A DNA stretch of 64,000 bases from positions 186,001 to 250,000 of the forward strand of contig CAIUHP010000043.1 of the NCBI GenBank assembly GCA_903899015.1, written 5' to 3'. Below the pieces are notes generated by a model, which searched no databases, was not told the DNA's origin, and saw nothing but the letters and a program-made list of their open reading frames with translations. This DNA is from an uncultured Armatimonadota bacterium. Its GTDB lineage: Bacteria > Armatimonadota > Fimbriimonadia > Fimbriimonadales > Fimbriimonadaceae. The position numbers were made by a program, and so were the translations under genes. Each line of letters starts with the position of its first letter. The first letter of the stretch is position 1. Positions 1 through 64,000 of the stretch are shown piece after piece.

Positions 1-963
1 GGCTGGATTACATTCGAGGGCGGCGTTGCAGCCGTCTGCGAACCTGATTTAGCGCATACGTGGTTCCCTTCGAACGATCACCCGCTCGATAAGGCAACTT
101 TCTCATTCGAAATTCGAGTGCCCGCCAATTTCGTCGCGATCGCCAACGGCATTCGGAAGCCATCCGCGGACCGAGTTTTCCGCTATGAACTAGATAAACC
201 TAGTTCAACTTGCATGGCAACCGTGATCGTTGGCAGGTTCTCCAAACTGAGCCAAGTGGGGCCAAATAACCTGCCGATTGTGAGTTACCTACCTAGTGGC
301 CAAGAGCCGCAATTTCAAGACGAAGTAAAGAAGGTTCCTGAATATGTCAAGTTCCTCACCAAGAAGCTTGGCCCGTATCCTTATTCCAGCTTTGGAGTCG
401 TTGTTCTGCCAAAGTCAGTTGCCCAAGTCAACACGTTAATGGGCTCAAGCGCACTTGAAACCACTGCGATACCCGTATTCGGTCCCGACTCCGTCTCATC
501 CTCGACTCTCGTCCATGAACTCGCCCACCAATGGATGGGAAATTGTGTCAGCGTCCGAAATTGGGGCGACGACATTTGGTGGGTGGAAGGGTTCGCCCAA
601 TATTCCGAATGGCTCCTGCTTGAGAAAGATCAAGGCAGAGAGGCATATAACCGCCAAGTTAAAGCCGTAATGGATCAAGTCACTTCGCTCCCTCGTTGGC
701 TGAAACCCGGTCACCTTACTGCGGAAAACCTTTTTAGCGAACGCAGCTACATTGCCGGGGCGATCGTTTTCCATGCCTTGCGTCAAGAACTTGGTGACGA
801 GAAATTTTTCCAAACCCTCAAAGGATTCATCGCCAAAAACCGATTCGGAAACGCCTCTGCCAAAGATTGGATTGAAACCGCCTCCAGCGTTTCGGGCCAA
901 AACATGAAGCCCTTCTTTGACACTTGGCTCTACAGCGACACGATGCCAAAAATCAGACCGTGA
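1..963 (+). CDS. M1-family (gluzincin) metallopeptidase, 5' truncated by the window edge
   Basis: Frame is open from base 1 (GWITFEGGVAAVCEPDLAHTWFPSNDHPLDKATFSFEIRVPANF...) to the stop at 961-963. HELAHQWMGN...WWVEGFAQY zinc motif. Confidence 0.88.
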   Translation, partial: GWITFEGGVAAVCEPDLAHTWFPSNDHPLDKATFSFEIRVPANFVAIANGIRKPSADRVFRYELDKPSSTCMATVIVGRFSKLSQVGPNNLPIVSYLPSGQEPQFQDEVKKVPEYVKFLTKKLGPYPYSSFGVVVLPKSVAQVNTLMGSSALETTAIPVFGPDSVSSSTLVHELAHQWMGNCVSVRNWGDDIWWVEGFAQYSEWLLLEKDQGREAYNRQVKAVMDQVTSLPRWLKPGHLTAENLFSERSYIAGAIVFHALRQELGDEKFFQTLKGFIAKNRFGNASAKDWIETASSVSGQNMKPFFDTWLYSDTMPKIRP

Positions 964-1122
964 GTTAGTTAAAGATTCATTTCTGGCGATTATGTCCAGT
1001 GAATTCTCTAAGTTACGGCGTGTGCCGCTGCCCGACCTTTCAAAATCGATCTCATATAGCGTAAGCGTTTCGTTTTGAATAGAGAGTCAGTTGTTGAAAG
1101 CGAGTGAGGAAACCAATAGAGC

Positions 1123-2448
1123 ATGAAATACACACTTAGAGCGATTGCCATTCGTCCCTTAAAGATCGTGTCGTCAACCCTTTTTCTCGCGTCAATCGTG
1201 GTTGCCCACGCCGCCCTTCAAGAGCAATTACCAGCCCATCCGCTCTCGGTGGACGAGGCTATTTCGATTGGGCTCCATCACAATCCGCAAATCCAGTCGG
1301 CCAGCGCAGGTATCGCAGCTGCCATGGCAACCTATCAGGCTCTCGGAGAGATTCCCAATTTTCTATTCGGCGTCTCGCAAGTGCAAGGGTCCAGTAGTGC
1401 TCCATCACTCACCGGTGATACTCGCGACACAATCCTGAGCCTCTCCACAACCGTGGATCTAAGTGGTCAGAGACGGTATCAAGCAGCAGGAGCCAATTCG
1501 ACCTACCAAGCGAATCGGTATCAGTTTCAGGAAACGATTCTCTCGCTCGAACAGCAAATTCGCGACGCATATTGGACCCTCGTTGCCGCCCAAGCCAGCC
1601 TATCACTCGGGGAGAAAAGCGTCGCCGATGCCCAGAAGATCTATGACCTCACGGTTGTTCAAGAAAAGGTCGGGACCTCTCCCAAGGGCGATGTTATTCG
1701 GTCGTCCATCGACCTAGCAAACGCCAAACAAAACCTTCTTACCGCACAAAATAGCGAGACAACGGCCCTGATCGCGTTCAATACTTTGCTGGCTCGTCCG
1801 CCAAAATCGGCAATCAAACTGGCCGGCATCATTGACGAAGGTGCCCCAGCAATGGATCTCGACACCAGCAACATGCCCTCGCTGGTTGATCTCACTCGCA
1901 AGGCGATTGACAACCGCCCCCTTCTAAAATCATCCACTGAACAGATACAGTCTGCTCGGTTCGCCGTACGTCAAGCAGAGTCTGCAAGGTTGCCAGACCT
2001 GGATATCTCATACCAACGATCAACCGTCCAACAGGTTGACGCACTTTCCCTGACTCTCAGCTTCCCTCTGTTCGATTTCGGGAGCATTCATCACAACGTA
2101 AGAGCCGCCCAAGCGACTAAGAAGCAAGCAGAATCGCAACGCGCACAAGCCGAATTACAGGTAACTCAACAAGTAGCTCAAGCCTACAGTGATTGGCAAT
2201 CCGCAACGGTCGCGGCTAAGAGCTACAAAAAGGATATTCTCGACCCAAGTTCAACCTTGTTTGACATGGCCAATCTCGGCTATCAAAATGGCGCAACCAG
2301 CATTCTTCCCGTCATCGACGCCGAAAGCACTCTTCGTAATGCCCGAGTTGGCTACATTAATGCCCTCCTGGCAGTTCTTAAGGCATCGGACGAGTTGAAA
2401 GCCGCAATTGGAATTTCTGAGTTCTTACGACCTCATCCCAAAGGTTAA
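1123..2448 (+). CDS. TolC-family outer-membrane efflux protein
   Basis: 441 aa, signal-like N-terminus, TolC coiled-coil pattern (LSVDEAISIGLHHNPQIQSA..., repeated helical OEP halves). Confidence 0.88.
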   Translation: MKYTLRAIAIRPLKIVSSTLFLASIVVAHAALQEQLPAHPLSVDEAISIGLHHNPQIQSASAGIAAAMATYQALGEIPNFLFGVSQVQGSSSAPSLTGDTRDTILSLSTTVDLSGQRRYQAAGANSTYQANRYQFQETILSLEQQIRDAYWTLVAAQASLSLGEKSVADAQKIYDLTVVQEKVGTSPKGDVIRSSIDLANAKQNLLTAQNSETTALIAFNTLLARPPKSAIKLAGIIDEGAPAMDLDTSNMPSLVDLTRKAIDNRPLLKSSTEQIQSARFAVRQAESARLPDLDISYQRSTVQQVDALSLTLSFPLFDFGSIHHNVRAAQATKKQAESQRAQAELQVTQQVAQAYSDWQSATVAAKSYKKDILDPSSTLFDMANLGYQNGATSILPVIDAESTLRNARVGYINALLAVLKASDELKAAIGISEFLRPHPKG

Positions 2449-2561
2449 ACTTCAGACTCAAAACATCCGAAAACCATCGCTTTTGGGCAAGAATGTGCCC
2501 AAAAGCGTCACACTGAAGACCTAAGGCATCTGATCGCACTAGCGGACGGTGCCAGAACGTT

Positions 2562-4625
2562 ATGCCCAAACCATCAAAGAAAAAGATTCTTCCCTTAAGT
2601 CCGAAAGCTCCTACCAAGCGTCCAAAGCGAGCCGACGCGACTTCAAGCCCCAAACCATCTGCGCCCTTCAAGCCTAAGGCAGATCGGTCGGGCAAACCCA
2701 GCGACATGCCCCCAAAGGCTAAAAAGCCGTATTCTGATTACGCATCCGCACCAGAGTCCACTCCAAGTGGAGATCGAGCCGACCGCCCCTTTAGCAAGCC
2801 TCCTTTTGAAGGAAAGCCGAAGCGCGCACCGAAGCCAAAATTCGAGTCGGATCAACCTCGCCCCGCGGGAGACAATTTTGAGCGACGACCGCGCCCCGGC
2901 AACAAGCCCGAATTTAGTGGCAAACCCAAACGATCGTCTAAGCCCGTGCCCGAACGACCAACCGTCGTAGAAGAAATTGAAGAGCCAGAACCGCTGGTTT
3001 CATTCTATGAATTGGGACTCGCAGAGCCGATTGCACGAGCGGTAGCGGAAATGGGCTTTGAAACCCCAACCCCTATTCAGGCAAAAGCCATTCCCGTACT
3101 CATCAGTGGTCGCGACCTCATCGGTAATGCTCAGACAGGAACTGGAAAAACCGCTGCTTTCGGTCTCCCTCTGATCCAGATGATTGACCCTGAGCGCGTT
3201 GAGCCTCAAGCGTTAATCCTTGCGCCAACACGTGAACTTGCTGTTCAGGTGGCTGGCGGCATTCATGATTTCGCTAAGAACTCGGGAATCCGAGTTGTCG
3301 TGGTTTATGGTGGTCAGCCCATTGACCGACAGTTCCGATCACTCAAGAATGGAGCGCACGTCGTCGTGGGAACTCCCGGACGTGTGTTGGATCACCTCAG
3401 AAGAGGTTCGCTCTCATTTACAAACGTGAAGTACTGCGTCCTCGATGAAGCAGACGAGATGCTCGCGCTTGGCTTTACCGAAGACCTCGATGCAATTCTC
3501 GCCGAGCTTCCCGTCGAGCGACAGCTTGCCTTCTTCTCCGCTACAATGCCTGCGCGCATCATGGCTCTTACGAAGAAATTCCTTCGAGACCCAGTGCACA
3601 TCACGATCAAATCGAAGCAGCGCACGCTAGACACCACTAACCAAACCTACTACGAAGTACCTCCTGGTAAGAAACTGGAGGCACTCGCGAGGGTCCTGGA
3701 TATGGAAACTCCTGGACCGACAATCGTCTTCTGCCGAACTCGCCAAGAAACAAGCGACCTCAGTGAAAACCTGCGAATGCGCGGTTATAACACCGAAGCT
3801 CTTCATGGCGACATGAATCAGCAGGAACGCGACCGCGTCATGAGACGGTTCCGGGATGGTCAGGCAGATCTCTTAATTGCGACTGACGTTGCCGCGCGTG
3901 GCCTGGATATCGAAACCGTAACTCACGTTATCAATTACGACATTCCGTGGGACGTCGAGCAATATATTCACCGAGTCGGCAGAACGGGCCGAGCCGGCAG
4001 AAGTGGCGATGCGATCACGCTGGTTTCCGGTCGAGAACGGGCACAGCTCAAGAATATAGAACGGATGATCGGGTCGACCATTAAGCCTGCGAGAATCCCG
4101 ACGGCAGCAGACATTGCGGCCAAGCGTCGAGAGATGTTCCAAGACGCGCTTCGCGAAACGCTCAAGGAAGGTGGTTTTGAAAGCCTTCTCGAGACCGTTG
4201 AAGCGTTGTCGGAAGAGTTCGAGACTTCCGAAGTTGCCGCCGCAGCCCTCCATATGCTCTGGCAGAGTCAGAACGCAGGAAAGGTGGAAGCTGCCGACGA
4301 AATGGCGCATGACTTTGAACAGCCTGAAATCGGTATGGCGCGTATCTTTGTGGGCATGGGCCGACAGGATGGTCTTCGCCCAAGCGATATCGTTGGAGCA
4401 ATTACCAACGAAGCGGGACTCAACGGTAAGGCAATCGGTGTCATTGACATTCTTGATCGCTCCTCGTTTGTTGAAGTACCGGCTGGACAATCGGAAATGG
4501 TTGTCGAGGCTCTTCGCAACTGCAAACTAAGAAACCGAAAGGTTAAGGTTCAGCTAGCAAGAAACCTAAACGAACCGACGGAAGAGCCAGATCGAGGTTA
4601 TAAGCCTCGATTCCGAAGAAACTAA
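2562..4625 (+). CDS. DEAD-box ATP-dependent RNA helicase with basic low-complexity N-terminus and DbpA-like RNA-binding C-terminus
   Basis: Motifs AQTGTGKT, PTRELAVQ, TPGRVLD, DEAD, SAT, HRVGRTGRAG. About 140 aa K/P/R-rich N-terminal extension. Confidence 0.95.
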   Translation: MPKPSKKKILPLSPKAPTKRPKRADATSSPKPSAPFKPKADRSGKPSDMPPKAKKPYSDYASAPESTPSGDRADRPFSKPPFEGKPKRAPKPKFESDQPRPAGDNFERRPRPGNKPEFSGKPKRSSKPVPERPTVVEEIEEPEPLVSFYELGLAEPIARAVAEMGFETPTPIQAKAIPVLISGRDLIGNAQTGTGKTAAFGLPLIQMIDPERVEPQALILAPTRELAVQVAGGIHDFAKNSGIRVVVVYGGQPIDRQFRSLKNGAHVVVGTPGRVLDHLRRGSLSFTNVKYCVLDEADEMLALGFTEDLDAILAELPVERQLAFFSATMPARIMALTKKFLRDPVHITIKSKQRTLDTTNQTYYEVPPGKKLEALARVLDMETPGPTIVFCRTRQETSDLSENLRMRGYNTEALHGDMNQQERDRVMRRFRDGQADLLIATDVAARGLDIETVTHVINYDIPWDVEQYIHRVGRTGRAGRSGDAITLVSGRERAQLKNIERMIGSTIKPARIPTAADIAAKRREMFQDALRETLKEGGFESLLETVEALSEEFETSEVAAAALHMLWQSQNAGKVEAADEMAHDFEQPEIGMARIFVGMGRQDGLRPSDIVGAITNEAGLNGKAIGVIDILDRSSFVEVPAGQSEMVVEALRNCKLRNRKVKVQLARNLNEPTEEPDRGYKPRFRRN

Positions 4626-4630
4626 AACAT

Positions 4631-4663
4631 AATCGCGACGGCGGAAGACCCGCCGTCGCGATT
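4631..4663. terminator. Bidirectional hairpin terminator between convergent genes
   Basis: Perfect 14-bp stem aatcgcgacggcgg / ccgccgtcgcgatt with 5-nt loop, directly after the helicase stop. Confidence 0.8.
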
Positions 4664-4684
4664 GAGTTGAATTTCTTTGGCCCT

Positions 4685-5221
4685 CTAATTAGGCATCCAA
4701 GCTTCGAGACCCGTTTGAGTCACGATCTTCACTATATCTAAACCTTGAGGATCAGTACATCGTCCAGGAGACACCCAATAATGGGTCGTGATGTACTTCA
4801 GCGAAGTCAGGGATGACTTTAATTCCTTGATCATCCAGATGCACGCATCCATCTGAGCTTTCGGGAATGGGTCCACTCCATCATTGTTATTGACCAGGCT
4901 GATGCCGATGGAATATTCGTTGACACTCGTCAATTCCACGAAGTTGGAATGAATATCCTGCTCGCGTGAAGTTCCGCGTGCTGCTTCATGCGGTCCAAAC
5001 GAGTTCCCAGCATGAAAGGCGACTGCCGAATATGGCACGCATTTGTGCGGAATTCCCATCTTGTCGATGATGTAATGGTAACTCAGGCCAAGCCCTTTCA
5101 GCTGAGCAATCGCCGAATCAAAGTCTTCGCAAGGTGTCGCATGGAGCACGATCGTATCGACAAGCGTTGCCCCGCGACGCGGACGGTGGGCAAGCCAAGG
5201 CTGAATGGTTTCGACGCTCAT
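4685..5221 (-). CDS. N-acetylmuramoyl-L-alanine amidase (amidase_2/PGRP-like)
   Basis: LVDTIVLHATPCEDFDSAIAQLKGLGLSYHYIIDKMGIPHKCVPYSAVAFHAG...EYSIGISLVN...TDPQGLD pattern. Confidence 0.85.
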   Translation of the reverse strand: MSVETIQPWLAHRPRRGATLVDTIVLHATPCEDFDSAIAQLKGLGLSYHYIIDKMGIPHKCVPYSAVAFHAGNSFGPHEAARGTSREQDIHSNFVELTSVNEYSIGISLVNNNDGVDPFPKAQMDACIWMIKELKSSLTSLKYITTHYWVSPGRCTDPQGLDIVKIVTQTGLEAWMPN

Positions 5222-5309
5222 ACACGATCTCCTTTGATGCTTCGTTTTCTCTCATTATTCGACGAAAAGTCGAGCGAAGTTACCGATTTAATTGAGAGAC
5301 AAAGAGATG

Positions 5310-5367
5310 TTCGAAATACCTAGTATTTCGAAGGTCAGGGAGAGGAGAGCCGTTGCTCTCTTCTCCC
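5310..5367. terminator. Two adjacent hairpins between the GDSL hydrolase and amidase genes
   Basis: ttcgaaata(cctag)tatttcgaa at 5310-5332 and gggagaggagagc(cgtt)gctctcttctccc at 5338-5367 (12/13 bp). Confidence 0.6.
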
Positions 5368-5376
5368 CAAGGTCGA

Positions 5377-6168
5377 TCAACGCTCTCTTTCAAGCATTTC
5401 TTGGACTCTTTGCTGGGCCGCATGAGGCACACCGATATCTGAAAGTATCGTATGAGCCATGACTTGGTTTCCAAGTGTGTTCATATGCACGCCATCAACC
5501 GTGAGCACATTCTCATGACCGCCGGTTGTGCGTTGATAGTCACGAATCAATGTTCGAAACGGAACTTGGAAGTTTACATACGGACATCGGTGAGCCCGAG
5601 CGATGGCCATTAGAATCTCGTTGTATCGAGTGGCTTTGGCGTTTTCACGGTTTTCAAGATCTTCGTGAATGACCGTCGTGGAGAGAATCACAACTTTGAT
5701 TCCTAGCGCCTGAGCTTGCGAAACCATTGAATCAACTTTGTCTCGATACTCTTCGACACGAATACCTCGTGGACCATCTCCCATCGGATGTCCATCATAG
5801 AAGCCATGCCAAACATCGTTGACTCCCACACTGATCGTCACGAGGTCGGGATGCTTATCCAACACGTCCCGTCGGAAACGAGCCATCATATCGGTTGATT
5901 TGTGTCCTGACTTACCGGCGTTCAGCGTTTCAATGCGCTGCTCGGGATAAAGTCGCTCAAGATATCGGCGGAGTAGCCAAACATAGCCGCCAGGATTCTC
6001 ACCCTGCTCGGTAATGCTGTCTCCTAAGCAGACAACTCGGTGAACGTCCTGAAGGACCGGGGGAACTGGGGCGGGGATCTGAAATCGAAAGGAAGTGGCG
6101 CTACTGATTGCAGCCACCCCAAAAATCGCGCCGGCGAGAACAACCCGTGAAAATCTTGAAAGTACCAT
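5377..6168 (-). CDS. Secreted SGNH/GDSL hydrolase
   Basis: VVCLGDSITEQG (block I), VSVGVNDVWHG (block III), VDGVHMNTLGNQ (block V), N-terminal signal peptide. Confidence 0.9.
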   Translation of the reverse strand: MVLSRFSRVVLAGAIFGVAAISSATSFRFQIPAPVPPVLQDVHRVVCLGDSITEQGENPGGYVWLLRRYLERLYPEQRIETLNAGKSGHKSTDMMARFRRDVLDKHPDLVTISVGVNDVWHGFYDGHPMGDGPRGIRVEEYRDKVDSMVSQAQALGIKVVILSTTVIHEDLENRENAKATRYNEILMAIARAHRCPYVNFQVPFRTLIRDYQRTTGGHENVLTVDGVHMNTLGNQVMAHTILSDIGVPHAAQQRVQEMLERER

Positions 6169-6215
6169 CGGTACCTCATGTTATCACGAGGTTGCTCGGA
6201 GCCGTCAAATGGGGC

Positions 6216-6491
6216 CTAAACGACCGGAGGAGGAGGCGTTCCCTGTCGCGTCACAACCACGGTGAAGTGAGAAGCATAAACTGCAATCGCGGCGATCGCG
6301 GCAAGTACGGGCGCAAGAAAAGCACCTACCACGCCCACAGACATGGGAAACTCCGCAACCGTGTTGCCTGCTTCGTTCTTGATCACAATGTGAGTGACAT
6401 TGCCTTCCTGAATGAGCTTCTCCGTCTCCTTGAGCATATGCTCACCGGAAACCTTCAACTCTTCTGTCCATTTCTTAAATTCTTCTGCCAT
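6216..6491 (-). CDS. DUF4342-like small protein
   Basis: 91 aa; EELKVSGEHMLKETEKLIQEGNVTHIVIKNEAGNTVAEFPMSVGVVGAFLAPVLAAIAAIA pattern. Confidence 0.75.
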   Translation of the reverse strand: MAEEFKKWTEELKVSGEHMLKETEKLIQEGNVTHIVIKNEAGNTVAEFPMSVGVVGAFLAPVLAAIAAIAVYASHFTVVVTRQGTPPPPVV

Positions 6492-6646
6492 TTTTATCTC
6501 GTTAGACCTTCGGTCTGCTGGTAATCACTCAGACGGTTAGAGCACCACCAAGGTTGCCTACTCATCAAAAGTCCCAAGATAACCGTGCCGATATCTTAAC
6601 ATTCAGTCGAGCAGCCTTCCGAGATCATGTGTCTCACTCAAACTTC

Positions 6647-7342
6647 CTATTCCGTTAACAGGCGATAGCCGACTCCGGGCTCGGTCGTGATGTATTTAGG
6701 GCGTGCGGGTTCCGATTCCAGTTTGTGGCGAAGCTGCCCCATGTACACCCTCAGATAGTGAGTTTCGTCTGAATAAGCAGGTCCCCAGACCTCGATCAGT
6801 AATTGTCGATGAGTCAATACCATCCCGGCATGGCGAATAAGCATGGCGAGGAGTTTAAACTCGATCGGAGTGAGATGCACCTCAACGTCATTGACGAGGA
6901 CACGTCTTTTAGGGAGATCAACTTTGAGGTCACCAACCTCAAAAACGGGTTCGACGATCGCCCCCTTCACGCGGGAGACATGTCTCAGCGTGACTCGTAT
7001 GCGAGCCAAAAGTTCTCCGACTCCAAAAGGCTTCGTGAGATAGTCATCGGCCCCGGCATCGAGCGCTTCGATCTTATCTTTTTCTCGCCCCCGAGCGGAT
7101 AGAACGATGATGGGAACTTGCGACCACTCGCGAAGTTGCTTAGCTACCTCAATTCCATCCATGTCCGGCAGTCCTAAGTCGAGCAAAACAACATCTGGGT
7201 TGGTTCTGGCAACGACTCGCAATCCTTCAACGCCGTTATCAGCTTCAAAGAATTCCGTTTCCGCCGGATCAAAACTGTGCTTGAGGAACCGACGCATCTC
7301 AAGCTCATCATCAATGACGACGATCTTGGATCTGTCAGTCAA
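6647..7342 (-). CDS. kdpE: Two-component response regulator, KdpE-type (REC + winged helix)
   Basis: REC (DLGLPDMDGIEV, K in TKPFGVGELLARIR) plus OmpR-type effector (HLTPIEFKLLAMLIRH...YLRVYMGQLRHKLE...EPGVGYRL). Overlaps the kdpD 3' end by 8 nt. Confidence 0.92.
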   Translation of the reverse strand: MTDRSKIVVIDDELEMRRFLKHSFDPAETEFFEADNGVEGLRVVARTNPDVVLLDLGLPDMDGIEVAKQLREWSQVPIIVLSARGREKDKIEALDAGADDYLTKPFGVGELLARIRVTLRHVSRVKGAIVEPVFEVGDLKVDLPKRRVLVNDVEVHLTPIEFKLLAMLIRHAGMVLTHRQLLIEVWGPAYSDETHYLRVYMGQLRHKLESEPARPKYITTEPGVGYRLLTE

Positions 7343-10016
7343 GCGGCACCTCAGGCACGACCTCGTCGAGCGGTATCGACATTACAAAGGCTACTCCTCC
7401 CTCATCTTTATTCATGGCTCGAATCGTGCCTCCGTGAGCTTCCATGATAGCGCGACAAATGGTCAGACCCAAACCAAACCCCTCAGTTGACTTCCCCTTT
7501 GCCCGGTAAAACTTTCCAAATATCCGATCTTCTTCTCCCACAGCTAGCCGAGGTCCATCATTGGCTATTTCGATGATCAGTCGGTTTTGGGTCGAAATGG
7601 CTTTCACTCGGACAGTTGTTCCGGGTGGCGTATGCCTTGCCGCGTTTTCCAGCAGATTGACAAACGCTTGCTCGATAAGAACGCCATCCAACTTGACGAG
7701 CGGAAGGTCAGCAGCAACCTCAGTCGTCACTCGGTGTTCCTCCAGCATTTTTTCGGTTCGCGCAAGCGCCGATCCGATCAATTCTTCGATGGACTGCCAC
7801 TCTCGATTGAGTTCCACACCGCCCGCCTCAATTCGCGTCATATCGAGCAGATTGCGAACTTGGCGCGACAATCGTTCTGACTCCACCGCGATGGATCGAG
7901 CCAATTCTCGATCGCGATCGTTGGTCAGGCTCGTACTCGCACTCAATCGATCGGCGGCACCAGAGATGATTGTCAAAGGAGTCCTCAAATCATGAGAAAC
8001 CGAGCTTAAAAGTCCATTGCGCAATCGCTCCTTCTCTACTTGCAGTTGCGCTTGGTGAGAATCCTTGGCCATATTCGTTCGCTCGATGGCAACCGCAACT
8101 TGATTGGCAAAAGTCTCAAGAAAGTGAAGGTGACCCAAGTCTCGGAGGGAGTCTTCCGTCCACTTAATCGCAAGAACTCCAACGCACCCTTTCTCCGCAT
8201 TCAAAGGCATGTAGAGCCCGCTCGATCCCGGCAACGTATCCGTGCCACAACCAGCCATCTTTCCATGATCCAGCACCCAGAGCGCGACAGCATTCTCGTT
8301 CGCGTTAAGCTCAAACTTGGTTTGAGACTCCGGTGCGGCAAAAAGTTTTCCGGTCGCGCGACTCTTTATCAAGACTCCAACATCGCATCCAAAGACTTCT
8401 CGAATCTGCTTGGCCGTGAAGTGCCCGATCTCAACCCGACTCCGCGTCCCCGACAGCTTCTTACTAAGGTTGAAGAGGGCCGCAGTTCGCCTCTCGCGCA
8501 CGGAAGCAGCAATCGATTGTTCCCGTAAACGTGCCGTCAACGTGCTAGTCAACAGGGCTACTACGAGCATGACTCCGAATGTGAAGAGGTATTGAACGTC
8601 CGAAACCGCAAAAGAGCGCGTTGGAGGAACAAAGAAGAAATCGAAAGTGGCGACACTCAGAACTGCCGCGATGGTCGCATGCAATCGGCTTTTGCGGCTC
8701 GAAACGTAAGTTACGCCCAGCAGATAGACCATCACGAGGTTAATCCGCTCAAAGTGTCCGTACATCAGAGCGCATATCCCGGTCGAAAGGGCTGTGATTC
8801 CCAGCGCCATTGCATAACCGTGCCAATCGTTTTTTTGAGGCTGAGTCGGGAGGATCCTCTGCCGTGTACCTGCGGCATCTGAACCTGTAATGACGAGAAC
8901 ATTGATGTCCCCACTCGCCCGCACCAACGTATCCACGACCGAACCAAAAACGATTTCTCGCCAACGAGCCCGGACCGGCTTGCCCACCACGATCGTTGTC
9001 ACATTCTTGGATTGAGCAAAACGAACGACTTCTCCGACAATATCGGGCCCACTGAGTGTTACGGTTTCGGCTCCCAAGTTTGCAGCTAATCGCAACGCTT
9101 CATGAACGAGAAGTCGATCTTCGTCACTCAATCCCGATTGCCGGGGACTATCAACGCTGACTGCAATCCATTCTGCGTGGAGCGTTCCAGCCAACCTAGA
9201 TGCGGATCGCACCACTCGGGTGCTCATTTTGTTAGGTGCAATGCACACGAGGAGGCGCTCCGTCATGTGCCAAGGTTCAAAAGCACCCTCGGCGGCGCGA
9301 TAGTTGCGGACTTGGCGGTCTACCCGCTCGGCCGTATGCCTGAGTGCTAGCTCTCGAAGGGCAGACAGATTGCTCTTCTTAAAGAAGCTATTGAGGGCCT
9401 GGTCCACTTTCGAGGCCACATACACTTTGCCATCGTGCAGACGTTGGATCAATTCTTGTGGTGGAATATCGACAACTTCGATCTCGTCCGCTTGATTGAT
9501 GAGTGAATCCGGCACCGTTTCGGCGACAATCACACCCGTAATCTGAGCCACAACGTCGTTGAGACTTTCTATATGCTGGATATTGACAGTCGTATAGACA
9601 TCGATTCCCTCTTGCAGGAGTTCTTCGACATCCTGCCACCTCTTCTTATGCCTTGAACCAGGTGCATTTGTATGGGCAAGCTCGTCAACCAGGATGAGTT
9701 TTGGCTTTCGAGCAAGTGCCGCATCAAGGTCAAACTCCTTAATAACGACGCCCTTATGGTTGAGTTCTTGGAGCTGTACTCGTTCAAGGCCCTCAGACAT
9801 CGCTTCCGTTTCGACTCGACCATGGGGCTCCAAGTAACCGATCACAACGTCTTCAGACCGCTTGTGAATTTCTTGGGCATCGCAAAGCATCGTGTAGGTC
9901 TTGCCTACACCGGCCGCCATCCCAAGGTAGATCTTGATGCGTCCTCTACCTTCGCGCTGGTCTTCCTTCACCTGCTTCAACAGAGCATCGGGATCAGGTC
10001 TATCGGGCATCCTCAC
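7335..10016 (-). CDS. kdpD: Sensor histidine kinase KdpD
   Basis: KdpD N-domain (GRGRIKIYLGMAAGVGKTYTML), USP domain, four-TM DUF4118, GAF, HisKA/HATPase (SVSHDLRTPLT...FGLGLTICRAI). Confidence 0.96.
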   Translation of the reverse strand: MRMPDRPDPDALLKQVKEDQREGRGRIKIYLGMAAGVGKTYTMLCDAQEIHKRSEDVVIGYLEPHGRVETEAMSEGLERVQLQELNHKGVVIKEFDLDAALARKPKLILVDELAHTNAPGSRHKKRWQDVEELLQEGIDVYTTVNIQHIESLNDVVAQITGVIVAETVPDSLINQADEIEVVDIPPQELIQRLHDGKVYVASKVDQALNSFFKKSNLSALRELALRHTAERVDRQVRNYRAAEGAFEPWHMTERLLVCIAPNKMSTRVVRSASRLAGTLHAEWIAVSVDSPRQSGLSDEDRLLVHEALRLAANLGAETVTLSGPDIVGEVVRFAQSKNVTTIVVGKPVRARWREIVFGSVVDTLVRASGDINVLVITGSDAAGTRQRILPTQPQKNDWHGYAMALGITALSTGICALMYGHFERINLVMVYLLGVTYVSSRKSRLHATIAAVLSVATFDFFFVPPTRSFAVSDVQYLFTFGVMLVVALLTSTLTARLREQSIAASVRERRTAALFNLSKKLSGTRSRVEIGHFTAKQIREVFGCDVGVLIKSRATGKLFAAPESQTKFELNANENAVALWVLDHGKMAGCGTDTLPGSSGLYMPLNAEKGCVGVLAIKWTEDSLRDLGHLHFLETFANQVAVAIERTNMAKDSHQAQLQVEKERLRNGLLSSVSHDLRTPLTIISGAADRLSASTSLTNDRDRELARSIAVESERLSRQVRNLLDMTRIEAGGVELNREWQSIEELIGSALARTEKMLEEHRVTTEVAADLPLVKLDGVLIEQAFVNLLENAARHTPPGTTVRVKAISTQNRLIIEIANDGPRLAVGEEDRIFGKFYRAKGKSTEGFGLGLTICRAIMEAHGGTIRAMNKDEGGVAFVMSIPLDEVVPEVPLD

Positions 10017-10157
10017 AATTAACCTTCAGTTTGGCAGTAACCAGACATTGCGTCAGTCAAGATTTCGTCAAGATGGACCTTTCGATTTCCGCGCGCTCAT
10101 TTGAATTTATTCTTTAAGCTAAATTTAACGCCCACGGAATACGCTATTGGCAATCGT

Positions 10158-12617
10158 ATGAAGCACCTCGTTCGCTGGACCGTTTTTGCACCCCTTTGCC
10201 TTGGAGTTGGGGCTGCGTCGCTGATTTCTCACCAACTGATTCAAGTCGGTGGGAAATCTACCAAAGGCACCATGGTCTCAACCGGACAGTTTCTCGACCC
10301 GGCCGGGCGCATCGCCAACTTCAATACGCGTCCCGTCGACATGGTCATCTCTCCAGACGGACTCTGGGCATACTTGAAAACGAGTGGTGGAATCGTAAGC
10401 GTCAACTGCACAACGATGGCCGCCAACTCAGAAATCAAGATTGAAGGGGGGGATTCGTTCTGCGGCATCGTGCTTAGCGAAGATGGAAAGTCGCTGTGCT
10501 ACACAACTGCAACTAACAAAATCGTCGTTTTCGATGTAGATCAGGCGAACCTGAAGGTTCGCAACACGATTACTCTTCCACCTGCAAGAGTAGGCGGTGC
10601 TCCCACTCCAACAGGCATCCTCTTTCAAGATCCCTCTCACGTCTTTGTCTGCCTCAATCGGGACAACTCGATCGCACGTGTCGATCTCGAATCCAGCCAG
10701 ATTGAAAAGTGGGATTGTGACGTCGCACCGTTTGGAATCGCTTTGGACCCCCGAACTCAAAGACTGTTTGTATCGTGCTGGGCGCGAAAAGCAATCGGAA
10801 AAGAACTCCAAGCCCTGTCCGCTGGAACTCAAGTCCCCGTCGACGAACGAGGGGTTGGAATCGGAGGACGGTTGGATGAATTCGATCTCCGTAAGCATGA
10901 AATGGTCAATTCAACTCCAATTGGCCACCACGCGAGCGAGGTAATTCTGGACGATAATTCCCTCTTTGTTCCTTGTTCTGGTAGCGACACCGTCGAAACT
11001 TTTAACTTGACTTCGAAGACGCATAAAACCATTCAACTGCTTCCCAATCGCCCGATTGGAGCCGCGCCCGCTTCCATCGCAAACTCACCCGATGGGAAAA
11101 CCTCCTACATAGCGTGCAGCGGTCGCAACTCGATAGTCGTTTTTGACCGGCTTGCCGGAAAGGTGATGGGCGAAATTCCCACTGCGTGGTATCCCGTATC
11201 CGTAAAGCTCGTTGGGACTGACCTTTTTGTGGCCTGCACCAAAGGCTTGGGAGAGCGCGCGATTGAAAAGAACCCCATGTCGCACAATTCATGGGATCTG
11301 ACCGGCGCACTTTGCCGCATTCCAATTTCTACAAAGCCACTATCGATCGCAATCGCGCCCCCTCCGATGGGTCGAGCTACATTCAAGCCAATGCCTATCC
11401 CATTGAGATCGGGAGAACCTAGTCTGTTCAAACATGTGGTGTACGTCATTCGAGAAAATCGGACTTACGACCAAGTGTTTGGCGACATGAAAGAAGGCGA
11501 CGGAGAGACAAGTCTATGTACTTTTGGCGAGAAGATCACTCCCAATGCTCATGCCCTCGCTCGGGAGTTCACGCTACTAGACAACTTCTACTGCAATGGA
11601 ATTTGTAGTGCGGATGGCCACTCTTGGGCAACCGAAGGGAACACAACAGCGAACCTTGAAAGAGCGGTGTCCTCTTGGCCAAGAAGTTATCCGTTTGGAG
11701 ACGATGCGCTGAACACCAGCTCTACTGGATTTCTTTGGGACGAAGCGCTTGCCGCGAAGAAGAGTTTCCTGAACTTTGGCGAGTTCGATTACGCCTCAAC
11801 AGCCAACAAGGAAACTTACTTTGCCTGCCTCAAGGAGCACTCGGCAGGCACCAGTACGATCAAGTTCAAACAGAATATTGGGGTAGCCCGCATGAAGAAA
11901 TACAGCGCCCCCGGATATCCGGGATGGGATCTTTCGATTCCCGATGTGCTCCGCGCCGACATCTTTCTTCGTCAGCTTAAACAAATGGAATCAGCTGGCT
12001 CGATGCCCGACTTAACGATTCTCTATTTATGCTGTGATCACACTGGCGGTCCCGTAACCGCGAGAGCCTCGGTAGCCGACAACGACTTAGCTCTCGGAAT
12101 GTGCGTCGAAGGTTTGACCAAGAGCAAATTCTGGAAAGACAGCTGTATCTTCGTGGAAGAAGATGATCCCCAGGCTGGTTGGGATCACGTCGATGGGCAC
12201 CGTAGCCCCTGCCTGGTGATCTCCCCCTATTCAAGGAATCGAGGTCGAGTTAGCGATTTCTACAATCAAACGTCTGTGGTTCGGTCCATCGAACACATCT
12301 TGGGGCTTCCGACCAAAAGCTACTTCACTTCCATCGCCCCCTTAATGACAACTTGCTTCGGCAGCAATCTCGACACCACTCCGTTTCGATCACGCCCTAA
12401 TCAAATTCCTTTGGATGAGACGAAGATTCAGAATTACGGTCGAAACTTCGACCTCAGCAAACCAGACTTAATAGACGACAAGAAGTTCAACCGAGCAATT
12501 TGGGCCGAGACGATGCCAGGAAAACCGTATCCCGCAGACTGGGAAGGTGGCCATGGAAAAGGACTAGCGAAGCGGGGGCTAGCACTCTTCAAGCGATCCC
12601 AACAAAGTGATGACTAG
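10158..12617 (+). CDS. Beta-propeller (YncE-like) plus phosphoesterase/alkaline-phosphatase-superfamily protein
   Basis: Repeated propeller segments, then HVVYVIRENRTYDQVFGDM...DGHSWATEGN...FVEEDDPQAGWDHVDGHRSPCLVISPYSR. ATG at 10158 preferred over the TTG at 10101. Confidence 0.85.
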   Translation: MKHLVRWTVFAPLCLGVGAASLISHQLIQVGGKSTKGTMVSTGQFLDPAGRIANFNTRPVDMVISPDGLWAYLKTSGGIVSVNCTTMAANSEIKIEGGDSFCGIVLSEDGKSLCYTTATNKIVVFDVDQANLKVRNTITLPPARVGGAPTPTGILFQDPSHVFVCLNRDNSIARVDLESSQIEKWDCDVAPFGIALDPRTQRLFVSCWARKAIGKELQALSAGTQVPVDERGVGIGGRLDEFDLRKHEMVNSTPIGHHASEVILDDNSLFVPCSGSDTVETFNLTSKTHKTIQLLPNRPIGAAPASIANSPDGKTSYIACSGRNSIVVFDRLAGKVMGEIPTAWYPVSVKLVGTDLFVACTKGLGERAIEKNPMSHNSWDLTGALCRIPISTKPLSIAIAPPPMGRATFKPMPIPLRSGEPSLFKHVVYVIRENRTYDQVFGDMKEGDGETSLCTFGEKITPNAHALAREFTLLDNFYCNGICSADGHSWATEGNTTANLERAVSSWPRSYPFGDDALNTSSTGFLWDEALAAKKSFLNFGEFDYASTANKETYFACLKEHSAGTSTIKFKQNIGVARMKKYSAPGYPGWDLSIPDVLRADIFLRQLKQMESAGSMPDLTILYLCCDHTGGPVTARASVADNDLALGMCVEGLTKSKFWKDSCIFVEEDDPQAGWDHVDGHRSPCLVISPYSRNRGRVSDFYNQTSVVRSIEHILGLPTKSYFTSIAPLMTTCFGSNLDTTPFRSRPNQIPLDETKIQNYGRNFDLSKPDLIDDKKFNRAIWAETMPGKPYPADWEGGHGKGLAKRGLALFKRSQQSDD

Positions 12618-12783
12618 AAAATCCTCAATTTGCCACTCATCGATTCGTCGGTCAGCTTGAACCAGCGCTCGTCGGACAGGTGCGGGAAAACCGATCGAAC
12701 GGAGTAAACAATAACGGGTGCTGGCGCCAACAAGATCGTTGCGATCGCTCAATCCGAGCAAACGAATACCGTAAACTCTGCCC

Positions 12784-13746
12784 ATGCAAACTCGCAGGCT
12801 TGGAAACAGTGACCTAGAAATTACCGCGATCGGAGTTGGCGCCTGGGCGATGGGTGGGTCCGGCTATCGATTCGCATGGGGCGCTCAAGACGATCAAGAT
12901 TCCATCTCGGCGATCCACCGAGCCCTCGAATTAGGCATCAACTGGATCGACACCGCCGCGGTATACGGACTTGGACACTCGGAAGAAGTTGTCGGCCGAG
13001 CTATTAAGGGACTAGCCAGCAAGCCATACATCTTTAGCAAATGCGAACGAGTCTGGAACGAACAAGGCGAGATATCCAAAAGCCTCAAGTCAGATTCCAT
13101 TCGCCGCGAAGTTGAAGCATCTTTGAAACGACTTGATATTGAAACGATTGATCTCTATCAGATTCACTGGCCCGAGCCAGAAGAAGACATTGAAGAAGGA
13201 TGGAGCACCTTGGCTAAGCTGAAGCAAGAAGGAAAAGTACGCCACATTGGGGTCTGCAACTTTAATGTCGCCCAGTTGAAACGCATCCAACCGATCGCCC
13301 CAATCATCTCCCTTCAGCCGCCCTACTCGATTCTGAGACGCGGCATTGAGGACGAGATTTTGCCCTTCGTCGCCTCTCAAAATATTGGCGTTATTGGATA
13401 TTCGCCGATGGCCTCTGGACTCCTAACCGGAACGATGTCCCTCGAACGTGCCGCCCAGTTACCTGAAGATGACTGGCGTAGTCGAAGTGAAGACTTCAAA
13501 GAGCCTAAGCTAACGAAGCATCTCGCCATCGCAAGTAAATTCGGTGAAATCGGTGCCCGCCGTGGAAGAAGCGCCGGAGAAGCCGCGATCGCTTGGACAC
13601 TCCGACTCCCAGCCGTGACCGCCTCCATCGTAGGAGTCAGAACTCCCGAGCAGGTCAACGGCATTATCGGCGCCTTAGATTTCCGCCTCACCGATGCCGA
13701 GATCAATGAAGTCGAGGCTCTACTCGAGTCTCCATCGCAAACGTAG
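12784..13746 (+). CDS. Aldo/keto reductase
   Basis: LGNSDLEITAIGVGAWAMGG...GINWIDTAAVYGLGHSEEVVG...IDLYQIHWPEP...GVCNFNVAQL AKR motifs. Confidence 0.95.
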   Translation: MQTRRLGNSDLEITAIGVGAWAMGGSGYRFAWGAQDDQDSISAIHRALELGINWIDTAAVYGLGHSEEVVGRAIKGLASKPYIFSKCERVWNEQGEISKSLKSDSIRREVEASLKRLDIETIDLYQIHWPEPEEDIEEGWSTLAKLKQEGKVRHIGVCNFNVAQLKRIQPIAPIISLQPPYSILRRGIEDEILPFVASQNIGVIGYSPMASGLLTGTMSLERAAQLPEDDWRSRSEDFKEPKLTKHLAIASKFGEIGARRGRSAGEAAIAWTLRLPAVTASIVGVRTPEQVNGIIGALDFRLTDAEINEVEALLESPSQT

Positions 13747-13857
13747 TCTGCGGATGAGTTCGTGCCGCCGTTTCTATTCTGGAATGGGATCCATGTAGGC
13801 TTAGGCTGTACGTGATCTCCTGTCTTCAAATTGACGTCCGCAAAACTGCCCGAGTTT

Positions 13858-13904
13858 CCCCTTTTTGAACCTGACATAGGTCAGTTGACCTACTCAAAAA
13901 GGGG
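13858..13904. repeat. Nested inverted repeat between the aldo/keto reductase and the RDD-rich secreted protein
   Basis: CCCCTTTTTGA...AGGTCA-gt-TGACCT...TCAAAAAGGGG: 11-bp outer arms and 6-bp inner arms. Confidence 0.7.
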
Positions 13905-13954
13905 CTACTGAACATCTGGCCCTATCTAGCGGTTATGCCACCAGGAGACAGAAA

Positions 13955-14365
13955 ATGAACATTAGAAAAATCGTTCCTCAAATCGTCATGGTATGCGCAG
14001 TAGTCGGTGTAGCAAGCGCCCCAGTGGTTGCGAGCGCTAACGATCACGACGGATACCGCTATCACGATGGAGACCGAAATCATGGTAACGACACGTGGAA
14101 AGGTCTCAGCATCGCTGGTGGAATCGTTGGCCTGATTGGCTTGGCGAATCATGACAACACCACTGCCGCAATCGGATTCGGAACCAGTCTCTACTCGGCA
14201 ATTCGAGCCGAACCATCTCACCGACTTCGCGATTGGGATGATCGGGACTACCGTTACGAGCGTCGCAATGATCGACGTGATTGGCGCCAAGATCGAAGGG
14301 AAGATCGACGAGACGACCGACGCGATGACCGAAGAGATGATCGTCGGGACTATCGACACCGATAA
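13955..14365 (+). CDS. Small secreted protein with Arg/Asp repeat tail
   Basis: Signal peptide, RBS-like aggag upstream, C-terminus RREDRRDDRRDDRRDDRRDYRHR. Confidence 0.7.
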   Translation: MNIRKIVPQIVMVCAVVGVASAPVVASANDHDGYRYHDGDRNHGNDTWKGLSIAGGIVGLIGLANHDNTTAAIGFGTSLYSAIRAEPSHRLRDWDDRDYRYERRNDRRDWRQDRREDRRDDRRDDRRDDRRDYRHR

Positions 14366-14379
14366 AGCCTAGACATGCC

Positions 14380-14402
14380 GCCCTCAGCAAAGACCTGAGG
14401 GC
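14380..14402 (+). terminator. Hairpin terminator
   Basis: gccctcag(caaagac)ctgagggc just after the stop at 14365. Confidence 0.6.
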
Positions 14403-14499
14403 AGCATTTCTGTGCTTGACCGAGGGCACAGCGGTCGTCCGGCTTACATAAATCGAGACTCAACCCGACATTGGCGGTTCAAGCGTATAGTTAGGATCA

Positions 14500-15291
14500 A
14501 TGTTTTCCATTTTGTTTTGTCTACTAAGTCAATCCAAGATCTATCCTACGCCTCAAGCCCGAGTCGAACTGGTGCCGAGCACGATCGGGATGAGTGCGGG
14601 GCAAACGGTTCAAGTGGCCGTTCACTTGGAAATGCCTCCCGCATGGCACAGTTTCTTTATCAACCCAGGTGAAACTGGAAAACCGATCAAGGTGCAATGG
14701 AAATTGCCCCCTGGCTTCAAAGCAGGTGCCATTCAGTGGCCCGCGCCTTCTCGCAAAGTCGTCGGACGGCTTGCCAGCTATGTCTACGAGAAGGAAGTTT
14801 GGCTGGTATCAAACATCACCACATCTCCGCAAGCTTGGGACAGTAGAACGCTTCTCTCCATTAAGGCGACCGTCTCGTGGCAGCTATGTCGTGATCATTG
14901 CTTCGATCAGCATGCAACCGTTGAACTTCCCGCCGTCTACAGCCTCAATCCTTACAACAACCTTTCCTTCTATAAAGCCAGAAGGACCTTGCCGATCCCC
15001 CTTGAGGGAGTTGTCGTCCACGCTCAATCAGGAGTCAACGCCGTTCTACTGGAACTTCCCCTGGCACGAATTGAGGTGAATCAAATCGAATTCTTCCCCG
15101 GAGACTCCGGTAATTTCGGAGCAGCCCCTTCAAGGGTTAGGACGAAAGGAGCAGGTATTGAAGTTGAAATCCCCTTTTCGAGCCGTGTGCAAACCGTGCC
15201 TAAAAGATTGAAAGGCCTTCTAGTGATCTCCAGTCCGCTCGGAAACAAAAAGCGATCACATTGGATTGACCTGCCGGTAACCAAATCATAG
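14500..15291 (+). CDS. DsbD N-terminal-domain-like protein (thiol:disulfide interchange)
   Basis: HLEMPPAWHSFFINPGETGKPIKVQWKLPPGFKAGAIQWPAPSR...SWQLCRDHCF pattern; no TM or thioredoxin domains present. Confidence 0.78.
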   Translation: MFSILFCLLSQSKIYPTPQARVELVPSTIGMSAGQTVQVAVHLEMPPAWHSFFINPGETGKPIKVQWKLPPGFKAGAIQWPAPSRKVVGRLASYVYEKEVWLVSNITTSPQAWDSRTLLSIKATVSWQLCRDHCFDQHATVELPAVYSLNPYNNLSFYKARRTLPIPLEGVVVHAQSGVNAVLLELPLARIEVNQIEFFPGDSGNFGAAPSRVRTKGAGIEVEIPFSSRVQTVPKRLKGLLVISSPLGNKKRSHWIDLPVTKS

Positions 15292-15478
15292 TTTGCCCCA
15301 AACTATTACTGCCACCCCAAGTAATCGGTCCCTCTGCGGGGCCGCAAGAAAACCTCAAAACTTTTAATTTGGGCCGGACAGCGATGACGTCGATCAATTG
15401 TATGTGGTCCAAAGGAGAGACTGACTATTGGCGACCGAGAATTATTTTTATGGCCGTGGCTCATCACCGAAAGTTCAC

Positions 15479-16699
15479 CTATTGCTTGAAGACGATCGAA
15501 ATATCATTCCCGAGCGGGTTTTGTCCGGGTGCAGTGGCGTCTGAGCTATTTGCGTACAAATCAATGCGTAGTTGCGCGCTTAGCGAGAATTGAGCATTGG
15601 GGTCAATCCCGTTCCGCTGAAATCCTGCCCGTAATCCGCGGTCTGCACTCATTAGGTCTGATGCTGAAAACTTGTCGCCCCGAAGTACTTCGTCATACCG
15701 AAGGCCCTTTGGAGCCAAGCTTGGATCGATCAAGTTTATAACCTTATGTAGAAGCACATTCATCATCGATTTACGTCGTTGCGCACTCCTACCGTCTGGC
15801 TCTTGAATTGCTATGGGTTCGGTAACTTTGGCAATAGACTTCAGAAAACTAGATTCCGAAAAATGTCCCTGCATGTAGTACATCGACTCACCCAGTCGAC
15901 CATCGAATAAGTAAATCTTGTGAAATGCCTTTGACGCGCGATCCACAATAGTCGCCAAAGAAAGCAATTGACCTTCTGCAAAATCAAGATTCCCAATGGG
16001 TATCTTCGCAGTTAATTTTGGTGGCACAGGTGGCTTAAAATTTCGCTCTGTTTTGGCTCGAGCTTGAGCTTCCCGATCAGAACTCCTTGCAGTTATATCT
16101 ACTGGAATTTCGACAGGATTTCCGTGGCTGTCTTGTGCGTTTACAAAAAGTTGAATACGCATTGACGTTGACACAAATTGTCCGCCAGCCATTGCTTGTT
16201 GCAACCCCGTCATGTGCACATTTCTCGCGAGCATCTGTTGCGTGCTGTTTGAAAGATCCAGATACGCAGCACCCGATCCACAAAGTTTTAGTACTTCTGA
16301 ATCCTGGAGTAGGGAAAGCCAGTGAACTATGGCTAAGTCATCTCCTGCCGCGATGGAATCAGCAGAGCGCTTCAAGACAACGGAATCCTCTGTTTCAGCA
16401 ACCTCGCGGTGCGCCATATTGCCGAACAGAAGGGCAAATTGCGACTCGCTCCACACTCGTGCCTGCTCTGAGTTGATGAACTGGATCCGAGGGAGTGCTT
16501 CGGAAGTTTTGACGTCTGCGACAACGTTCACAACGAATCCTTTAAATGCTGACCGGAGTTCACTTTGGCATCGCTCAACGACGGCCCGTTGCGCCTCGGG
16601 GCTGTTTGCCGTCACACCGCCTCCTGCCTGACCGGCTGAATGTGTCACGAACACAGCCGAGGCCGAGAGCACTATACCGAGACGGTGCAACCTAACCAT
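15479..16699 (-). CDS. Hypothetical secreted protein
   Basis: 406 aa ORF with signal-like N-terminus. Start codon directly abuts the stop of the upstream ORF (TAG|ATG). Confidence 0.65.
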   Translation of the reverse strand: MVRLHRLGIVLSASAVFVTHSAGQAGGGVTANSPEAQRAVVERCQSELRSAFKGFVVNVVADVKTSEALPRIQFINSEQARVWSESQFALLFGNMAHREVAETEDSVVLKRSADSIAAGDDLAIVHWLSLLQDSEVLKLCGSGAAYLDLSNSTQQMLARNVHMTGLQQAMAGGQFVSTSMRIQLFVNAQDSHGNPVEIPVDITARSSDREAQARAKTERNFKPPVPPKLTAKIPIGNLDFAEGQLLSLATIVDRASKAFHKIYLFDGRLGESMYYMQGHFSESSFLKSIAKVTEPIAIQEPDGRSAQRRKSMMNVLLHKVINLIDPSLAPKGLRYDEVLRGDKFSASDLMSADRGLRAGFQRNGIDPNAQFSLSAQLRIDLYANSSDATAPGQNPLGNDISIVFKQ

Positions 16700-17065
16700 C
16701 TAGTTTCCAGTTCCTCCAGTGCCTGATTGTTGTACACCCCAGTGTACGGTTCCCGTCGTAGTAAAATATGCACAGGTATTATTATCTTTCGGGGGATCAA
16801 TAGCTGTAGTATCTACATAGTACCCCGTGTATGTAGTAGCGTCATAATTTGTGCGATCCCAGGTGTAGGTTTGTGTTCCGAAGTATGAAATGGAACCGTC
16901 CGAAGCCATTCTGTATCCTTGCTGTTGATTCGTGGCACCGTGAACATTACTGCCAGTCGGAATCGAAATGACACTATCACTATAAAGCCGAAGAGTAGTC
17001 GTACTGGCATTAGCCATGCAAACCCCTAAAAAAAGCGTTGCACTGAGAATATAAGGTTTCATCAA
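16700..17065 (-). CDS. Hypothetical secreted small protein (Thr/Tyr/Gly-rich)
   Basis: 121 aa with signal peptide MMKPYILSATLFLGVCMANA. Shares an apparent operon with the 15479-16699 ORF. Confidence 0.6.
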   Translation of the reverse strand: MMKPYILSATLFLGVCMANASTTTLRLYSDSVISIPTGSNVHGATNQQQGYRMASDGSISYFGTQTYTWDRTNYDATTYTGYYVDTTAIDPPKDNNTCAYFTTTGTVHWGVQQSGTGGTGN

Positions 17066-17253
17066 CCTGTATGATACATTGATTCGCTCTGCAGTGTATA
17101 GGTTAATTAATATTTACTTAGTATAACTTTTTATCTATTACTTTCAATTGAAGTGACGTTCAAGACCCAAAAACTTTGATGACATTATCCACTGTGGGGC
17201 CGCTACGTAACCTTCGGCGGTTGCCCTACAAGATATAAGTCACACAATAGAGT

Positions 17254-18111
17254 TTACAGAAGAAAGTCAAATGAACCTAACTGAGGATAGCCACGGTCGA
17301 TTCTCACCGGGACCACTTTGAATTGCTCAACTCCATGCGTCCCTAATTTAACCGACAGTATCATCGATAACCTCTGATCGCCAGCTGGAGCATCGAAAAC
17401 AAAGTTACCAAGGGAAAAGGCGACGAGGCTGCGATGACCATCTGCCCCCTTCACCCAATGTACCGGCTGAAGGACATGAGGATGACTCCCGAGAACCAAG
17501 TCAACGCCCAAACCCGCTAATTTTGTCGCCAAGGAAACTTGAGTTGCCTCAAGTGAATGTGAACCTTCGTGCCCCCAGTGAACCATCACGACGACGACGT
17601 CGACCTTCGAGCGAAGGCGCTTCAACGCGATGGGTAGGACAGAGTTGGACTCCCAATGGGTTGGCAAATCGAGAATCCCCAAGACCCCAATCTTGAGTCC
17701 GTTGCGCTCTAAAATGATGGGATCGAGTTGAGGACCGACCGGCACCGTCCCGATGGATCGAAGCTTCGACTGAGTCTCTAATACTCCAACATTTCCACAG
17801 TCACCCGAGTGATTGTTGGCTAGCGACAACGCCGTGAATCCAAAGGGTTTAAGTGCCCCAACCTTTGAAGGGTCTGCGCGTAACAGAAACCGCTTACTCA
17901 CTACAAATGGAGCGGAAGTAATGGCACATTCGAGATTCCCCAATGCCAGGTCGGCGCGAGTGAGTTCTTCACGAATTCCCTTCGAAACGCTTTCTAAACC
18001 CTCTCGGGCGATTCGTTTTCCAACATTCCGCCCGAGCATTACGTCTCCGACGGCATCAAGGACGACTTGTTTACTCTGCGACAGAACCAAACAAGCCATC
18101 AATACTAGCAT
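17254..18111 (-). CDS. CapA-family (poly-gamma-glutamate synthesis-type) metallophosphatase-like protein
   Basis: DAVGDVMLGRNVG...ADLALGNLECAIT...LSLANNHSGDCG...VVVMVHWGHEGSHSLEATQ...GVDLVLGSHPHVLQP. Confidence 0.9.
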   Translation of the reverse strand: MLVLMACLVLSQSKQVVLDAVGDVMLGRNVGKRIAREGLESVSKGIREELTRADLALGNLECAITSAPFVVSKRFLLRADPSKVGALKPFGFTALSLANNHSGDCGNVGVLETQSKLRSIGTVPVGPQLDPIILERNGLKIGVLGILDLPTHWESNSVLPIALKRLRSKVDVVVVMVHWGHEGSHSLEATQVSLATKLAGLGVDLVLGSHPHVLQPVHWVKGADGHRSLVAFSLGNFVFDAPAGDQRLSMILSVKLGTHGVEQFKVVPVRIDRGYPQLGSFDFLL

Positions 18112-18115
18112 CGGT

Positions 18116-20146
18116 TTATTTTTCCGGCTGACGCGACGAACGGTTTACGAAGTAACTCTTTATCCAAGGCTGACGCGCAGGAGCTTCATGGGCTCGAAGC
18201 ATATTCTTCCAAGCGTGGTCCGTTAGTCGCCCACTCACCGGAACCTTGAACTCATAGAAGGTATAGGCACTTCCCCGCGCAAGATAGAGTTGACCTTCGA
18301 TAGGTACGACTGCGATTAAGTCGTCCGCATGCCCCGTTGCGACCGTCAATGCCTTGCCGTCAGATGTATGGACATCTGCGACGAGTGCCATGTCCTCATC
18401 GTCCTCACTGAGCGACTGATAGTTCTCACCGACAAGTTGAATATTGGTGTTGACATATGCCATCTGACCTTCAATACGTCGGAGCCTCCAGTGGTCGTCT
18501 TTCGAGAGCTTTCCACCCGTCAATTCTATTTCGGAAACTGACATCAAGAATTGCAGCAGATCTTGGAAATTATCGAATTGCTCAGTCTCTTTGTTATTCA
18601 GATAACCAAAGCCCTTCAGTGCCTTTTCCATTCGCGTCAGGCAGTTAGCGACCTTTCGGTAGACCTTTTGGTTGGGTTCGACGTAACCCTTCACAAACGG
18701 TTGCTCTTCTCCGTCACCCATCTCGGCACCGGTTTGAAGCCCGTAAAGCAGAGTGTCGTGCTTCAACTCAGCCCAAAACGCAAGACTTGAATTCAACGAC
18801 TTGTCTGCCCACGCATCACTTTTCACAAAACGAGGTTGATTCCGTTGGGGCCGACTGAGATTGAGACGTAAGAGATCTAGGCTCGAGTTGTAGAGATTTC
18901 GATTCCAATCCGCAGCGGTCCAAGTTTCAAAGTCTCGTGTGACGGCGCTTCGCTCACTTCGATACTCACTCCAACCTTTCGGGTTATAGAGTTTGGGGCT
19001 TGCATCAAGAATCGCAGACGCCCGCTCACTTCCCGATGCGGCAGCCACATCGAGCGGGCTTGGCCAAGGTCGCATTTTGTAGTGAGTGACCCTATTGAAA
19101 ACGACGCTGTCTGGCGTCGCCCTTTGCCCCATGAAACGAAACTGGACATCTCCTGCCAGGGTTCCCTTCTTTGATTTGAGGACGATTTTCGGATGAGCAG
19201 CCTTCCGAATCGCCATCGCAATGCGGGCAATGACCTTTTCATTCGCTAAGTCGGCTGGCTTTAACGGCCATCCCGCAACGGGTCGAACCGCTTCGACAAG
19301 TTGACTCGGCGCAAGGTCGTTGGACTCGCCCACGTAAAGATCGGTTGTACGATAGATCCGATTCCAAAATGGTTTGCTCCCGCTATTCTCAAGATCTTCG
19401 ACAACCATGATCGCCTGACGTACTTGTTCGGGAACTGCGACACTCGTAGTGCCTGTTCTGGCCTCAATCGAGAATGGCATGAGCCCGAACCACATCAAGG
19501 TTCGGAAATATTGAGTCAGCTTTTGCGACCGAGTGTAATGGCCTCGGACTATGAATTGGGAATAGTCCACATCGTAGGGGAAAATAGCGCTCCGGGAGCT
19601 TCCCTGATGCCCGTCAACCATTGCTAGTTCTGCTCGAATGAGTGCATCCGCTTCAGCCGGAACGTCATCTTTAAGCCCCGCCAACCGATCTGCCACCCCG
19701 AAAAAGGCGACATTTTTCAGGGCTGCCGAAGCAAGTTTCGTGCCCTTTACGTTTTGGTAGTGGCGAGTGGCCTGTCTCAACATCGACGACGTCAGTCGCT
19801 GCATGTCGAAGTACAGATGGTGCTCTTCTACGTGCCTTAGAGTCGTGTCATAGAACACATGGTAGAGCTGAAGCACGTTGTCAGACGTAACGATCGAGGA
19901 GAGATTGGCATAGTCGTTCGTCGCCAGGACGTTATACAACTGAATGTCATCGCCAGGCGTCACGACGAACATGTTTTTTCTCAACATCGCTAAGTGCTGA
20001 GAATCCAACTTAAGCACTTTCTTGGCCTGAGCGAAGTTGACAACGTTCGAGAAATTTGGCTTAAGACGAGGGCTAGATTGGGCACACGCGATTAAGGGAG
20101 CAGCAAGAATGATCGGGACAAAAGCGAGTTTTTGAAGTGATTTCAT
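18116..20146 (-). CDS. DUF3160-family secreted protein
   Basis: 676 aa; NVLQLYHVFYDTTLRHVEE...YTRSQKLTQYFRTLMWFG...FWAELKHDTLLYGLQ...GYVEPNQKVYRK pattern. Confidence 0.82.
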   Translation of the reverse strand: MKSLQKLAFVPIILAAPLIACAQSSPRLKPNFSNVVNFAQAKKVLKLDSQHLAMLRKNMFVVTPGDDIQLYNVLATNDYANLSSIVTSDNVLQLYHVFYDTTLRHVEEHHLYFDMQRLTSSMLRQATRHYQNVKGTKLASAALKNVAFFGVADRLAGLKDDVPAEADALIRAELAMVDGHQGSSRSAIFPYDVDYSQFIVRGHYTRSQKLTQYFRTLMWFGLMPFSIEARTGTTSVAVPEQVRQAIMVVEDLENSGSKPFWNRIYRTTDLYVGESNDLAPSQLVEAVRPVAGWPLKPADLANEKVIARIAMAIRKAAHPKIVLKSKKGTLAGDVQFRFMGQRATPDSVVFNRVTHYKMRPWPSPLDVAAASGSERASAILDASPKLYNPKGWSEYRSERSAVTRDFETWTAADWNRNLYNSSLDLLRLNLSRPQRNQPRFVKSDAWADKSLNSSLAFWAELKHDTLLYGLQTGAEMGDGEEQPFVKGYVEPNQKVYRKVANCLTRMEKALKGFGYLNNKETEQFDNFQDLLQFLMSVSEIELTGGKLSKDDHWRLRRIEGQMAYVNTNIQLVGENYQSLSEDDEDMALVADVHTSDGKALTVATGHADDLIAVVPIEGQLYLARGSAYTFYEFKVPVSGRLTDHAWKNMLRAHEAPARQPWIKSYFVNRSSRQPEK

Positions 20147-20712
20147 AGGAGTCCCTGAATCGGGATAGAAACGAGGCGATGATTACTTGTGAGAACTAGA
20201 TTCGATTGTTCGACGTGTAGGCCAGATGCATCTGTAAAGAACTTTTCGTTCCCCACTTTCTGAAATCCGAATCCTGACCATCGATGAGCCGTTAAAGCAA
20301 GCTGACCGTCCAGACACCGGTCCAATGTCACCAGCAACTGGCCCTGTCCAGCAACCTTTGGCCCGAAGCAAAATTCGGTGAAAGGTCGACCAAGCGTGGA
20401 ACCAGCCCATTTTCGAGACAATTGCTTGCCATCAAAGTGCATGACGAACAGCGTTTTGTGAGGAAACTTGAGATACCGAGTGGTCTCATTAATCCCCACC
20501 ACAATATCGTCATCTCCATCACCATCCACGTCGGCGATTTCGAGGGCCCACGGGTGATGATCAGGGATGAGCCCGTCACACACTTTAGTGGATTTCAACC
20601 AAACCTGAAGGGGGTGGCGTGCATTTGGATCGAGCCGAATTTGAAACGTGGTTCCTGCGTGCAAAAGCATCGCTTTCTGGAGAACCAATATGGAAGCAAC
20701 AACAGCAATCAT
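20143..20712 (-). CDS. FG-GAP/VCBS-like hypothetical protein
   Basis: WALEIADVDGDGDDDIVVGI repeat signature. Overlaps the downstream DUF3160 gene start by 4 nt. Confidence 0.7.
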   Translation of the reverse strand: MIAVVASILVLQKAMLLHAGTTFQIRLDPNARHPLQVWLKSTKVCDGLIPDHHPWALEIADVDGDGDDDIVVGINETTRYLKFPHKTLFVMHFDGKQLSRKWAGSTLGRPFTEFCFGPKVAGQGQLLVTLDRCLDGQLALTAHRWSGFGFQKVGNEKFFTDASGLHVEQSNLVLTSNHRLVSIPIQGLL

Positions 20713-20936
20713 CGAACCTTACGAATGATGCGACGTACCACAAGGTCAAGAGATTCAGGGATTGTTAGAAATCATTTACGGGAGAGGACGAATGCCTTAT
20801 TCACACCGTAGAAGGCGTTCAAACGCGGAATAAATCCGAGGCACCATTAAGTCTTTAATAGGGTTCCCGCTGTCTTTTTCAGACTTTTATAGCTCAGCTT
20901 CCGGGAACGCAGTTAGAATGGATACGAGGCGAATCA

Positions 20937-21398
20937 ATGGCTCTTTTTAAGATTAACGTAAATGGATCCCAGCGGTCGGTGGATGTAGCACCCGACATGC
21001 CACTACTTTGGGTACTGAGAGATGAACTAGAGTTAACCGGCTCGAAATATGGCTGTGGAATTGGTTCTTGTGGCGCATGCACGGTACTCGTGGATGGCGC
21101 AGAGCAACAGAGTTGTCAAATCTCGATTTCCCAACTCGGCTCCAAGAAAGTAACCACGATCGAAGGATTATCGAAGGACGGAAACCATCCCCTTCAGAAA
21201 GCATGGGTTGAGCATGACGTCCCCCAGTGCGGATATTGCCAAGCGGGTCAAATCATGGCTGGAGCCGCCCTGCTCAAAAAGAATCCTCACCCGACCGATG
21301 CAGACATTGATGATGTCTTCCAAGGTCATATCTGCCGATGCGGAACCTACCAGCGCATCCGCGAGGCGATTAAGGCCGCCTCAGGAGCTGCAAAATGA
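20937..21398 (+). CDS. (2Fe-2S)-binding subunit of molybdenum hydroxylase (isoquinoline 1-oxidoreductase alpha-like)
   Basis: KYGCGIGSCGACTVLVDG...PQCGYCQAGQIMAGAALL...GHICRCGTYQRIREAI. Confidence 0.93.
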   Translation: MALFKINVNGSQRSVDVAPDMPLLWVLRDELELTGSKYGCGIGSCGACTVLVDGAEQQSCQISISQLGSKKVTTIEGLSKDGNHPLQKAWVEHDVPQCGYCQAGQIMAGAALLKKNPHPTDADIDDVFQGHICRCGTYQRIREAIKAASGAAK

Positions 21399-23470
21399 GC
21401 AACCGACTAGCCGTAAGCCGCCGATCGTTTATCCAAATCGTTGGAGGAGTGGGCGCTAGCCTCGTGTTAGGTAGCTTCTCCTCACTTGCCTGTGCCGCAA
21501 CGGAAGACAAAGTCAAAATCACCGGCAAGACCGGTGCCGCTTTCGCACCGAATGCACTTGTTCGCGTTGATCCAGACGGCAAGGTAACGGTAACAATCAT
21601 CGCTCCCGATGCTGGCCAGGGTAGTCGAACCGCACTTGCCATGATTGTAGCGGAAGAGCTCGATGTTGACTGGCACGACGTTAAGGTAGCTCAAGCTCCT
21701 GCGAACCAAGCCCTCTATGGCCGGCAAGGCATAGGAGGTAGTAGCACGATTCGATCGATGTACAACGAGTCGAGACAAGTAGGCGCAGCAACAAGAATGA
21801 TGCTGGTTGCCGCTGCCGCCAAGACATGGAACGTTGAACCATCGACGCTCAAAACATCAAAGGGCCATGTATTGAGTGCAGACGGTAAGAAGTCTATTGC
21901 CTATGGCGATTTGACCGCGATGGCATCCACCATGCCTCTACCAACCGAGAAAGTAGAGCTTAAGAAATCCGGTGATTTCACTCTGATTGGAAAAGGTGCC
22001 ACGCGTGTCGATAATCATGACGTCGCAACCGGCAAAGCCATGTACGGCCTCGACGTAAAGGTTCCTGGCATGGTTTACGCAGTCATTGCCCGCGCTCCCG
22101 CCTTCGGAGCAACCGTCAAGAGCTTTGATGCTACGGCGGCAAAGAAGGTTGATGGAGTACTGGATGTTGTCCAAGTTCCAAGTGGAGTTGCCGTAATCGG
22201 TAAGAACACATGGGCCGCCATCAGCGGACGAACAGCGCTCAAAGTTGATTGGGACCTGGGTGCGAATGCCGACTTAACGAGCGCCAAAATCACCGAAAAG
22301 CTCAAGGCGGGCTTGAAAGATCACTTAGAAATGCCAAGTGGCTCCAAGGTTGTCGAAGCAACGATGGACTTCCCATTCCTTGCTCACGCAACGATGGAGC
22401 CCTTGAATGCGGTCGCCGACGTCCGTGAAGATAGCTGCACGATCTGGGCAGGAACACAACAGCCAACTGGAGCGCAAAACGGCGTTGCCCGACTGCTAAA
22501 ACTGCCCGTTGAAAAGGTCACCCTTAACGTCATGTTGCTAGGTGGAGGTTTTGGTCGCCGACTCTATGACGACTATATCCAAGATGCTGTCCATGTCTCG
22601 AAGGCGATTAAAAAGCCAGTCAAGTTAATGTGGACCCGCGAGGACGACATGTCACACGACAATTATCGACCTGCGTGCCACACATCCTTCAAGGGTGCCG
22701 TTGACGCAGCCGGTAAACCAGTCGGTTGGAGCGTTCAAGCCATGCAAGTTGGCGGACGCGGCGGCAGTAACTTTGGCGATGCTGGAATCAATTACGACAT
22801 CCCCAAAGCCGCGATGCTGGAAGGGGGAGCTCGAGTTGGAGTTCCAACTGGACCTTGGCGATCGGTTGAAAACACCCTCTTCAATGTTGCTCATGAATGC
22901 TTCATTGATGAAATGGCGCATGCCGCCGGCAAAGATCCTTTTGAATTCCGTCACGAACTCATCACCGATGATCGTCTCCGGAAGGTGCTTGAAGTTGCCG
23001 CCGAGAAGAGTGGCTGGAAGAACCCACTCCCTAAAGGGCACGGCCGAGGAATCGCCTGCTTCAAGGGTTATGGCTCCTACGCCGCCCACGTTGTAGAACT
23101 CAGCATCGAGAACAACAAAGTCAAATTGCACCGCGCAGTTTGTGTTGTCGATTGCGGAGTAGCGGTCAATCCCAAGGGTGTCGAAGCTCAAATGCAGGGG
23201 GCTTGTACCGATGGCCTCTCCACCGCGCTTCGAGCAGCAATTACCATAGACGCTGGCGGAACAGCTCAGACGAACTGGTCAGAGTATCACTGGATGACTC
23301 TCGATGCGATGCCAAAAGTTGAAGTCACCATCATCCAGGGAGCCGATCATCCTGGCGGAATGGGTGAAGTTGGCTATCCTTCGGTCGCACCCGCAGTTGC
23401 CAACGCGGTATTTGCTGCGACCGGCAAGCGAGTCCGTAAGTTCCCAATTAAGCTAGCCGAATTAGCTTAA
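21395..23470 (+). CDS. Tat-exported molybdopterin-binding subunit of molybdenum hydroxylase (IorB-like)
   Basis: N-terminal SRRSFIQIVGG twin-arginine signal; DAGQGSRTALAMIVAEELDVDW...LLGGGFGRRLYDDY...WRSVENTLFNVAHECFIDE...GGMGEVGYPSVAPAVANAVF. Confidence 0.93.
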   Translation: MSNRLAVSRRSFIQIVGGVGASLVLGSFSSLACAATEDKVKITGKTGAAFAPNALVRVDPDGKVTVTIIAPDAGQGSRTALAMIVAEELDVDWHDVKVAQAPANQALYGRQGIGGSSTIRSMYNESRQVGAATRMMLVAAAAKTWNVEPSTLKTSKGHVLSADGKKSIAYGDLTAMASTMPLPTEKVELKKSGDFTLIGKGATRVDNHDVATGKAMYGLDVKVPGMVYAVIARAPAFGATVKSFDATAAKKVDGVLDVVQVPSGVAVIGKNTWAAISGRTALKVDWDLGANADLTSAKITEKLKAGLKDHLEMPSGSKVVEATMDFPFLAHATMEPLNAVADVREDSCTIWAGTQQPTGAQNGVARLLKLPVEKVTLNVMLLGGGFGRRLYDDYIQDAVHVSKAIKKPVKLMWTREDDMSHDNYRPACHTSFKGAVDAAGKPVGWSVQAMQVGGRGGSNFGDAGINYDIPKAAMLEGGARVGVPTGPWRSVENTLFNVAHECFIDEMAHAAGKDPFEFRHELITDDRLRKVLEVAAEKSGWKNPLPKGHGRGIACFKGYGSYAAHVVELSIENNKVKLHRAVCVVDCGVAVNPKGVEAQMQGACTDGLSTALRAAITIDAGGTAQTNWSEYHWMTLDAMPKVEVTIIQGADHPGGMGEVGYPSVAPAVANAVFAATGKRVRKFPIKLAELA

Positions 23471-23480
23471 TCCACGCTCA

Positions 23481-23514
23481 ATCAGGCTCGACGCACCTTT
23501 GCATCGAGCCTGAT
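23481..23514 (+). terminator. Hairpin terminator between iorB-like and xdhC-like genes
   Basis: Perfect 11-bp stem atcaggctcga/tcgagcctgat. Confidence 0.6.
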
Positions 23515-23540
23515 CTTCTGTTACGAATCCCATTTCCCTT

Positions 23541-24539
23541 ATGCGCGATGTTCTTCCGACCCTTGAACAATGGACTACCGAAGGGCATAAGTTTGCCACT
23601 GCGACAGTAACCAAAACGTGGGGTTCCTCTCCGCGCCCGATTGGGGCGATTATGGGAATTCGCGATGACGGCCTGATCATCGGATCGGTAAGCGGTGGGT
23701 GCGTTGAAACCGCGGTCATTGAAGAAGCCCAAAAGGCCCTGCAAACGGGACTGCCCAAAGAGCTGAAATTCGAGGCAATCGGCGAAGACAGCCTCTGGGA
23801 CGTCGGACTTTCCTGTGGTGGTCAGATTCAAATTTGGATCGAGCCCGACCCTCAATTCAGAAGCCCCGAGATTTGGCAGCAAGTAGTTCAAAACATCAAA
23901 ACCGAGCAACCTTGCATCGTCATCACCAAAATGTCCGATTCGAACACCATTATTTGGGAGCCGGGTCAAAACGATAGTTGCGGTGGCATCCTTCAATCCG
24001 CGTTGGCAAATCGAGAAAGTCAGGAGGTGATGGTAGATGGTGACCGCCTATTCCTAAATGTGCTCTGCACACGCGAAAAGGTCGTGATCATTGGATCAGT
24101 CCATATCGCAGTTCCTCTTGTAAAGTTCGTCAAAGAACTGGGATTTGAAACGGTCATCATTGATCCTCGCAGCGCATTTGCCAATACCGACCGATTTCCA
24201 GTTTGCCCCGACCAAATCCTGTGTGAATGGCCAGATTCGGGACTAAGCAAGCTCAACCTAAACGCGGATACCTACGCCGTCGTGCTCACTCATGATCCTA
24301 AGATTGACGACGTGGCTCTTGCCATTCTTCTAAAGAGTCCGGTCGCCTATATCGGAGCACTTGGGAGTCGAGTGACTCAAGCAAAGCGTCGAGACACTTT
24401 GCGAGAACAAGGTTTCACCGAAAATGAACTTCAGCGAATCCGCGGTCCGGTCGGATTAAACATCGGAGCTCGGTCTCCGGAAGAGATTGCGCTTAGCATT
24501 GCAGCAGAAATCGTTCAAGTTAGAAGATCTGAGCATTAG
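23541..24539 (+). CDS. XdhC/CoxI-family molybdenum-cofactor maturation protein
   Basis: TKTWGSSPRPIGAIMGIRDDGLIIGSVSGGCVE...LSCGGQIQIWIEP...RSPEEIALSIAAEIV. Confidence 0.93.
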   Translation: MRDVLPTLEQWTTEGHKFATATVTKTWGSSPRPIGAIMGIRDDGLIIGSVSGGCVETAVIEEAQKALQTGLPKELKFEAIGEDSLWDVGLSCGGQIQIWIEPDPQFRSPEIWQQVVQNIKTEQPCIVITKMSDSNTIIWEPGQNDSCGGILQSALANRESQEVMVDGDRLFLNVLCTREKVVIIGSVHIAVPLVKFVKELGFETVIIDPRSAFANTDRFPVCPDQILCEWPDSGLSKLNLNADTYAVVLTHDPKIDDVALAILLKSPVAYIGALGSRVTQAKRRDTLREQGFTENELQRIRGPVGLNIGARSPEEIALSIAAEIVQVRRSEH

Positions 24540-24581
24540 CCCCTTGTGCAACTGAACAATGGAGGTTCAGAATAGGCGGAT

Positions 24582-25676
24582 ATGAATCGCCGGGAGTTCT
24601 TGTTGGCCACTGCCTCTGCTTCCGTTGCGTCAACGGTCGAGCTTCCTCTGAAGCTGGCTAGTGTTTTGTCTCCACAAACCAAATCACAGAGAAGTAATTT
24701 GACTAATCGAAAATACTGGGCATGGGTTGGCATTAGCCGACAAGAATCGACTGCAAAATTAAAAGCGAAATACGCTACCTATAAGAAGCATGGAATTGAC
24801 GCCATATTCTTGGAAGGTGGTATTGACGACCGCGAGTTCGACATTATCAAAGAAGCGGGCCTGGATCTCCACAGTTGGATGTGGACCACCAATCGAGGCG
24901 ACGCTTGGATTCGCGAAAACCACCCAGATTGGTACATGGTGAGCCGAAACGGCAAATCATGCTTCGACATGCCTCCCTACGTGGACTACTACAGGTGGAT
25001 TTCGCCAGTTATCCCAGGCGTTCAGAATTACCTCAAAGAAAAAGCTGACGAGCTAGCCAGTCATAACGCCGTCTCAGGCGTCCACTTAGACTACGTTCGC
25101 TATCCAGACGTCATCCTACCAAAGGCACTTTGGAGGCATTACAATCTGGACCAGACAGAAGAACTTCCCGACTATGATTTTTGCTACAGCGAACACACTC
25201 GGAAAGCATTCAAAGCTGTAAGTGGTCGCGATCCCATCGATATTCAAGATCCGTCTCACGATCAGGAATGGTTGCACTTCCGATACGACTCAGTCACTCA
25301 CCTCGTAAAGCAGCTCGCTGGAGTCGTTAAAGGCCGGGGTCGAACACTCACCGCCGCAGTGTTCCCCACCCCAAGAATGGCCCGCAAAATTTGTCGCCAA
25401 GATTGGGACAAGTGGCCCCTTGACGGTGTCTGCCCGATGACCTATAACAGCTTTTACGACGAGCCTGTAGAATGGATAGGAGATTGCATTCTTGAAAATG
25501 TGCAAGCAGTGAAATTCCCGGTTTATGCCGGACTTTACATGCCTGACATGGAAGATTTAGCATCATTCCGCAAGGCAATCAACCTCGTTCACAAGAAGGG
25601 AGGATCCGGTGTTTCTTTGTTCGGAGGAGTCAGTGACTCTCATTGGAAAGTCTTCGAAGAAGCAATTCACGGCTAA
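24582..25676 (+). CDS. GHL10/DUF4015-like glycosyl-hydrolase-related secreted protein
   Basis: Tat-like MNRREFLLATASAS; NAVSGVHLDYVRYPD...VTHLVKQLAGVVKGRGRTLTAAVFPTP...WPLDGVCPMTYNSFYDEPVEW. Confidence 0.8.
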   Translation: MNRREFLLATASASVASTVELPLKLASVLSPQTKSQRSNLTNRKYWAWVGISRQESTAKLKAKYATYKKHGIDAIFLEGGIDDREFDIIKEAGLDLHSWMWTTNRGDAWIRENHPDWYMVSRNGKSCFDMPPYVDYYRWISPVIPGVQNYLKEKADELASHNAVSGVHLDYVRYPDVILPKALWRHYNLDQTEELPDYDFCYSEHTRKAFKAVSGRDPIDIQDPSHDQEWLHFRYDSVTHLVKQLAGVVKGRGRTLTAAVFPTPRMARKICRQDWDKWPLDGVCPMTYNSFYDEPVEWIGDCILENVQAVKFPVYAGLYMPDMEDLASFRKAINLVHKKGGSGVSLFGGVSDSHWKVFEEAIHG

Positions 25677-25783
25677 CCGTAAAACGCTAAACAAGAAAAC
25701 CAACACAGGAGCACCTGTTTCGACTCAGATATCGTCATGCCATTAGTTATCGCCAGACCGTTAAGGGCTACCATGTTGCAAAA

Positions 25784-26173
25784 TTGCTGACACATCCGTG
25801 GTTAAGATATGAACTGCTAACCACACTTGGCAGGCTATGCGATCCAAATCTTAAGGATCACACCTTAAGATGCGCGTTTGCGGCTGGCGACATTCGCGCT
25901 CATGGTGAATTGCTCTTAGACGAATTGCCCGAAGACTTGAACTCTGCGATCGGCAAATTTCTCTACGACTCATTTGAAGTCGCTTCACTCGGATTTGCAG
26001 TAGTGGCCATCAAGGATTTCTTCGAAGGAGGTCAATGGTACGGCACCATGCTTCCGCGAGCCGATGACCCAATATGGGCTCGACTTATTGCCACTTGTGA
26101 AAGTGCAAAACAAGCACTCATAGCAAACGGTATGCCTCCTTTTAACGAAGATTTGTCTTACCGAAATCGCTAA
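25784..26173 (+). CDS. Hypothetical protein
   Basis: 129 aa ORF with TTG as the only reported start; balanced composition; no family recognised. Confidence 0.45.
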   Translation: MLTHPWLRYELLTTLGRLCDPNLKDHTLRCAFAAGDIRAHGELLLDELPEDLNSAIGKFLYDSFEVASLGFAVVAIKDFFEGGQWYGTMLPRADDPIWARLIATCESAKQALIANGMPPFNEDLSYRNR

Positions 26174-26184
26174 AACTAACCCTT

Positions 26185-26664
26185 TCAGTGAGTCTGGATA
26201 CCTTCAGAAGGGCCAAATTTAGCTCGATATTCTTTGAGGATCAGGTAGATCACAAAGCCATCAAAGAGACCCAAGACTCCGGTTATCGCTTCGTGGGCCG
26301 CGATTCCTCGACAAACTTCGATCGCCGTAAACAACGACAGGACACCCATCAGCCCCGTATATCCCCATCGTTTTCCTTTAAAAATGGCTCCAATCAAGAT
26401 GACTTTGGACAATCCATGAACAAACAAATACAGCGCAGAGATGAGATGGGCATGAACTAACACCGTTTCAGCCAACTTATCGAGTCGACCAGAGAGAACT
26501 TCGTGATGCCGATAAAGTTCGTGCTGAGACAACACCAAAATGGCTCGCGAAAGGCGCGTGGGCATCGTGAGAAGTAATCCGCCTATCACTTCTAGGAGAG
26601 AATCCACCCCCTTGGTGATGAGTCCGATTCGAAAGAAAAGGTCGGTTGTTTTGTTGACAGCCAT
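26185..26664 (-). CDS. DUF2127-family membrane protein
   Basis: LFFRIGLITKGVDSLLEVIGGLLL...LYLFVHGLSKVILIGAIFKGKRWGYTGLMGVLSLFTAIEV. Confidence 0.82.
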   Translation of the reverse strand: MAVNKTTDLFFRIGLITKGVDSLLEVIGGLLLTMPTRLSRAILVLSQHELYRHHEVLSGRLDKLAETVLVHAHLISALYLFVHGLSKVILIGAIFKGKRWGYTGLMGVLSLFTAIEVCRGIAAHEAITGVLGLFDGFVIYLILKEYRAKFGPSEGIQTH

Positions 26665-26750
26665 CTTGAAGGTTCATTGGATCGAAACGCCAATCGCTTA
26701 ATGTTTCGTTACTCGCACGGATTCAGAAATCCGCCATCCTTTAGGAGACT

Positions 26751-28484
26751 ATGAAACTGAACGAATCGATTCTCAGGCGCGTTGCGATTGGAGTCATATC
26801 CGTAAGCGTGATAGCAACCCATGCCAATGCGTCACTGTTGCCTACTCGGCTCGGACGCCCGGGCACACCACCCGTGGAAGCTCTGATCTACTGCACCATG
26901 CCATCAACTCGCGAGCATCGCCCCGAGATGGCCATGGATGGTGACGCTAACACGAGTTTCCAAACGACCGCTGGGATGGACGATGGCGACACCTTCTTGG
27001 TATTGCTTTCGCGCCCAATCAACGTTCGCGCAATCACAGTTCAAACGGGAGACGAGGACCATAATGAATTGCTCAACGATGCGATCCTAGAAACATCTCC
27101 CGACCAGATCCATTTCAACCAAGCCGCATCGTTCGGCAAGGACGGCATCGCTTCTGGCAGTTGGAGACGCCGCTCCGTATCCGCGATCCGCATTCGAGTC
27201 AATGCCCATCGCTCCGTGCCAAAGTTGGTCATCAAAGAGATTTCGGTCCAAGGGGGAGACCTCATTTCCCATGTGCAGTACGGACCGGGTCGAGGGTTCA
27301 GCGATATCTCTCAGGCACCAGACCTTGCCAAATGGGCAGACATTGCCGAAAAACAAATGGAGTCTTTCTGGCCTGACACCGCCGCAATGCTCTACTCCTA
27401 TGGACTGATCACTCCCAATATGGTCAATGTCGTCTATAAAACCGGCCCTGGCGTCACTGGGGTCGCCGCTACCGGTGGTGGGGTCATGACTGTCAACTCA
27501 AAATGGTGCCGAGCTCACCCTGAAGACACCGGGCTAACCGTTCACGAAATGGCCCACGTCGTCCAATGTATCAATGCCGCTGCCCCGGGCTGGCTGGTGG
27601 AAGGTACTGCTGATTACATTCGCTGGGTCAAGTTCGAGCCTGAGCACTTCAAGGCTCGTATCAACGTTGCCAAAGCGACCTATCATGACGCTTATCAGAC
27701 CAGTGCCACATTCCTTGCCTGGTGCGTCAACCACTACGACAGCCAGCTCATCACGAAGTTCAGCGACGCCGCTCGCAAAGGCAAATATCGTAATAGTCTC
27801 TTCAAGGATTACTGTGGCAAGGACGTCGACACCCTATGGACTGAGTTCATAGAAGCATACAAAAAGGATCCGACACGCATCCTTCAGAATCCCCACGAGA
27901 CGGCAATCGTCAAGAGAAAACTCCCCGAAGTTACGGCAGGAACCAGCCAGTCCGTTGACCTTTCAAGCCTCTTCAATGTGATCGGTGTTACTTCCGACCA
28001 CACACGCGTAAAAGCAGACGGTGGCTTTGACGGCGAAGGCAATACATTCCCAAATCAGAACGTTCAGGAAAAGACCGTCGTGAGAAATGTCGCCTTTAAT
28101 GTTGGCAAGCCAGACGCTCAAAATGTCCTTGCTTGCAGAGGGCAAGTCGTTCCGCTGCCGTCTGGAAGTCATCAATCTTTGTGGATTTTGGCTTCTTCGA
28201 TTGAAGGCTCTCATCGGGATCAACCCATCACCATTCGTTACACCGATGGAACAAGCCAAGTTATTCAGCAGAGCTTTAGCGATTGGTACGTCCCAGAGGC
28301 GTTTTCAGGCGAGGTAAGAGCCATTCGGTGCGAATACCGCAACACCCCCGATGGAACCAAAGATACGAGAAATTTCTTCGTCTACGCCTACGGGTTCAAT
28401 CTTGATGCGACAAAGACTCTTAAGGACGTCACGTTGCCTAACGACGACGGAATAAGGGTTCTCGCTGTCTCGACCGCTGGGTAG
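26751..28484 (+). CDS. Secreted basic-secretory-protein-family metallopeptidase with discoidin-like N-terminal domain
   Basis: MAMDGDANTSFQT...discoidin-like region, then LTVHEMAHVVQCINAAAPGWLVEGTADYIRW (HExxH). Confidence 0.82.
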   Translation: MKLNESILRRVAIGVISVSVIATHANASLLPTRLGRPGTPPVEALIYCTMPSTREHRPEMAMDGDANTSFQTTAGMDDGDTFLVLLSRPINVRAITVQTGDEDHNELLNDAILETSPDQIHFNQAASFGKDGIASGSWRRRSVSAIRIRVNAHRSVPKLVIKEISVQGGDLISHVQYGPGRGFSDISQAPDLAKWADIAEKQMESFWPDTAAMLYSYGLITPNMVNVVYKTGPGVTGVAATGGGVMTVNSKWCRAHPEDTGLTVHEMAHVVQCINAAAPGWLVEGTADYIRWVKFEPEHFKARINVAKATYHDAYQTSATFLAWCVNHYDSQLITKFSDAARKGKYRNSLFKDYCGKDVDTLWTEFIEAYKKDPTRILQNPHETAIVKRKLPEVTAGTSQSVDLSSLFNVIGVTSDHTRVKADGGFDGEGNTFPNQNVQEKTVVRNVAFNVGKPDAQNVLACRGQVVPLPSGSHQSLWILASSIEGSHRDQPITIRYTDGTSQVIQQSFSDWYVPEAFSGEVRAIRCEYRNTPDGTKDTRNFFVYAYGFNLDATKTLKDVTLPNDDGIRVLAVSTAG

Positions 28485-28488
28485 CGGA

Positions 28489-30276
28489 CTAAGATGCCGC
28501 CTGTAACGCGACACGAAACTGTTCGCGGTACAGGCGAGAATAGAGCCCATCTGATTGAAGTAACTCAGCATGAGTTCCGTGCTCCGTGACCACGCCTTTC
28601 TCGAGCACAACGATAACATCGGCTTTGACAATCGTCGAGAGTCGGTGCGCAATGACAAAGCTCGTCCGACCCGCCATCAAGTTATCGAGCGCCGCTTGGA
28701 GTAAAGCTTCGGTCTGAGAATCGAGCGACGACGTTGCCTCATCCAAGATCAGAATCTTAGGGTCGGCGAGCAATGCACGAGCTATCGCCATGCGTTGCTT
28801 TTCGCCCACAGAAAGCTTGATGCCATCTTCCCCGATTTTGGTGTCGTACCCCTCAGGGAGCGCTTCGATTGCGTCATGAATGTTGGCCGCCTTCGCTGCG
28901 TCTTCAACTTCCTTGTCCGTTGCTGCCAACCGACCGTACCGAATGTTTTCACGGATGGTTGTGTTAAAAAGAATGCTTTCCTGAGCCACAACGCCAACTT
29001 GAGATCGATACGAAAGCAGTTGTGTTTCACGCAGGTCAACGTTGTCGACGGCAATATGTCCCGACGTTGGATCGTAGTGACGAAGGAGCAAACTCGCCAA
29101 AGTGGTTTTCCCGCTTCCCGAGAATCCCACCAGCGCGACCATCTGCCCCGGCTTCACACGCAAGTCGATACCTTTCAGAACCGGTTGCCCCGGCTCATAT
29201 TCAAACCAAACGTTCTCGAAGTCCACTTGCCCAACGATCTGAGGCATTGCCTTGGCACCAGGAATATCCTTTACTTCGTTGAAAGTGTTCAAGGTTCGGA
29301 AGATACGATTCAGAGCCGCTTCCGCTCGAGCGATTGGGTCAAGAATGACCAGGAACCGAACAATCGGACCGTAAACATAGTTGACGGCATAAATAAGGAA
29401 CATGACAAGCGTTCCCGCCTGCATCTTGCCCTGAAGGCATTGATTCCCACCGTACCAGAGCACGAGTCCTGTCGCGACTCCACAAAGAGCGTCTGCTACC
29501 GTCCACAATCCACCACCGAGGGCACCTTGCCGAACGTTGAGCCCCATCAGTTCGCGGGTGGTGCTCATGAAACTTCGCGCTTCGAATCGCTCTTGACCAA
29601 AGCTCTTGACAGTCTGGATACCGGTCAACTTCTCTTGCATCTGACCAAACATCGTGTCTCGTTTGGCTCGAATATCGTCGCTTGTGACTTGCAGAGGCTT
29701 GAAGAATCGGCGGAAGTTGAAAATATAAAGCGGCGCAATGCTCAAGCTCAGTAGAGCCATGATCGGATTAATCGTGAACAACAAGATGATCACGATCAAG
29801 AGCTGCACGATATCGCCGACCATCGTCGTCAGGTTCGCCGTGATGAGGTTCTGAACCGTGCTGGCGTCGTTGATGACGTTGCTAACAAGCTTTCCGGTCT
29901 GGTTCTTTTCAAAATAGGCCAGCGGCAAGGACTGCATATGACCTAACATTCGCTCGCGAATCTCGATGAGGAAGTTCTGTCCTAGCGTCGCCATCGCAAT
30001 CGAGAGGGCATATCCCAACAATGCCTGACTGCCTGACAAACCGACGATGTAAAAGAGATAGAGCGTCGTGTTGACGTTCTCGCCTCGCTGCAGCTTGTTG
30101 ACGATGTCCCCAAGCACGAATGGAGGTAAGAATCCAAAGACACTTTGGGCAACAGTGAGCGCTGAGCAAAGAAGAATGAGGCCCTTAAAGGGTTTCAGCT
30201 CAGGTATCAGTCGACGCAACGGATGGATATTCCGATCGTCGGATGTATTGTCGGTTGACTCATCCGCCACAACCAT
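28489..30276 (-). CDS. ABC exporter, fused permease and ATPase (MsbA-like)
   Basis: Walker A GFSGSGKTTLASLL, signature LSVGEKQRMAIARALL, Walker B ILILDEATSSLD, six-TM N-terminal half. Confidence 0.95.
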   Translation of the reverse strand: MVVADESTDNTSDDRNIHPLRRLIPELKPFKGLILLCSALTVAQSVFGFLPPFVLGDIVNKLQRGENVNTTLYLFYIVGLSGSQALLGYALSIAMATLGQNFLIEIRERMLGHMQSLPLAYFEKNQTGKLVSNVINDASTVQNLITANLTTMVGDIVQLLIVIILLFTINPIMALLSLSIAPLYIFNFRRFFKPLQVTSDDIRAKRDTMFGQMQEKLTGIQTVKSFGQERFEARSFMSTTRELMGLNVRQGALGGGLWTVADALCGVATGLVLWYGGNQCLQGKMQAGTLVMFLIYAVNYVYGPIVRFLVILDPIARAEAALNRIFRTLNTFNEVKDIPGAKAMPQIVGQVDFENVWFEYEPGQPVLKGIDLRVKPGQMVALVGFSGSGKTTLASLLLRHYDPTSGHIAVDNVDLRETQLLSYRSQVGVVAQESILFNTTIRENIRYGRLAATDKEVEDAAKAANIHDAIEALPEGYDTKIGEDGIKLSVGEKQRMAIARALLADPKILILDEATSSLDSQTEALLQAALDNLMAGRTSFVIAHRLSTIVKADVIVVLEKGVVTEHGTHAELLQSDGLYSRLYREQFRVALQAAS

Positions 30277-30375
30277 TTCGTTGTCTCAAGTTTACGCAAT
30301 AATGAACGGTCAGCATACGGTGATGTTCAAACGACATAATGAATATTCACTCGAAGACGAGTTGCAACCAATAAC

Positions 30376-31035
30376 GTGAGCCTAAGACAACATTTCGAAG
30401 ATAAATTAGAAGAAATTCGTTCCGACGTCATCAGAATGGGCGGTGATGCCAATGAGATGGTACGCATGGCGGTCGACGCCACACTGAACGGCGATCTCGA
30501 ACTAGCCGCCAATGTCATCAATGCGGACGACCGAGTGGACGAATACGAACGCGCTATCGTCGGAAAGACCGTTCTTGTCGTTATGCAAGAGTCGCCGGTG
30601 GCCGCGGACTTGAAATTTCTGGTGTCCACTCTCGGCGTTGTCAGTGAAATCGAAAAAGTTGGAGACGATGCGGTGAAGCTTGCTCGTCGTGCAAACAAGC
30701 TGTCCGGCCAATTTCCCGCTGAAATGAGGCTCGCACTCATGGAATTGGGTGAAGCGGCTCGTAAGTCTTTCAATTCCAGCCTTCGATTGTTCTCGGCTTA
30801 CTCGTCTGATCTATCGATCGAAATCATTGAAGGAGATAAAGCAATCGATACCGCTTACTCAAGTGCGCGAAATCGAGTTTTCTCCTTGATCCAAGCCACC
30901 CCAGCGGCAACCGAGCATCTCGTCCGGACGATCGAAGCGTTTCACGCGCTCGAACACGTTGCCGATCATGCAGTAGCGATTGCCGTGAGGATGCGAATGC
31001 TTTACGACGCAGACACGTCTCATCGGTCCGACTAA
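30376..31035 (+). CDS. phoU: Phosphate signalling protein PhoU
   Basis: 219 aa two-repeat PhoU pattern (MVRMAVDATLNGDLELAANVINADDRVDEYE...SEIEKVGDDAVKLAR...ALEHVADHAVAIA). GTG start. Confidence 0.88.
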   Translation: MSLRQHFEDKLEEIRSDVIRMGGDANEMVRMAVDATLNGDLELAANVINADDRVDEYERAIVGKTVLVVMQESPVAADLKFLVSTLGVVSEIEKVGDDAVKLARRANKLSGQFPAEMRLALMELGEAARKSFNSSLRLFSAYSSDLSIEIIEGDKAIDTAYSSARNRVFSLIQATPAATEHLVRTIEAFHALEHVADHAVAIAVRMRMLYDADTSHRSD

Positions 31036-32360
31036 AGACTGACCAGTTGAGGGTGTCCAAACTCGGACTTGAGCTGAATGCTTACTCGAGTGATGCGTCT
31101 GCGAGCCATGTTCTCGACGCGCATCATCCCAATTGGAGTCTCAACACTGTCCCCGGTTCGAGGTATGCGTTCCAATTCATTGATTACAATCGTAGCCAGA
31201 GTGTCGGTGTTTTCGCCTAGGTCGATATTGAGCCCAATCGCAGTGACGAGTTCATCAATCCGAACATCTGCTCGCGCTGAAATTCGACCGCTCGGATAAA
31301 TATCAATCGGTTTGCGCTCGCTCTCCAGTCGATCTTCAAGATCGCCAAACACTTCTTCAACGACATCTTCTAACGTTACGAGGCCACTGGTACCGCCATA
31401 TTCGTCCATGACGATCAGCATCTGAGTTTTCTCAACTCGCATACGCTCCAGGATTTTTGCCATGGGAAGGTTCTCTGGCACCGCGACCACCGGCCGAGCG
31501 ATTTTCTCTAAACTTAAGTTAGCCGAATTGAGCTGCTTCACGATGTCGTGTAGGTAAACCACCCCGACAACCTCATCAATGTCACCTCGGCAAACAGGCA
31601 TCCGGCTATACGGAATCTCAATTAGCTTCGGCATCAGTTCTTCCTGAGTCAAATCTGCATCGAGCCACTTAATGTCGATGCGATGAATCATGATGTCCTT
31701 AGCATCCAGAACATCGAGCCGAAGCGCTCGGGAAACCATATCCGCTTGCAGCTTATCGATGTTTCCCGAAACTCCGCCGGTCTGAATCAACATCAGAAGT
31801 TCGTCTTTGGGAATCGAATCATCATCGCGTTTCCGCATATTGATGCGAAGAGGCTTCAAGAGAAGATTGGCCGTCGACTGAGCCAAGATGATCAGCGGCT
31901 TCAAGACCGCGACGATAAACCTCAAGGGCGGAAACAGAAGTAGAGCCAAACGATCCGCGTGCTTCAGCGCGATATATTTCGGACAAAGTTCGCCTACGAC
32001 CAAGAGAACGAAGACGACAACTAAATAAGACAGAACTCGAATCAAGCCGTTGTCAACGAAACGAAATTCACTCTCTAACCAGCCCGAAACATACGGTTCC
32101 GCGAAGCTACCAATGGCGATGCCGACCATCGTGATGCCGATCTGGGTGGCAGCGATATATGTCGACAGGTCGGCAAGTGCAGCGGCAAGTAGCTTGGCGT
32201 TCCTACTCCCCTTCTTGCCCATTGCTTCCAGGCGACTCCGGCGGGCACTTACGAGGGCATATTCTGCAGCCACGAAAAAAGCACTGCCCAGAATGAGCAA
32301 TACACAAAAAAGCGGGCGCAAGGAATCCCAGACTTTAATCAGGCTTTCAGAACTCCCCAT
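31032..32360 (-). CDS. CNNM/CBS-domain/CorC_HlyC (hemolysin-family) membrane protein
   Basis: AEYALVSARRSRLEAMGKKGSRNAKLL..., DIMIHRIDIKWLD CBS pair, MDEYGGTSGLVTLEDVVEEVFGDLEDR. Confidence 0.93.
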   Translation of the reverse strand: MGSSESLIKVWDSLRPLFCVLLILGSAFFVAAEYALVSARRSRLEAMGKKGSRNAKLLAAALADLSTYIAATQIGITMVGIAIGSFAEPYVSGWLESEFRFVDNGLIRVLSYLVVVFVLLVVGELCPKYIALKHADRLALLLFPPLRFIVAVLKPLIILAQSTANLLLKPLRINMRKRDDDSIPKDELLMLIQTGGVSGNIDKLQADMVSRALRLDVLDAKDIMIHRIDIKWLDADLTQEELMPKLIEIPYSRMPVCRGDIDEVVGVVYLHDIVKQLNSANLSLEKIARPVVAVPENLPMAKILERMRVEKTQMLIVMDEYGGTSGLVTLEDVVEEVFGDLEDRLESERKPIDIYPSGRISARADVRIDELVTAIGLNIDLGENTDTLATIVINELERIPRTGDSVETPIGMMRVENMARRRITRVSIQLKSEFGHPQLVSL

Positions 32361-32378
32361 GTGGGGTTATTGTATCAG

Positions 32379-32825
32379 TCACCGCGGCAAGCCGGGGAAA
32401 AGCTCGTGACTCATGCTCCGAACGTCGACCTTCCATTCGCCATCCACTTTAACCATGGGAAGCTCGACGGCCTCGTCATAGGCACCGGGACGATCCGCAT
32501 CCTTGATGATTCTAAATCGAACGGAGCCCAGATTGTCTCCTGATTGGCTTGCACCTTCGACATGGTAGGCAAAAGTGTAATATTTTCCAGCATGGTTCAC
32601 GCACTGATCCCACTCTTTGCGGATCAGCTCGGGCGACGTACCGCTCATCATGCTCATCTTCGTTAAGGTGTCGACATCGTGTCGCTCAAGCGCGTCAAGA
32701 AAACGCGTACCCACTGAAGAGACTGACTCTTTACTAAACAAAAGGATCGCCGTGATAAACACCACGGATACTATGCTCGCCAGCATTAGAATGCTTACTC
32801 GGCCAGACTGCTTCATCGGACTCAT
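32379..32825 (-). CDS. Hypothetical membrane-anchored protein (NTF2-like fold possible)
   Basis: Start placed at MSPMKQSGRVSILMLASIVSVVFITAIL (32825) because the longer ORF start runs into the upstream gene. N-terminal TM helix. Confidence 0.6.
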   Translation of the reverse strand: MSPMKQSGRVSILMLASIVSVVFITAILLFSKESVSSVGTRFLDALERHDVDTLTKMSMMSGTSPELIRKEWDQCVNHAGKYYTFAYHVEGASQSGDNLGSVRFRIIKDADRPGAYDEAVELPMVKVDGEWKVDVRSMSHELFPGLPR

Positions 32826-32848
32826 ATTTAACCTCAATCCGGACCCTA

Positions 32849-33304
32849 TCAGAAGCCTTGAGCTCCTCTTAGGCTCGGTAATGTATCGCCAAGGATCGTC
32901 GCCGTCTTGTTGGCGTCGACTAACCAAGACTTTCCCCTCCTTACTACAACCCAAATCATTGCCCATTGAGTGCCCAAAGGATAGTCCGGTTGGGGAGGAA
33001 TTGTAAAAAGAACCGCTGCTCGCACCTCATTATCAGTGCGCTCCATCTGTGCAAGCTGCATTGTGGCTCCGTATTGGTACCACTCTTTCAGCTTTTGCTT
33101 AAGAAAAACAACACTGCTAACTTGAGCATTTTCCGCGATGACCATTTTTAGCCCTTCGTCGTTGTCGTTGAGACTCAACTCATTAAAGCGGCGAATGGCA
33201 CTTTCAGGGCCGTAATCTTGGAGCTGATAGAACACGCCGACGGTAAGGCAAGCCAAGAGGGTTGCCGCTAATATCGCTAACAGTCGTCGATGTCCAGTTT
33301 TCAA
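32849..33304 (-). CDS. Hypothetical membrane-anchored protein, similar layout to the next gene
   Basis: 151 aa, N-terminal TM (LLAILAATLLACLTVGVFY); same order and strand as 32379-32825. Confidence 0.6.
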   Translation of the reverse strand: MKTGHRRLLAILAATLLACLTVGVFYQLQDYGPESAIRRFNELSLNDNDEGLKMVIAENAQVSSVVFLKQKLKEWYQYGATMQLAQMERTDNEVRAAVLFTIPPQPDYPLGTQWAMIWVVVRRGKSWLVDANKTATILGDTLPSLRGAQGF

Positions 33305-33421
33305 TCAATAAAGCTTACCTATCAGTGAACTCTTTCCAAGACAATGCGTCGCTACCCACTATCACATACGGGAAGGACTGTGCCAAATTGCGCGTTTTGA
33401 CGGATACTAGAGAGGCGAACT

Positions 33422-34657
33422 ATGAGTAACTCACTGACTCGAAGAGATGTAATCAAAGGTGGCGGTATGATCGCGGTGGGCTTAGTCGCCCCAAGATGGC
33501 TTTCGAGCATTGCCCAAGCCGATGTGCTGCGCCAGGCAAAGGGTGATAAGGCAGCCAGTGACACGATCCTTGTGGTTTGCCAGTGGTCAGGTGGAAACGA
33601 CGGATTGAATACCGTCATTCCTTATGCCAACAAAGCCTATTACAAATTACGCCCCATGATTGGCGTCCCAGACTCGAAAGTCCTCAAGCTCACAAACGAG
33701 ATGGGCCTCAATCCTGGGCTCACCGGATTGCAGGAACTCTACCAAAAAGGAAAAGTTGCGATCATCCAAAATGTTGGGTACCCGCAACCCAACCGATCCC
33801 ACTTTAAGAGCATGGAGATCTGGCAATCTGCAAGCCCAGAAAGTAAGCTGAAATACGGTTGGCTCGGTCGCCACTTCGATAATGAACTCCGGTCCCATCC
33901 TTTGAATCCAGTCGTCGCTCTCGGACTTTCCACCGAACAACCCCTCGCACTTGCTGGCCAAGACTCCAGCATTCCGTGTTTTGCAAGTCTCGCCGACCTC
34001 CGCAACATGATCGGTGACGCAGATTCGGAACGCATGCTCCGAGAAATTCAGGGCATGGATGCAGCCAACGGAACCGCCACCCGAGCCGTTCAGAATGCAA
34101 GCAAGTCGGCTCTGGATGCTGTTAGCATCCTTCAGAAACAGTTGGCAACTTACAAGTCTCAATCGACTTATGGTAACGATGCCTTCGGCAGCGGTTTCAA
34201 ACAGATTGCTCAGCTCATCGCCACCTCCCCATCAACACGCGTGGTCTACTTCCAAGCAGGAGGATTCGATACTCACGCTCGTCAAGTAGAACAGCACCAG
34301 AGACTTCTGCAGAGCTTTGGAAACGCGATGAATACGTTCCAAAAAGAGATGGAAGCGATTGGCAAGGCGGACAAGGTTGTCACCCTCGTCTTCTCCGAAT
34401 TCGGCCGCAGGGCTCAGGAAAATGCCAGCCTCGGAACCGATCATGGAGCAGCCGCTCCTATGTTTCTCGTAGGCAACAAAGTGAAAGGTGGACTCCACGG
34501 CCCGATCCCAGATCTTGACAATCTTAGAGAGGGTGATATCCAACACACCCAAGACTTCCGAGAAGTCTACGCCGCCACGCTGGATCATTGGATGGGAGGC
34601 GATTCTGAAACCGTCCTCGGTCAGAAGTTCTCTCCAGTCGACGTATTCACAGCTTAA
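33422..34657 (+). CDS. DUF1501-family Tat-exported protein
   Basis: SLTRRDVIKGGG; ILVVCQWSGGNDGLNTVIPYANKAYYKLRP...FQAGGFDTHARQVEQHQRLL...VTLVFSEFGRRAQENASLGTDHGAAAPMFLVG. Confidence 0.93.
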   Translation: MSNSLTRRDVIKGGGMIAVGLVAPRWLSSIAQADVLRQAKGDKAASDTILVVCQWSGGNDGLNTVIPYANKAYYKLRPMIGVPDSKVLKLTNEMGLNPGLTGLQELYQKGKVAIIQNVGYPQPNRSHFKSMEIWQSASPESKLKYGWLGRHFDNELRSHPLNPVVALGLSTEQPLALAGQDSSIPCFASLADLRNMIGDADSERMLREIQGMDAANGTATRAVQNASKSALDAVSILQKQLATYKSQSTYGNDAFGSGFKQIAQLIATSPSTRVVYFQAGGFDTHARQVEQHQRLLQSFGNAMNTFQKEMEAIGKADKVVTLVFSEFGRRAQENASLGTDHGAAAPMFLVGNKVKGGLHGPIPDLDNLREGDIQHTQDFREVYAATLDHWMGGDSETVLGQKFSPVDVFTA

Positions 34658-34674
34658 ATAGACCCGACCCTAAC

Positions 34675-34709
34675 CGTGCACCTGGCCCAAAGAGTCGGCC
34701 CGGTGCACG
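34675..34709 (+). terminator. Hairpin terminator
   Basis: cgtgcacc...ggtgcacg followed by tttctattt, after the DUF1501 gene. Confidence 0.65.
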
Positions 34710-35117
34710 TTTCTATTTAGATGTTATCCATCCTTCATAAGTCCGCACCAGGATTTGCTTTCAGAATCGCGTCTGACTGAGGCATCCAAATTCTTTGAAT
34801 GGCTAAAACGTGCTTCGAGACAAGGGAAAGAGCTAAGACTTGGGTACGCGCAGGGCGTAAATTTCGTGAATTGCCCAAACCACAAAGGATGAGTGCTGGA
34901 ATCCTCAAGACCGAACACTTCTTGAGTCTAGCGGCCAGAACTGCGATCAACATCTTGAAATCAAGGCCCGATTCCATATGATAGAGTCGGACCTGCCACT
35001 CGCAAAGCAGATAACAGTCCCAACGATAGTGAAAGGAAACAACGGACAGATGTGCAGAGAAAGCCATCCTCGTCCTATACTTTCTTGGACTGACTCAATT
35101 TCAGCCCAAACCACTCC

Positions 35118-37841
35118 ATGAAGCCTCCCGTTCTAACCATTTCTGCCGTCGCCCTTGCCTTTACTGCCATTGGAGGTGTGGTCGCTTCTGCGCGCCAACC
35201 AACGGCTGTTAACGGCATCAAACCCGATCCATGCTGCAGTGAATATCGATTCAATATTTCGGGCAGTGTGCAGCATCGCAAGATTTCCGACGACATGAAG
35301 ATTGATGTCACAGGTGCGCGGGCAGACTACAGCGAAGAGATTTACGGAAAGAGCTTTTTCATCTCTCTTCCTGGCTTACCGGATGGCAAGTATTCAGTGT
35401 CCGTATTGATGGCAGAAACCTACTACCGATCCCCAGGACAGCGTCGATTTGATATCTCGTCGGGTGGCCGAAAACTTGTCGAGAACTTAGACCTTGTCGA
35501 AATCGCGGGATATGCAAAAGGCTATGTTTTCAAAACGGAAATCAATCATGCCGCCGATTCCATCGGAGGACCGCTTTCCTTGCAATTCGATGCCCACAGC
35601 GACAACGCGACCGTCGACGCCATTGAGGTGCGTGATGTAAACGGAACCCTGGTGGCTCGGGCAACCGCAAATGACCTGGTAAGCCTCGAAGATCGTGCCG
35701 CCCAAACCATCCCCAAAGTGACATCTCCGGTCATTTACACTGATCCAAACCAAACGGTTGAGCGCCGAGTTGCCGACCTCGTGAGAAGGTTATCCCTCAA
35801 AGAGAAAGTCGAGCAACTTATGGATTCAGCTCCCCCCATTGAACGACTGGGTGTTCCTGGCTATAACTATTGGAACGAGTGCCTTCACGGTGTCGCGCGG
35901 GCAGGCCACGCGACCGTGTTTCCCCAAGCAATCGGCATGGCCTCCGCCTGGGATCCCACTTTAATGCACCAAGTCGCAGATACGATTGCGACCGAAGCCC
36001 GTGCAAAAAACAATGCCGCCAGAGCAGCAAACCCGAGAGGAACCGCGCGGTATTACGGTTTGACGTTCTGGACTCCCAATATCAACATCTTTCGTGATCC
36101 ACGATGGGGACGCGGACAGGAAACATATGGAGAAGATCCATTCCTTACGTCTCGCTTGGCTGTCGGATTCATCACCGGCTTGCAAGGCGACGATCCTCGC
36201 TATGTAAAGGCAATGGCATGTGCCAAGCACTTTGCCGTTCATAGCGGCCCAGAAAGAACACGCCACGTGTTTGACGCCTTGCCAACGGAGCGAGATCTCT
36301 TTGAGACCTATCTTCCTCAGTTTGAAGCTGCCGTGCGAGAAGGTCATGTGGGTATCGTTATGTCTGCCTATAATGCGGTCAATGGGGTTCCAGCCCCCGC
36401 AAGCAAGTTCCTTCTGACCGATGTCTTACGCAAACGATGGGGCTTCAAGGGCCATGTCGTTTCGGATTGCGGGGCAATCGACGATGTCTATGCTCAACAC
36501 AAATACGTCGCGACCAAAGAGCAAGCTTCAGCCCTATCCGTTAAGGCTGGTACCGACATTGAATGCGGAGGATCCTACGCTGCCCTAGTCGGCGCGGTGA
36601 ATCAAAAACTCATTAAGGAATCGGAGATCGACATCGCCCTGAAGCATGTTTTGACTTCAAGGTTCCGACTCGGTTTGTTCGACCCGCAAGACAAATGTGC
36701 TTACCTGCGAATCCCAGCCACCGAGAATAACACCGCTGCGCATGGCGAGATTGCCCTCAAGACTGCACGCGAATCGATGACCCTACTCAAGAACAATGGG
36801 GTCTTGCCACTATCACGAACAAAAGTTCATCGCATCGCCTTGATCGGCCCGAACGCAGACTCCGTAGATGCTCTTGTCGGAAACTATAACGGCGATCCAT
36901 CGAACCCGATTACCGTTAAGAAAGGCATTGAATCTGAGGCAGGTTCGGATATCGAAATCAACTATGTGAAAGGTTGCCCTCTTGCCACCAGGAAAGGAGT
37001 CGCTTTTCCCTCATTTGAAGACGCAATTCAAGCCGCGCAGAATGCCGATGCGGTGATTTTCGTAGGCGGCTTAGATGCTCAACTTGAAGGCGAAGAGATG
37101 CGTAGCGAATTCGAAGGTTTCGACGGCGGAGATCGCTCTCGGATTGAACTACCGAAGGTTCAAAACCAACTATTGAGAGCACTGCAAGCGACTGGCAAAC
37201 CCGTGATTTTTGTCAACCTAAGCGGAAGCGCAATTGCGTTGCCATGGGAAGCAGATCACCTCTCCGCTATTTTGCAGGCTTGGTATCCCGGACAAGAAGG
37301 TGGGACCGCCGTCGCTGACGTGCTGTTTGGCAAGGCCAATCCCGCCGGGCGACTACCGGTTACGTTCTATCGTTCGACAACCGACTTGCCCTCGTTCTCT
37401 GATTATTCGATGTCGAATCGCACTTACCGGTATTTCAAAGGACAGCCTCTGTTCCCATTCGGTTTCGGCCTCAGTTACACCCATTTTGAGTACGGCAAGA
37501 TTCATTGCAGTGCCCCTGAATTAAGGGAAAATGGAAAAATTAGCTTGACCGTCCCGGTTAAAAACACGGGCGATAGAGATGGGGATGAAGTCGTCCAAGT
37601 CTATGTTCGCAGACTGGATTCCACAATCGAGAACCCAATCCATAGCCTGGCTGCCTTCCAGCGGGTGTCGATTCCCAAAGGAACGAGTTCAAAGGTCACG
37701 CTTACACTGCCGGCAACCGCGCTGCATCACTGGGATCCTTCGAAGAAATCGTATATCGTCGAACCAGGCAAGTTCCTAATTGAAGTTGGCGCATCGTCCG
37801 CCGACATTCGTCAGTCGGTTCAGATGAACGTTACTCGGTAA
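35118..37841 (+). CDS. Glycoside hydrolase family 3 with malectin-like N-terminal domain and fibronectin-III-like C-terminus
   Basis: NYWNECLHGVARAG, GVPAPASKFLLTDVLRKRWGFKGHVVSDCGAIDDV (nucleophile Asp region), FPFGFGLSYTHFEY FnIII-like tail. Confidence 0.94.
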   Translation: MKPPVLTISAVALAFTAIGGVVASARQPTAVNGIKPDPCCSEYRFNISGSVQHRKISDDMKIDVTGARADYSEEIYGKSFFISLPGLPDGKYSVSVLMAETYYRSPGQRRFDISSGGRKLVENLDLVEIAGYAKGYVFKTEINHAADSIGGPLSLQFDAHSDNATVDAIEVRDVNGTLVARATANDLVSLEDRAAQTIPKVTSPVIYTDPNQTVERRVADLVRRLSLKEKVEQLMDSAPPIERLGVPGYNYWNECLHGVARAGHATVFPQAIGMASAWDPTLMHQVADTIATEARAKNNAARAANPRGTARYYGLTFWTPNINIFRDPRWGRGQETYGEDPFLTSRLAVGFITGLQGDDPRYVKAMACAKHFAVHSGPERTRHVFDALPTERDLFETYLPQFEAAVREGHVGIVMSAYNAVNGVPAPASKFLLTDVLRKRWGFKGHVVSDCGAIDDVYAQHKYVATKEQASALSVKAGTDIECGGSYAALVGAVNQKLIKESEIDIALKHVLTSRFRLGLFDPQDKCAYLRIPATENNTAAHGEIALKTARESMTLLKNNGVLPLSRTKVHRIALIGPNADSVDALVGNYNGDPSNPITVKKGIESEAGSDIEINYVKGCPLATRKGVAFPSFEDAIQAAQNADAVIFVGGLDAQLEGEEMRSEFEGFDGGDRSRIELPKVQNQLLRALQATGKPVIFVNLSGSAIALPWEADHLSAILQAWYPGQEGGTAVADVLFGKANPAGRLPVTFYRSTTDLPSFSDYSMSNRTYRYFKGQPLFPFGFGLSYTHFEYGKIHCSAPELRENGKISLTVPVKNTGDRDGDEVVQVYVRRLDSTIENPIHSLAAFQRVSIPKGTSSKVTLTLPATALHHWDPSKKSYIVEPGKFLIEVGASSADIRQSVQMNVTR

Positions 37842-37859
37842 CCAAAAACTCTCACCGCA

Positions 37860-39302
37860 CTACGGATTTTGGCGGAGGTGATCTGAAATCACCTTCGCCT
37901 TCCTCTTTATTGACTTCTTGGTTATCTTTTCAACGACCGTAGTCTCGAAAGTCAAAACCTGACCGTAGGCACTGGCTTTGATCTTGACCTTTCCGGTCTC
38001 TAGCGGATGCAAGGAGCCACCTTGGTCGATCCAAGCCGCACCCTGGGCACCCCAGATAACGTCGGAGTTTGCAACCTGATTACCATCAAGGGTTAAGTGA
38101 ATATCGGTCTGGCCAGTGAGCTTGATTTGCTTGGGTACAACGATCTTCAGATCACCTTTGTAGGCAACCAACTTCGGTCCAAAAAGGAGCACGCCGTTGG
38201 ATACCGGCCTTTCAGATCCGTCGCTTGGGCGATTTACGGTGACTCCCATCAGATGCATACAAGTGGAGCCCCCACCATCTAAATTGAGGGCATCGACGCA
38301 TCCGAGCCGGAGCATGATCTTTGCCATTTCTTCGAGCGTAGCTCCCACGCTGATTTCTTGACGACCATCAACCGCGACCATCCAAATGTCGCCTTCAGCC
38401 GTGCGACCAATCGCTGTTCGAGGATGTCGTTTTGCGTAGAATGCCGGCCCAAAGCCTTCCGCCTCACCGTCGATGGCTATCTTGCTATCTTTTAAGAGAA
38501 CCGGACCACCGCCGATCACGTTCTCGATTTTCTCCCAATCGAACCCTGTGGTTTGGATCTGGATTTTCAGCTTCTGCCCCGGTTTCATGGCCGACACCTG
38601 AGCTATCTTGTCTCCAGTAGCGATGATCAGCGCCTTTCCTTCGGGAACCTTCGTCTCTTTGGCGTCGGGAAGAACATATGCCAACGTCCCCGTGATTTCG
38701 GTGCTAGGCGACCAAATAGGACTGGTCAAATTGATAACCGCGGTGACATTGGGAACCGGACTTGTCGCCGTCCCTTCCGCGGGCGTATAAACCACCACTT
38801 GGTTGGCTCCGCAAGGCTGATTAATGGCATCGAGGTGGATGGCAGTGCCATCCTCGGGAGTGATTGTGGAAGTTGTGCTGCAGAACCCGACCGCAGACTG
38901 GTGGGGCCCCCAAGCAAAGACCGCCCGGTTCCGATTAGGCGTGTCCAACAATTCACCTTCACGAACCATGAGCCCGATTGGCGCTCCCTGGGTGAATGAG
39001 AAGAAATCGCCGTTGATACCCGCGATTGCAGATTCCTGGGACACCATTTGCGCAGGAGTCAAGCGTCCCTTCACAGTTCCCGTCTCATTGATCGTGTGGC
39101 CCGCAAGTTCGGGCATCACTTTCAAGCCTGGCGTCCCCAGGCTTAAGCGGAGGGCGTGTACGATCAAAGGCGTATCCGTGTCGACATCCATCCGATAAGT
39201 CAGACCGGGTGAAACAATTTTCTCCCACGTCTGAATCTTGGGGGCTTGGCTAAAGGCGGTCGAAGCAAGGCCGATGGCCAGAAAAATGGTTCTTAGTCGC
39301 AT
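37860..39302 (-). CDS. Phosphodiester glycosidase (NAGPA-domain) protein
   Basis: AGINGDFFSFTQGAPIGLMVREGEL...RHPRTAIGRTAEGDIWMVAVDGRQ...CVDALNLDGGGSTCMHLMG. Confidence 0.9.
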   Translation of the reverse strand: MRLRTIFLAIGLASTAFSQAPKIQTWEKIVSPGLTYRMDVDTDTPLIVHALRLSLGTPGLKVMPELAGHTINETGTVKGRLTPAQMVSQESAIAGINGDFFSFTQGAPIGLMVREGELLDTPNRNRAVFAWGPHQSAVGFCSTTSTITPEDGTAIHLDAINQPCGANQVVVYTPAEGTATSPVPNVTAVINLTSPIWSPSTEITGTLAYVLPDAKETKVPEGKALIIATGDKIAQVSAMKPGQKLKIQIQTTGFDWEKIENVIGGGPVLLKDSKIAIDGEAEGFGPAFYAKRHPRTAIGRTAEGDIWMVAVDGRQEISVGATLEEMAKIMLRLGCVDALNLDGGGSTCMHLMGVTVNRPSDGSERPVSNGVLLFGPKLVAYKGDLKIVVPKQIKLTGQTDIHLTLDGNQVANSDVIWGAQGAAWIDQGGSLHPLETGKVKIKASAYGQVLTFETTVVEKITKKSIKRKAKVISDHLRQNP

Positions 39303-40207
39303 AGAGTCTCTAGATAAGTTAAGGTGCCGTCGTCAGCGTCGAGCCGAGCTTCAACTCCAAGTGGAATCGTAAGCATATTCTTCATGTGGCCGAATGGATA
39401 GCCGATGACCATGGGTTTGCCTAACGGGGCGAGCCTTTCAATAATGATCTCTTTCCAAGGTCGGTCGCCAATATCCTTATCCACCTTTTCGTCCGTTCGA
39501 GTCATCTCCCCGATCACGAAGCCCGATGCTTTGGCTGCAAGACCACTATGGACCAAATGGGTAAACATCGCATCGATTCGGTGAGGCATTTCATCCACAT
39601 CTTCGATAAACAAGATCTTTCCTTCGACATCAACTTCGTTCGGCGTACCAACCGAGTCCATCAGGAGACACATACATCCACCAACCGTCTTGCCGGTCCC
39701 GATGCCACCAACCACCGTAGTCGCACGAGGCGCTTCCAGCGGTACCGTCAGGTCGTTGCGCAGGATTCTAGACAGGGATTCCAATACAAACGGTTGCCTC
39801 GGATAGTGGAGCGTTAACGCCATCGGAGAATGAACTGTCGGCATACCTCGCCGGTTGAGAGCCGCATGGAGCGTTGTGACATCGCTAAACCCCAACAACA
39901 TCTTGTGAGATCGCACAATGCGGTCGAGGTCGAGGAATGGGAACAGGCGAACACATCCGTAACCGCCTCGAGTACACAGGACCGCATGCGTTTCCTCGTC
40001 CTCAAACGCAGCCATTAAGTCAGCCGCTCGGTCCTTATCGGTACCCGCGAGGTATCCATCAGCCTCAAGGGCATGAGGGGCGATTTTTGTGCGATAGCCC
40101 TGTCCTTCTAGCCAAGTGGTGATGAATTCAAGCTTATCTGCGGAAAGAGGCGAGGCGGGCGTGACGAGTTGGACCGTGTCGCCTTTGCGGAGTGGATGGA
40201 GCTTCAT
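39293..40207 (-). CDS. LD-carboxypeptidase (peptidase family S66)
   Basis: LRKGDTVQLVTPASPLS...AVLCTRGGYGCVRLFPFLD...LLGFSDVTTLHAALNRRG...ILFIEDVDEMPHRIDAMFTHL. Confidence 0.93.
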   Translation of the reverse strand: MKLHPLRKGDTVQLVTPASPLSADKLEFITTWLEGQGYRTKIAPHALEADGYLAGTDKDRAADLMAAFEDEETHAVLCTRGGYGCVRLFPFLDLDRIVRSHKMLLGFSDVTTLHAALNRRGMPTVHSPMALTLHYPRQPFVLESLSRILRNDLTVPLEAPRATTVVGGIGTGKTVGGCMCLLMDSVGTPNEVDVEGKILFIEDVDEMPHRIDAMFTHLVHSGLAAKASGFVIGEMTRTDEKVDKDIGDRPWKEIIIERLAPLGKPMVIGYPFGHMKNMLTIPLGVEARLDADDGTLTYLETLCD

Positions 40208-40272
40208 GGGGCTTAGGTATTAAAGACGGTAGTGCGTCCGCGAACGTGCCTTAAAATAGCCCACCAAAAAGG

Positions 40273-40310
40273 AATCGGCAGGGTTCACCACGAGGCGAAC
40301 CCTGCCGATT
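40273..40310 (-). terminator. Terminator at the end of the rpmH-rnpA-yidD-yidC-jag transcription unit
   Basis: 14-bp perfect stem aatcggcagggttc/gaaccctgccgatt downstream of jag; minus strand continues CCTTTTTGG. Confidence 0.75.
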
Positions 40311-40331
40311 TTGTCTTTCCGACCGAACGAG

Positions 40332-41222
40332 TTAGTCCGCAGGCGCGATAACGACTCGTCGGTTGGGCTCTTCACCTTCGGAGTAGGTTGAAATGCCTTC
40401 ATAACCCGAAAGAGCCTTGTGCACGATTCGTCGCTCGAATGCTGGGAGTGCGTCGAGAACGGCTTCTTCTCCGCGCTCTTTAACTTGGTCTGCAATCTTG
40501 GTTGCAAGAACCGTAAGAGCATCTTCACGACGGCGACGATAGTCGTTGCCATCAAGGGTTGCCCGAACACCGTTGTCAAATCGGCGGCCTGCGATGATGT
40601 TCACGAGATACTGCATCGCGTTCAAAACTTCACCATGCTTGCCAACCAAGAAGGCTGCATCCTTGCCGTCAAGGTGAATGTTTACATAGCGACCCGCGAT
40701 CTCACCAGTCTTGGCGTTAACTTGAAGGTTCGCCGCAGCCAGAAGTTCTTTAACAAGAGCCGTCAATCGCTCGCCATCCACGTCAGTAGCAACAATTTCC
40801 TTGTCGGGTTCTTCAGTCTTTTCGACTTCTGCAGCTTCTACCGGCGCCTCAACCTTTGGCTCTGCTTTCGCTCGGCCCTTTGGAGCTTTCTTTGCCACAG
40901 GCTCGACGACTGGGGCAGCAGCGGGAGCTTCTGGCTCGACTTCTACTTCGGGAGCTGGAGCAGCAGCCTTTGGCGCAGCCTTGGTCGTCTTTTTAACAGC
41001 CTTAGCCGGTGCAGGGGCGGGAGTGGGTTCGACGGCGGCTGGGGCTGACGCAACAACATCTGCTCGAATTCGAACACTGCTCTTGCCGAACAGGCCCTTT
41101 GTTTCCTCGAGCACGGTGACAGTAATGGCGTCGGTACCGACGCCGAGTTTTGTTGCGGCGGCTTTGGTGGCCTCTTGAACCGTTTTAGCCGTAATTTCAA
41201 CTGATTGCATTGATGCTTGCAC
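40332..41222 (-). CDS. jag: Jag/KhpB RNA-binding protein (Jag-N, Ala/Pro linker, KH, R3H)
   Basis: SVEITAKTVQEATKAAATKLGV; DGKDAAFLVGKHGEVLNAMQYLVNIIAGRR; FERRIVHKALSGYEGISTYSEGEEPNRRVVIAP. Confidence 0.93.
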   Translation of the reverse strand: MQASMQSVEITAKTVQEATKAAATKLGVGTDAITVTVLEETKGLFGKSSVRIRADVVASAPAAVEPTPAPAPAKAVKKTTKAAPKAAAPAPEVEVEPEAPAAAPVVEPVAKKAPKGRAKAEPKVEAPVEAAEVEKTEEPDKEIVATDVDGERLTALVKELLAAANLQVNAKTGEIAGRYVNIHLDGKDAAFLVGKHGEVLNAMQYLVNIIAGRRFDNGVRATLDGNDYRRRREDALTVLATKIADQVKERGEEAVLDALPAFERRIVHKALSGYEGISTYSEGEEPNRRVVIAPAD

Positions 41223-41296
41223 TTTACTTCATTCCTTCGGCCTAATGGCACTCTCGTCGCCCGTTGCGGTCAATGATATTGGATCGGGCTGAGAGT

Positions 41297-42778
41297 CTAC
41301 TTCCGTTTCTTTGGCTTATGTTTAGCAGGTGTACCTGTTTTCGGAGCTTCCTCGATAATATCTACCGATTTTTTCACAGATCCACCACGATTTGTTAGAT
41401 TATCAGTTGGAGCAGATCCACCTTTCTGTTCCTGAAGTCTTCTCTGCTCGTCCATCATCTTATCCATCATCTGCTGCCATTTGGAACTCTTCTTAGGCAA
41501 GGCTCCTCCACCGGGAGCATTTACCTTTACGAGCGCAGGCATTGGCAATCGATAAGCGCGTAGAGACTGAGCAGTTGCGAGGATGTTGGTGAATGTCCAA
41601 TACAGAACAAAGCCCGCAACAACCGGGATCGCCCCCGTGAACATGAAGACCGTGAAGATAAGACTGACGCCCACACCCATCAACCGTTGCTGAGTAGCTT
41701 GAGTCGGATCAGAAACAGGTGTCAACAGCGTCGCAATGACCATCGTGATGCCGTAAATAACAATCAAGATGTAGTCTTGCTGGCCGAGGTTGGGACCGAT
41801 AAAGCCGTGGGTTGATGCGCTTGTGGCAGGATTGATCCACAGGAACGTTCCCTTCACAAAGGTGAACTGGTAGCGCAACATGCACTGGTAAATCGTAAGG
41901 AACAATGGCATCTGGATCAGGGCGGGGAAACATCCCGCGAGCGGATTGATTCCGTATTCCCGATATAACTCCATCACCTTCTGCTGCTGCTGTTGCTGAT
42001 CGTTCTTATATTTCTGCTTGATCTCGTTGGTCAAAGGAATCAACTGAGACATCTGCCGACTGAACATCAGCTGCTTTTGGGAAAGCGGGAAAACAATCGC
42101 ACGAACACAAAGCGCGAGGAGGAATGCCGCAAAGGCATAGCTAAAACCAGGGTTCGCACCGGTCGCATGGACCAAAACTTCAATTAGCTGGTACCCAGGA
42201 ATGATGCCGTAAACGTAGTCGGTCTTGTTCTTTGCCGCAAGGGTATCAACCACCGTGCTGAACATTTGATTGGTCGACCAACTGTTCCAATTGAATTTGG
42301 AAATACTTCCTTCAATGGGCGTGCCGTCCTTTTCGGCGGCTGGCTTATAAACCGTTCCGGAAGGAACCTTATAAACCTGATCTAACGCAGGCGTGCCCGC
42401 CAACTTCTTTGTAAGTGGAACGAGCGTCTGGTAGGCAGTTCGAATACGCCCAGTATCGTTTCGATACAGTCCTGCCTTGTATTGGGCATCGGCCTCAAGA
42501 ATCGTTGCTTCCAGCTTCTTATCTTCAGCGACCGCTTTGGTCATCTGCTTTTTGGAAACCAAGTCGTCAAGTTTATGATCGTAATCATTAACCGTCTGAA
42601 TGATCGACTGATCAAGCAGTCGAGCGTTTTGATCCGTCAGCTTGGCGTAGATCTGATCGACCGTTTGATTGTCAGCTGGCTGGTTCTTATTGCCAAACAG
42701 AAGGTTGAACCCCAGGAACACCGTGACCATGATCAGGCCGGTCTGGAGAAAATTCGACTTGGGAGTGGGTTTGCTCAT
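41297..42778 (-). CDS. yidC: Membrane protein insertase YidC/Oxa1
   Basis: LCVRAIVFPLSQKQLMFSRQMSQLIPLTNEIKQKYKND...ELYREYGINPLAGCFPALIQMPLFLTIYQ...YWTFTNILATAQ. Confidence 0.95.
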   Translation of the reverse strand: MSKPTPKSNFLQTGLIMVTVFLGFNLLFGNKNQPADNQTVDQIYAKLTDQNARLLDQSIIQTVNDYDHKLDDLVSKKQMTKAVAEDKKLEATILEADAQYKAGLYRNDTGRIRTAYQTLVPLTKKLAGTPALDQVYKVPSGTVYKPAAEKDGTPIEGSISKFNWNSWSTNQMFSTVVDTLAAKNKTDYVYGIIPGYQLIEVLVHATGANPGFSYAFAAFLLALCVRAIVFPLSQKQLMFSRQMSQLIPLTNEIKQKYKNDQQQQQQKVMELYREYGINPLAGCFPALIQMPLFLTIYQCMLRYQFTFVKGTFLWINPATSASTHGFIGPNLGQQDYILIVIYGITMVIATLLTPVSDPTQATQQRLMGVGVSLIFTVFMFTGAIPVVAGFVLYWTFTNILATAQSLRAYRLPMPALVKVNAPGGGALPKKSSKWQQMMDKMMDEQRRLQEQKGGSAPTDNLTNRGGSVKKSVDIIEEAPKTGTPAKHKPKKRK

Positions 42779-42816
42779 TCGACGTTGTTACAAATCTTTA
42801 CTGGCTGACTGCTCAG

Positions 42817-43026
42817 CTAAGGAACGGGATCGTGTCCGCCAGGATGAAACGGATGGCATCTAGCGATTCGCTTCATGCCCATCCAACTACCCTTCATCAA
42901 TCCGTAGCGTTGCACGGCTTCAAGCGTGTACTGACTACAACTCGGTGAAAATCTACAAGTTGGAGGCATCCACGCAAATCCTCGCTGATAACAGCGAATC
43001 AAGAAGATTCCGATTCTGCGGCCCAT
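42817..43026 (-). CDS. yidD: YidD, membrane protein insertion efficiency factor
   Basis: [61 protein letters not shown]. Confidence 0.93.
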   Translation of the reverse strand: MGRRIGIFLIRCYQRGFAWMPPTCRFSPSCSQYTLEAVQRYGLMKGSWMGMKRIARCHPFHPGGHDPVP

Positions 43027-43391
43027 CTTTCCCCGATTCTGATGAAAAGCGATTGAACCTCACTTTCAATCTGACTGAAAGCCTTGTCTACCGCTTCGAC
43101 ATGAACTACTACGACGTAGTCATACTCGCGGTTGAAGGAATCGTTGAGTTTGAGGATCGCTTCCCGGAATCTTCGCTTGAGTTTGTTTCGCTGGGGTCGG
43201 GATCCAATCTTTTTGGATACCGCAATCCCAACAAGGCCCGTTCCTGGCAACGCTATGATTCTAGCAACATCACCTTTCACTCTCTTTCCGAGAGTGAAAA
43301 TCGATTCAAACCGTTGTTTAGTGGGACCCTTGATGCGAATCTTAAGCGGAAATCTTGGCGCGTCCTCGATTTCGTCGTCTCTTGAGGACAT
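42999..43391 (-). CDS. rnpA: Ribonuclease P protein component
   Basis: [19 protein letters not shown]...[29 protein letters not shown] (RNR motif), placed between rpmH and yidD. Only ATG found is at 43391, inside rpmH. Confidence 0.9.
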
Positions 43392-43476
43392 TCTGTCCGT
43401 CGGTCGTGCGCATTCGGACGCGAAATCCGTGCGTCTTGCTGCGTTTGCGGTTATTGGGTTGGAAAGTGCGCTTCAT
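43342..43476 (-). CDS. rpmH: 50S ribosomal protein L34
   Basis: Manual translation: [44 protein letters not shown] (44 aa). Not in the ORF track because of length. Confidence 0.97.
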
Positions 43477-43688
43477 CTCAGTTCCGTGTGATCAAAAATC
43501 TTGAACGTCAAAGTGTACCTAAGATGCGAGCCCTGTAGTCACCTTCGCGAGGCAACTCGCTGCGTCAGACGTTTTAGAAGTCAAAAAAGTGTCCAAGAAC
43601 TGCTTTCCTTGTTGGTCAGCAACGGATCTTGCTTGCATTTCCAAGCTTCGAGAATCGGGTTTCGGGGGCGGTTTGCTTGCTGACTTAC

Positions 43689-44132
43689 CTAACTTCGATT
43701 GTGAATCTTCGCGGATACGAATGACGTCAAACTCGCCGCCTGATCTTCCAATGCTTTCAGCCCCGACGTATCCAAGCCCGTGATCGAGTGCAAAACGTCT
43801 GGCTTGAGGAGCGTCAGCAGGTCCAGGCTCTTTCGAACACGCCAAAGTTCAAGGAGCATTTGTTTCTTCTGTTCCAGGTTCATGGCGTCCACTTTGTTGT
43901 GAGCCTTCTTGTTCAGTCCTCCCACCATGGCTTTAATATCCTGAAAGCGCTTCGGCCACTCCTTAACGATCCTTTCGGCCGCAGGCCTCCCTTCCTCTTG
44001 AACCGTTTTCCAAGTGTCGTGAACCCAGCCCATAAATCCGCTCTCTTGCTTCTCAGGCAGCTTCTTGCCCGATTGCCCAAACACCAGCCCAAAACAGAGC
44101 AAGAGAACGAAAATAGGGAGCGCTCTTTTCAT
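43689..44132 (-). CDS. Hypothetical secreted protein
   Basis: 147 aa, signal peptide [22 protein letters not shown] overlaps the leuC stop (TAATG). Confidence 0.65.
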   Translation of the reverse strand: MKRALPIFVLLLCFGLVFGQSGKKLPEKQESGFMGWVHDTWKTVQEEGRPAAERIVKEWPKRFQDIKAMVGGLNKKAHNKVDAMNLEQKKQMLLELWRVRKSLDLLTLLKPDVLHSITGLDTSGLKALEDQAASLTSFVSAKIHNRS

Positions 44133-45517
44133 TACAAGAATTCTCGAGGATCGGTGAAGTGCCCTTTGATGGCGGTTGCCGCCGCCGTCATGGGCGATAC
44201 CAAGTGCGTCCTGGAACCCGGCCCCTGACGTCCTTCATAAGGTCGATTGGAAGTCGAAGCACTTCGCTCCAACGGACGCAGAATATCTCCGTTCATTCCA
44301 AGACACATGGAACAACCCGCTTGGTGCCATTCGAATCCCGCTTCTCGGAACAAGTGGTCAAGACCTTCTTGCTCAGCAAGCCTTTTCACTTCGTGACTTC
44401 CAGGCACGACCATTGCTCTTACACCCGAAGCAACTTTCCTTCCTTTTACGATCAACGCCGCCTCTCGTAAATCCTCAATCCGAGAGTTCGTACACGAACC
44501 AATAAACACGGTGTTCACGGCTAGCTCGGACAGCGACATTCCCGGCTTGAGCCCCATGTAAGTAAGAGCCCTTTGCTCTCCCGCATCTCTCGGGTCGGGT
44601 ATCCCTTCACCAATATCTACCGTCATTGCGGGCGTCGTTCCCCAAGTAACTTGAGGACTTAGTTTAGAAATATCCAACGTTTCATACCGGTCAAAAGCGG
44701 AGACTGCGTCTGTTTTCAAACCACGACTGTGCTCTACCAAGCGTTCAAACTCAGCGCCCTTCGGTGCAAACGGTCGATCCTCACTCGCAATATATTCAAG
44801 CGTGATGTCGTCAGGAGCAATCATGCCCGCTCGAGCGCCCATCTCAATCGACATGTTACAGACTGTCATGCGACCGCTCATTCCTAGTCGCTCGATTGCC
44901 GATCCGAAATACTCGACGACATAGCCTGTTCCACCACCGGCTCCTAACTTGCGGATGAGATTCAAGATGAGGTCTTTTGCACCCACGCCTACGCCGAAAA
45001 TGCCGTCAATTTGGACTCCCAGAGACTTCGGCTTACTGCTTGCTCGGAGTGTTTGAGTTGCCAAGACGTGTTCCACTTCCGTCGTACCAATCCCGAATGC
45101 CAAAGCACCAAACGCGCCATGTGTGGAGGTGTGACTATCGCCGCAGACAATGGTCAGCCCCGGCAACGTGATGCCAAGCTGCGGTCCGATGACATGGACA
45201 ATGCCTTGCTTCTCCGCACCATAAGGGAAAAGGGGTACTCCAAATTCCTCGCAATTTCTCGTGAGGGCCGCCAACTGCTTTCCGCTTAAGCTCGACACAT
45301 CGATTGCTCGACCATCTGTCGGAACGTTGTGATCGGCGGTCGCAAAAGTAAGATCGGGGCGGCGAACCGGACGACCGTGCTCGCGCAAACCGTCAAATGC
45401 TTGAGGCGAGGTCACTTCATGTACGAGGTGCCGATCAATAAAGAGCAATGCTCCGCCGCCTGGCAAATCAGCAACCACATGCTCGTTCCAAACCTTATCG
45501 AAGAGTGTCGAAGGCAT
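44132..45517 (-). CDS. leuC: 3-isopropylmalate dehydratase large subunit
   Basis: [11 protein letters not shown]...[21 protein letters not shown]...[32 protein letters not shown]...[15 protein letters not shown]...[26 protein letters not shown]. Confidence 0.95.
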
Positions 45518-45647
45518 ACTCCTATTCTATTCGAGTCGCAACGCCGAGGTCTGGGGGCAAGGAGCAAGAAAAAGGCCGAGAGAGGAAGTGGCCCTAACTT
45601 TTGGTTCCAAAGTGCTTCGGTTCTTTCTCCTTCCCCGAGACCAAACG

Positions 45648-46520
45648 CTACCGTAGCATCGGTTCGCTGCAAACCCGATTGCGGCCTTGTTTCTTAGCAT
45701 TCAGGACCGCCAGGTCTGCCTTAGACACGAATTCGTAATCAAGTTGCCCTGGAAGGTGGGTGGTGAACCCGTAGCTTGCCGTTAACTTGATGCCCGCTTC
45801 GTGAGCGTCTTCAGACGAAGCTAAATTTCGCTTCAATCGCCAAATAACCGACTCGGCAATCTCCGTATCGGCTCCCCAAAGCACGATGATGAACTCATCG
45901 CCGCCCCATCGACCGACCCAATCGCCTTCTCGAATACTATCGGCGGCAACTTTTACAAAGTGCTGGAGGCATGCGTCTCCGACCGATGGGCCATAAGCGT
46001 CGTTGATCTTCTTGAACTCGTCAATATCAGCGACGATCATCGAAATCGGCATCAGTGTTCGGTCAGATCGCGCCAAGTCTTGATGAAGTCGTTCCAAACT
46101 GGCGCTTCGGTTGCTGATGCCAGTAAGCACATCGATCTGAGAGGCAACTTGAATCTCTTTCATCGATCGATCAAGCTTGACGACCGTATTTCGAGCGTTG
46201 CGCATCAACAGTCCCATGTCATCTTGGTTGTGATCGGGCAAGTCCGTGATTTCACCCTTTTCAACGTAAGAAGCCATGAACTTGGTGACTTGATCTAAAG
46301 GCTGGAGTAAGTGGCGAAGCACGATCAGTGTTGCGACCAAGAAAACCGCTGATAAGGTCACAACAGGTCCAAGCGGCATTCGGGCATTCGACGTGGCCCA
46401 TATGCCGAAAGTAAGCCCTTGCAGTGCCAAGCCGATCCCTGCTACTCCAAGCAACTTGGCGGAATAGCTCATTTGGTTCGGAATCTTCTCGAGTAAAGAG
46501 TAAAGCTTCTGGGAGTTCAC
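45648..46520 (-). CDS. HAMP-like plus GGDEF diguanylate cyclase
   Basis: SQIDVLTGISNRSASLERL...MIVADIDEFKKINDAYGPSVGDACLQ...GRWGGDEFIIVL; the GGDEF motif is intact. Confidence 0.92.
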   Translation of the reverse strand: MNSQKLYSLLEKIPNQMSYSAKLLGVAGIGLALQGLTFGIWATSNARMPLGPVVTLSAVFLVATLIVLRHLLQPLDQVTKFMASYVEKGEITDLPDHNQDDMGLLMRNARNTVVKLDRSMKEIQVASQIDVLTGISNRSASLERLHQDLARSDRTLMPISMIVADIDEFKKINDAYGPSVGDACLQHFVKVAADSIREGDWVGRWGGDEFIIVLWGADTEIAESVIWRLKRNLASSEDAHEAGIKLTASYGFTTHLPGQLDYEFVSKADLAVLNAKKQGRNRVCSEPMLR

Positions 46521-46757
46521 CGGACGTTCAACCTCATCCAGTACTTCGGTTCTTCAGGCCTAAATCTTCACCCGAATTTCACATTTTGCGAAATTCAGAA
46601 CAACTTTCTACCGGCAATTTGATTGGATACGCTTTTCGACAATTGCAACCTCTCCATGTGGAAGTCAGGAAAGAAAGAAACTTAAGGGGGATTTAAGAAC
46701 TCCGTCCCCAAAACGACGACTTGAGAGTCGAACCTAGGGTATAACTCTGCACCGTCT

Positions 46758-46842
46758 GGGGAGTTGCCCGAGTGGCCAATGGGAACAGACTGTAAATCTG
46801 TCGGCGATGCCTTCGTAGGTTCGAATCCTACACTCCCCACCA
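46758..46842 (+). tRNA. tRNA-Tyr (GUA)
   Basis: 85 nt; acceptor ggggagt/actcccc, encoded CCA, anticodon loop ctGTAaa, long variable arm, T-loop ggttcgaatcc. Confidence 0.95.
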
Positions 46843-46887
46843 TAAAACAAGCTCTATTTCCCAAAGAGCAACCGAAAAACCAAATAC

Positions 46888-46962
46888 GCCCTCGTAGCTC
46901 AGCGGCAGAGCACTTCTTTGGTAAAGAAGAGGTCACGGGTTCGATTCTCGTCGAGGGCTCCA
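46888..46962 (+). tRNA. tRNA-Thr (GGU)
   Basis: 75 nt; acceptor gccctcg/cgagggc, anticodon stem cttct-ttGGTaa-agaag, encoded CCA. Confidence 0.95.
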
Positions 46963-46968
46963 GTTTTT

Positions 46969-47357
46969 GGCTCTACGCCATTCGTGGGGGCATTGATTCC
47001 ACTCGTGGTACTATCCTATTCTCTATTGGTCTAGGAACCTCAGCATCGAACCGTGCGGCCAAAGAAACCTGCTCCTAAGCCATAGCCTCTTTCCAAGCGG
47101 AGGCTCTACGCCATTCGTCGGGCAACTCTTCTTCACCCGAATACACAAAGTCGCCCGAACACTCGAAAAGGACATACAGGGACTCCTCAAATACCTGTTG
47201 TGGCGAATCACCAACGCGTACCGGAAAGCCGTCAAGGCTCTCATTCAGGAGATTAAGACTGTAGCAAGAGGATTTAGACAATTTGAAAACTTCAGAATTG
47301 CAATCCTATGCTTCCTGGGCAAAATTGGACTCCATCCACACAAAATCTCATAGAGCC
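46969..47357. mobile_element. Degenerate ISL3-like insertion-sequence remnant with duplicated left-end sequence
   Basis: 17-nt direct repeat ggctctacgccattcgt at 46969-46985 and 47102-47118; partial inverse tagagcc at 47351-47357 overlapping the transposase stop. Confidence 0.55.
47105..47353 (+). pseudogene. C-terminal remnant of an ISL3-family transposase
   Basis: Manual translation: GQLFFTRIHKVARTLEKDIQGLLKYLLWRITNAYRKAVKALIQEIKTVARGFRQFENFRIAILCFLGKIGLHPHKIS*, matching the ISL3 C-terminal pattern (RITNA...IQ.IK..A.GFRnfenFr.aIL). No start or N-terminal DDE domain. Confidence 0.75.
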
Positions 47358-47624
47358 GAAGACACTTGAACGCATCAACCATGCATGCTTGTTGAGCCGA
47401 ACGATAGTTTAGAAGCTGCCGAGTTAACCGTAATTAGCTGAACAATTTAAACCGGGTTTGTGCGATCTAATGGTAACCCGTGCCGCATAAATTCCGGAAA
47501 TTGAATTCGCGTTCGAATGACTAACGGGACAAACCTTGTCTCTAATGACTCGAAATCAATCTTCACAACAATAATTTTTGGCCCAACGTATACAATCTGT
47601 AAGTCCAACTAGGACGGAGAGTGA

Positions 47625-49265
47625 ATGGAAAGTTCGGATCAAAGCAGAGTTGATTCTGCGCTTGTTGAAGCGGCAGAACAAAAGCGATTAGATGTCCTCT
47701 ATTCGTATCACCTCCTTGATGCATCGATAGCGGATGAATATGCCAATGTCGTTGCACTAGCCGCGAACATTTTGGGAGTGCCGGACGGCTATGTCACTTT
47801 GCTTGACCATGATCGCCAGTGGATTAAAGCGGCCGTGAATCCCGATTGCATCGGGTCAGGACCGATGGAAGATTCGTTCTGCCGACATATGATCAACACT
47901 CACCAGCCAATGATTGTTGAGGACGCGAGCCTTCACGAGATTTTCAAGGCCTACGAGAACGTCTGCGGTTCTCCCTTTATTCGATTTTATGCGGGTGTTC
48001 CCCTTGAAGCTCCCGAAGGTGAAGTATTAGGAGCCCTTTGTGTCACAGACTCCAAACCCCGCCAAATTTCTGAGGAGCAGATCCGCGTACTACAAATTCT
48101 CGCAAAGCAGGTCCAGAACCAAATGGAGCTTCGCCGAACTTCAATCCGCCTCCAAGCGGCGCTTCTTGAAGCTAAAGAAGCGAGGAAATCAAGGGATCTG
48201 TTTTTTGCAAGCGTCAGCCACGACATTAGAACGCCTGCCGCTGCGATAGTGGGCGCCTCGCATATCTTGTCCCACGAAAAGTTGCCTGATAATGCACTCA
48301 AGCTTGTTGAAGGCATTGAAATTCAAGGCAAGCTCCTAACCCTCCTCATCAACAATCTCCTCGACTTAGCAAAGTTGGATGCAGGAAAATTCGAACTCGT
48401 GAAGTCAACGTTCGACCTCTCAACGCTCGTACGAGAAGTTATCGAAGGGCAGAATCCGGTCGCCAGGGGCAAGAACATCGATTTGTGTTGGAGCTACGCT
48501 CCCGAGCTAGGCACGACGGTTGTGGGAGACCCCCTACGCCTGCGTCAGATTCTTGGCAACCTCATTTCGAACGCAATCAAATTCACCAGTGAAGGTTCAG
48601 TGGTGCTGAGTGCGAGAAAGAGCGAAACTGGAATTCTGTTAACTGTTACCGACACGGGAATAGGGATTCCTGCTGACCGACTTGATGCAGTTCTACACGA
48701 ATACGAGCAAGCCGATACCCACACTCAATCGAAATATGGAGGAACGGGTTTGGGTCTATCCATCGTCTCAAAGTTGACGGCACTCATGAATGGGAAGCTG
48801 ACGATCGCCAGCGAAATTGGAAAAGGAAGCGCATTCGCGGTGGATCTTCCGCTAGAAGAGGTCCGACTTTCTGACCTTGATAGAGAAATAAAGCGAGCAT
48901 TGATCGTTGACGACAACGAAATCAACCAGTTAGTCGCCGAATCAATTCTATCGGACCTAAAAATTCAAACTGACGTGGCAGGTTCCATTGCCAAAGCGAA
49001 AGTGCTCATTACGGAGCATCACTATGACCTCGTGCTACTTGACGAGCATCTGCCCGATGGTCGAGGAACAGATTTGGCAAAGATCATCCGCGAAAATCCC
49101 AACAACTCTCAAGTAATCGTGCTCGGCATATCGGCATCAGTTGAAGAAAGTGACGTTCAGAGCTATCACGCTGCGGGAATGAATGGTTACATGTCGAAAC
49201 CCTTCACTGTCGGCCAATTACAAACTGCACTTCGATCGGCACAAGGCAATTCTGAACAGGACTAA
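47625..49265 (+). CDS. Hybrid histidine kinase: GAF, HisKA, HATPase, receiver
   Basis: GAF (DGYVTLLDHDRQWIKAAV...DSFCRHMI), FFASVSHDIRTPAAAIVG, GGTGLGLSIVSKL, ALIVDDNEINQLVAESIL...DLVLLDEHLPDGRGTDL...MSKPF. Confidence 0.93.
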   Translation: MESSDQSRVDSALVEAAEQKRLDVLYSYHLLDASIADEYANVVALAANILGVPDGYVTLLDHDRQWIKAAVNPDCIGSGPMEDSFCRHMINTHQPMIVEDASLHEIFKAYENVCGSPFIRFYAGVPLEAPEGEVLGALCVTDSKPRQISEEQIRVLQILAKQVQNQMELRRTSIRLQAALLEAKEARKSRDLFFASVSHDIRTPAAAIVGASHILSHEKLPDNALKLVEGIEIQGKLLTLLINNLLDLAKLDAGKFELVKSTFDLSTLVREVIEGQNPVARGKNIDLCWSYAPELGTTVVGDPLRLRQILGNLISNAIKFTSEGSVVLSARKSETGILLTVTDTGIGIPADRLDAVLHEYEQADTHTQSKYGGTGLGLSIVSKLTALMNGKLTIASEIGKGSAFAVDLPLEEVRLSDLDREIKRALIVDDNEINQLVAESILSDLKIQTDVAGSIAKAKVLITEHHYDLVLLDEHLPDGRGTDLAKIIRENPNNSQVIVLGISASVEESDVQSYHAAGMNGYMSKPFTVGQLQTALRSAQGNSEQD

Positions 49266-49266
49266 C

Positions 49267-49872
49267 TCACCAGCTCACAAGATCAGACAAGCGAACTTCC
49301 TTTACTGCCAGCTCCCACACTTCCTCACCCTTGAAGGCCACTGATGCAACCCATGGGTCCGGAAGTTCTGGTCGCTGAACGGTCCATATTTCTCCTGTAC
49401 CAACAACCTCAAAAACGGATGCGTCAACTTGATTCAAACCTTCAAGTGCAAGTGCCAACCCTCGCCCGGTACCCTTTGCGACGGCTTCACGCACCGTCCA
49501 GTCGATGAACTCTTGTTCGGACATTTCAAGCTGAGTGAGTCGCAATCGCGACTCGATATCAAGCCCGACGTCACCGTCCTGAGATAACGCAATAGCAGCC
49601 ACACCCAGGGTGCTGGAACAGCTGAAACTGGGACCGTCCTCCACATAAGGCTTGCCCGCCCGGCCTTCAAGGATGGTTGGAAAGTCTCGTTTCGCTGCAG
49701 ATTTCAGACTCCAAAGCCGTAATGCCCGGCTTGCAAGGGCTCGCACACGGCGATCCGAATCTCGAAACTGGGAGGCATACGCGCGATCAACCGGCGAAAC
49801 TAATGAGATCAGTTCTTTCTCCTGAAGACCTTCCGTCCCCAACCAGAAAAGATTGACTTGATCAACCAGCAA
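49267..49872 (-). CDS. 4'-phosphopantetheinyl transferase superfamily (Sfp-like)
   Basis: SRALRLWSL..., GKPYVEDGPSFSCSSTLGVAAIAL, DVGLDIESRLRL, FIDWTVREAVAKGTGRGL. Carrier-protein gene is two upstream in the same operon. Confidence 0.83.
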   Translation of the reverse strand: MLVDQVNLFWLGTEGLQEKELISLVSPVDRAYASQFRDSDRRVRALASRALRLWSLKSAAKRDFPTILEGRAGKPYVEDGPSFSCSSTLGVAAIALSQDGDVGLDIESRLRLTQLEMSEQEFIDWTVREAVAKGTGRGLALALEGLNQVDASVFEVVGTGEIWTVQRPELPDPWVASVAFKGEEVWELAVKEVRLSDLVSW

Positions 49873-50908
49873 AGCTTCTCCGCTCCGAGCCTGAAATCAA
49901 GCTGACAAGCCATTCAACCGGCCCACGTTTGAATCGCCTCAGCCAAAATTCTGAAAAGCAGACCGCGAAGACTAGGTAGCCCGCCAATGTTAGAACTCCT
50001 ATTCGTGTGGGCCATTCTTCGGCGGGATACCAGTGCCTCAGGGGCAACACAACCAACAGGATGTGACCTACATAGTGACTCAGCGATGTTCGCCCGATCG
50101 CGGCGTGCCAAGAAGCCAATTTGAATTTCTGGAACTTCCCTTCCCATGCCTCCAACCCAAATACAACCGCGAAGGCGACACCTCCACAAATGAAAAGGAA
50201 AGGAATTGAAGTTGGCACCCATTCAATCGCAAACACAGAGGACGCGGCAGGGTGCAACCACAACACCAGAAGCCCGGTCGCCAAGGCCAAGCTTGCAGAA
50301 ACAACCAGTCCTATCGTCTTCTTTAGCTTCAGATCGACTGCCAAAATTCCCAACAGGATGAAAACAAGCCACGGCATCAAGGGATAACAACCGTCCACAA
50401 AGATCAATTTCAAAGCAGAGGAGGCGGACAAAATGGGTTCTCCACTATCGTTCCAATCGTGCGCCATCCAAGCATGCCCAACGGGACTCAAAACGGGAAT
50501 CAATAGGATGAGCGCTACTGCTACGCCACCGATCATCCATTTCCCTCCCGCCCGAATGAGGGCGGCCAGTGGCAAGGCACAACCAATCGCCATCAAAACT
50601 TCCGTTGGCCAAAGAGTCAAGTGGAGGATGACGCCTAGCAGTATTAAGGCAAAAGCACGTCGGACGATAAAGATGAAGTAGGAACGCTCGAATCGACTCT
50701 CACCCATCTGAATGGCAAGTGACATGCCCACAAGCACAAAGAAAAGTGACGCCGATTTGCCTGCGAACCACTCCGATACCATGGTCACAACCCTTCCAAG
50801 GCTAGTGGTCGCTCCCTCCGTTGGCACGAGATGCTCGATCATCATCCCCATCAGCGCAAAGCCCCGAGCAAAATCGATGGCGAGGCGACGGGGAGCAGAA
50901 ACGTTCAT
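49862..50908 (-). CDS. Polytopic membrane protein of the heparan-alpha-glucosaminide N-acetyltransferase/DUF1624-DUF418-like group
   Basis: RRLAIDFARGFALMGMMIEHLVP...FAGKSASLFFVLVGMSLAIQM, about 9-10 predicted TM helices, HYVGHILLV. Confidence 0.78.
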   Translation of the reverse strand: MNVSAPRRLAIDFARGFALMGMMIEHLVPTEGATTSLGRVVTMVSEWFAGKSASLFFVLVGMSLAIQMGESRFERSYFIFIVRRAFALILLGVILHLTLWPTEVLMAIGCALPLAALIRAGGKWMIGGVAVALILLIPVLSPVGHAWMAHDWNDSGEPILSASSALKLIFVDGCYPLMPWLVFILLGILAVDLKLKKTIGLVVSASLALATGLLVLWLHPAASSVFAIEWVPTSIPFLFICGGVAFAVVFGLEAWEGKFQKFKLASWHAAIGRTSLSHYVGHILLVVLPLRHWYPAEEWPTRIGVLTLAGYLVFAVCFSEFWLRRFKRGPVEWLVSLISGSERRSFAG

Positions 50909-53900
50909 GGCTCAATCGTTTCGATTTGGCGGGAAGGGGCCCCTTGGTAGCGGCGCCCTGGAAGTAAGTGCTCATGCTTCATGATCACGCTATTCGGCTC
51001 GACCCTTGTATGCTCGCCCACTACTGCCCCGTAGAGAGGAACTGTTGCTCGTCCCAGCGTGGCTCCTTTTTTAACCACGACATGACCAATTTTGAGCACA
51101 CGATCTTCGAAAGTGTGAGCCTGATAGTTGGCGGAAACCGTCGCGTCGTCTTCGATAATGATCATGTCCGGGTCGACTACCTGCGAAAACCCATCAGAAA
51201 GAACGACTCGCTTCCCGATCTTCATTCCCATTGCACGCAGGTAGGGAATGAGAAGGAGTGAGCCTTCTAACGAGTGCAGAATGGGTTCCGCCCATTCCCC
51301 CCACGCCACATATAAGAAGTCCCATCTACTGCACCAACACGACCAGAGGGGATGGATACCCTCCTTCACTTTCCCGAGCAAAGCCCATTTCAGACCCAGA
51401 ACTAAACCACACAAGAATGCCGCGGTCGCAGCCCCGCTAAGGGTTGCACCCAAGACAAACGTGAGCGGCGAACGCATCCACGGAGAGAAATCTGAAAGGA
51501 AGTCCCACCAAAGATAGAAAGAGAACAAAGGGATGGCTGGAACGGTAAACCGCAACGATTCCCAAAATATTCGATTCCAAAACCGAATTGGTGTCGGTTT
51601 AAACGTAAGGTCTTCGTCAACTGGAACGATCTCACGTTTCAGTAATTCGATCGGCGGCAAACCAAACCAAGCAGTGCTTTTGGCCATCACGCAATCATCG
51701 GCAACCGTGCATACCCCTAACAGAATATTTGGCGGAAGCGATTGCCCACCAGGAATAACCGCATGGTTCCCAACAAAGCTGTACGACGAGACCGAAACGG
51801 GTCGAAGTGTACAACGACCCTCCTGAATCGAAGGTGAACCCAAGTACACGCCGTCGGCAAAGAACACATGGCTGTCGATAGAAATAAGCTCCGGCACGAC
51901 GTCAATGATTGTGCTGATTTCGCAATCCCTTCCAATCGACATCCCCGCCATTCGAAGCCACACGGGCCAAAACAGAGTCCCGCTCAACCATCGCCCCGAT
52001 GCTTCTACCATCATAGATTTCAAGGAAACTCGCGCAAATGCCGGTGACCTCAAGGGGATCGTTCCCGGCTCAACTTTGCCCAATAACCGACACGCCATGG
52101 CTTCTAAAACGACCATTACCGGAACGCAAGCAAGAGAGATCGCCAAACAAACTCCGAGCCAAAGGGGAAGGCTCGAAAAGGCAGAAGAACTCGATTGGAC
52201 AAGGCGATAGGTCACGATAAAAGCAACCTGGAACGGTAGCATCTGAACGAAATGCACGATCGAGCGTGCACACGTTAACAGAAAGGCAAACCTAATCGGG
52301 GTCATCTCTGACTGCTCCGTTTTTCTCGGCTGAGGAGTCGCACCTGCGGGCCGCGCTGGAATACCATTCCACTTTTCCCCTTTTGGAATGATTGCCCCGG
52401 GTTCAAGCGAAGACAATGGAGTCAGCATCGAACCTTCTCCCATTTGGGAGCCTGGCCCCACCATCGCACGTGTCTCCACAACCGAGTTGGCACCGATCTG
52501 CACACTCCCAAGTACAACTTGGCCGGCTTCTAAGTCCCACACATTGAGCACTGCGTCCTGACATACCGCTACATTGTCTCCAATATCTAATAGATCCCAG
52601 CCCCCAAACAATGGAATCGAGCCTTGGTGGAAATAGACGTTCTTTCCAATCTTTGCTCCTAGGGCGCGAAGAGCCATATTAGCGAACTCAGTCCCTTCAA
52701 GGTTCCTCCAAGGAATTAGCCTAACAAACAGACGAACGATCCAATTGCGAACGAAAAAACTTCCCCAAACAGGTTCTTTTCCAGTTTTGTAAGTTCCAAT
52801 CAGTAGTTGCTTAACAAGCACCGCCAATCCAATCGTCACGGGAGTCAAGAAGGCAATTCCAAATAATCCGATGAGGGGCCAAACGATCAGTAGCATCGTC
52901 CAATCTCCCAACTGATCGAACCAAGGGACGCCTTTCAACATAAACCAGGCTCCCGCAGTGGAACCAAAAACCAGTTCCATGAAAAGAACTAAGGCTTGAA
53001 TGCAAGTGGCCAGGATTGGATTGCCCTTTACCGTCGGTTCCGATGAAGTTAGCGGTGTAACAGCAGCTGAAGACTTCGTCCGCTGCGCAATTCCTTCGAT
53101 CGTCCGACCTTCGTAAATATCTCGAACGGTTATGGATGACGTCTCGGAATCTGTCCGTAGTAGAGTGACGATCCTCGATGCCAGCAACGAGCTTCCGCCT
53201 AGATCCGAAAAGAAGTCGTCCTTGATCGATAAAGGCTCGGTTAATCCAAAGATCTTCTGACATGCCAGAACGACACGCTTTTCAAGATCCGATTCAGGTG
53301 GGACAAATGCGGCCGAGTGATGCTCAAAATGAGGTGCGACAAACTCGAGAGCATCTCGGCGCAACTTGCCACCCACGCTTTTGGGAAGCACATCGCAAAC
53401 CGTATAGGCGTCCGGAACCATGTATCTCGGAAGCCGTTCTCCTATAAACTCCCTGAGCTCTTCAAAATCAATCTCCTGCGCCGGGTTTTCCAAGACCAAA
53501 TGTGCTGACAACCACTCTCGGTCGTCCTGTTTTTGTAATCGACAAGCAGTCTCCCGAACACCCTTAAACTGAGCAATGATTGCCTCGATTGCCTCAAGTT
53601 CAATTCGGTAACCCCGCAACTTAATTTGAGCGTCGATCCGACCGAAATAGCTTAGATTTCCGCTCGGCTCAAGTCGAACTAAGTCCCCCGTCCGATAGAT
53701 TCGCCCGAATTCTGGATGCTCAACAAACTTCTTCTGAGTCACCTCGGAAAGATTTCGATATCCTCGCGCTAAGCCAATGCCAGCAAGGTAAAGCTCACCC
53801 ATTTCTCCTGGCAAAGCTTCCCTGCCATCCTCTGCGGCTACATAGGCGGTGATTCCGTCAACCGGCTTACCAATCGTGATTTCGCCGTTTTCGACAATAT

Positions 53901-54870
53901 CGGTCCGAACGCATGTAACCGTACATTCAGTCGGGCCATAACCGTTTACGAGTCGACGACCCGGTGCCCATGCGTTTGCCACATCCTCCGTTAACGCTTC
54001 CCCTCCGACATACAAAAGCTTGAGATTTGGAAGCGCCTCGCGCGGATTAGAACACGCCATGGTCCTCAGCAAAGTTGGCGGAGGGCACAGCACGGTGATC
54101 CGCTCATTTTGTAGCCATGCCACTAGGTCTGGCCCCAGACGAGCCGTGTCATCGTCCATGACAACCAACGTGGCCCCGGCGGCAAAAGCAAGCCAAGTTT
54201 CTTCGACCGAAGAGTCGTAACTAGCCGAGGAACCTTGTGCGATTCGATCCTGGGCCCCCAACTGAAATTCGCGCAAGTCGGAACGCACCAAGTTTGAGAT
54301 GCTTCGTTCCTCGATCATGACCCCCTTGGGCAGCCCACTGGTACCCGAAGTATAAATCAGGTAGGCGAGGCGATCTTGGCGAAGATTCTCATCGGCTTGG
54401 AAGTCTTCGGTCGGGTGAATGTCATCGCTTGAAAGGACCATCTGATGGTGGTCCGCCAGAGAAACAAGCCGAGGAATATATTCGGGATCAGAAACAATTG
54501 CGATAGGAGTCGCATCCAACAAAATCCGCCGGATGACTTCATCAGGCAAAGCTGGTTCGATACAAACATAGGCAAATCCCGCCCGAAGCGCTCCTAACTG
54601 AGCAGCCCACAAATGCTCCGATGCTCGCGGTACGAGAATTGCAATAATCTGTTCGCCAACTCCAAGCTCAGTAAATCGCGATGCATAGCCGGAAGCAAGA
54701 TAATCAAGCTCCTCGTAAGTAACCGTGTCGCGGTATGCCCTACCAATCCCTGGCGGAATATCTAGAGCGATCTGATGAGGATTTCTTTTTGCATTAAGCG
54801 CAAAGAGGGATGGCAGATCATGCCATTCAGCTCCAACGAACCCTAATTGCCCCTCATTGGCTTCCAGCAT
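50905..54870 (-). CDS. Pls/PosA-type non-ribosomal peptide synthetase (A-T plus TM segments plus three left-handed beta-helix domains)
   Basis: A domain LIYTSGTSGLPKGVMIEE, NGYGPTECTV, YRTGDLVR, LPKSVGGKLRRDAL; carrier FFSDLGGSSLLASRI; then hydrophobic segments and three hexapeptide-repeat blocks (GAKIGKNVYFHQGS..., GMSIGRDCEIST..., GMKIGKRVVLSDG...). 1321 aa. Confidence 0.93.
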   Translation of the reverse strand: MLEANEGQLGFVGAEWHDLPSLFALNAKRNPHQIALDIPPGIGRAYRDTVTYEELDYLASGYASRFTELGVGEQIIAILVPRASEHLWAAQLGALRAGFAYVCIEPALPDEVIRRILLDATPIAIVSDPEYIPRLVSLADHHQMVLSSDDIHPTEDFQADENLRQDRLAYLIYTSGTSGLPKGVMIEERSISNLVRSDLREFQLGAQDRIAQGSSASYDSSVEETWLAFAAGATLVVMDDDTARLGPDLVAWLQNERITVLCPPPTLLRTMACSNPREALPNLKLLYVGGEALTEDVANAWAPGRRLVNGYGPTECTVTCVRTDIVENGEITIGKPVDGITAYVAAEDGREALPGEMGELYLAGIGLARGYRNLSEVTQKKFVEHPEFGRIYRTGDLVRLEPSGNLSYFGRIDAQIKLRGYRIELEAIEAIIAQFKGVRETACRLQKQDDREWLSAHLVLENPAQEIDFEELREFIGERLPRYMVPDAYTVCDVLPKSVGGKLRRDALEFVAPHFEHHSAAFVPPESDLEKRVVLACQKIFGLTEPLSIKDDFFSDLGGSSLLASRIVTLLRTDSETSSITVRDIYEGRTIEGIAQRTKSSAAVTPLTSSEPTVKGNPILATCIQALVLFMELVFGSTAGAWFMLKGVPWFDQLGDWTMLLIVWPLIGLFGIAFLTPVTIGLAVLVKQLLIGTYKTGKEPVWGSFFVRNWIVRLFVRLIPWRNLEGTEFANMALRALGAKIGKNVYFHQGSIPLFGGWDLLDIGDNVAVCQDAVLNVWDLEAGQVVLGSVQIGANSVVETRAMVGPGSQMGEGSMLTPLSSLEPGAIIPKGEKWNGIPARPAGATPQPRKTEQSEMTPIRFAFLLTCARSIVHFVQMLPFQVAFIVTYRLVQSSSSAFSSLPLWLGVCLAISLACVPVMVVLEAMACRLLGKVEPGTIPLRSPAFARVSLKSMMVEASGRWLSGTLFWPVWLRMAGMSIGRDCEISTIIDVVPELISIDSHVFFADGVYLGSPSIQEGRCTLRPVSVSSYSFVGNHAVIPGGQSLPPNILLGVCTVADDCVMAKSTAWFGLPPIELLKREIVPVDEDLTFKPTPIRFWNRIFWESLRFTVPAIPLFSFYLWWDFLSDFSPWMRSPLTFVLGATLSGAATAAFLCGLVLGLKWALLGKVKEGIHPLWSCWCSRWDFLYVAWGEWAEPILHSLEGSLLLIPYLRAMGMKIGKRVVLSDGFSQVVDPDMIIIEDDATVSANYQAHTFEDRVLKIGHVVVKKGATLGRATVPLYGAVVGEHTRVEPNSVIMKHEHLLPGRRYQGAPSRQIETIEP

Positions 54871-54872
54871 TT

Positions 54873-55355
54873 TTAAGCCAATTCCGCTTGCGCGGTTTCC
54901 ATCTCCCTTAATAGGTAATCGGAAACGTTAGCACGTAGCTGTTCGCGAACCGAAGGGTCTAAATGTTTGAACCCACGGATTAATTTGCGACATTCAGGAC
55001 TGCCGCAAAGACAATGAAACGGTTCGGCCATGTCCCATTCACTTGTTTCATAGTCAAACGTGATTTCATCACCCGAATGGATCGTTCGGGTCGCCACTAG
55101 CTCGCGTCCACGAATGCGAGCATTGGGTGAGCAACTATGATTCGTGTAGATCCATGGCGTAAGTGCAACACCATTCGCATCGACGCCAATGGAGTGTGGA
55201 ACGAGATGCGTGTTGTGGTCTAGCTGAATCGAAAAGCGGGATGCCGTATCAATTACGTCGCCTGCAAGGTAGCAAATAGACTCGCCTGCTGTCACATCTC
55301 GATTGATGGACACAAAGTGCCCTCCCGTTCTTGTCCCCACACTCAATCTATGCAT
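54873..55355 (-). CDS. SET-domain protein-lysine methyltransferase-like protein with post-SET cysteine motif
   Basis: YTNHSCSPNARIRG, GDEITFDYETSEWDM, post-SET CLCGSPECRKLIRGFKHL. Stop lies 2 nt before the NRPS start. Confidence 0.9.
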   Translation of the reverse strand: MHRLSVGTRTGGHFVSINRDVTAGESICYLAGDVIDTASRFSIQLDHNTHLVPHSIGVDANGVALTPWIYTNHSCSPNARIRGRELVATRTIHSGDEITFDYETSEWDMAEPFHCLCGSPECRKLIRGFKHLDPSVREQLRANVSDYLLREMETAQAELA

Positions 55356-55640
55356 TTGAAATCTAGCAGACCGGCATCATGCGTTTAAGCTTGCTCGGAG
55401 CGACTCATTATGAACGGATTGGCAATGGTGTGTTTCACTTGAAGGAATTCGAGTGAACACTCAATCCGGAAAGATGAGAACAGGAGAACTGCTCCCATAA
55501 CCAGTAGTGCGTAAGCCTGCCACGAGATCCGGAATTTAAGAGATCGAATAGCGAAGACCTTATCAATATGTTCTAATCCCCAATTTTCTAACCGCGAGTT
55601 CAAGTAATTCGAGTCATGATAAAGGAGACAGGTGCTGATA

Positions 55641-56450
55641 ATGAAGCGAAGATCGTGGGTTCATGCTTGGGGAATTGGCGGAGCGGCTTGCTGCTTTTTC
55701 ATGGGAAGCGCTTTCGCGACGCAGCGGTCGATGCTCGCGAAAGATCCGTTAAACGCAGGCCTCATTCATCGATGGCAATTCGACGGCAACTGCTTCGACT
55801 CCGTTGGCAATCTCAGCACCAAACCAGTCGGGCCAGTCGGATACACCGAGGTCGGCTCGGGGAAAGGCATAGTTTTCGACGGTTCGACAACTGGAATGGT
55901 CCTTCCGCCCGAAAAGGATATGCAGTTCCAGGCTTCGTTTTCGATCAGTGTTTGGGCAAATCTATTCGCGCGACCTTCAGCCTCTCATATGTGGTCCGCG
56001 ATAATTTTTGATGGCGATGATCGCCCCGGTTTGGATCCTTATGCATTGCAAGCGGACCCTAACGGAAAGATCCAGTTCCTTATCACCGGAGCAGGTGGAG
56101 CGTCAACGCTCGATGCACCGATACCACTTAACACCTTTGTTTACCTAACGGCTACTTACAATAAGCAAACGGGCATCCAGAGTTTTTACGAGAATGGCAA
56201 GTTGGTCAACCAGGCCACAGGTGTCCCAAATCTAACTCCCGTAGTAGGGCTAGATGGAAATCAGAATCCTGGTATCGGAATCGGAACGAACAATGCCTTC
56301 CCGAAGAGCAGTTACCATTTTGGCTGGAATGGGATCCTTAGCGATCTTAGGATCTATAACCGAGCCCTAACACCTGCCGAGGCCCTGGAATTATTCCATC
56401 GCGGAGTCACTCGTCCGCTCGGCACAAAAATCAACCCGATCAACCCTTAA
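55641..56450 (+). CDS. LamG/concanavalin-A-like secreted protein
   Basis: NAGLIHRWQFDGNCFDSVGN...QFQASFSISVWANL...GWNGILSDLRIYNRALTPAEALEL. ATG at 55641 preferred over the GTG at 55632. Confidence 0.87.
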   Translation: MKRRSWVHAWGIGGAACCFFMGSAFATQRSMLAKDPLNAGLIHRWQFDGNCFDSVGNLSTKPVGPVGYTEVGSGKGIVFDGSTTGMVLPPEKDMQFQASFSISVWANLFARPSASHMWSAIIFDGDDRPGLDPYALQADPNGKIQFLITGAGGASTLDAPIPLNTFVYLTATYNKQTGIQSFYENGKLVNQATGVPNLTPVVGLDGNQNPGIGIGTNNAFPKSSYHFGWNGILSDLRIYNRALTPAEALELFHRGVTRPLGTKINPINP

Positions 56451-57745
56451 CCAATTCCCCGCGTCCCCGCAACGATCATCGCGTCAGCGAAGCGATCAAC
56501 TTCCGCGGGAGTCGTGTAGATCTGAGGAGTCACTCGAATCCCATTGAACTGAACATGTTCAATGGGAGCCGTGACGATCTGATAATTCTTTTCAAGCCAA
56601 CTTGCGAGTTCGCCCGGCTTGGTGCCCACCACTTCCACCGTGCAAATGGCACAAGAATGGTCTGCATCCAGATTCGTATGAAATCGAATATTCGGAACAT
56701 CAACCAGCTTTTCGGTCCAACGTGATCGCAAATACCGTAACCGCGCCGTCTTTCTCTCCGTTCCGATCATCTCATGAAATGTCAGCGCCTCAGCGATCGC
56801 GTTGTGTACCGCCGCTTGATGGGTTCCGATTTCCTCAAATTTCCGAATGTCGTTTGTCTGGGTAAGCGCAGGGGCCATGAGTGCCCAGAGGTCCGCGACC
56901 TTCTTCCGATTTACATACAGGAGCCCGGTTCCAATCGGCGCCATCAACCACTTGTGAAGGGACGTAGCGAAGTAATCGCACCCCAAATCTTTCTGCTGAA
57001 ATGGAAACTGGGCAAATGCGTGAGCTCCGTCTACAACGACCGGAATTCCGTGTTTACGTCCCAGATCACAAATCTCCCGAACCGGAAAAATCTGCCCGTT
57101 CATAAATCCGACGTGGGACACCAAAATGATCTTGGTTCGAGACGTAATTCCTCTCTCAAAAGCATTAATGAGTTCGGCATGACTTTTGGGCACTGCTGGA
57201 ATCTCAACCTGGACCATCTTGATCCCTTCCCTTTTCTCACGTTGCTGAATCGCAAAGATCATCCGTGGATAGTCCAAAGTGGTTGTCAGAATCTCGTCTC
57301 CCGACTCCATTGGGAGTCCAAACAGACAAGTCATCAGCGATTCACTTGCGTTTCGGGTAATCGCGATTTCCTCTGAATCTGCACCAAAAAACGCTGCGAG
57401 TCGTTTGCGCACCCCTTCGATTTCAGGGTCAAGATCGCGCCACATAAAGATGCTCGGTCCCTGATTGGCTACATCAATCTGTCTTTTAAGCGACTCGCAT
57501 ACAACCCTCGGTGATGGCGAACATCCTCCGTTGTTGAAGTTGATGGTGGTTGGATGGAGCGTAAACGCATTTCGAATGCCTTGCCAAAAATCCTCGTCAC
57601 TGCTGTTCAATTCCGGGGCAGAAGTGGCATTCGAAATCAGTTTCTCAACTTCGTCCAAACTGGAATCCCTAAATGAAGCGGGAGTGCTAGAGTAAGAAGC
57701 GACATCGTTTGGAAATTCCATCAAGGATGGAGACGGTTTACGCAA
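56447..57745 (-). CDS. Class-V PLP-dependent aminotransferase (isopenicillin-N-epimerase-like)
   Basis: INFNNGGCSPSPRVV...ITRNASESLMTCLFGLPM...PVVVDGAHAFAQFPFQQKDLGCDYFATSLHKWLMAPIGTGLLYV. Confidence 0.92.
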   Translation of the reverse strand: MRKPSPSLMEFPNDVASYSSTPASFRDSSLDEVEKLISNATSAPELNSSDEDFWQGIRNAFTLHPTTINFNNGGCSPSPRVVCESLKRQIDVANQGPSIFMWRDLDPEIEGVRKRLAAFFGADSEEIAITRNASESLMTCLFGLPMESGDEILTTTLDYPRMIFAIQQREKREGIKMVQVEIPAVPKSHAELINAFERGITSRTKIILVSHVGFMNGQIFPVREICDLGRKHGIPVVVDGAHAFAQFPFQQKDLGCDYFATSLHKWLMAPIGTGLLYVNRKKVADLWALMAPALTQTNDIRKFEEIGTHQAAVHNAIAEALTFHEMIGTERKTARLRYLRSRWTEKLVDVPNIRFHTNLDADHSCAICTVEVVGTKPGELASWLEKNYQIVTAPIEHVQFNGIRVTPQIYTTPAEVDRFADAMIVAGTRGIG

Positions 57746-57955
57746 GTTGTTGGACTCAATAACAGAATTGGCAACTGATGTTTTTGGTTTCTCACTTCAG
57801 ATGTTTATCATCAGCGGGCCTGCCAAAGCACGGCAAGGAAGCACTAACTCAAAACTGGCATCACTGAGCGACTCAGATGGATCGTTCCATAATCAACGAT
57901 TGGTACAGCCTCAAGGAAAGACTTACGTTCCTTTCCTGCTCGTTTAGAAGCGACG

Positions 57956-59920
57956 ATGTGCCCCTCTTCTGATTTACGTTATACTCATCAAGTGTCTACT
58001 ACTTTAAAGCAGGACCTAGCCACTCACTTTGGATTCGATGAATTTCGACCTGGCCAAGAAAAAGTAATTGGGGCCTTGCTCGACGGGAGATCTGCCCTCG
58101 CGGTCTTTCCGACCGGTGGTGGGAAATCACTTTGCTATCAACTCCCAGCTTTAAGAATTCAAGGGCTGACCGTCGTGGTATCGCCTTTGATCGCTCTGAT
58201 GAAGGATCAAATCGATTTTCTCCAAAAGCGAGGAATTTCGGCCGCTCGTTTGGACTCCTCGTTAACCGCAGCCGAAGTTGTCGCCGTCAACGAGTCGATT
58301 CAGAACGGTTCTTTGAAACTCCTTTACGTCGCTCCGGAGAGGTTTAACAATGAACGATTCGTCGGAGAGATGAAACGCGCCCAGATCGGGCTCTTCGCGA
58401 TCGACGAAGCCCACTGCATTTCCGAATGGGGACACAACTTTCGTCCAGATTATTTAAAGCTTGCCGAGATCGTAAAAAGCATCGGAGCGGAGCGGGTTTT
58501 GGCATTGACCGCTACTGCGACTCCTACCGTCGTGGCAGACATCTGCAACGCCTTTGAGATCCCCCAAGACGATTCGGTTGTGACGGGTTTCTATCGGCCC
58601 AACTTAACCTTGTTGACCACCCCCGTTACCGACTCTGAAAGAGACTCAATCCTTGTTACCAAAATAAAGGATCGCAAACCGGCGACAACGATCATTTACG
58701 TGACTCTTCAAAAAACCGCAGAGGCAATAGCGCAATTACTGTCCGCAAACCAGTTACCCGCTCGCGCTTATCATGCAGGAATGGATGCGGACTTGCGCAA
58801 CGAGGTGCAGGAATGGTGGATGGCCGAGCCAAACGGAATTGTGGTCGCTACCATTGCGTTCGGAATGGGAATCGACAAGCGAGACGTACGCTACGTTTAC
58901 CACTACAACCTGCCTAAGAGCCTCGAAAATTACTCGCAGGAAATTGGACGTGCAGGTCGGGATAATGAACCCTCCATCGTTGAAATGCTTGCCTGCCCAA
59001 GAGATATTCCCACGTTGGAGAATTTCACATACGGAGACACCCCATCAACTGAATCTATCAGAGCATTAGTTGAAGCGGTTGCGTCTTGGTCTCCTGAAGA
59101 ACCGGTTCCGGTTTCTACTTACGACCTCGCGAATCGATTGGATCTCAGGGGGCTCGTTCTTAAGACTGCTTTGACCTACCTCGAACTAAACGGCACGATC
59201 CAATCTGGAACTCCTGTCTACACTGGATACGACCTCAAACCTCTACGAACGATTCCTGAACTGAGCACCGAGTTTCCGGGAGTACATGGCGAATTCGTCA
59301 AACAAATTTTTGATAGTGCAAAACGGGGTCGTATTTGGTACAGCCTCAACCCAGATGACGTGGCTCAGAAGCTTGACGTCGAACGGCGCCGCATCATTCG
59401 GGTTATCGAGGTGCTCGAACAGAAGAGCTTAATCGAAGTGAAAGCGGGAGATGTAAGAACGCCTTATTTCAGATCATCGCATAAGCTCCATGTTGACGGC
59501 ATTGTGGCTGAGCTAATGGCAAAGTTCGAAAAGCGAGAACGTCAAGAAATGGAACGCTTGCAGCAGGTGATCGACCTAATTGAACTTAATAAATGCCAAG
59601 TGAACGCGTTAGTTGCTTATTTTGGTGAGTCTCGCAAGAAGCCGTGCGGACATTGTTCCTGGTGCTTATCTGGCTTACAGCAGAAACTACCGAGCGATAC
59701 GCAACCTAAAATTAACGTCGACTTTTCAGATGTTCGAGCGCTTTTTGAGAATTGCCCCGAGAGTATGCAAACTCCGAAGCACGTCGCGAAATTCCTTTGC
59801 GGCCTTACGAGCCCCGCGTTGACGAAAACGAAACTTTCGAAGCACCCTCTCTTTGGAGTCTTGGAGCACCACCGTTTTAGCGAGGTAACGGCGTGGTGCG
59901 CATCACAACTAACCGCTTAG
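57956..59920 (+). CDS. recQ: ATP-dependent DNA helicase RecQ family
   Basis: FRPGQEKVIGALLDGRSALAVFPTGGGKSLCYQLPAL, IDEAHCISEWGHNFRPDY, ATIAFGMGIDKRDVR, QEIGRAGRD, zinc CGHCSWC. True start may be GTG 57992. Confidence 0.93.
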   Translation: MCPSSDLRYTHQVSTTLKQDLATHFGFDEFRPGQEKVIGALLDGRSALAVFPTGGGKSLCYQLPALRIQGLTVVVSPLIALMKDQIDFLQKRGISAARLDSSLTAAEVVAVNESIQNGSLKLLYVAPERFNNERFVGEMKRAQIGLFAIDEAHCISEWGHNFRPDYLKLAEIVKSIGAERVLALTATATPTVVADICNAFEIPQDDSVVTGFYRPNLTLLTTPVTDSERDSILVTKIKDRKPATTIIYVTLQKTAEAIAQLLSANQLPARAYHAGMDADLRNEVQEWWMAEPNGIVVATIAFGMGIDKRDVRYVYHYNLPKSLENYSQEIGRAGRDNEPSIVEMLACPRDIPTLENFTYGDTPSTESIRALVEAVASWSPEEPVPVSTYDLANRLDLRGLVLKTALTYLELNGTIQSGTPVYTGYDLKPLRTIPELSTEFPGVHGEFVKQIFDSAKRGRIWYSLNPDDVAQKLDVERRRIIRVIEVLEQKSLIEVKAGDVRTPYFRSSHKLHVDGIVAELMAKFEKRERQEMERLQQVIDLIELNKCQVNALVAYFGESRKKPCGHCSWCLSGLQQKLPSDTQPKINVDFSDVRALFENCPESMQTPKHVAKFLCGLTSPALTKTKLSKHPLFGVLEHHRFSEVTAWCASQLTA

Positions 59921-59994
59921 CGTTCATTGGGAATGTCTAAATTTTGATTTGGCAATCGACGTATTTGCCGATACACTCCTAAAACGATTAGCCT

Positions 59995-60291
59995 ATGAGA
60001 ACAAAGAAGCCAAGAACGAAGATCGCGAAAGGATTGTTCACGCTTATCCTTTTATCTGGATTTGTCTTAGCGAGCCCCGCCATCTACCATTCCTTGATGC
60101 GTTCCATCTTGCAAGAACGAGTGCAAAAGGCACTGTACAACTGCAATATCCACTGCGCTTCTGACGCTCACGCAAAGGCCCTGGCTCCGCTGACCCTTGA
60201 GCAACGATCTACCGACAAATGCATGGAAAACGAATGCCCTGACTTAACCAAGGCAATGACCGAGCTAACTGAATTTGACCGGCGCTGGTAA
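59995..60291 (+). CDS. Small hypothetical secreted/membrane-anchored protein
   Basis: 98 aa, ATG start, N-terminal hydrophobic segment GLFTLILLSGFVLASPA, four cysteines. Confidence 0.45.
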   Translation: MRTKKPRTKIAKGLFTLILLSGFVLASPAIYHSLMRSILQERVQKALYNCNIHCASDAHAKALAPLTLEQRSTDKCMENECPDLTKAMTELTEFDRRW

Positions 60292-60339
60292 GAGTAGGCT
60301 CGTAACTGAACATCAGCCAAGAGCCTAGTTAGGTTCAAA

Positions 60340-61914
60340 TTAAGATTTGTGCAAGGTGATCGTAGTTTGAGACGATCCGTTCGGATTACTCAACATGACG
60401 ATGAGTTGACCGTTGCCATCGAACGCAGCATAACCTGTGTTCTTGTCCGTTGTTCCATTATTAGTCACGTTCAGTGCAATGGCCCCCAAGTTGGAAACCG
60501 TGCCTTTCAGTGAATAAGTTGCTCCCCCTTCCTGAGAAGCTGATCCAGAAACTGCACCTGCAGCAGAAACCGTTAACGTGACCGTTCCTGCTCCATTTCC
60601 ACTCATGAACGTTCCCGCGTAAGAACCGCTGAACATGAGAGGTTTGTTCACGTAATTCAGGGTGATCGCGATTGGGACACTCTGGTCAGTAACTAGGGAA
60701 CCGAAGAGCAGGCCTGATTGCGTAAATGCAAAGGTACCCATTGCCGATCCCGTTCCTGAACCGTTCGATGCGATAAGCATTGAATTGCCTTGGCTATCGA
60801 TGGAGCCAGAGAGAGTCTTCTGACTCTTACCAACAACTTGCCCGGTCACGGTCCCATCTGGACCCACGGTTGCCGAAATTCCTCCCATCGTTCCATCAGG
60901 CTGATAGAACGACCCGACATAAGATCCTGCGAACGGACTCTTTGGAACGGCGGCCAGTTTCAAGTTCGTTGTGAACGTCGCGGTACCGAGTTTGGCTTTG
61001 ATAACGACGGTGGTTGCCGTCACAACCGGATGCGTACTCACGGTAAACGTGGCTGAAGTTTCGCCGCTAGGAACAGTAACATCAACCGGGACAAATGCCT
61101 TCGATGAGTTTACTGAGAGCGATACCAGCGCTCCCGAAGGACCCGCCGGCGAATTCAAGGTTACTTTTCCAGTGGCTTCTGTTCCACTTTGGACCGATGC
61201 TGGAGTGACAGAAACGCCAGTGAGGGCCGTCGGGGTGATCGTTAACGGAACGGTCATTGAACTCGCGCCAAGCTTAGCCGTGATCTTGGTCGAAGTAAGC
61301 GAAGATACGACCGTTGTCGAAACGGAGAATGAACCTGACTTCTCTCCAGCTGGAATCGACAAGCTCTCGGGCGCGATTGCAGCGGCAGAGTTGCTCTTGA
61401 TCGAAACCGGGAGTCCTCCTGCTGGTGCTGCAGACTTGATGCGAACTGTGCCCGTGACGTTTGTTCCTCCTGCCACCTTACTGGCACTAAGCGCAAGTGA
61501 GTCAAGCGTAGGAGCTTTAATTGTAAGTCTTGCCGATGCTTGACTCTGGCCGATACTTGCGGCGATAACGGCAGTGGAATCTGACGAGGTAGGCGTAGTC
61601 GTAATCGGGAACGTTGCAGTTGTCTTCCCTTTCACGATGTTGACCGATTGAGGGGTAGTCGCGAAATCGCTCTGTGCACTTAAGGTCACCAAGACTCCAT
61701 CAATACCTGCCTTAGGCGATATCGTCACCGTGCCGGTAGCTGTTGAACCACCGACCACTGAATTCGGATTCACCGCCACCTTTGTGACCGTCTGCCCAGA
61801 TGCAACCACCGAGAGACTCACGATCGACAATAAGACTAGAAGCAAACGAGGCACCTTATCAAATAGGTGCCTGCCATTGGAATAAATACCATTTATCATA
61901 TAAATCACCAGCAT
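60340..61914 (-). CDS. Secreted repeat protein with three Ig-like beta-sandwich repeats and a conserved C-terminal domain
   Basis: Signal peptide; about 90-95 aa repeats (SVQSGTEATGKVTLNSPAG..., SKVAGGTNVTGTVRIKSAAP..., NSVVGGSTATGTVTISPKAG...). Confidence 0.8.
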   Translation of the reverse strand: MLVIYMINGIYSNGRHLFDKVPRLLLVLLSIVSLSVVASGQTVTKVAVNPNSVVGGSTATGTVTISPKAGIDGVLVTLSAQSDFATTPQSVNIVKGKTTATFPITTTPTSSDSTAVIAASIGQSQASARLTIKAPTLDSLALSASKVAGGTNVTGTVRIKSAAPAGGLPVSIKSNSAAAIAPESLSIPAGEKSGSFSVSTTVVSSLTSTKITAKLGASSMTVPLTITPTALTGVSVTPASVQSGTEATGKVTLNSPAGPSGALVSLSVNSSKAFVPVDVTVPSGETSATFTVSTHPVVTATTVVIKAKLGTATFTTNLKLAAVPKSPFAGSYVGSFYQPDGTMGGISATVGPDGTVTGQVVGKSQKTLSGSIDSQGNSMLIASNGSGTGSAMGTFAFTQSGLLFGSLVTDQSVPIAITLNYVNKPLMFSGSYAGTFMSGNGAGTVTLTVSAAGAVSGSASQEGGATYSLKGTVSNLGAIALNVTNNGTTDKNTGYAAFDGNGQLIVMLSNPNGSSQTTITLHKS

Positions 61915-62096
61915 CAGCCTTTGGTAGAAATTCGAACACCGAGGGCCTTGTTAAATGCCTACCATCTAATATCGTATGACCCACGAGTCTGTGTGTAATG
62001 GCTCACGATATTTTCATTCAATTTGCGATAAATCCCACTCGAATGGCGACGATAGTGAAGCTCATTGAAAGAACATCGAGCCTTTATGGACCTTCT

Positions 62097-62800
62097 TCAA
62101 AATTCCCAATGGAGTCTCATCGTGAGCACCGCAATTGATCCTCTATCTTGGTTGGATCCGGGATTCTGGATGACCTGACCATCCAACGTTGCGGTCAAAC
62201 TATCGAGGATGTGGTGCGAGTAATAAACCTCGACAGTATTCTCTCGACCGCCTTTTAATTTGCCATCCCCAAGAAGAAATCCTGCCCCACCGGCTGCCAA
62301 ATAGTCGCGATGTGGAGCTGACAGTCCGTTTGTGGCAAGCGCAATTCCTACATGATCCTTTGGTGCATGCCAGTGCTTGCCTTAAACTTGAGCACCGACG
62401 CTCATCTGGTTGACGCATTCCGTATAAGCATAACTTTCGGTCTTGCCATCATCCCAGCCAAGTCGGGCAAAAACGCCCGTCTCGCCATTGTCGGCCAAAG
62501 TCTGCTCTAAATTGAGTCCAAACCCGTATTTGATGGCTCCGTCTCTTTCAGTTGCGGTCACGCTAGGAGGGTTCCCAGTCTGCTTGCCAACCGCGATGGC
62601 TTGTTCGTAACTACCCGTGTGGGACGTGTTTCGATACGCCAGGAATCGCAAGGTGGTCGAATCAATCTTTTTTCCCAAACTTCGGGGTTTATCTCTCGTT
62701 CAGCTTGATCTCCGTGATCATGCGATATGTTGGTCGCGAGGAACAGGCCATTTGGAAGGACCGGCATCTCAAAAACGCGAGTCTGGATCGTTGCGTACGA
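62097..62800 (-). pseudogene. Decayed OprB-like carbohydrate porin
   Basis: Fragments VFEMPVLPNGLFLATNISHDHGDQAE / LRFLAYRNTSHTGSYEQAIAV...YGFGLNLEQTLADNGETGVFARLGWDDGKTESYAYTECVNQMSVGAQV*GKHWHAPKDHVGIALATNGLSAPHRDYLAAGGAGFLLGDGKL...RGSIAVLTMRLHWEF; one frameshift, one in-frame TAA, missing N-terminus. Confidence 0.82.
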
Positions 62801-62884
62801 TTCCAGAACAAGATTTAGGACTTCTTGACATTGAGTAATAACTCAACGAAATGTAACTCAAGGCTTCCCCGTGCTCGAAAAAAT

Positions 62885-62912
62885 GGCCCACACTTTTGAA
62901 ATAGTGTAGGCC
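62885..62912 (-). terminator. Weak hairpin after the Ig-like protein gene
   Basis: ggcccacact / agtgtaggcc, 9/10 complementary. Confidence 0.4.
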
Positions 62913-62936
62913 AAAGAAGATTAGATCGATTCTAAA

Positions 62937-64000
62937 CTACATCTTTTGAAGGGTGACTGTGGTGGTTGACTGTCCGTCAGCACTCGTTACTATCACGATT
63001 AATTGGCCCTCGGAATCAAATGCTCCAAATCCAGAGTTTTTGTCGGTTTTCCCATTGCTCGTGGCCGATAAGCTCACGACTCCGGTTGAATTCACCGCCC
63101 CCTTTAGAGTTGATGATCCTCCACTTTGCGGGGTTGCTGTCCCAGTTATTGCACCCGAAGCAGAAACAGAAATCGTCACTAAACCGGAAGAATCAGCATT
63201 GGAGAAAGTTCCCGAGTAAGTTCCTGCAAACATCAACGGCTTGTTGACATAGTTCAGAGTGATCCATACCGTCGAGTTCTGATCGGTCGTGAGAGTTCCA
63301 AAGAGAAGTCCTTTCGGAGTGTAAGCAAACATTCCCGATGCAGTGTTGATGCCGCTTGTGTTGGAAACGGTCAGATTGGTATCGCCGTTCTTATCGATCG
63401 AGCCGGAAACCGTCTTTACACTGCTGCCGGTGACTTTGCCCGAGAGAGTTCCGTCCGCTGCTATTCCAATCGTCGCACCGCCGATTGAACCATCTGGTTG
63501 AAGGAACGATCCCACATACGACCCCATAAATGGATTCTTGGGTGCAGCTGTAAGAACGAGGCTGGCTGTCAACGTTTTTCCGCCCAATTTGGCGGTGACA
63601 ACAATCGTTTTCTTTGTGATGGTTGGTCTAGAAGAAACGGTGAAGGTTGCGGAGCTTTCGCCTTGGTTAATACTGACAAATGTTGGAAGGATCAGATCTT
63701 GACTTGAAGTCGCAGAGATTGGACATCCAAAGAGACCGGATGGCGCGGGACCAGAAAGTGTAATCTTTCCCGTCGCCGAACCACCGCTGGCAATTGTTGA
63801 AGGAGTGAAGGCAAACGTAGTCAGAGTTGGAGGGTTAATCGTCACCGGAATAACCGCAGAGGTATTTCCTAGAGTAACTGAGATCTTAGCGATCGTCGCC
63901 GAGCTTACAGGCGTAGTTGTGACGGAAAAAGTTCCGACTTTAGACCCCCCAGGAATTTGGAAACTTTCTGGGGCAATTGCCGACTGCGAATTACTTGTTA
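62937..64000 (-). CDS. Ig-like repeat secreted protein, paralogue of 60340-61914; runs off the window
   Basis: Frame stays open past the listed ORF start to the window edge (...SNSQSAIAPESFQIPGGSKVGTFSVTTTPVSSATIAKISVTLGNTSAVIPVTINPPTL). C-terminal domain aligns by eye (LLFGTLTTDQNSTVWITLNYVNKPLMFAGTYSGTF). Confidence 0.85.
   Translation of the reverse strand, partial: TSNSQSAIAPESFQIPGGSKVGTFSVTTTPVSSATIAKISVTLGNTSAVIPVTINPPTLTTFAFTPSTIASGGSATGKITLSGPAPSGLFGCPISATSSQDLILPTFVSINQGESSATFTVSSRPTITKKTIVVTAKLGGKTLTASLVLTAAPKNPFMGSYVGSFLQPDGSIGGATIGIAADGTLSGKVTGSSVKTVSGSIDKNGDTNLTVSNTSGINTASGMFAYTPKGLLFGTLTTDQNSTVWITLNYVNKPLMFAGTYSGTFSNADSSGLVTISVSASGAITGTATPQSGGSSTLKGAVNSTGVVSLSATSNGKTDKNSGFGAFDSEGQLIVIVTSADGQSTTTVTLQKM

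Follow-up and report, generated by a model that had tools for sequence, protein, structure and literature searches.

The window, by which we mean the whole stretch of 64,000 nucleotides analysed here, carries a minus-strand operon of four genes: a SET methyltransferase, a synthetase of the NRPS type, a membrane protein and a phosphopantetheinyl transferase (PPTase). A sequence-only reading of this DNA had described the four as tightly coupled, and a check of the open reading frames agreed with it at every boundary: the SET and NRPS genes are separated by 2 nt, the NRPS and membrane protein genes overlap by 4 nt, and the membrane protein and PPTase genes overlap by 11 nt. The SET gene (54873-55355) encodes 160 residues (Pfam SET, 1.7e-8), among them the SET-fold tyrosine, Tyr102 (codon 55050-55052), and the post-SET cysteines. 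The second gene (50905-54870) encodes a Pls-like synthetase of 1321 aa. Its adenylation domain (residues 26-512, 53335-54795; Pfam AMP-binding and AMP-binding_C) is followed by a carrier, or thiolation, domain (53071-53283; PP-binding, 1.9e-5) with the motif LGGSSLL, in which the carrier serine is at about Ser561 (codon about 53188-53190); the corresponding LG.xSL motif is present in relatives. The membrane-anchored terminal region (residues 638-1312, 50935-52959) matches TIGR02353 and contains hexapeptide-like repeats and, as judged by hydropathy, transmembrane segments; in Pfam it gives only a weak hexapeptide match.

The third gene (49862-50908; 348 aa) encodes a polytopic membrane acyltransferase of the DUF418/HGSNAT type. 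As in other HGSNAT/DUF418 transmembrane acyltransferases, both Pfam models score above cutoff (DUF418, 5e-13; HGSNAT_cat, 2e-10) and the histidines are conserved, here in EHLVP and GR.SL(S/T)HY..H motifs; the difference is that proteins of the window type adjoin, or are fused to, a synthetase. The last gene (49267-49872; 201 aa, TTG start), with motifs GLDIE and WTVREAVAKGTG, has no Pfam match as a single sequence, but a profile built from it and its relatives matches Sfp (5e-21) and displays the GxDIE and WxxxEAxxKxxGxG motifs, in agreement with its initial identification as an Sfp-type PPTase. A promoter and terminator scan at the operon returned no signal clearly exceeding chance. Upstream of the operon are a LamG gene and a PLP enzyme gene (56447-57745) whose top similarity is to PvdN-type pyoverdine-tailoring proteins; both were considered as pathway members and rejected, since neither adjoins the synthetase in a relative from the same genus.

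The synthetase shares with epsilon-poly-L-lysine synthetase (Pls) and the delta-poly-L-ornithine synthetase PosA the order of adenylation, thiolation and terminal regions, the latter with transmembrane segments and matching the whole of the TIGR02353 profile (positions 15-694 of 695). To this extent the Pls-type architecture proposed from the sequence holds; membership in Pls/PosA itself does not, as the match of 368.6 bits falls short of the NCBIfam cutoff of 423.1. Four clade members that we scored (those of the window, L011, L012 and Streptomyces) lie between 357.6 and 388.2 bits, whereas SET-less relatives score 537-632, so that the cutoff divides the tested synthetases just as the tree does: in a quick tree with 17 other Pls sequences, the window-type synthetases form one separate clade (SH-aLRT 100). 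Given these sub-cutoff scores, we regard the clade as a sister subfamily of Pls/PosA. It is further distinguished by its coupling to SET and, in some members, by fusion to DUF418, whereas PosA of Acinetobacter has been described as a single-gene operon. A fold model of the terminal region was too poor to use (pLDDT 38) and was set aside.

The adenylation pocket sets the clade apart more precisely. Its ten-residue code is DSEC[LIV]VGVTK, formed in the window by D219, S220, E223, C262, L286, V288, G310, V318, T319 and K502, with D, S, E and C at positions 1-4 and G, V, T and K at positions 7-10 in all 28 aligned members; in one additional member of the clade, G211, whose sequence is partial, position 4 is S. 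The Asp and Glu at positions 1 and 3 are those of Pls/PosA, and in PosA they bind the two amines of ornithine (PMC10522769). Position 7 is Gly in 28 of 28 clade members (G310 in the window, codon 53941-53943) and Thr or Ser in 17 of 17 other Pls; only five positions in the entire protein discriminate the two groups so cleanly, and this is the sole one in the pocket. In PosA it is occupied by Thr304, which hydrogen bonds the side-chain amine and whose replacement by Ala costs 33-fold (PMC10522769). The pocket thus retains the Asp and Glu that bind diamino acids in PosA, which favours the diamino-acid substrate inferred in the sequence-only reading, but differs where PosA contacts the side-chain amine. 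A natural inference, although not a proof, is that Gly at this position may accommodate a larger, methylated or less hydrogen-bonding cationic group. A search of papers for the exact code strings gave no match. A different Pls-like synthetase, in G467 (L087:814-6231), has the code DAESLLTVIK and a PPTase fused at its C-terminus.

The initial reading described the SET gene as physically coupled to a Pls-type synthetase gene, suggested searching related genomes for co-occurrence of SET with TIGR02353-type NRPSs, and took a lack of co-occurrence as refuting its proposal. The proposal survived this test, and two genome samples support a coupling that is evolutionary as well as physical. Among 291 genomes of the window's phylum, the synthetase clade is present in 15 and the SET (profile A2, E<=1e-5) in 11, all of which are among the 15; the SET gene is directly upstream of the synthetase in nine genomes and on another contig in two (G072 and G074). 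Among 397 genomes of a second class, that of L012, the synthetase clade occurs in 16, with SET directly upstream in 13; SET profile scores of at least 120 bits, a cut chosen post hoc inside a gap in the scores, are confined to these 13 linked genomes, the next score being 90 bits, and weaker SETs (<=90 bits) are present in other genomes. The corresponding hypergeometric values (5e-17 for the phylum and 7e-22 for the second class) are optimistic because the sampled genomes are related, yet the SET is clade-restricted and the adjacency recurs in 22 of the genomes sampled, so the arrangement is not due to chance.

The linkage also extends to distantly related bacteria. All four genes are present in identical order in G005, a genome of the same genus, and in both L011, a Phycisphaerales record, and L012, a further uncultured genome, a gap of 3 nt separates the SET gene from the synthetase gene downstream of it; on four near-identical Streptomyces plasmids, SET and synthetase are both present, ~14 kb apart and on opposite strands. 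In G598 (L078:64-1452) a tandem pair of SET genes lies directly upstream of the synthetase. Six analysed clade members have no adjacent SET gene: one has a SET on another contig, and for the remaining five there is no strong SET match in their own, often draft, genomes. All six keep the code unchanged, so adenylation may proceed without methylation.

The two proteins also appear to share a history. In the SET tree, the synthetase-linked SETs form a group that excludes 23 phage-like sequences and four further plasmid SETs, although the basal forks are unresolved, and the Streptomyces plasmid SET nests within the synthetase-linked group (support 100/95). SET and synthetase distances are correlated (Mantel r 0.76, 0 of 5000 permutations). 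Within the library searched, no paper links SET enzymes to polylysine synthetases. The pairing is real, widely conserved and apparently undescribed.

The other two genes are less constant. In the window's phylum a DUF418 gene accompanies the synthetase clade in seven genomes, in addition to two fusions; in these, from L012 and L072, DUF418 is joined to the synthetase C-terminus, in L012 as one frame of 1728 aa. No DUF418 gene was found near many other clade members, among them those of L011 and of the Streptomyces plasmids, and there the Pls-like terminal region is kept. PPTase genes often adjoin Pls/PosA as well, and outside the clade SET-less Pls genes frequently have a PPTase-like gene directly downstream. 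As DUF418 and PPTase are either patchy within the clade or also found beside other Pls, the conserved core of the operon is the SET gene and the Pls-like A-T-(TIGR02353) synthetase, and the system of four proposed at the outset reduces to this pair, with PPTase and membrane acyltransferase as optional, if frequent, helpers. On a Rhodococcus plasmid (L199:2917-8995), a Pls/PosA gene is followed by a BPL-N gene and, two genes downstream, by a gene for an HGSNAT-type acyltransferase, with no SET annotated.

By sequence and by predicted fold, the best solved relative of the window SET is BurB, from malleicyprol biosynthesis in Burkholderia thailandensis, rather than a histone enzyme. Its profile matches BurB at 69 bits, ahead of MLL1 at 52 bits, and its predicted structure (pLDDT 90) retrieves the three BurB chains as Foldseek ranks 1-3. 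Both are small bacterial SET proteins whose genes share a biosynthetic locus with that of an assembly enzyme that adenylates, and both have the SET-fold tyrosine and a nearby loop motif. They are about 27% identical, however, and some SAM-contact residues of BurB are not kept: Arg133 and His138 are replaced in the alignment by Glu and Leu. The product of BurB, moreover, enters a decarboxylation/DMSP route that leads to an NRPS-PKS, whereas the window SET is paired with a Pls-like synthetase. Eukaryotic SET lysine methyltransferases (MLL, SETD2, ASH1L) share the SET fold, the NHSC and DY motifs and the post-SET cysteines, but the match to them is weaker, and the window SET lacks chromatin-type flanking domains and belongs to a type strictly linked genetically to a synthetase. 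A general role on chromatin or ribosomes was rejected as the main reading because, within the phylum, the SET subfamily is confined to synthetase-bearing genomes. BurB methylates free methionine (PMC7496086, PMC12542666). Since the nearest solved relative thus acts on the sulfur of methionine, the premise of the sequence-only reading that SET enzymes methylate lysine is unsafe.

Related SET proteins occur in several other settings. Many phage-like contigs (L092-L160) encode small SET proteins in which these core motifs recur, so the fold type alone is no proof of a small-molecule substrate. On a Tabrizicola piscis plasmid (L163:1124-6128), a related SET gene is followed by genes for a GHMP kinase, a PLP enzyme, a DMT transporter and an alanine racemase, a run that looks like an amino-acid pathway. 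An Eleftheria terrae plasmid (L164:7851-12319) has, flanked by assembly-line genes, a BurB-like SET together with a TauD-type dioxygenase, an aminotransferase and an aldehyde dehydrogenase, an arrangement that recalls the bur set.

The order of the genes, their domains, their co-conservation and common history, the residues of the pocket and the relatives by fold are observed directly; from these we infer a substrate, a methylation site, polymerisation and a role for the membrane protein as follows. The PPTase would turn the carrier domain into the holo form, and the adenylation domain would activate an alpha-amino acid whose side chain is cationic and load it onto this carrier. The Pls-like terminal region, anchored in the membrane, would then link the units, yielding an isopeptide homopolymer or a short oligomer. 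The small-molecule partner that the SET enzyme would methylate is most likely the monomer, on its side-chain amine and ahead of adenylation, giving for example an N-methyl-lysine-like diamino acid, and less likely the finished oligomer. Where present, the DUF418/HGSNAT-type protein might acylate the product or move it across the membrane. We hold with roughly even confidence that the conserved module works in this general manner, with SET methylating the cationic monomer or oligomer of the Pls-like synthetase. The co-occurrence, the Streptomyces pairs, the correlated distances, the pocket with its Asp, Glu and Gly, the likeness to BurB, the DUF418 fusions and the HGSNAT neighbour in Rhodococcus all support it. 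Counting against it are the unchanged code of the clade members with no adjacent SET, the small SETs of phage-like contigs and the action of BurB on sulfur; in addition, a side-chain amine, if trimethylated, would block isopeptide growth through it. Lysine methylation and a polymeric product, as claimed for the operon, are plausible proposals.

The main chemical rival to lysine methylation is methionine S-methylation: the SET would be a BurB-like methionine S-methyltransferase, and permanently cationic S-methylmethionine would be activated by the Glu-containing pocket, either for an alpha-linked peptide or as a single loaded residue. BurB is the top PDB match by both sequence and fold, and its methylation of free methionine takes place next to an assembly line with an A domain that accepts a sulfonium (PMC7496086); a SET occurs within the bur-like gene set of Eleftheria, the Streptomyces SET gene adjoins a gene for a SulP anion transporter, and the clade pocket lacks the amine-bonding Thr yet has the Glu. 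On the other hand, BurB probably stands alone among SETs of its bacterial type in having a solved structure, which makes its top rank weak evidence on substrate, and neither its Arg133 nor its His138 is conserved in the window SET. BurA-A lacks the Asp kept by the clade A domains, and Pls-type terminal regions are known only to join diamino acids through side-chain amines. Overall we consider this route rather unlikely. It is improbable that the SET instead methylates the synthetase or another partner protein as a regulator, with an ordinary polycationic homopolymer as product. Most characterised SET enzymes do have protein substrates, and an enzyme and its substrate protein would also show strict linkage and correlated distances, but BurB uses a free amino acid, the window SET consists of the SET domain alone, with no further domain for recognising a substrate, and the clade-specific change at the amine-binding position of the pocket would be left unexplained. 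Most doubtful is a Dlt-like scheme in which one cationic amino acid is loaded and passed by the membrane acyltransferase to a lipid or surface glycan, for although two genomes encode DUF418-synthetase fusions, HGSNAT-type enzymes carry acyl groups to acceptors across membranes and the NCBIfam matches of the A domain include DltA, this last match reflects how alike A domains are in general, and many members (L011, the Streptomyces plasmids) retain the Pls-like terminal region with no DUF418 gene found nearby.

The linkage of SET and synthetase suggests an undescribed pathway to a methylated product with positive charge, either a polymer of amino acids or a short peptide. To our knowledge, very few homopolymers of cationic amino acids have been described, and BurB is the described example of natural-product biosynthesis that employs a SET enzyme. 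Tentatively, and with somewhat less than even confidence, we propose that the locus represents a new class of polycation in at least three bacterial groups, in which an N-methylated (or sulfonium) cationic amino acid made by SET would be polymerised at the membrane by a Pls-like synthetase with an altered pocket. The pair, together with its clade-specific pocket change, offers a directly testable path to a methylated polymer, and would give SET enzymes a second role in the small-molecule chemistry of bacteria.
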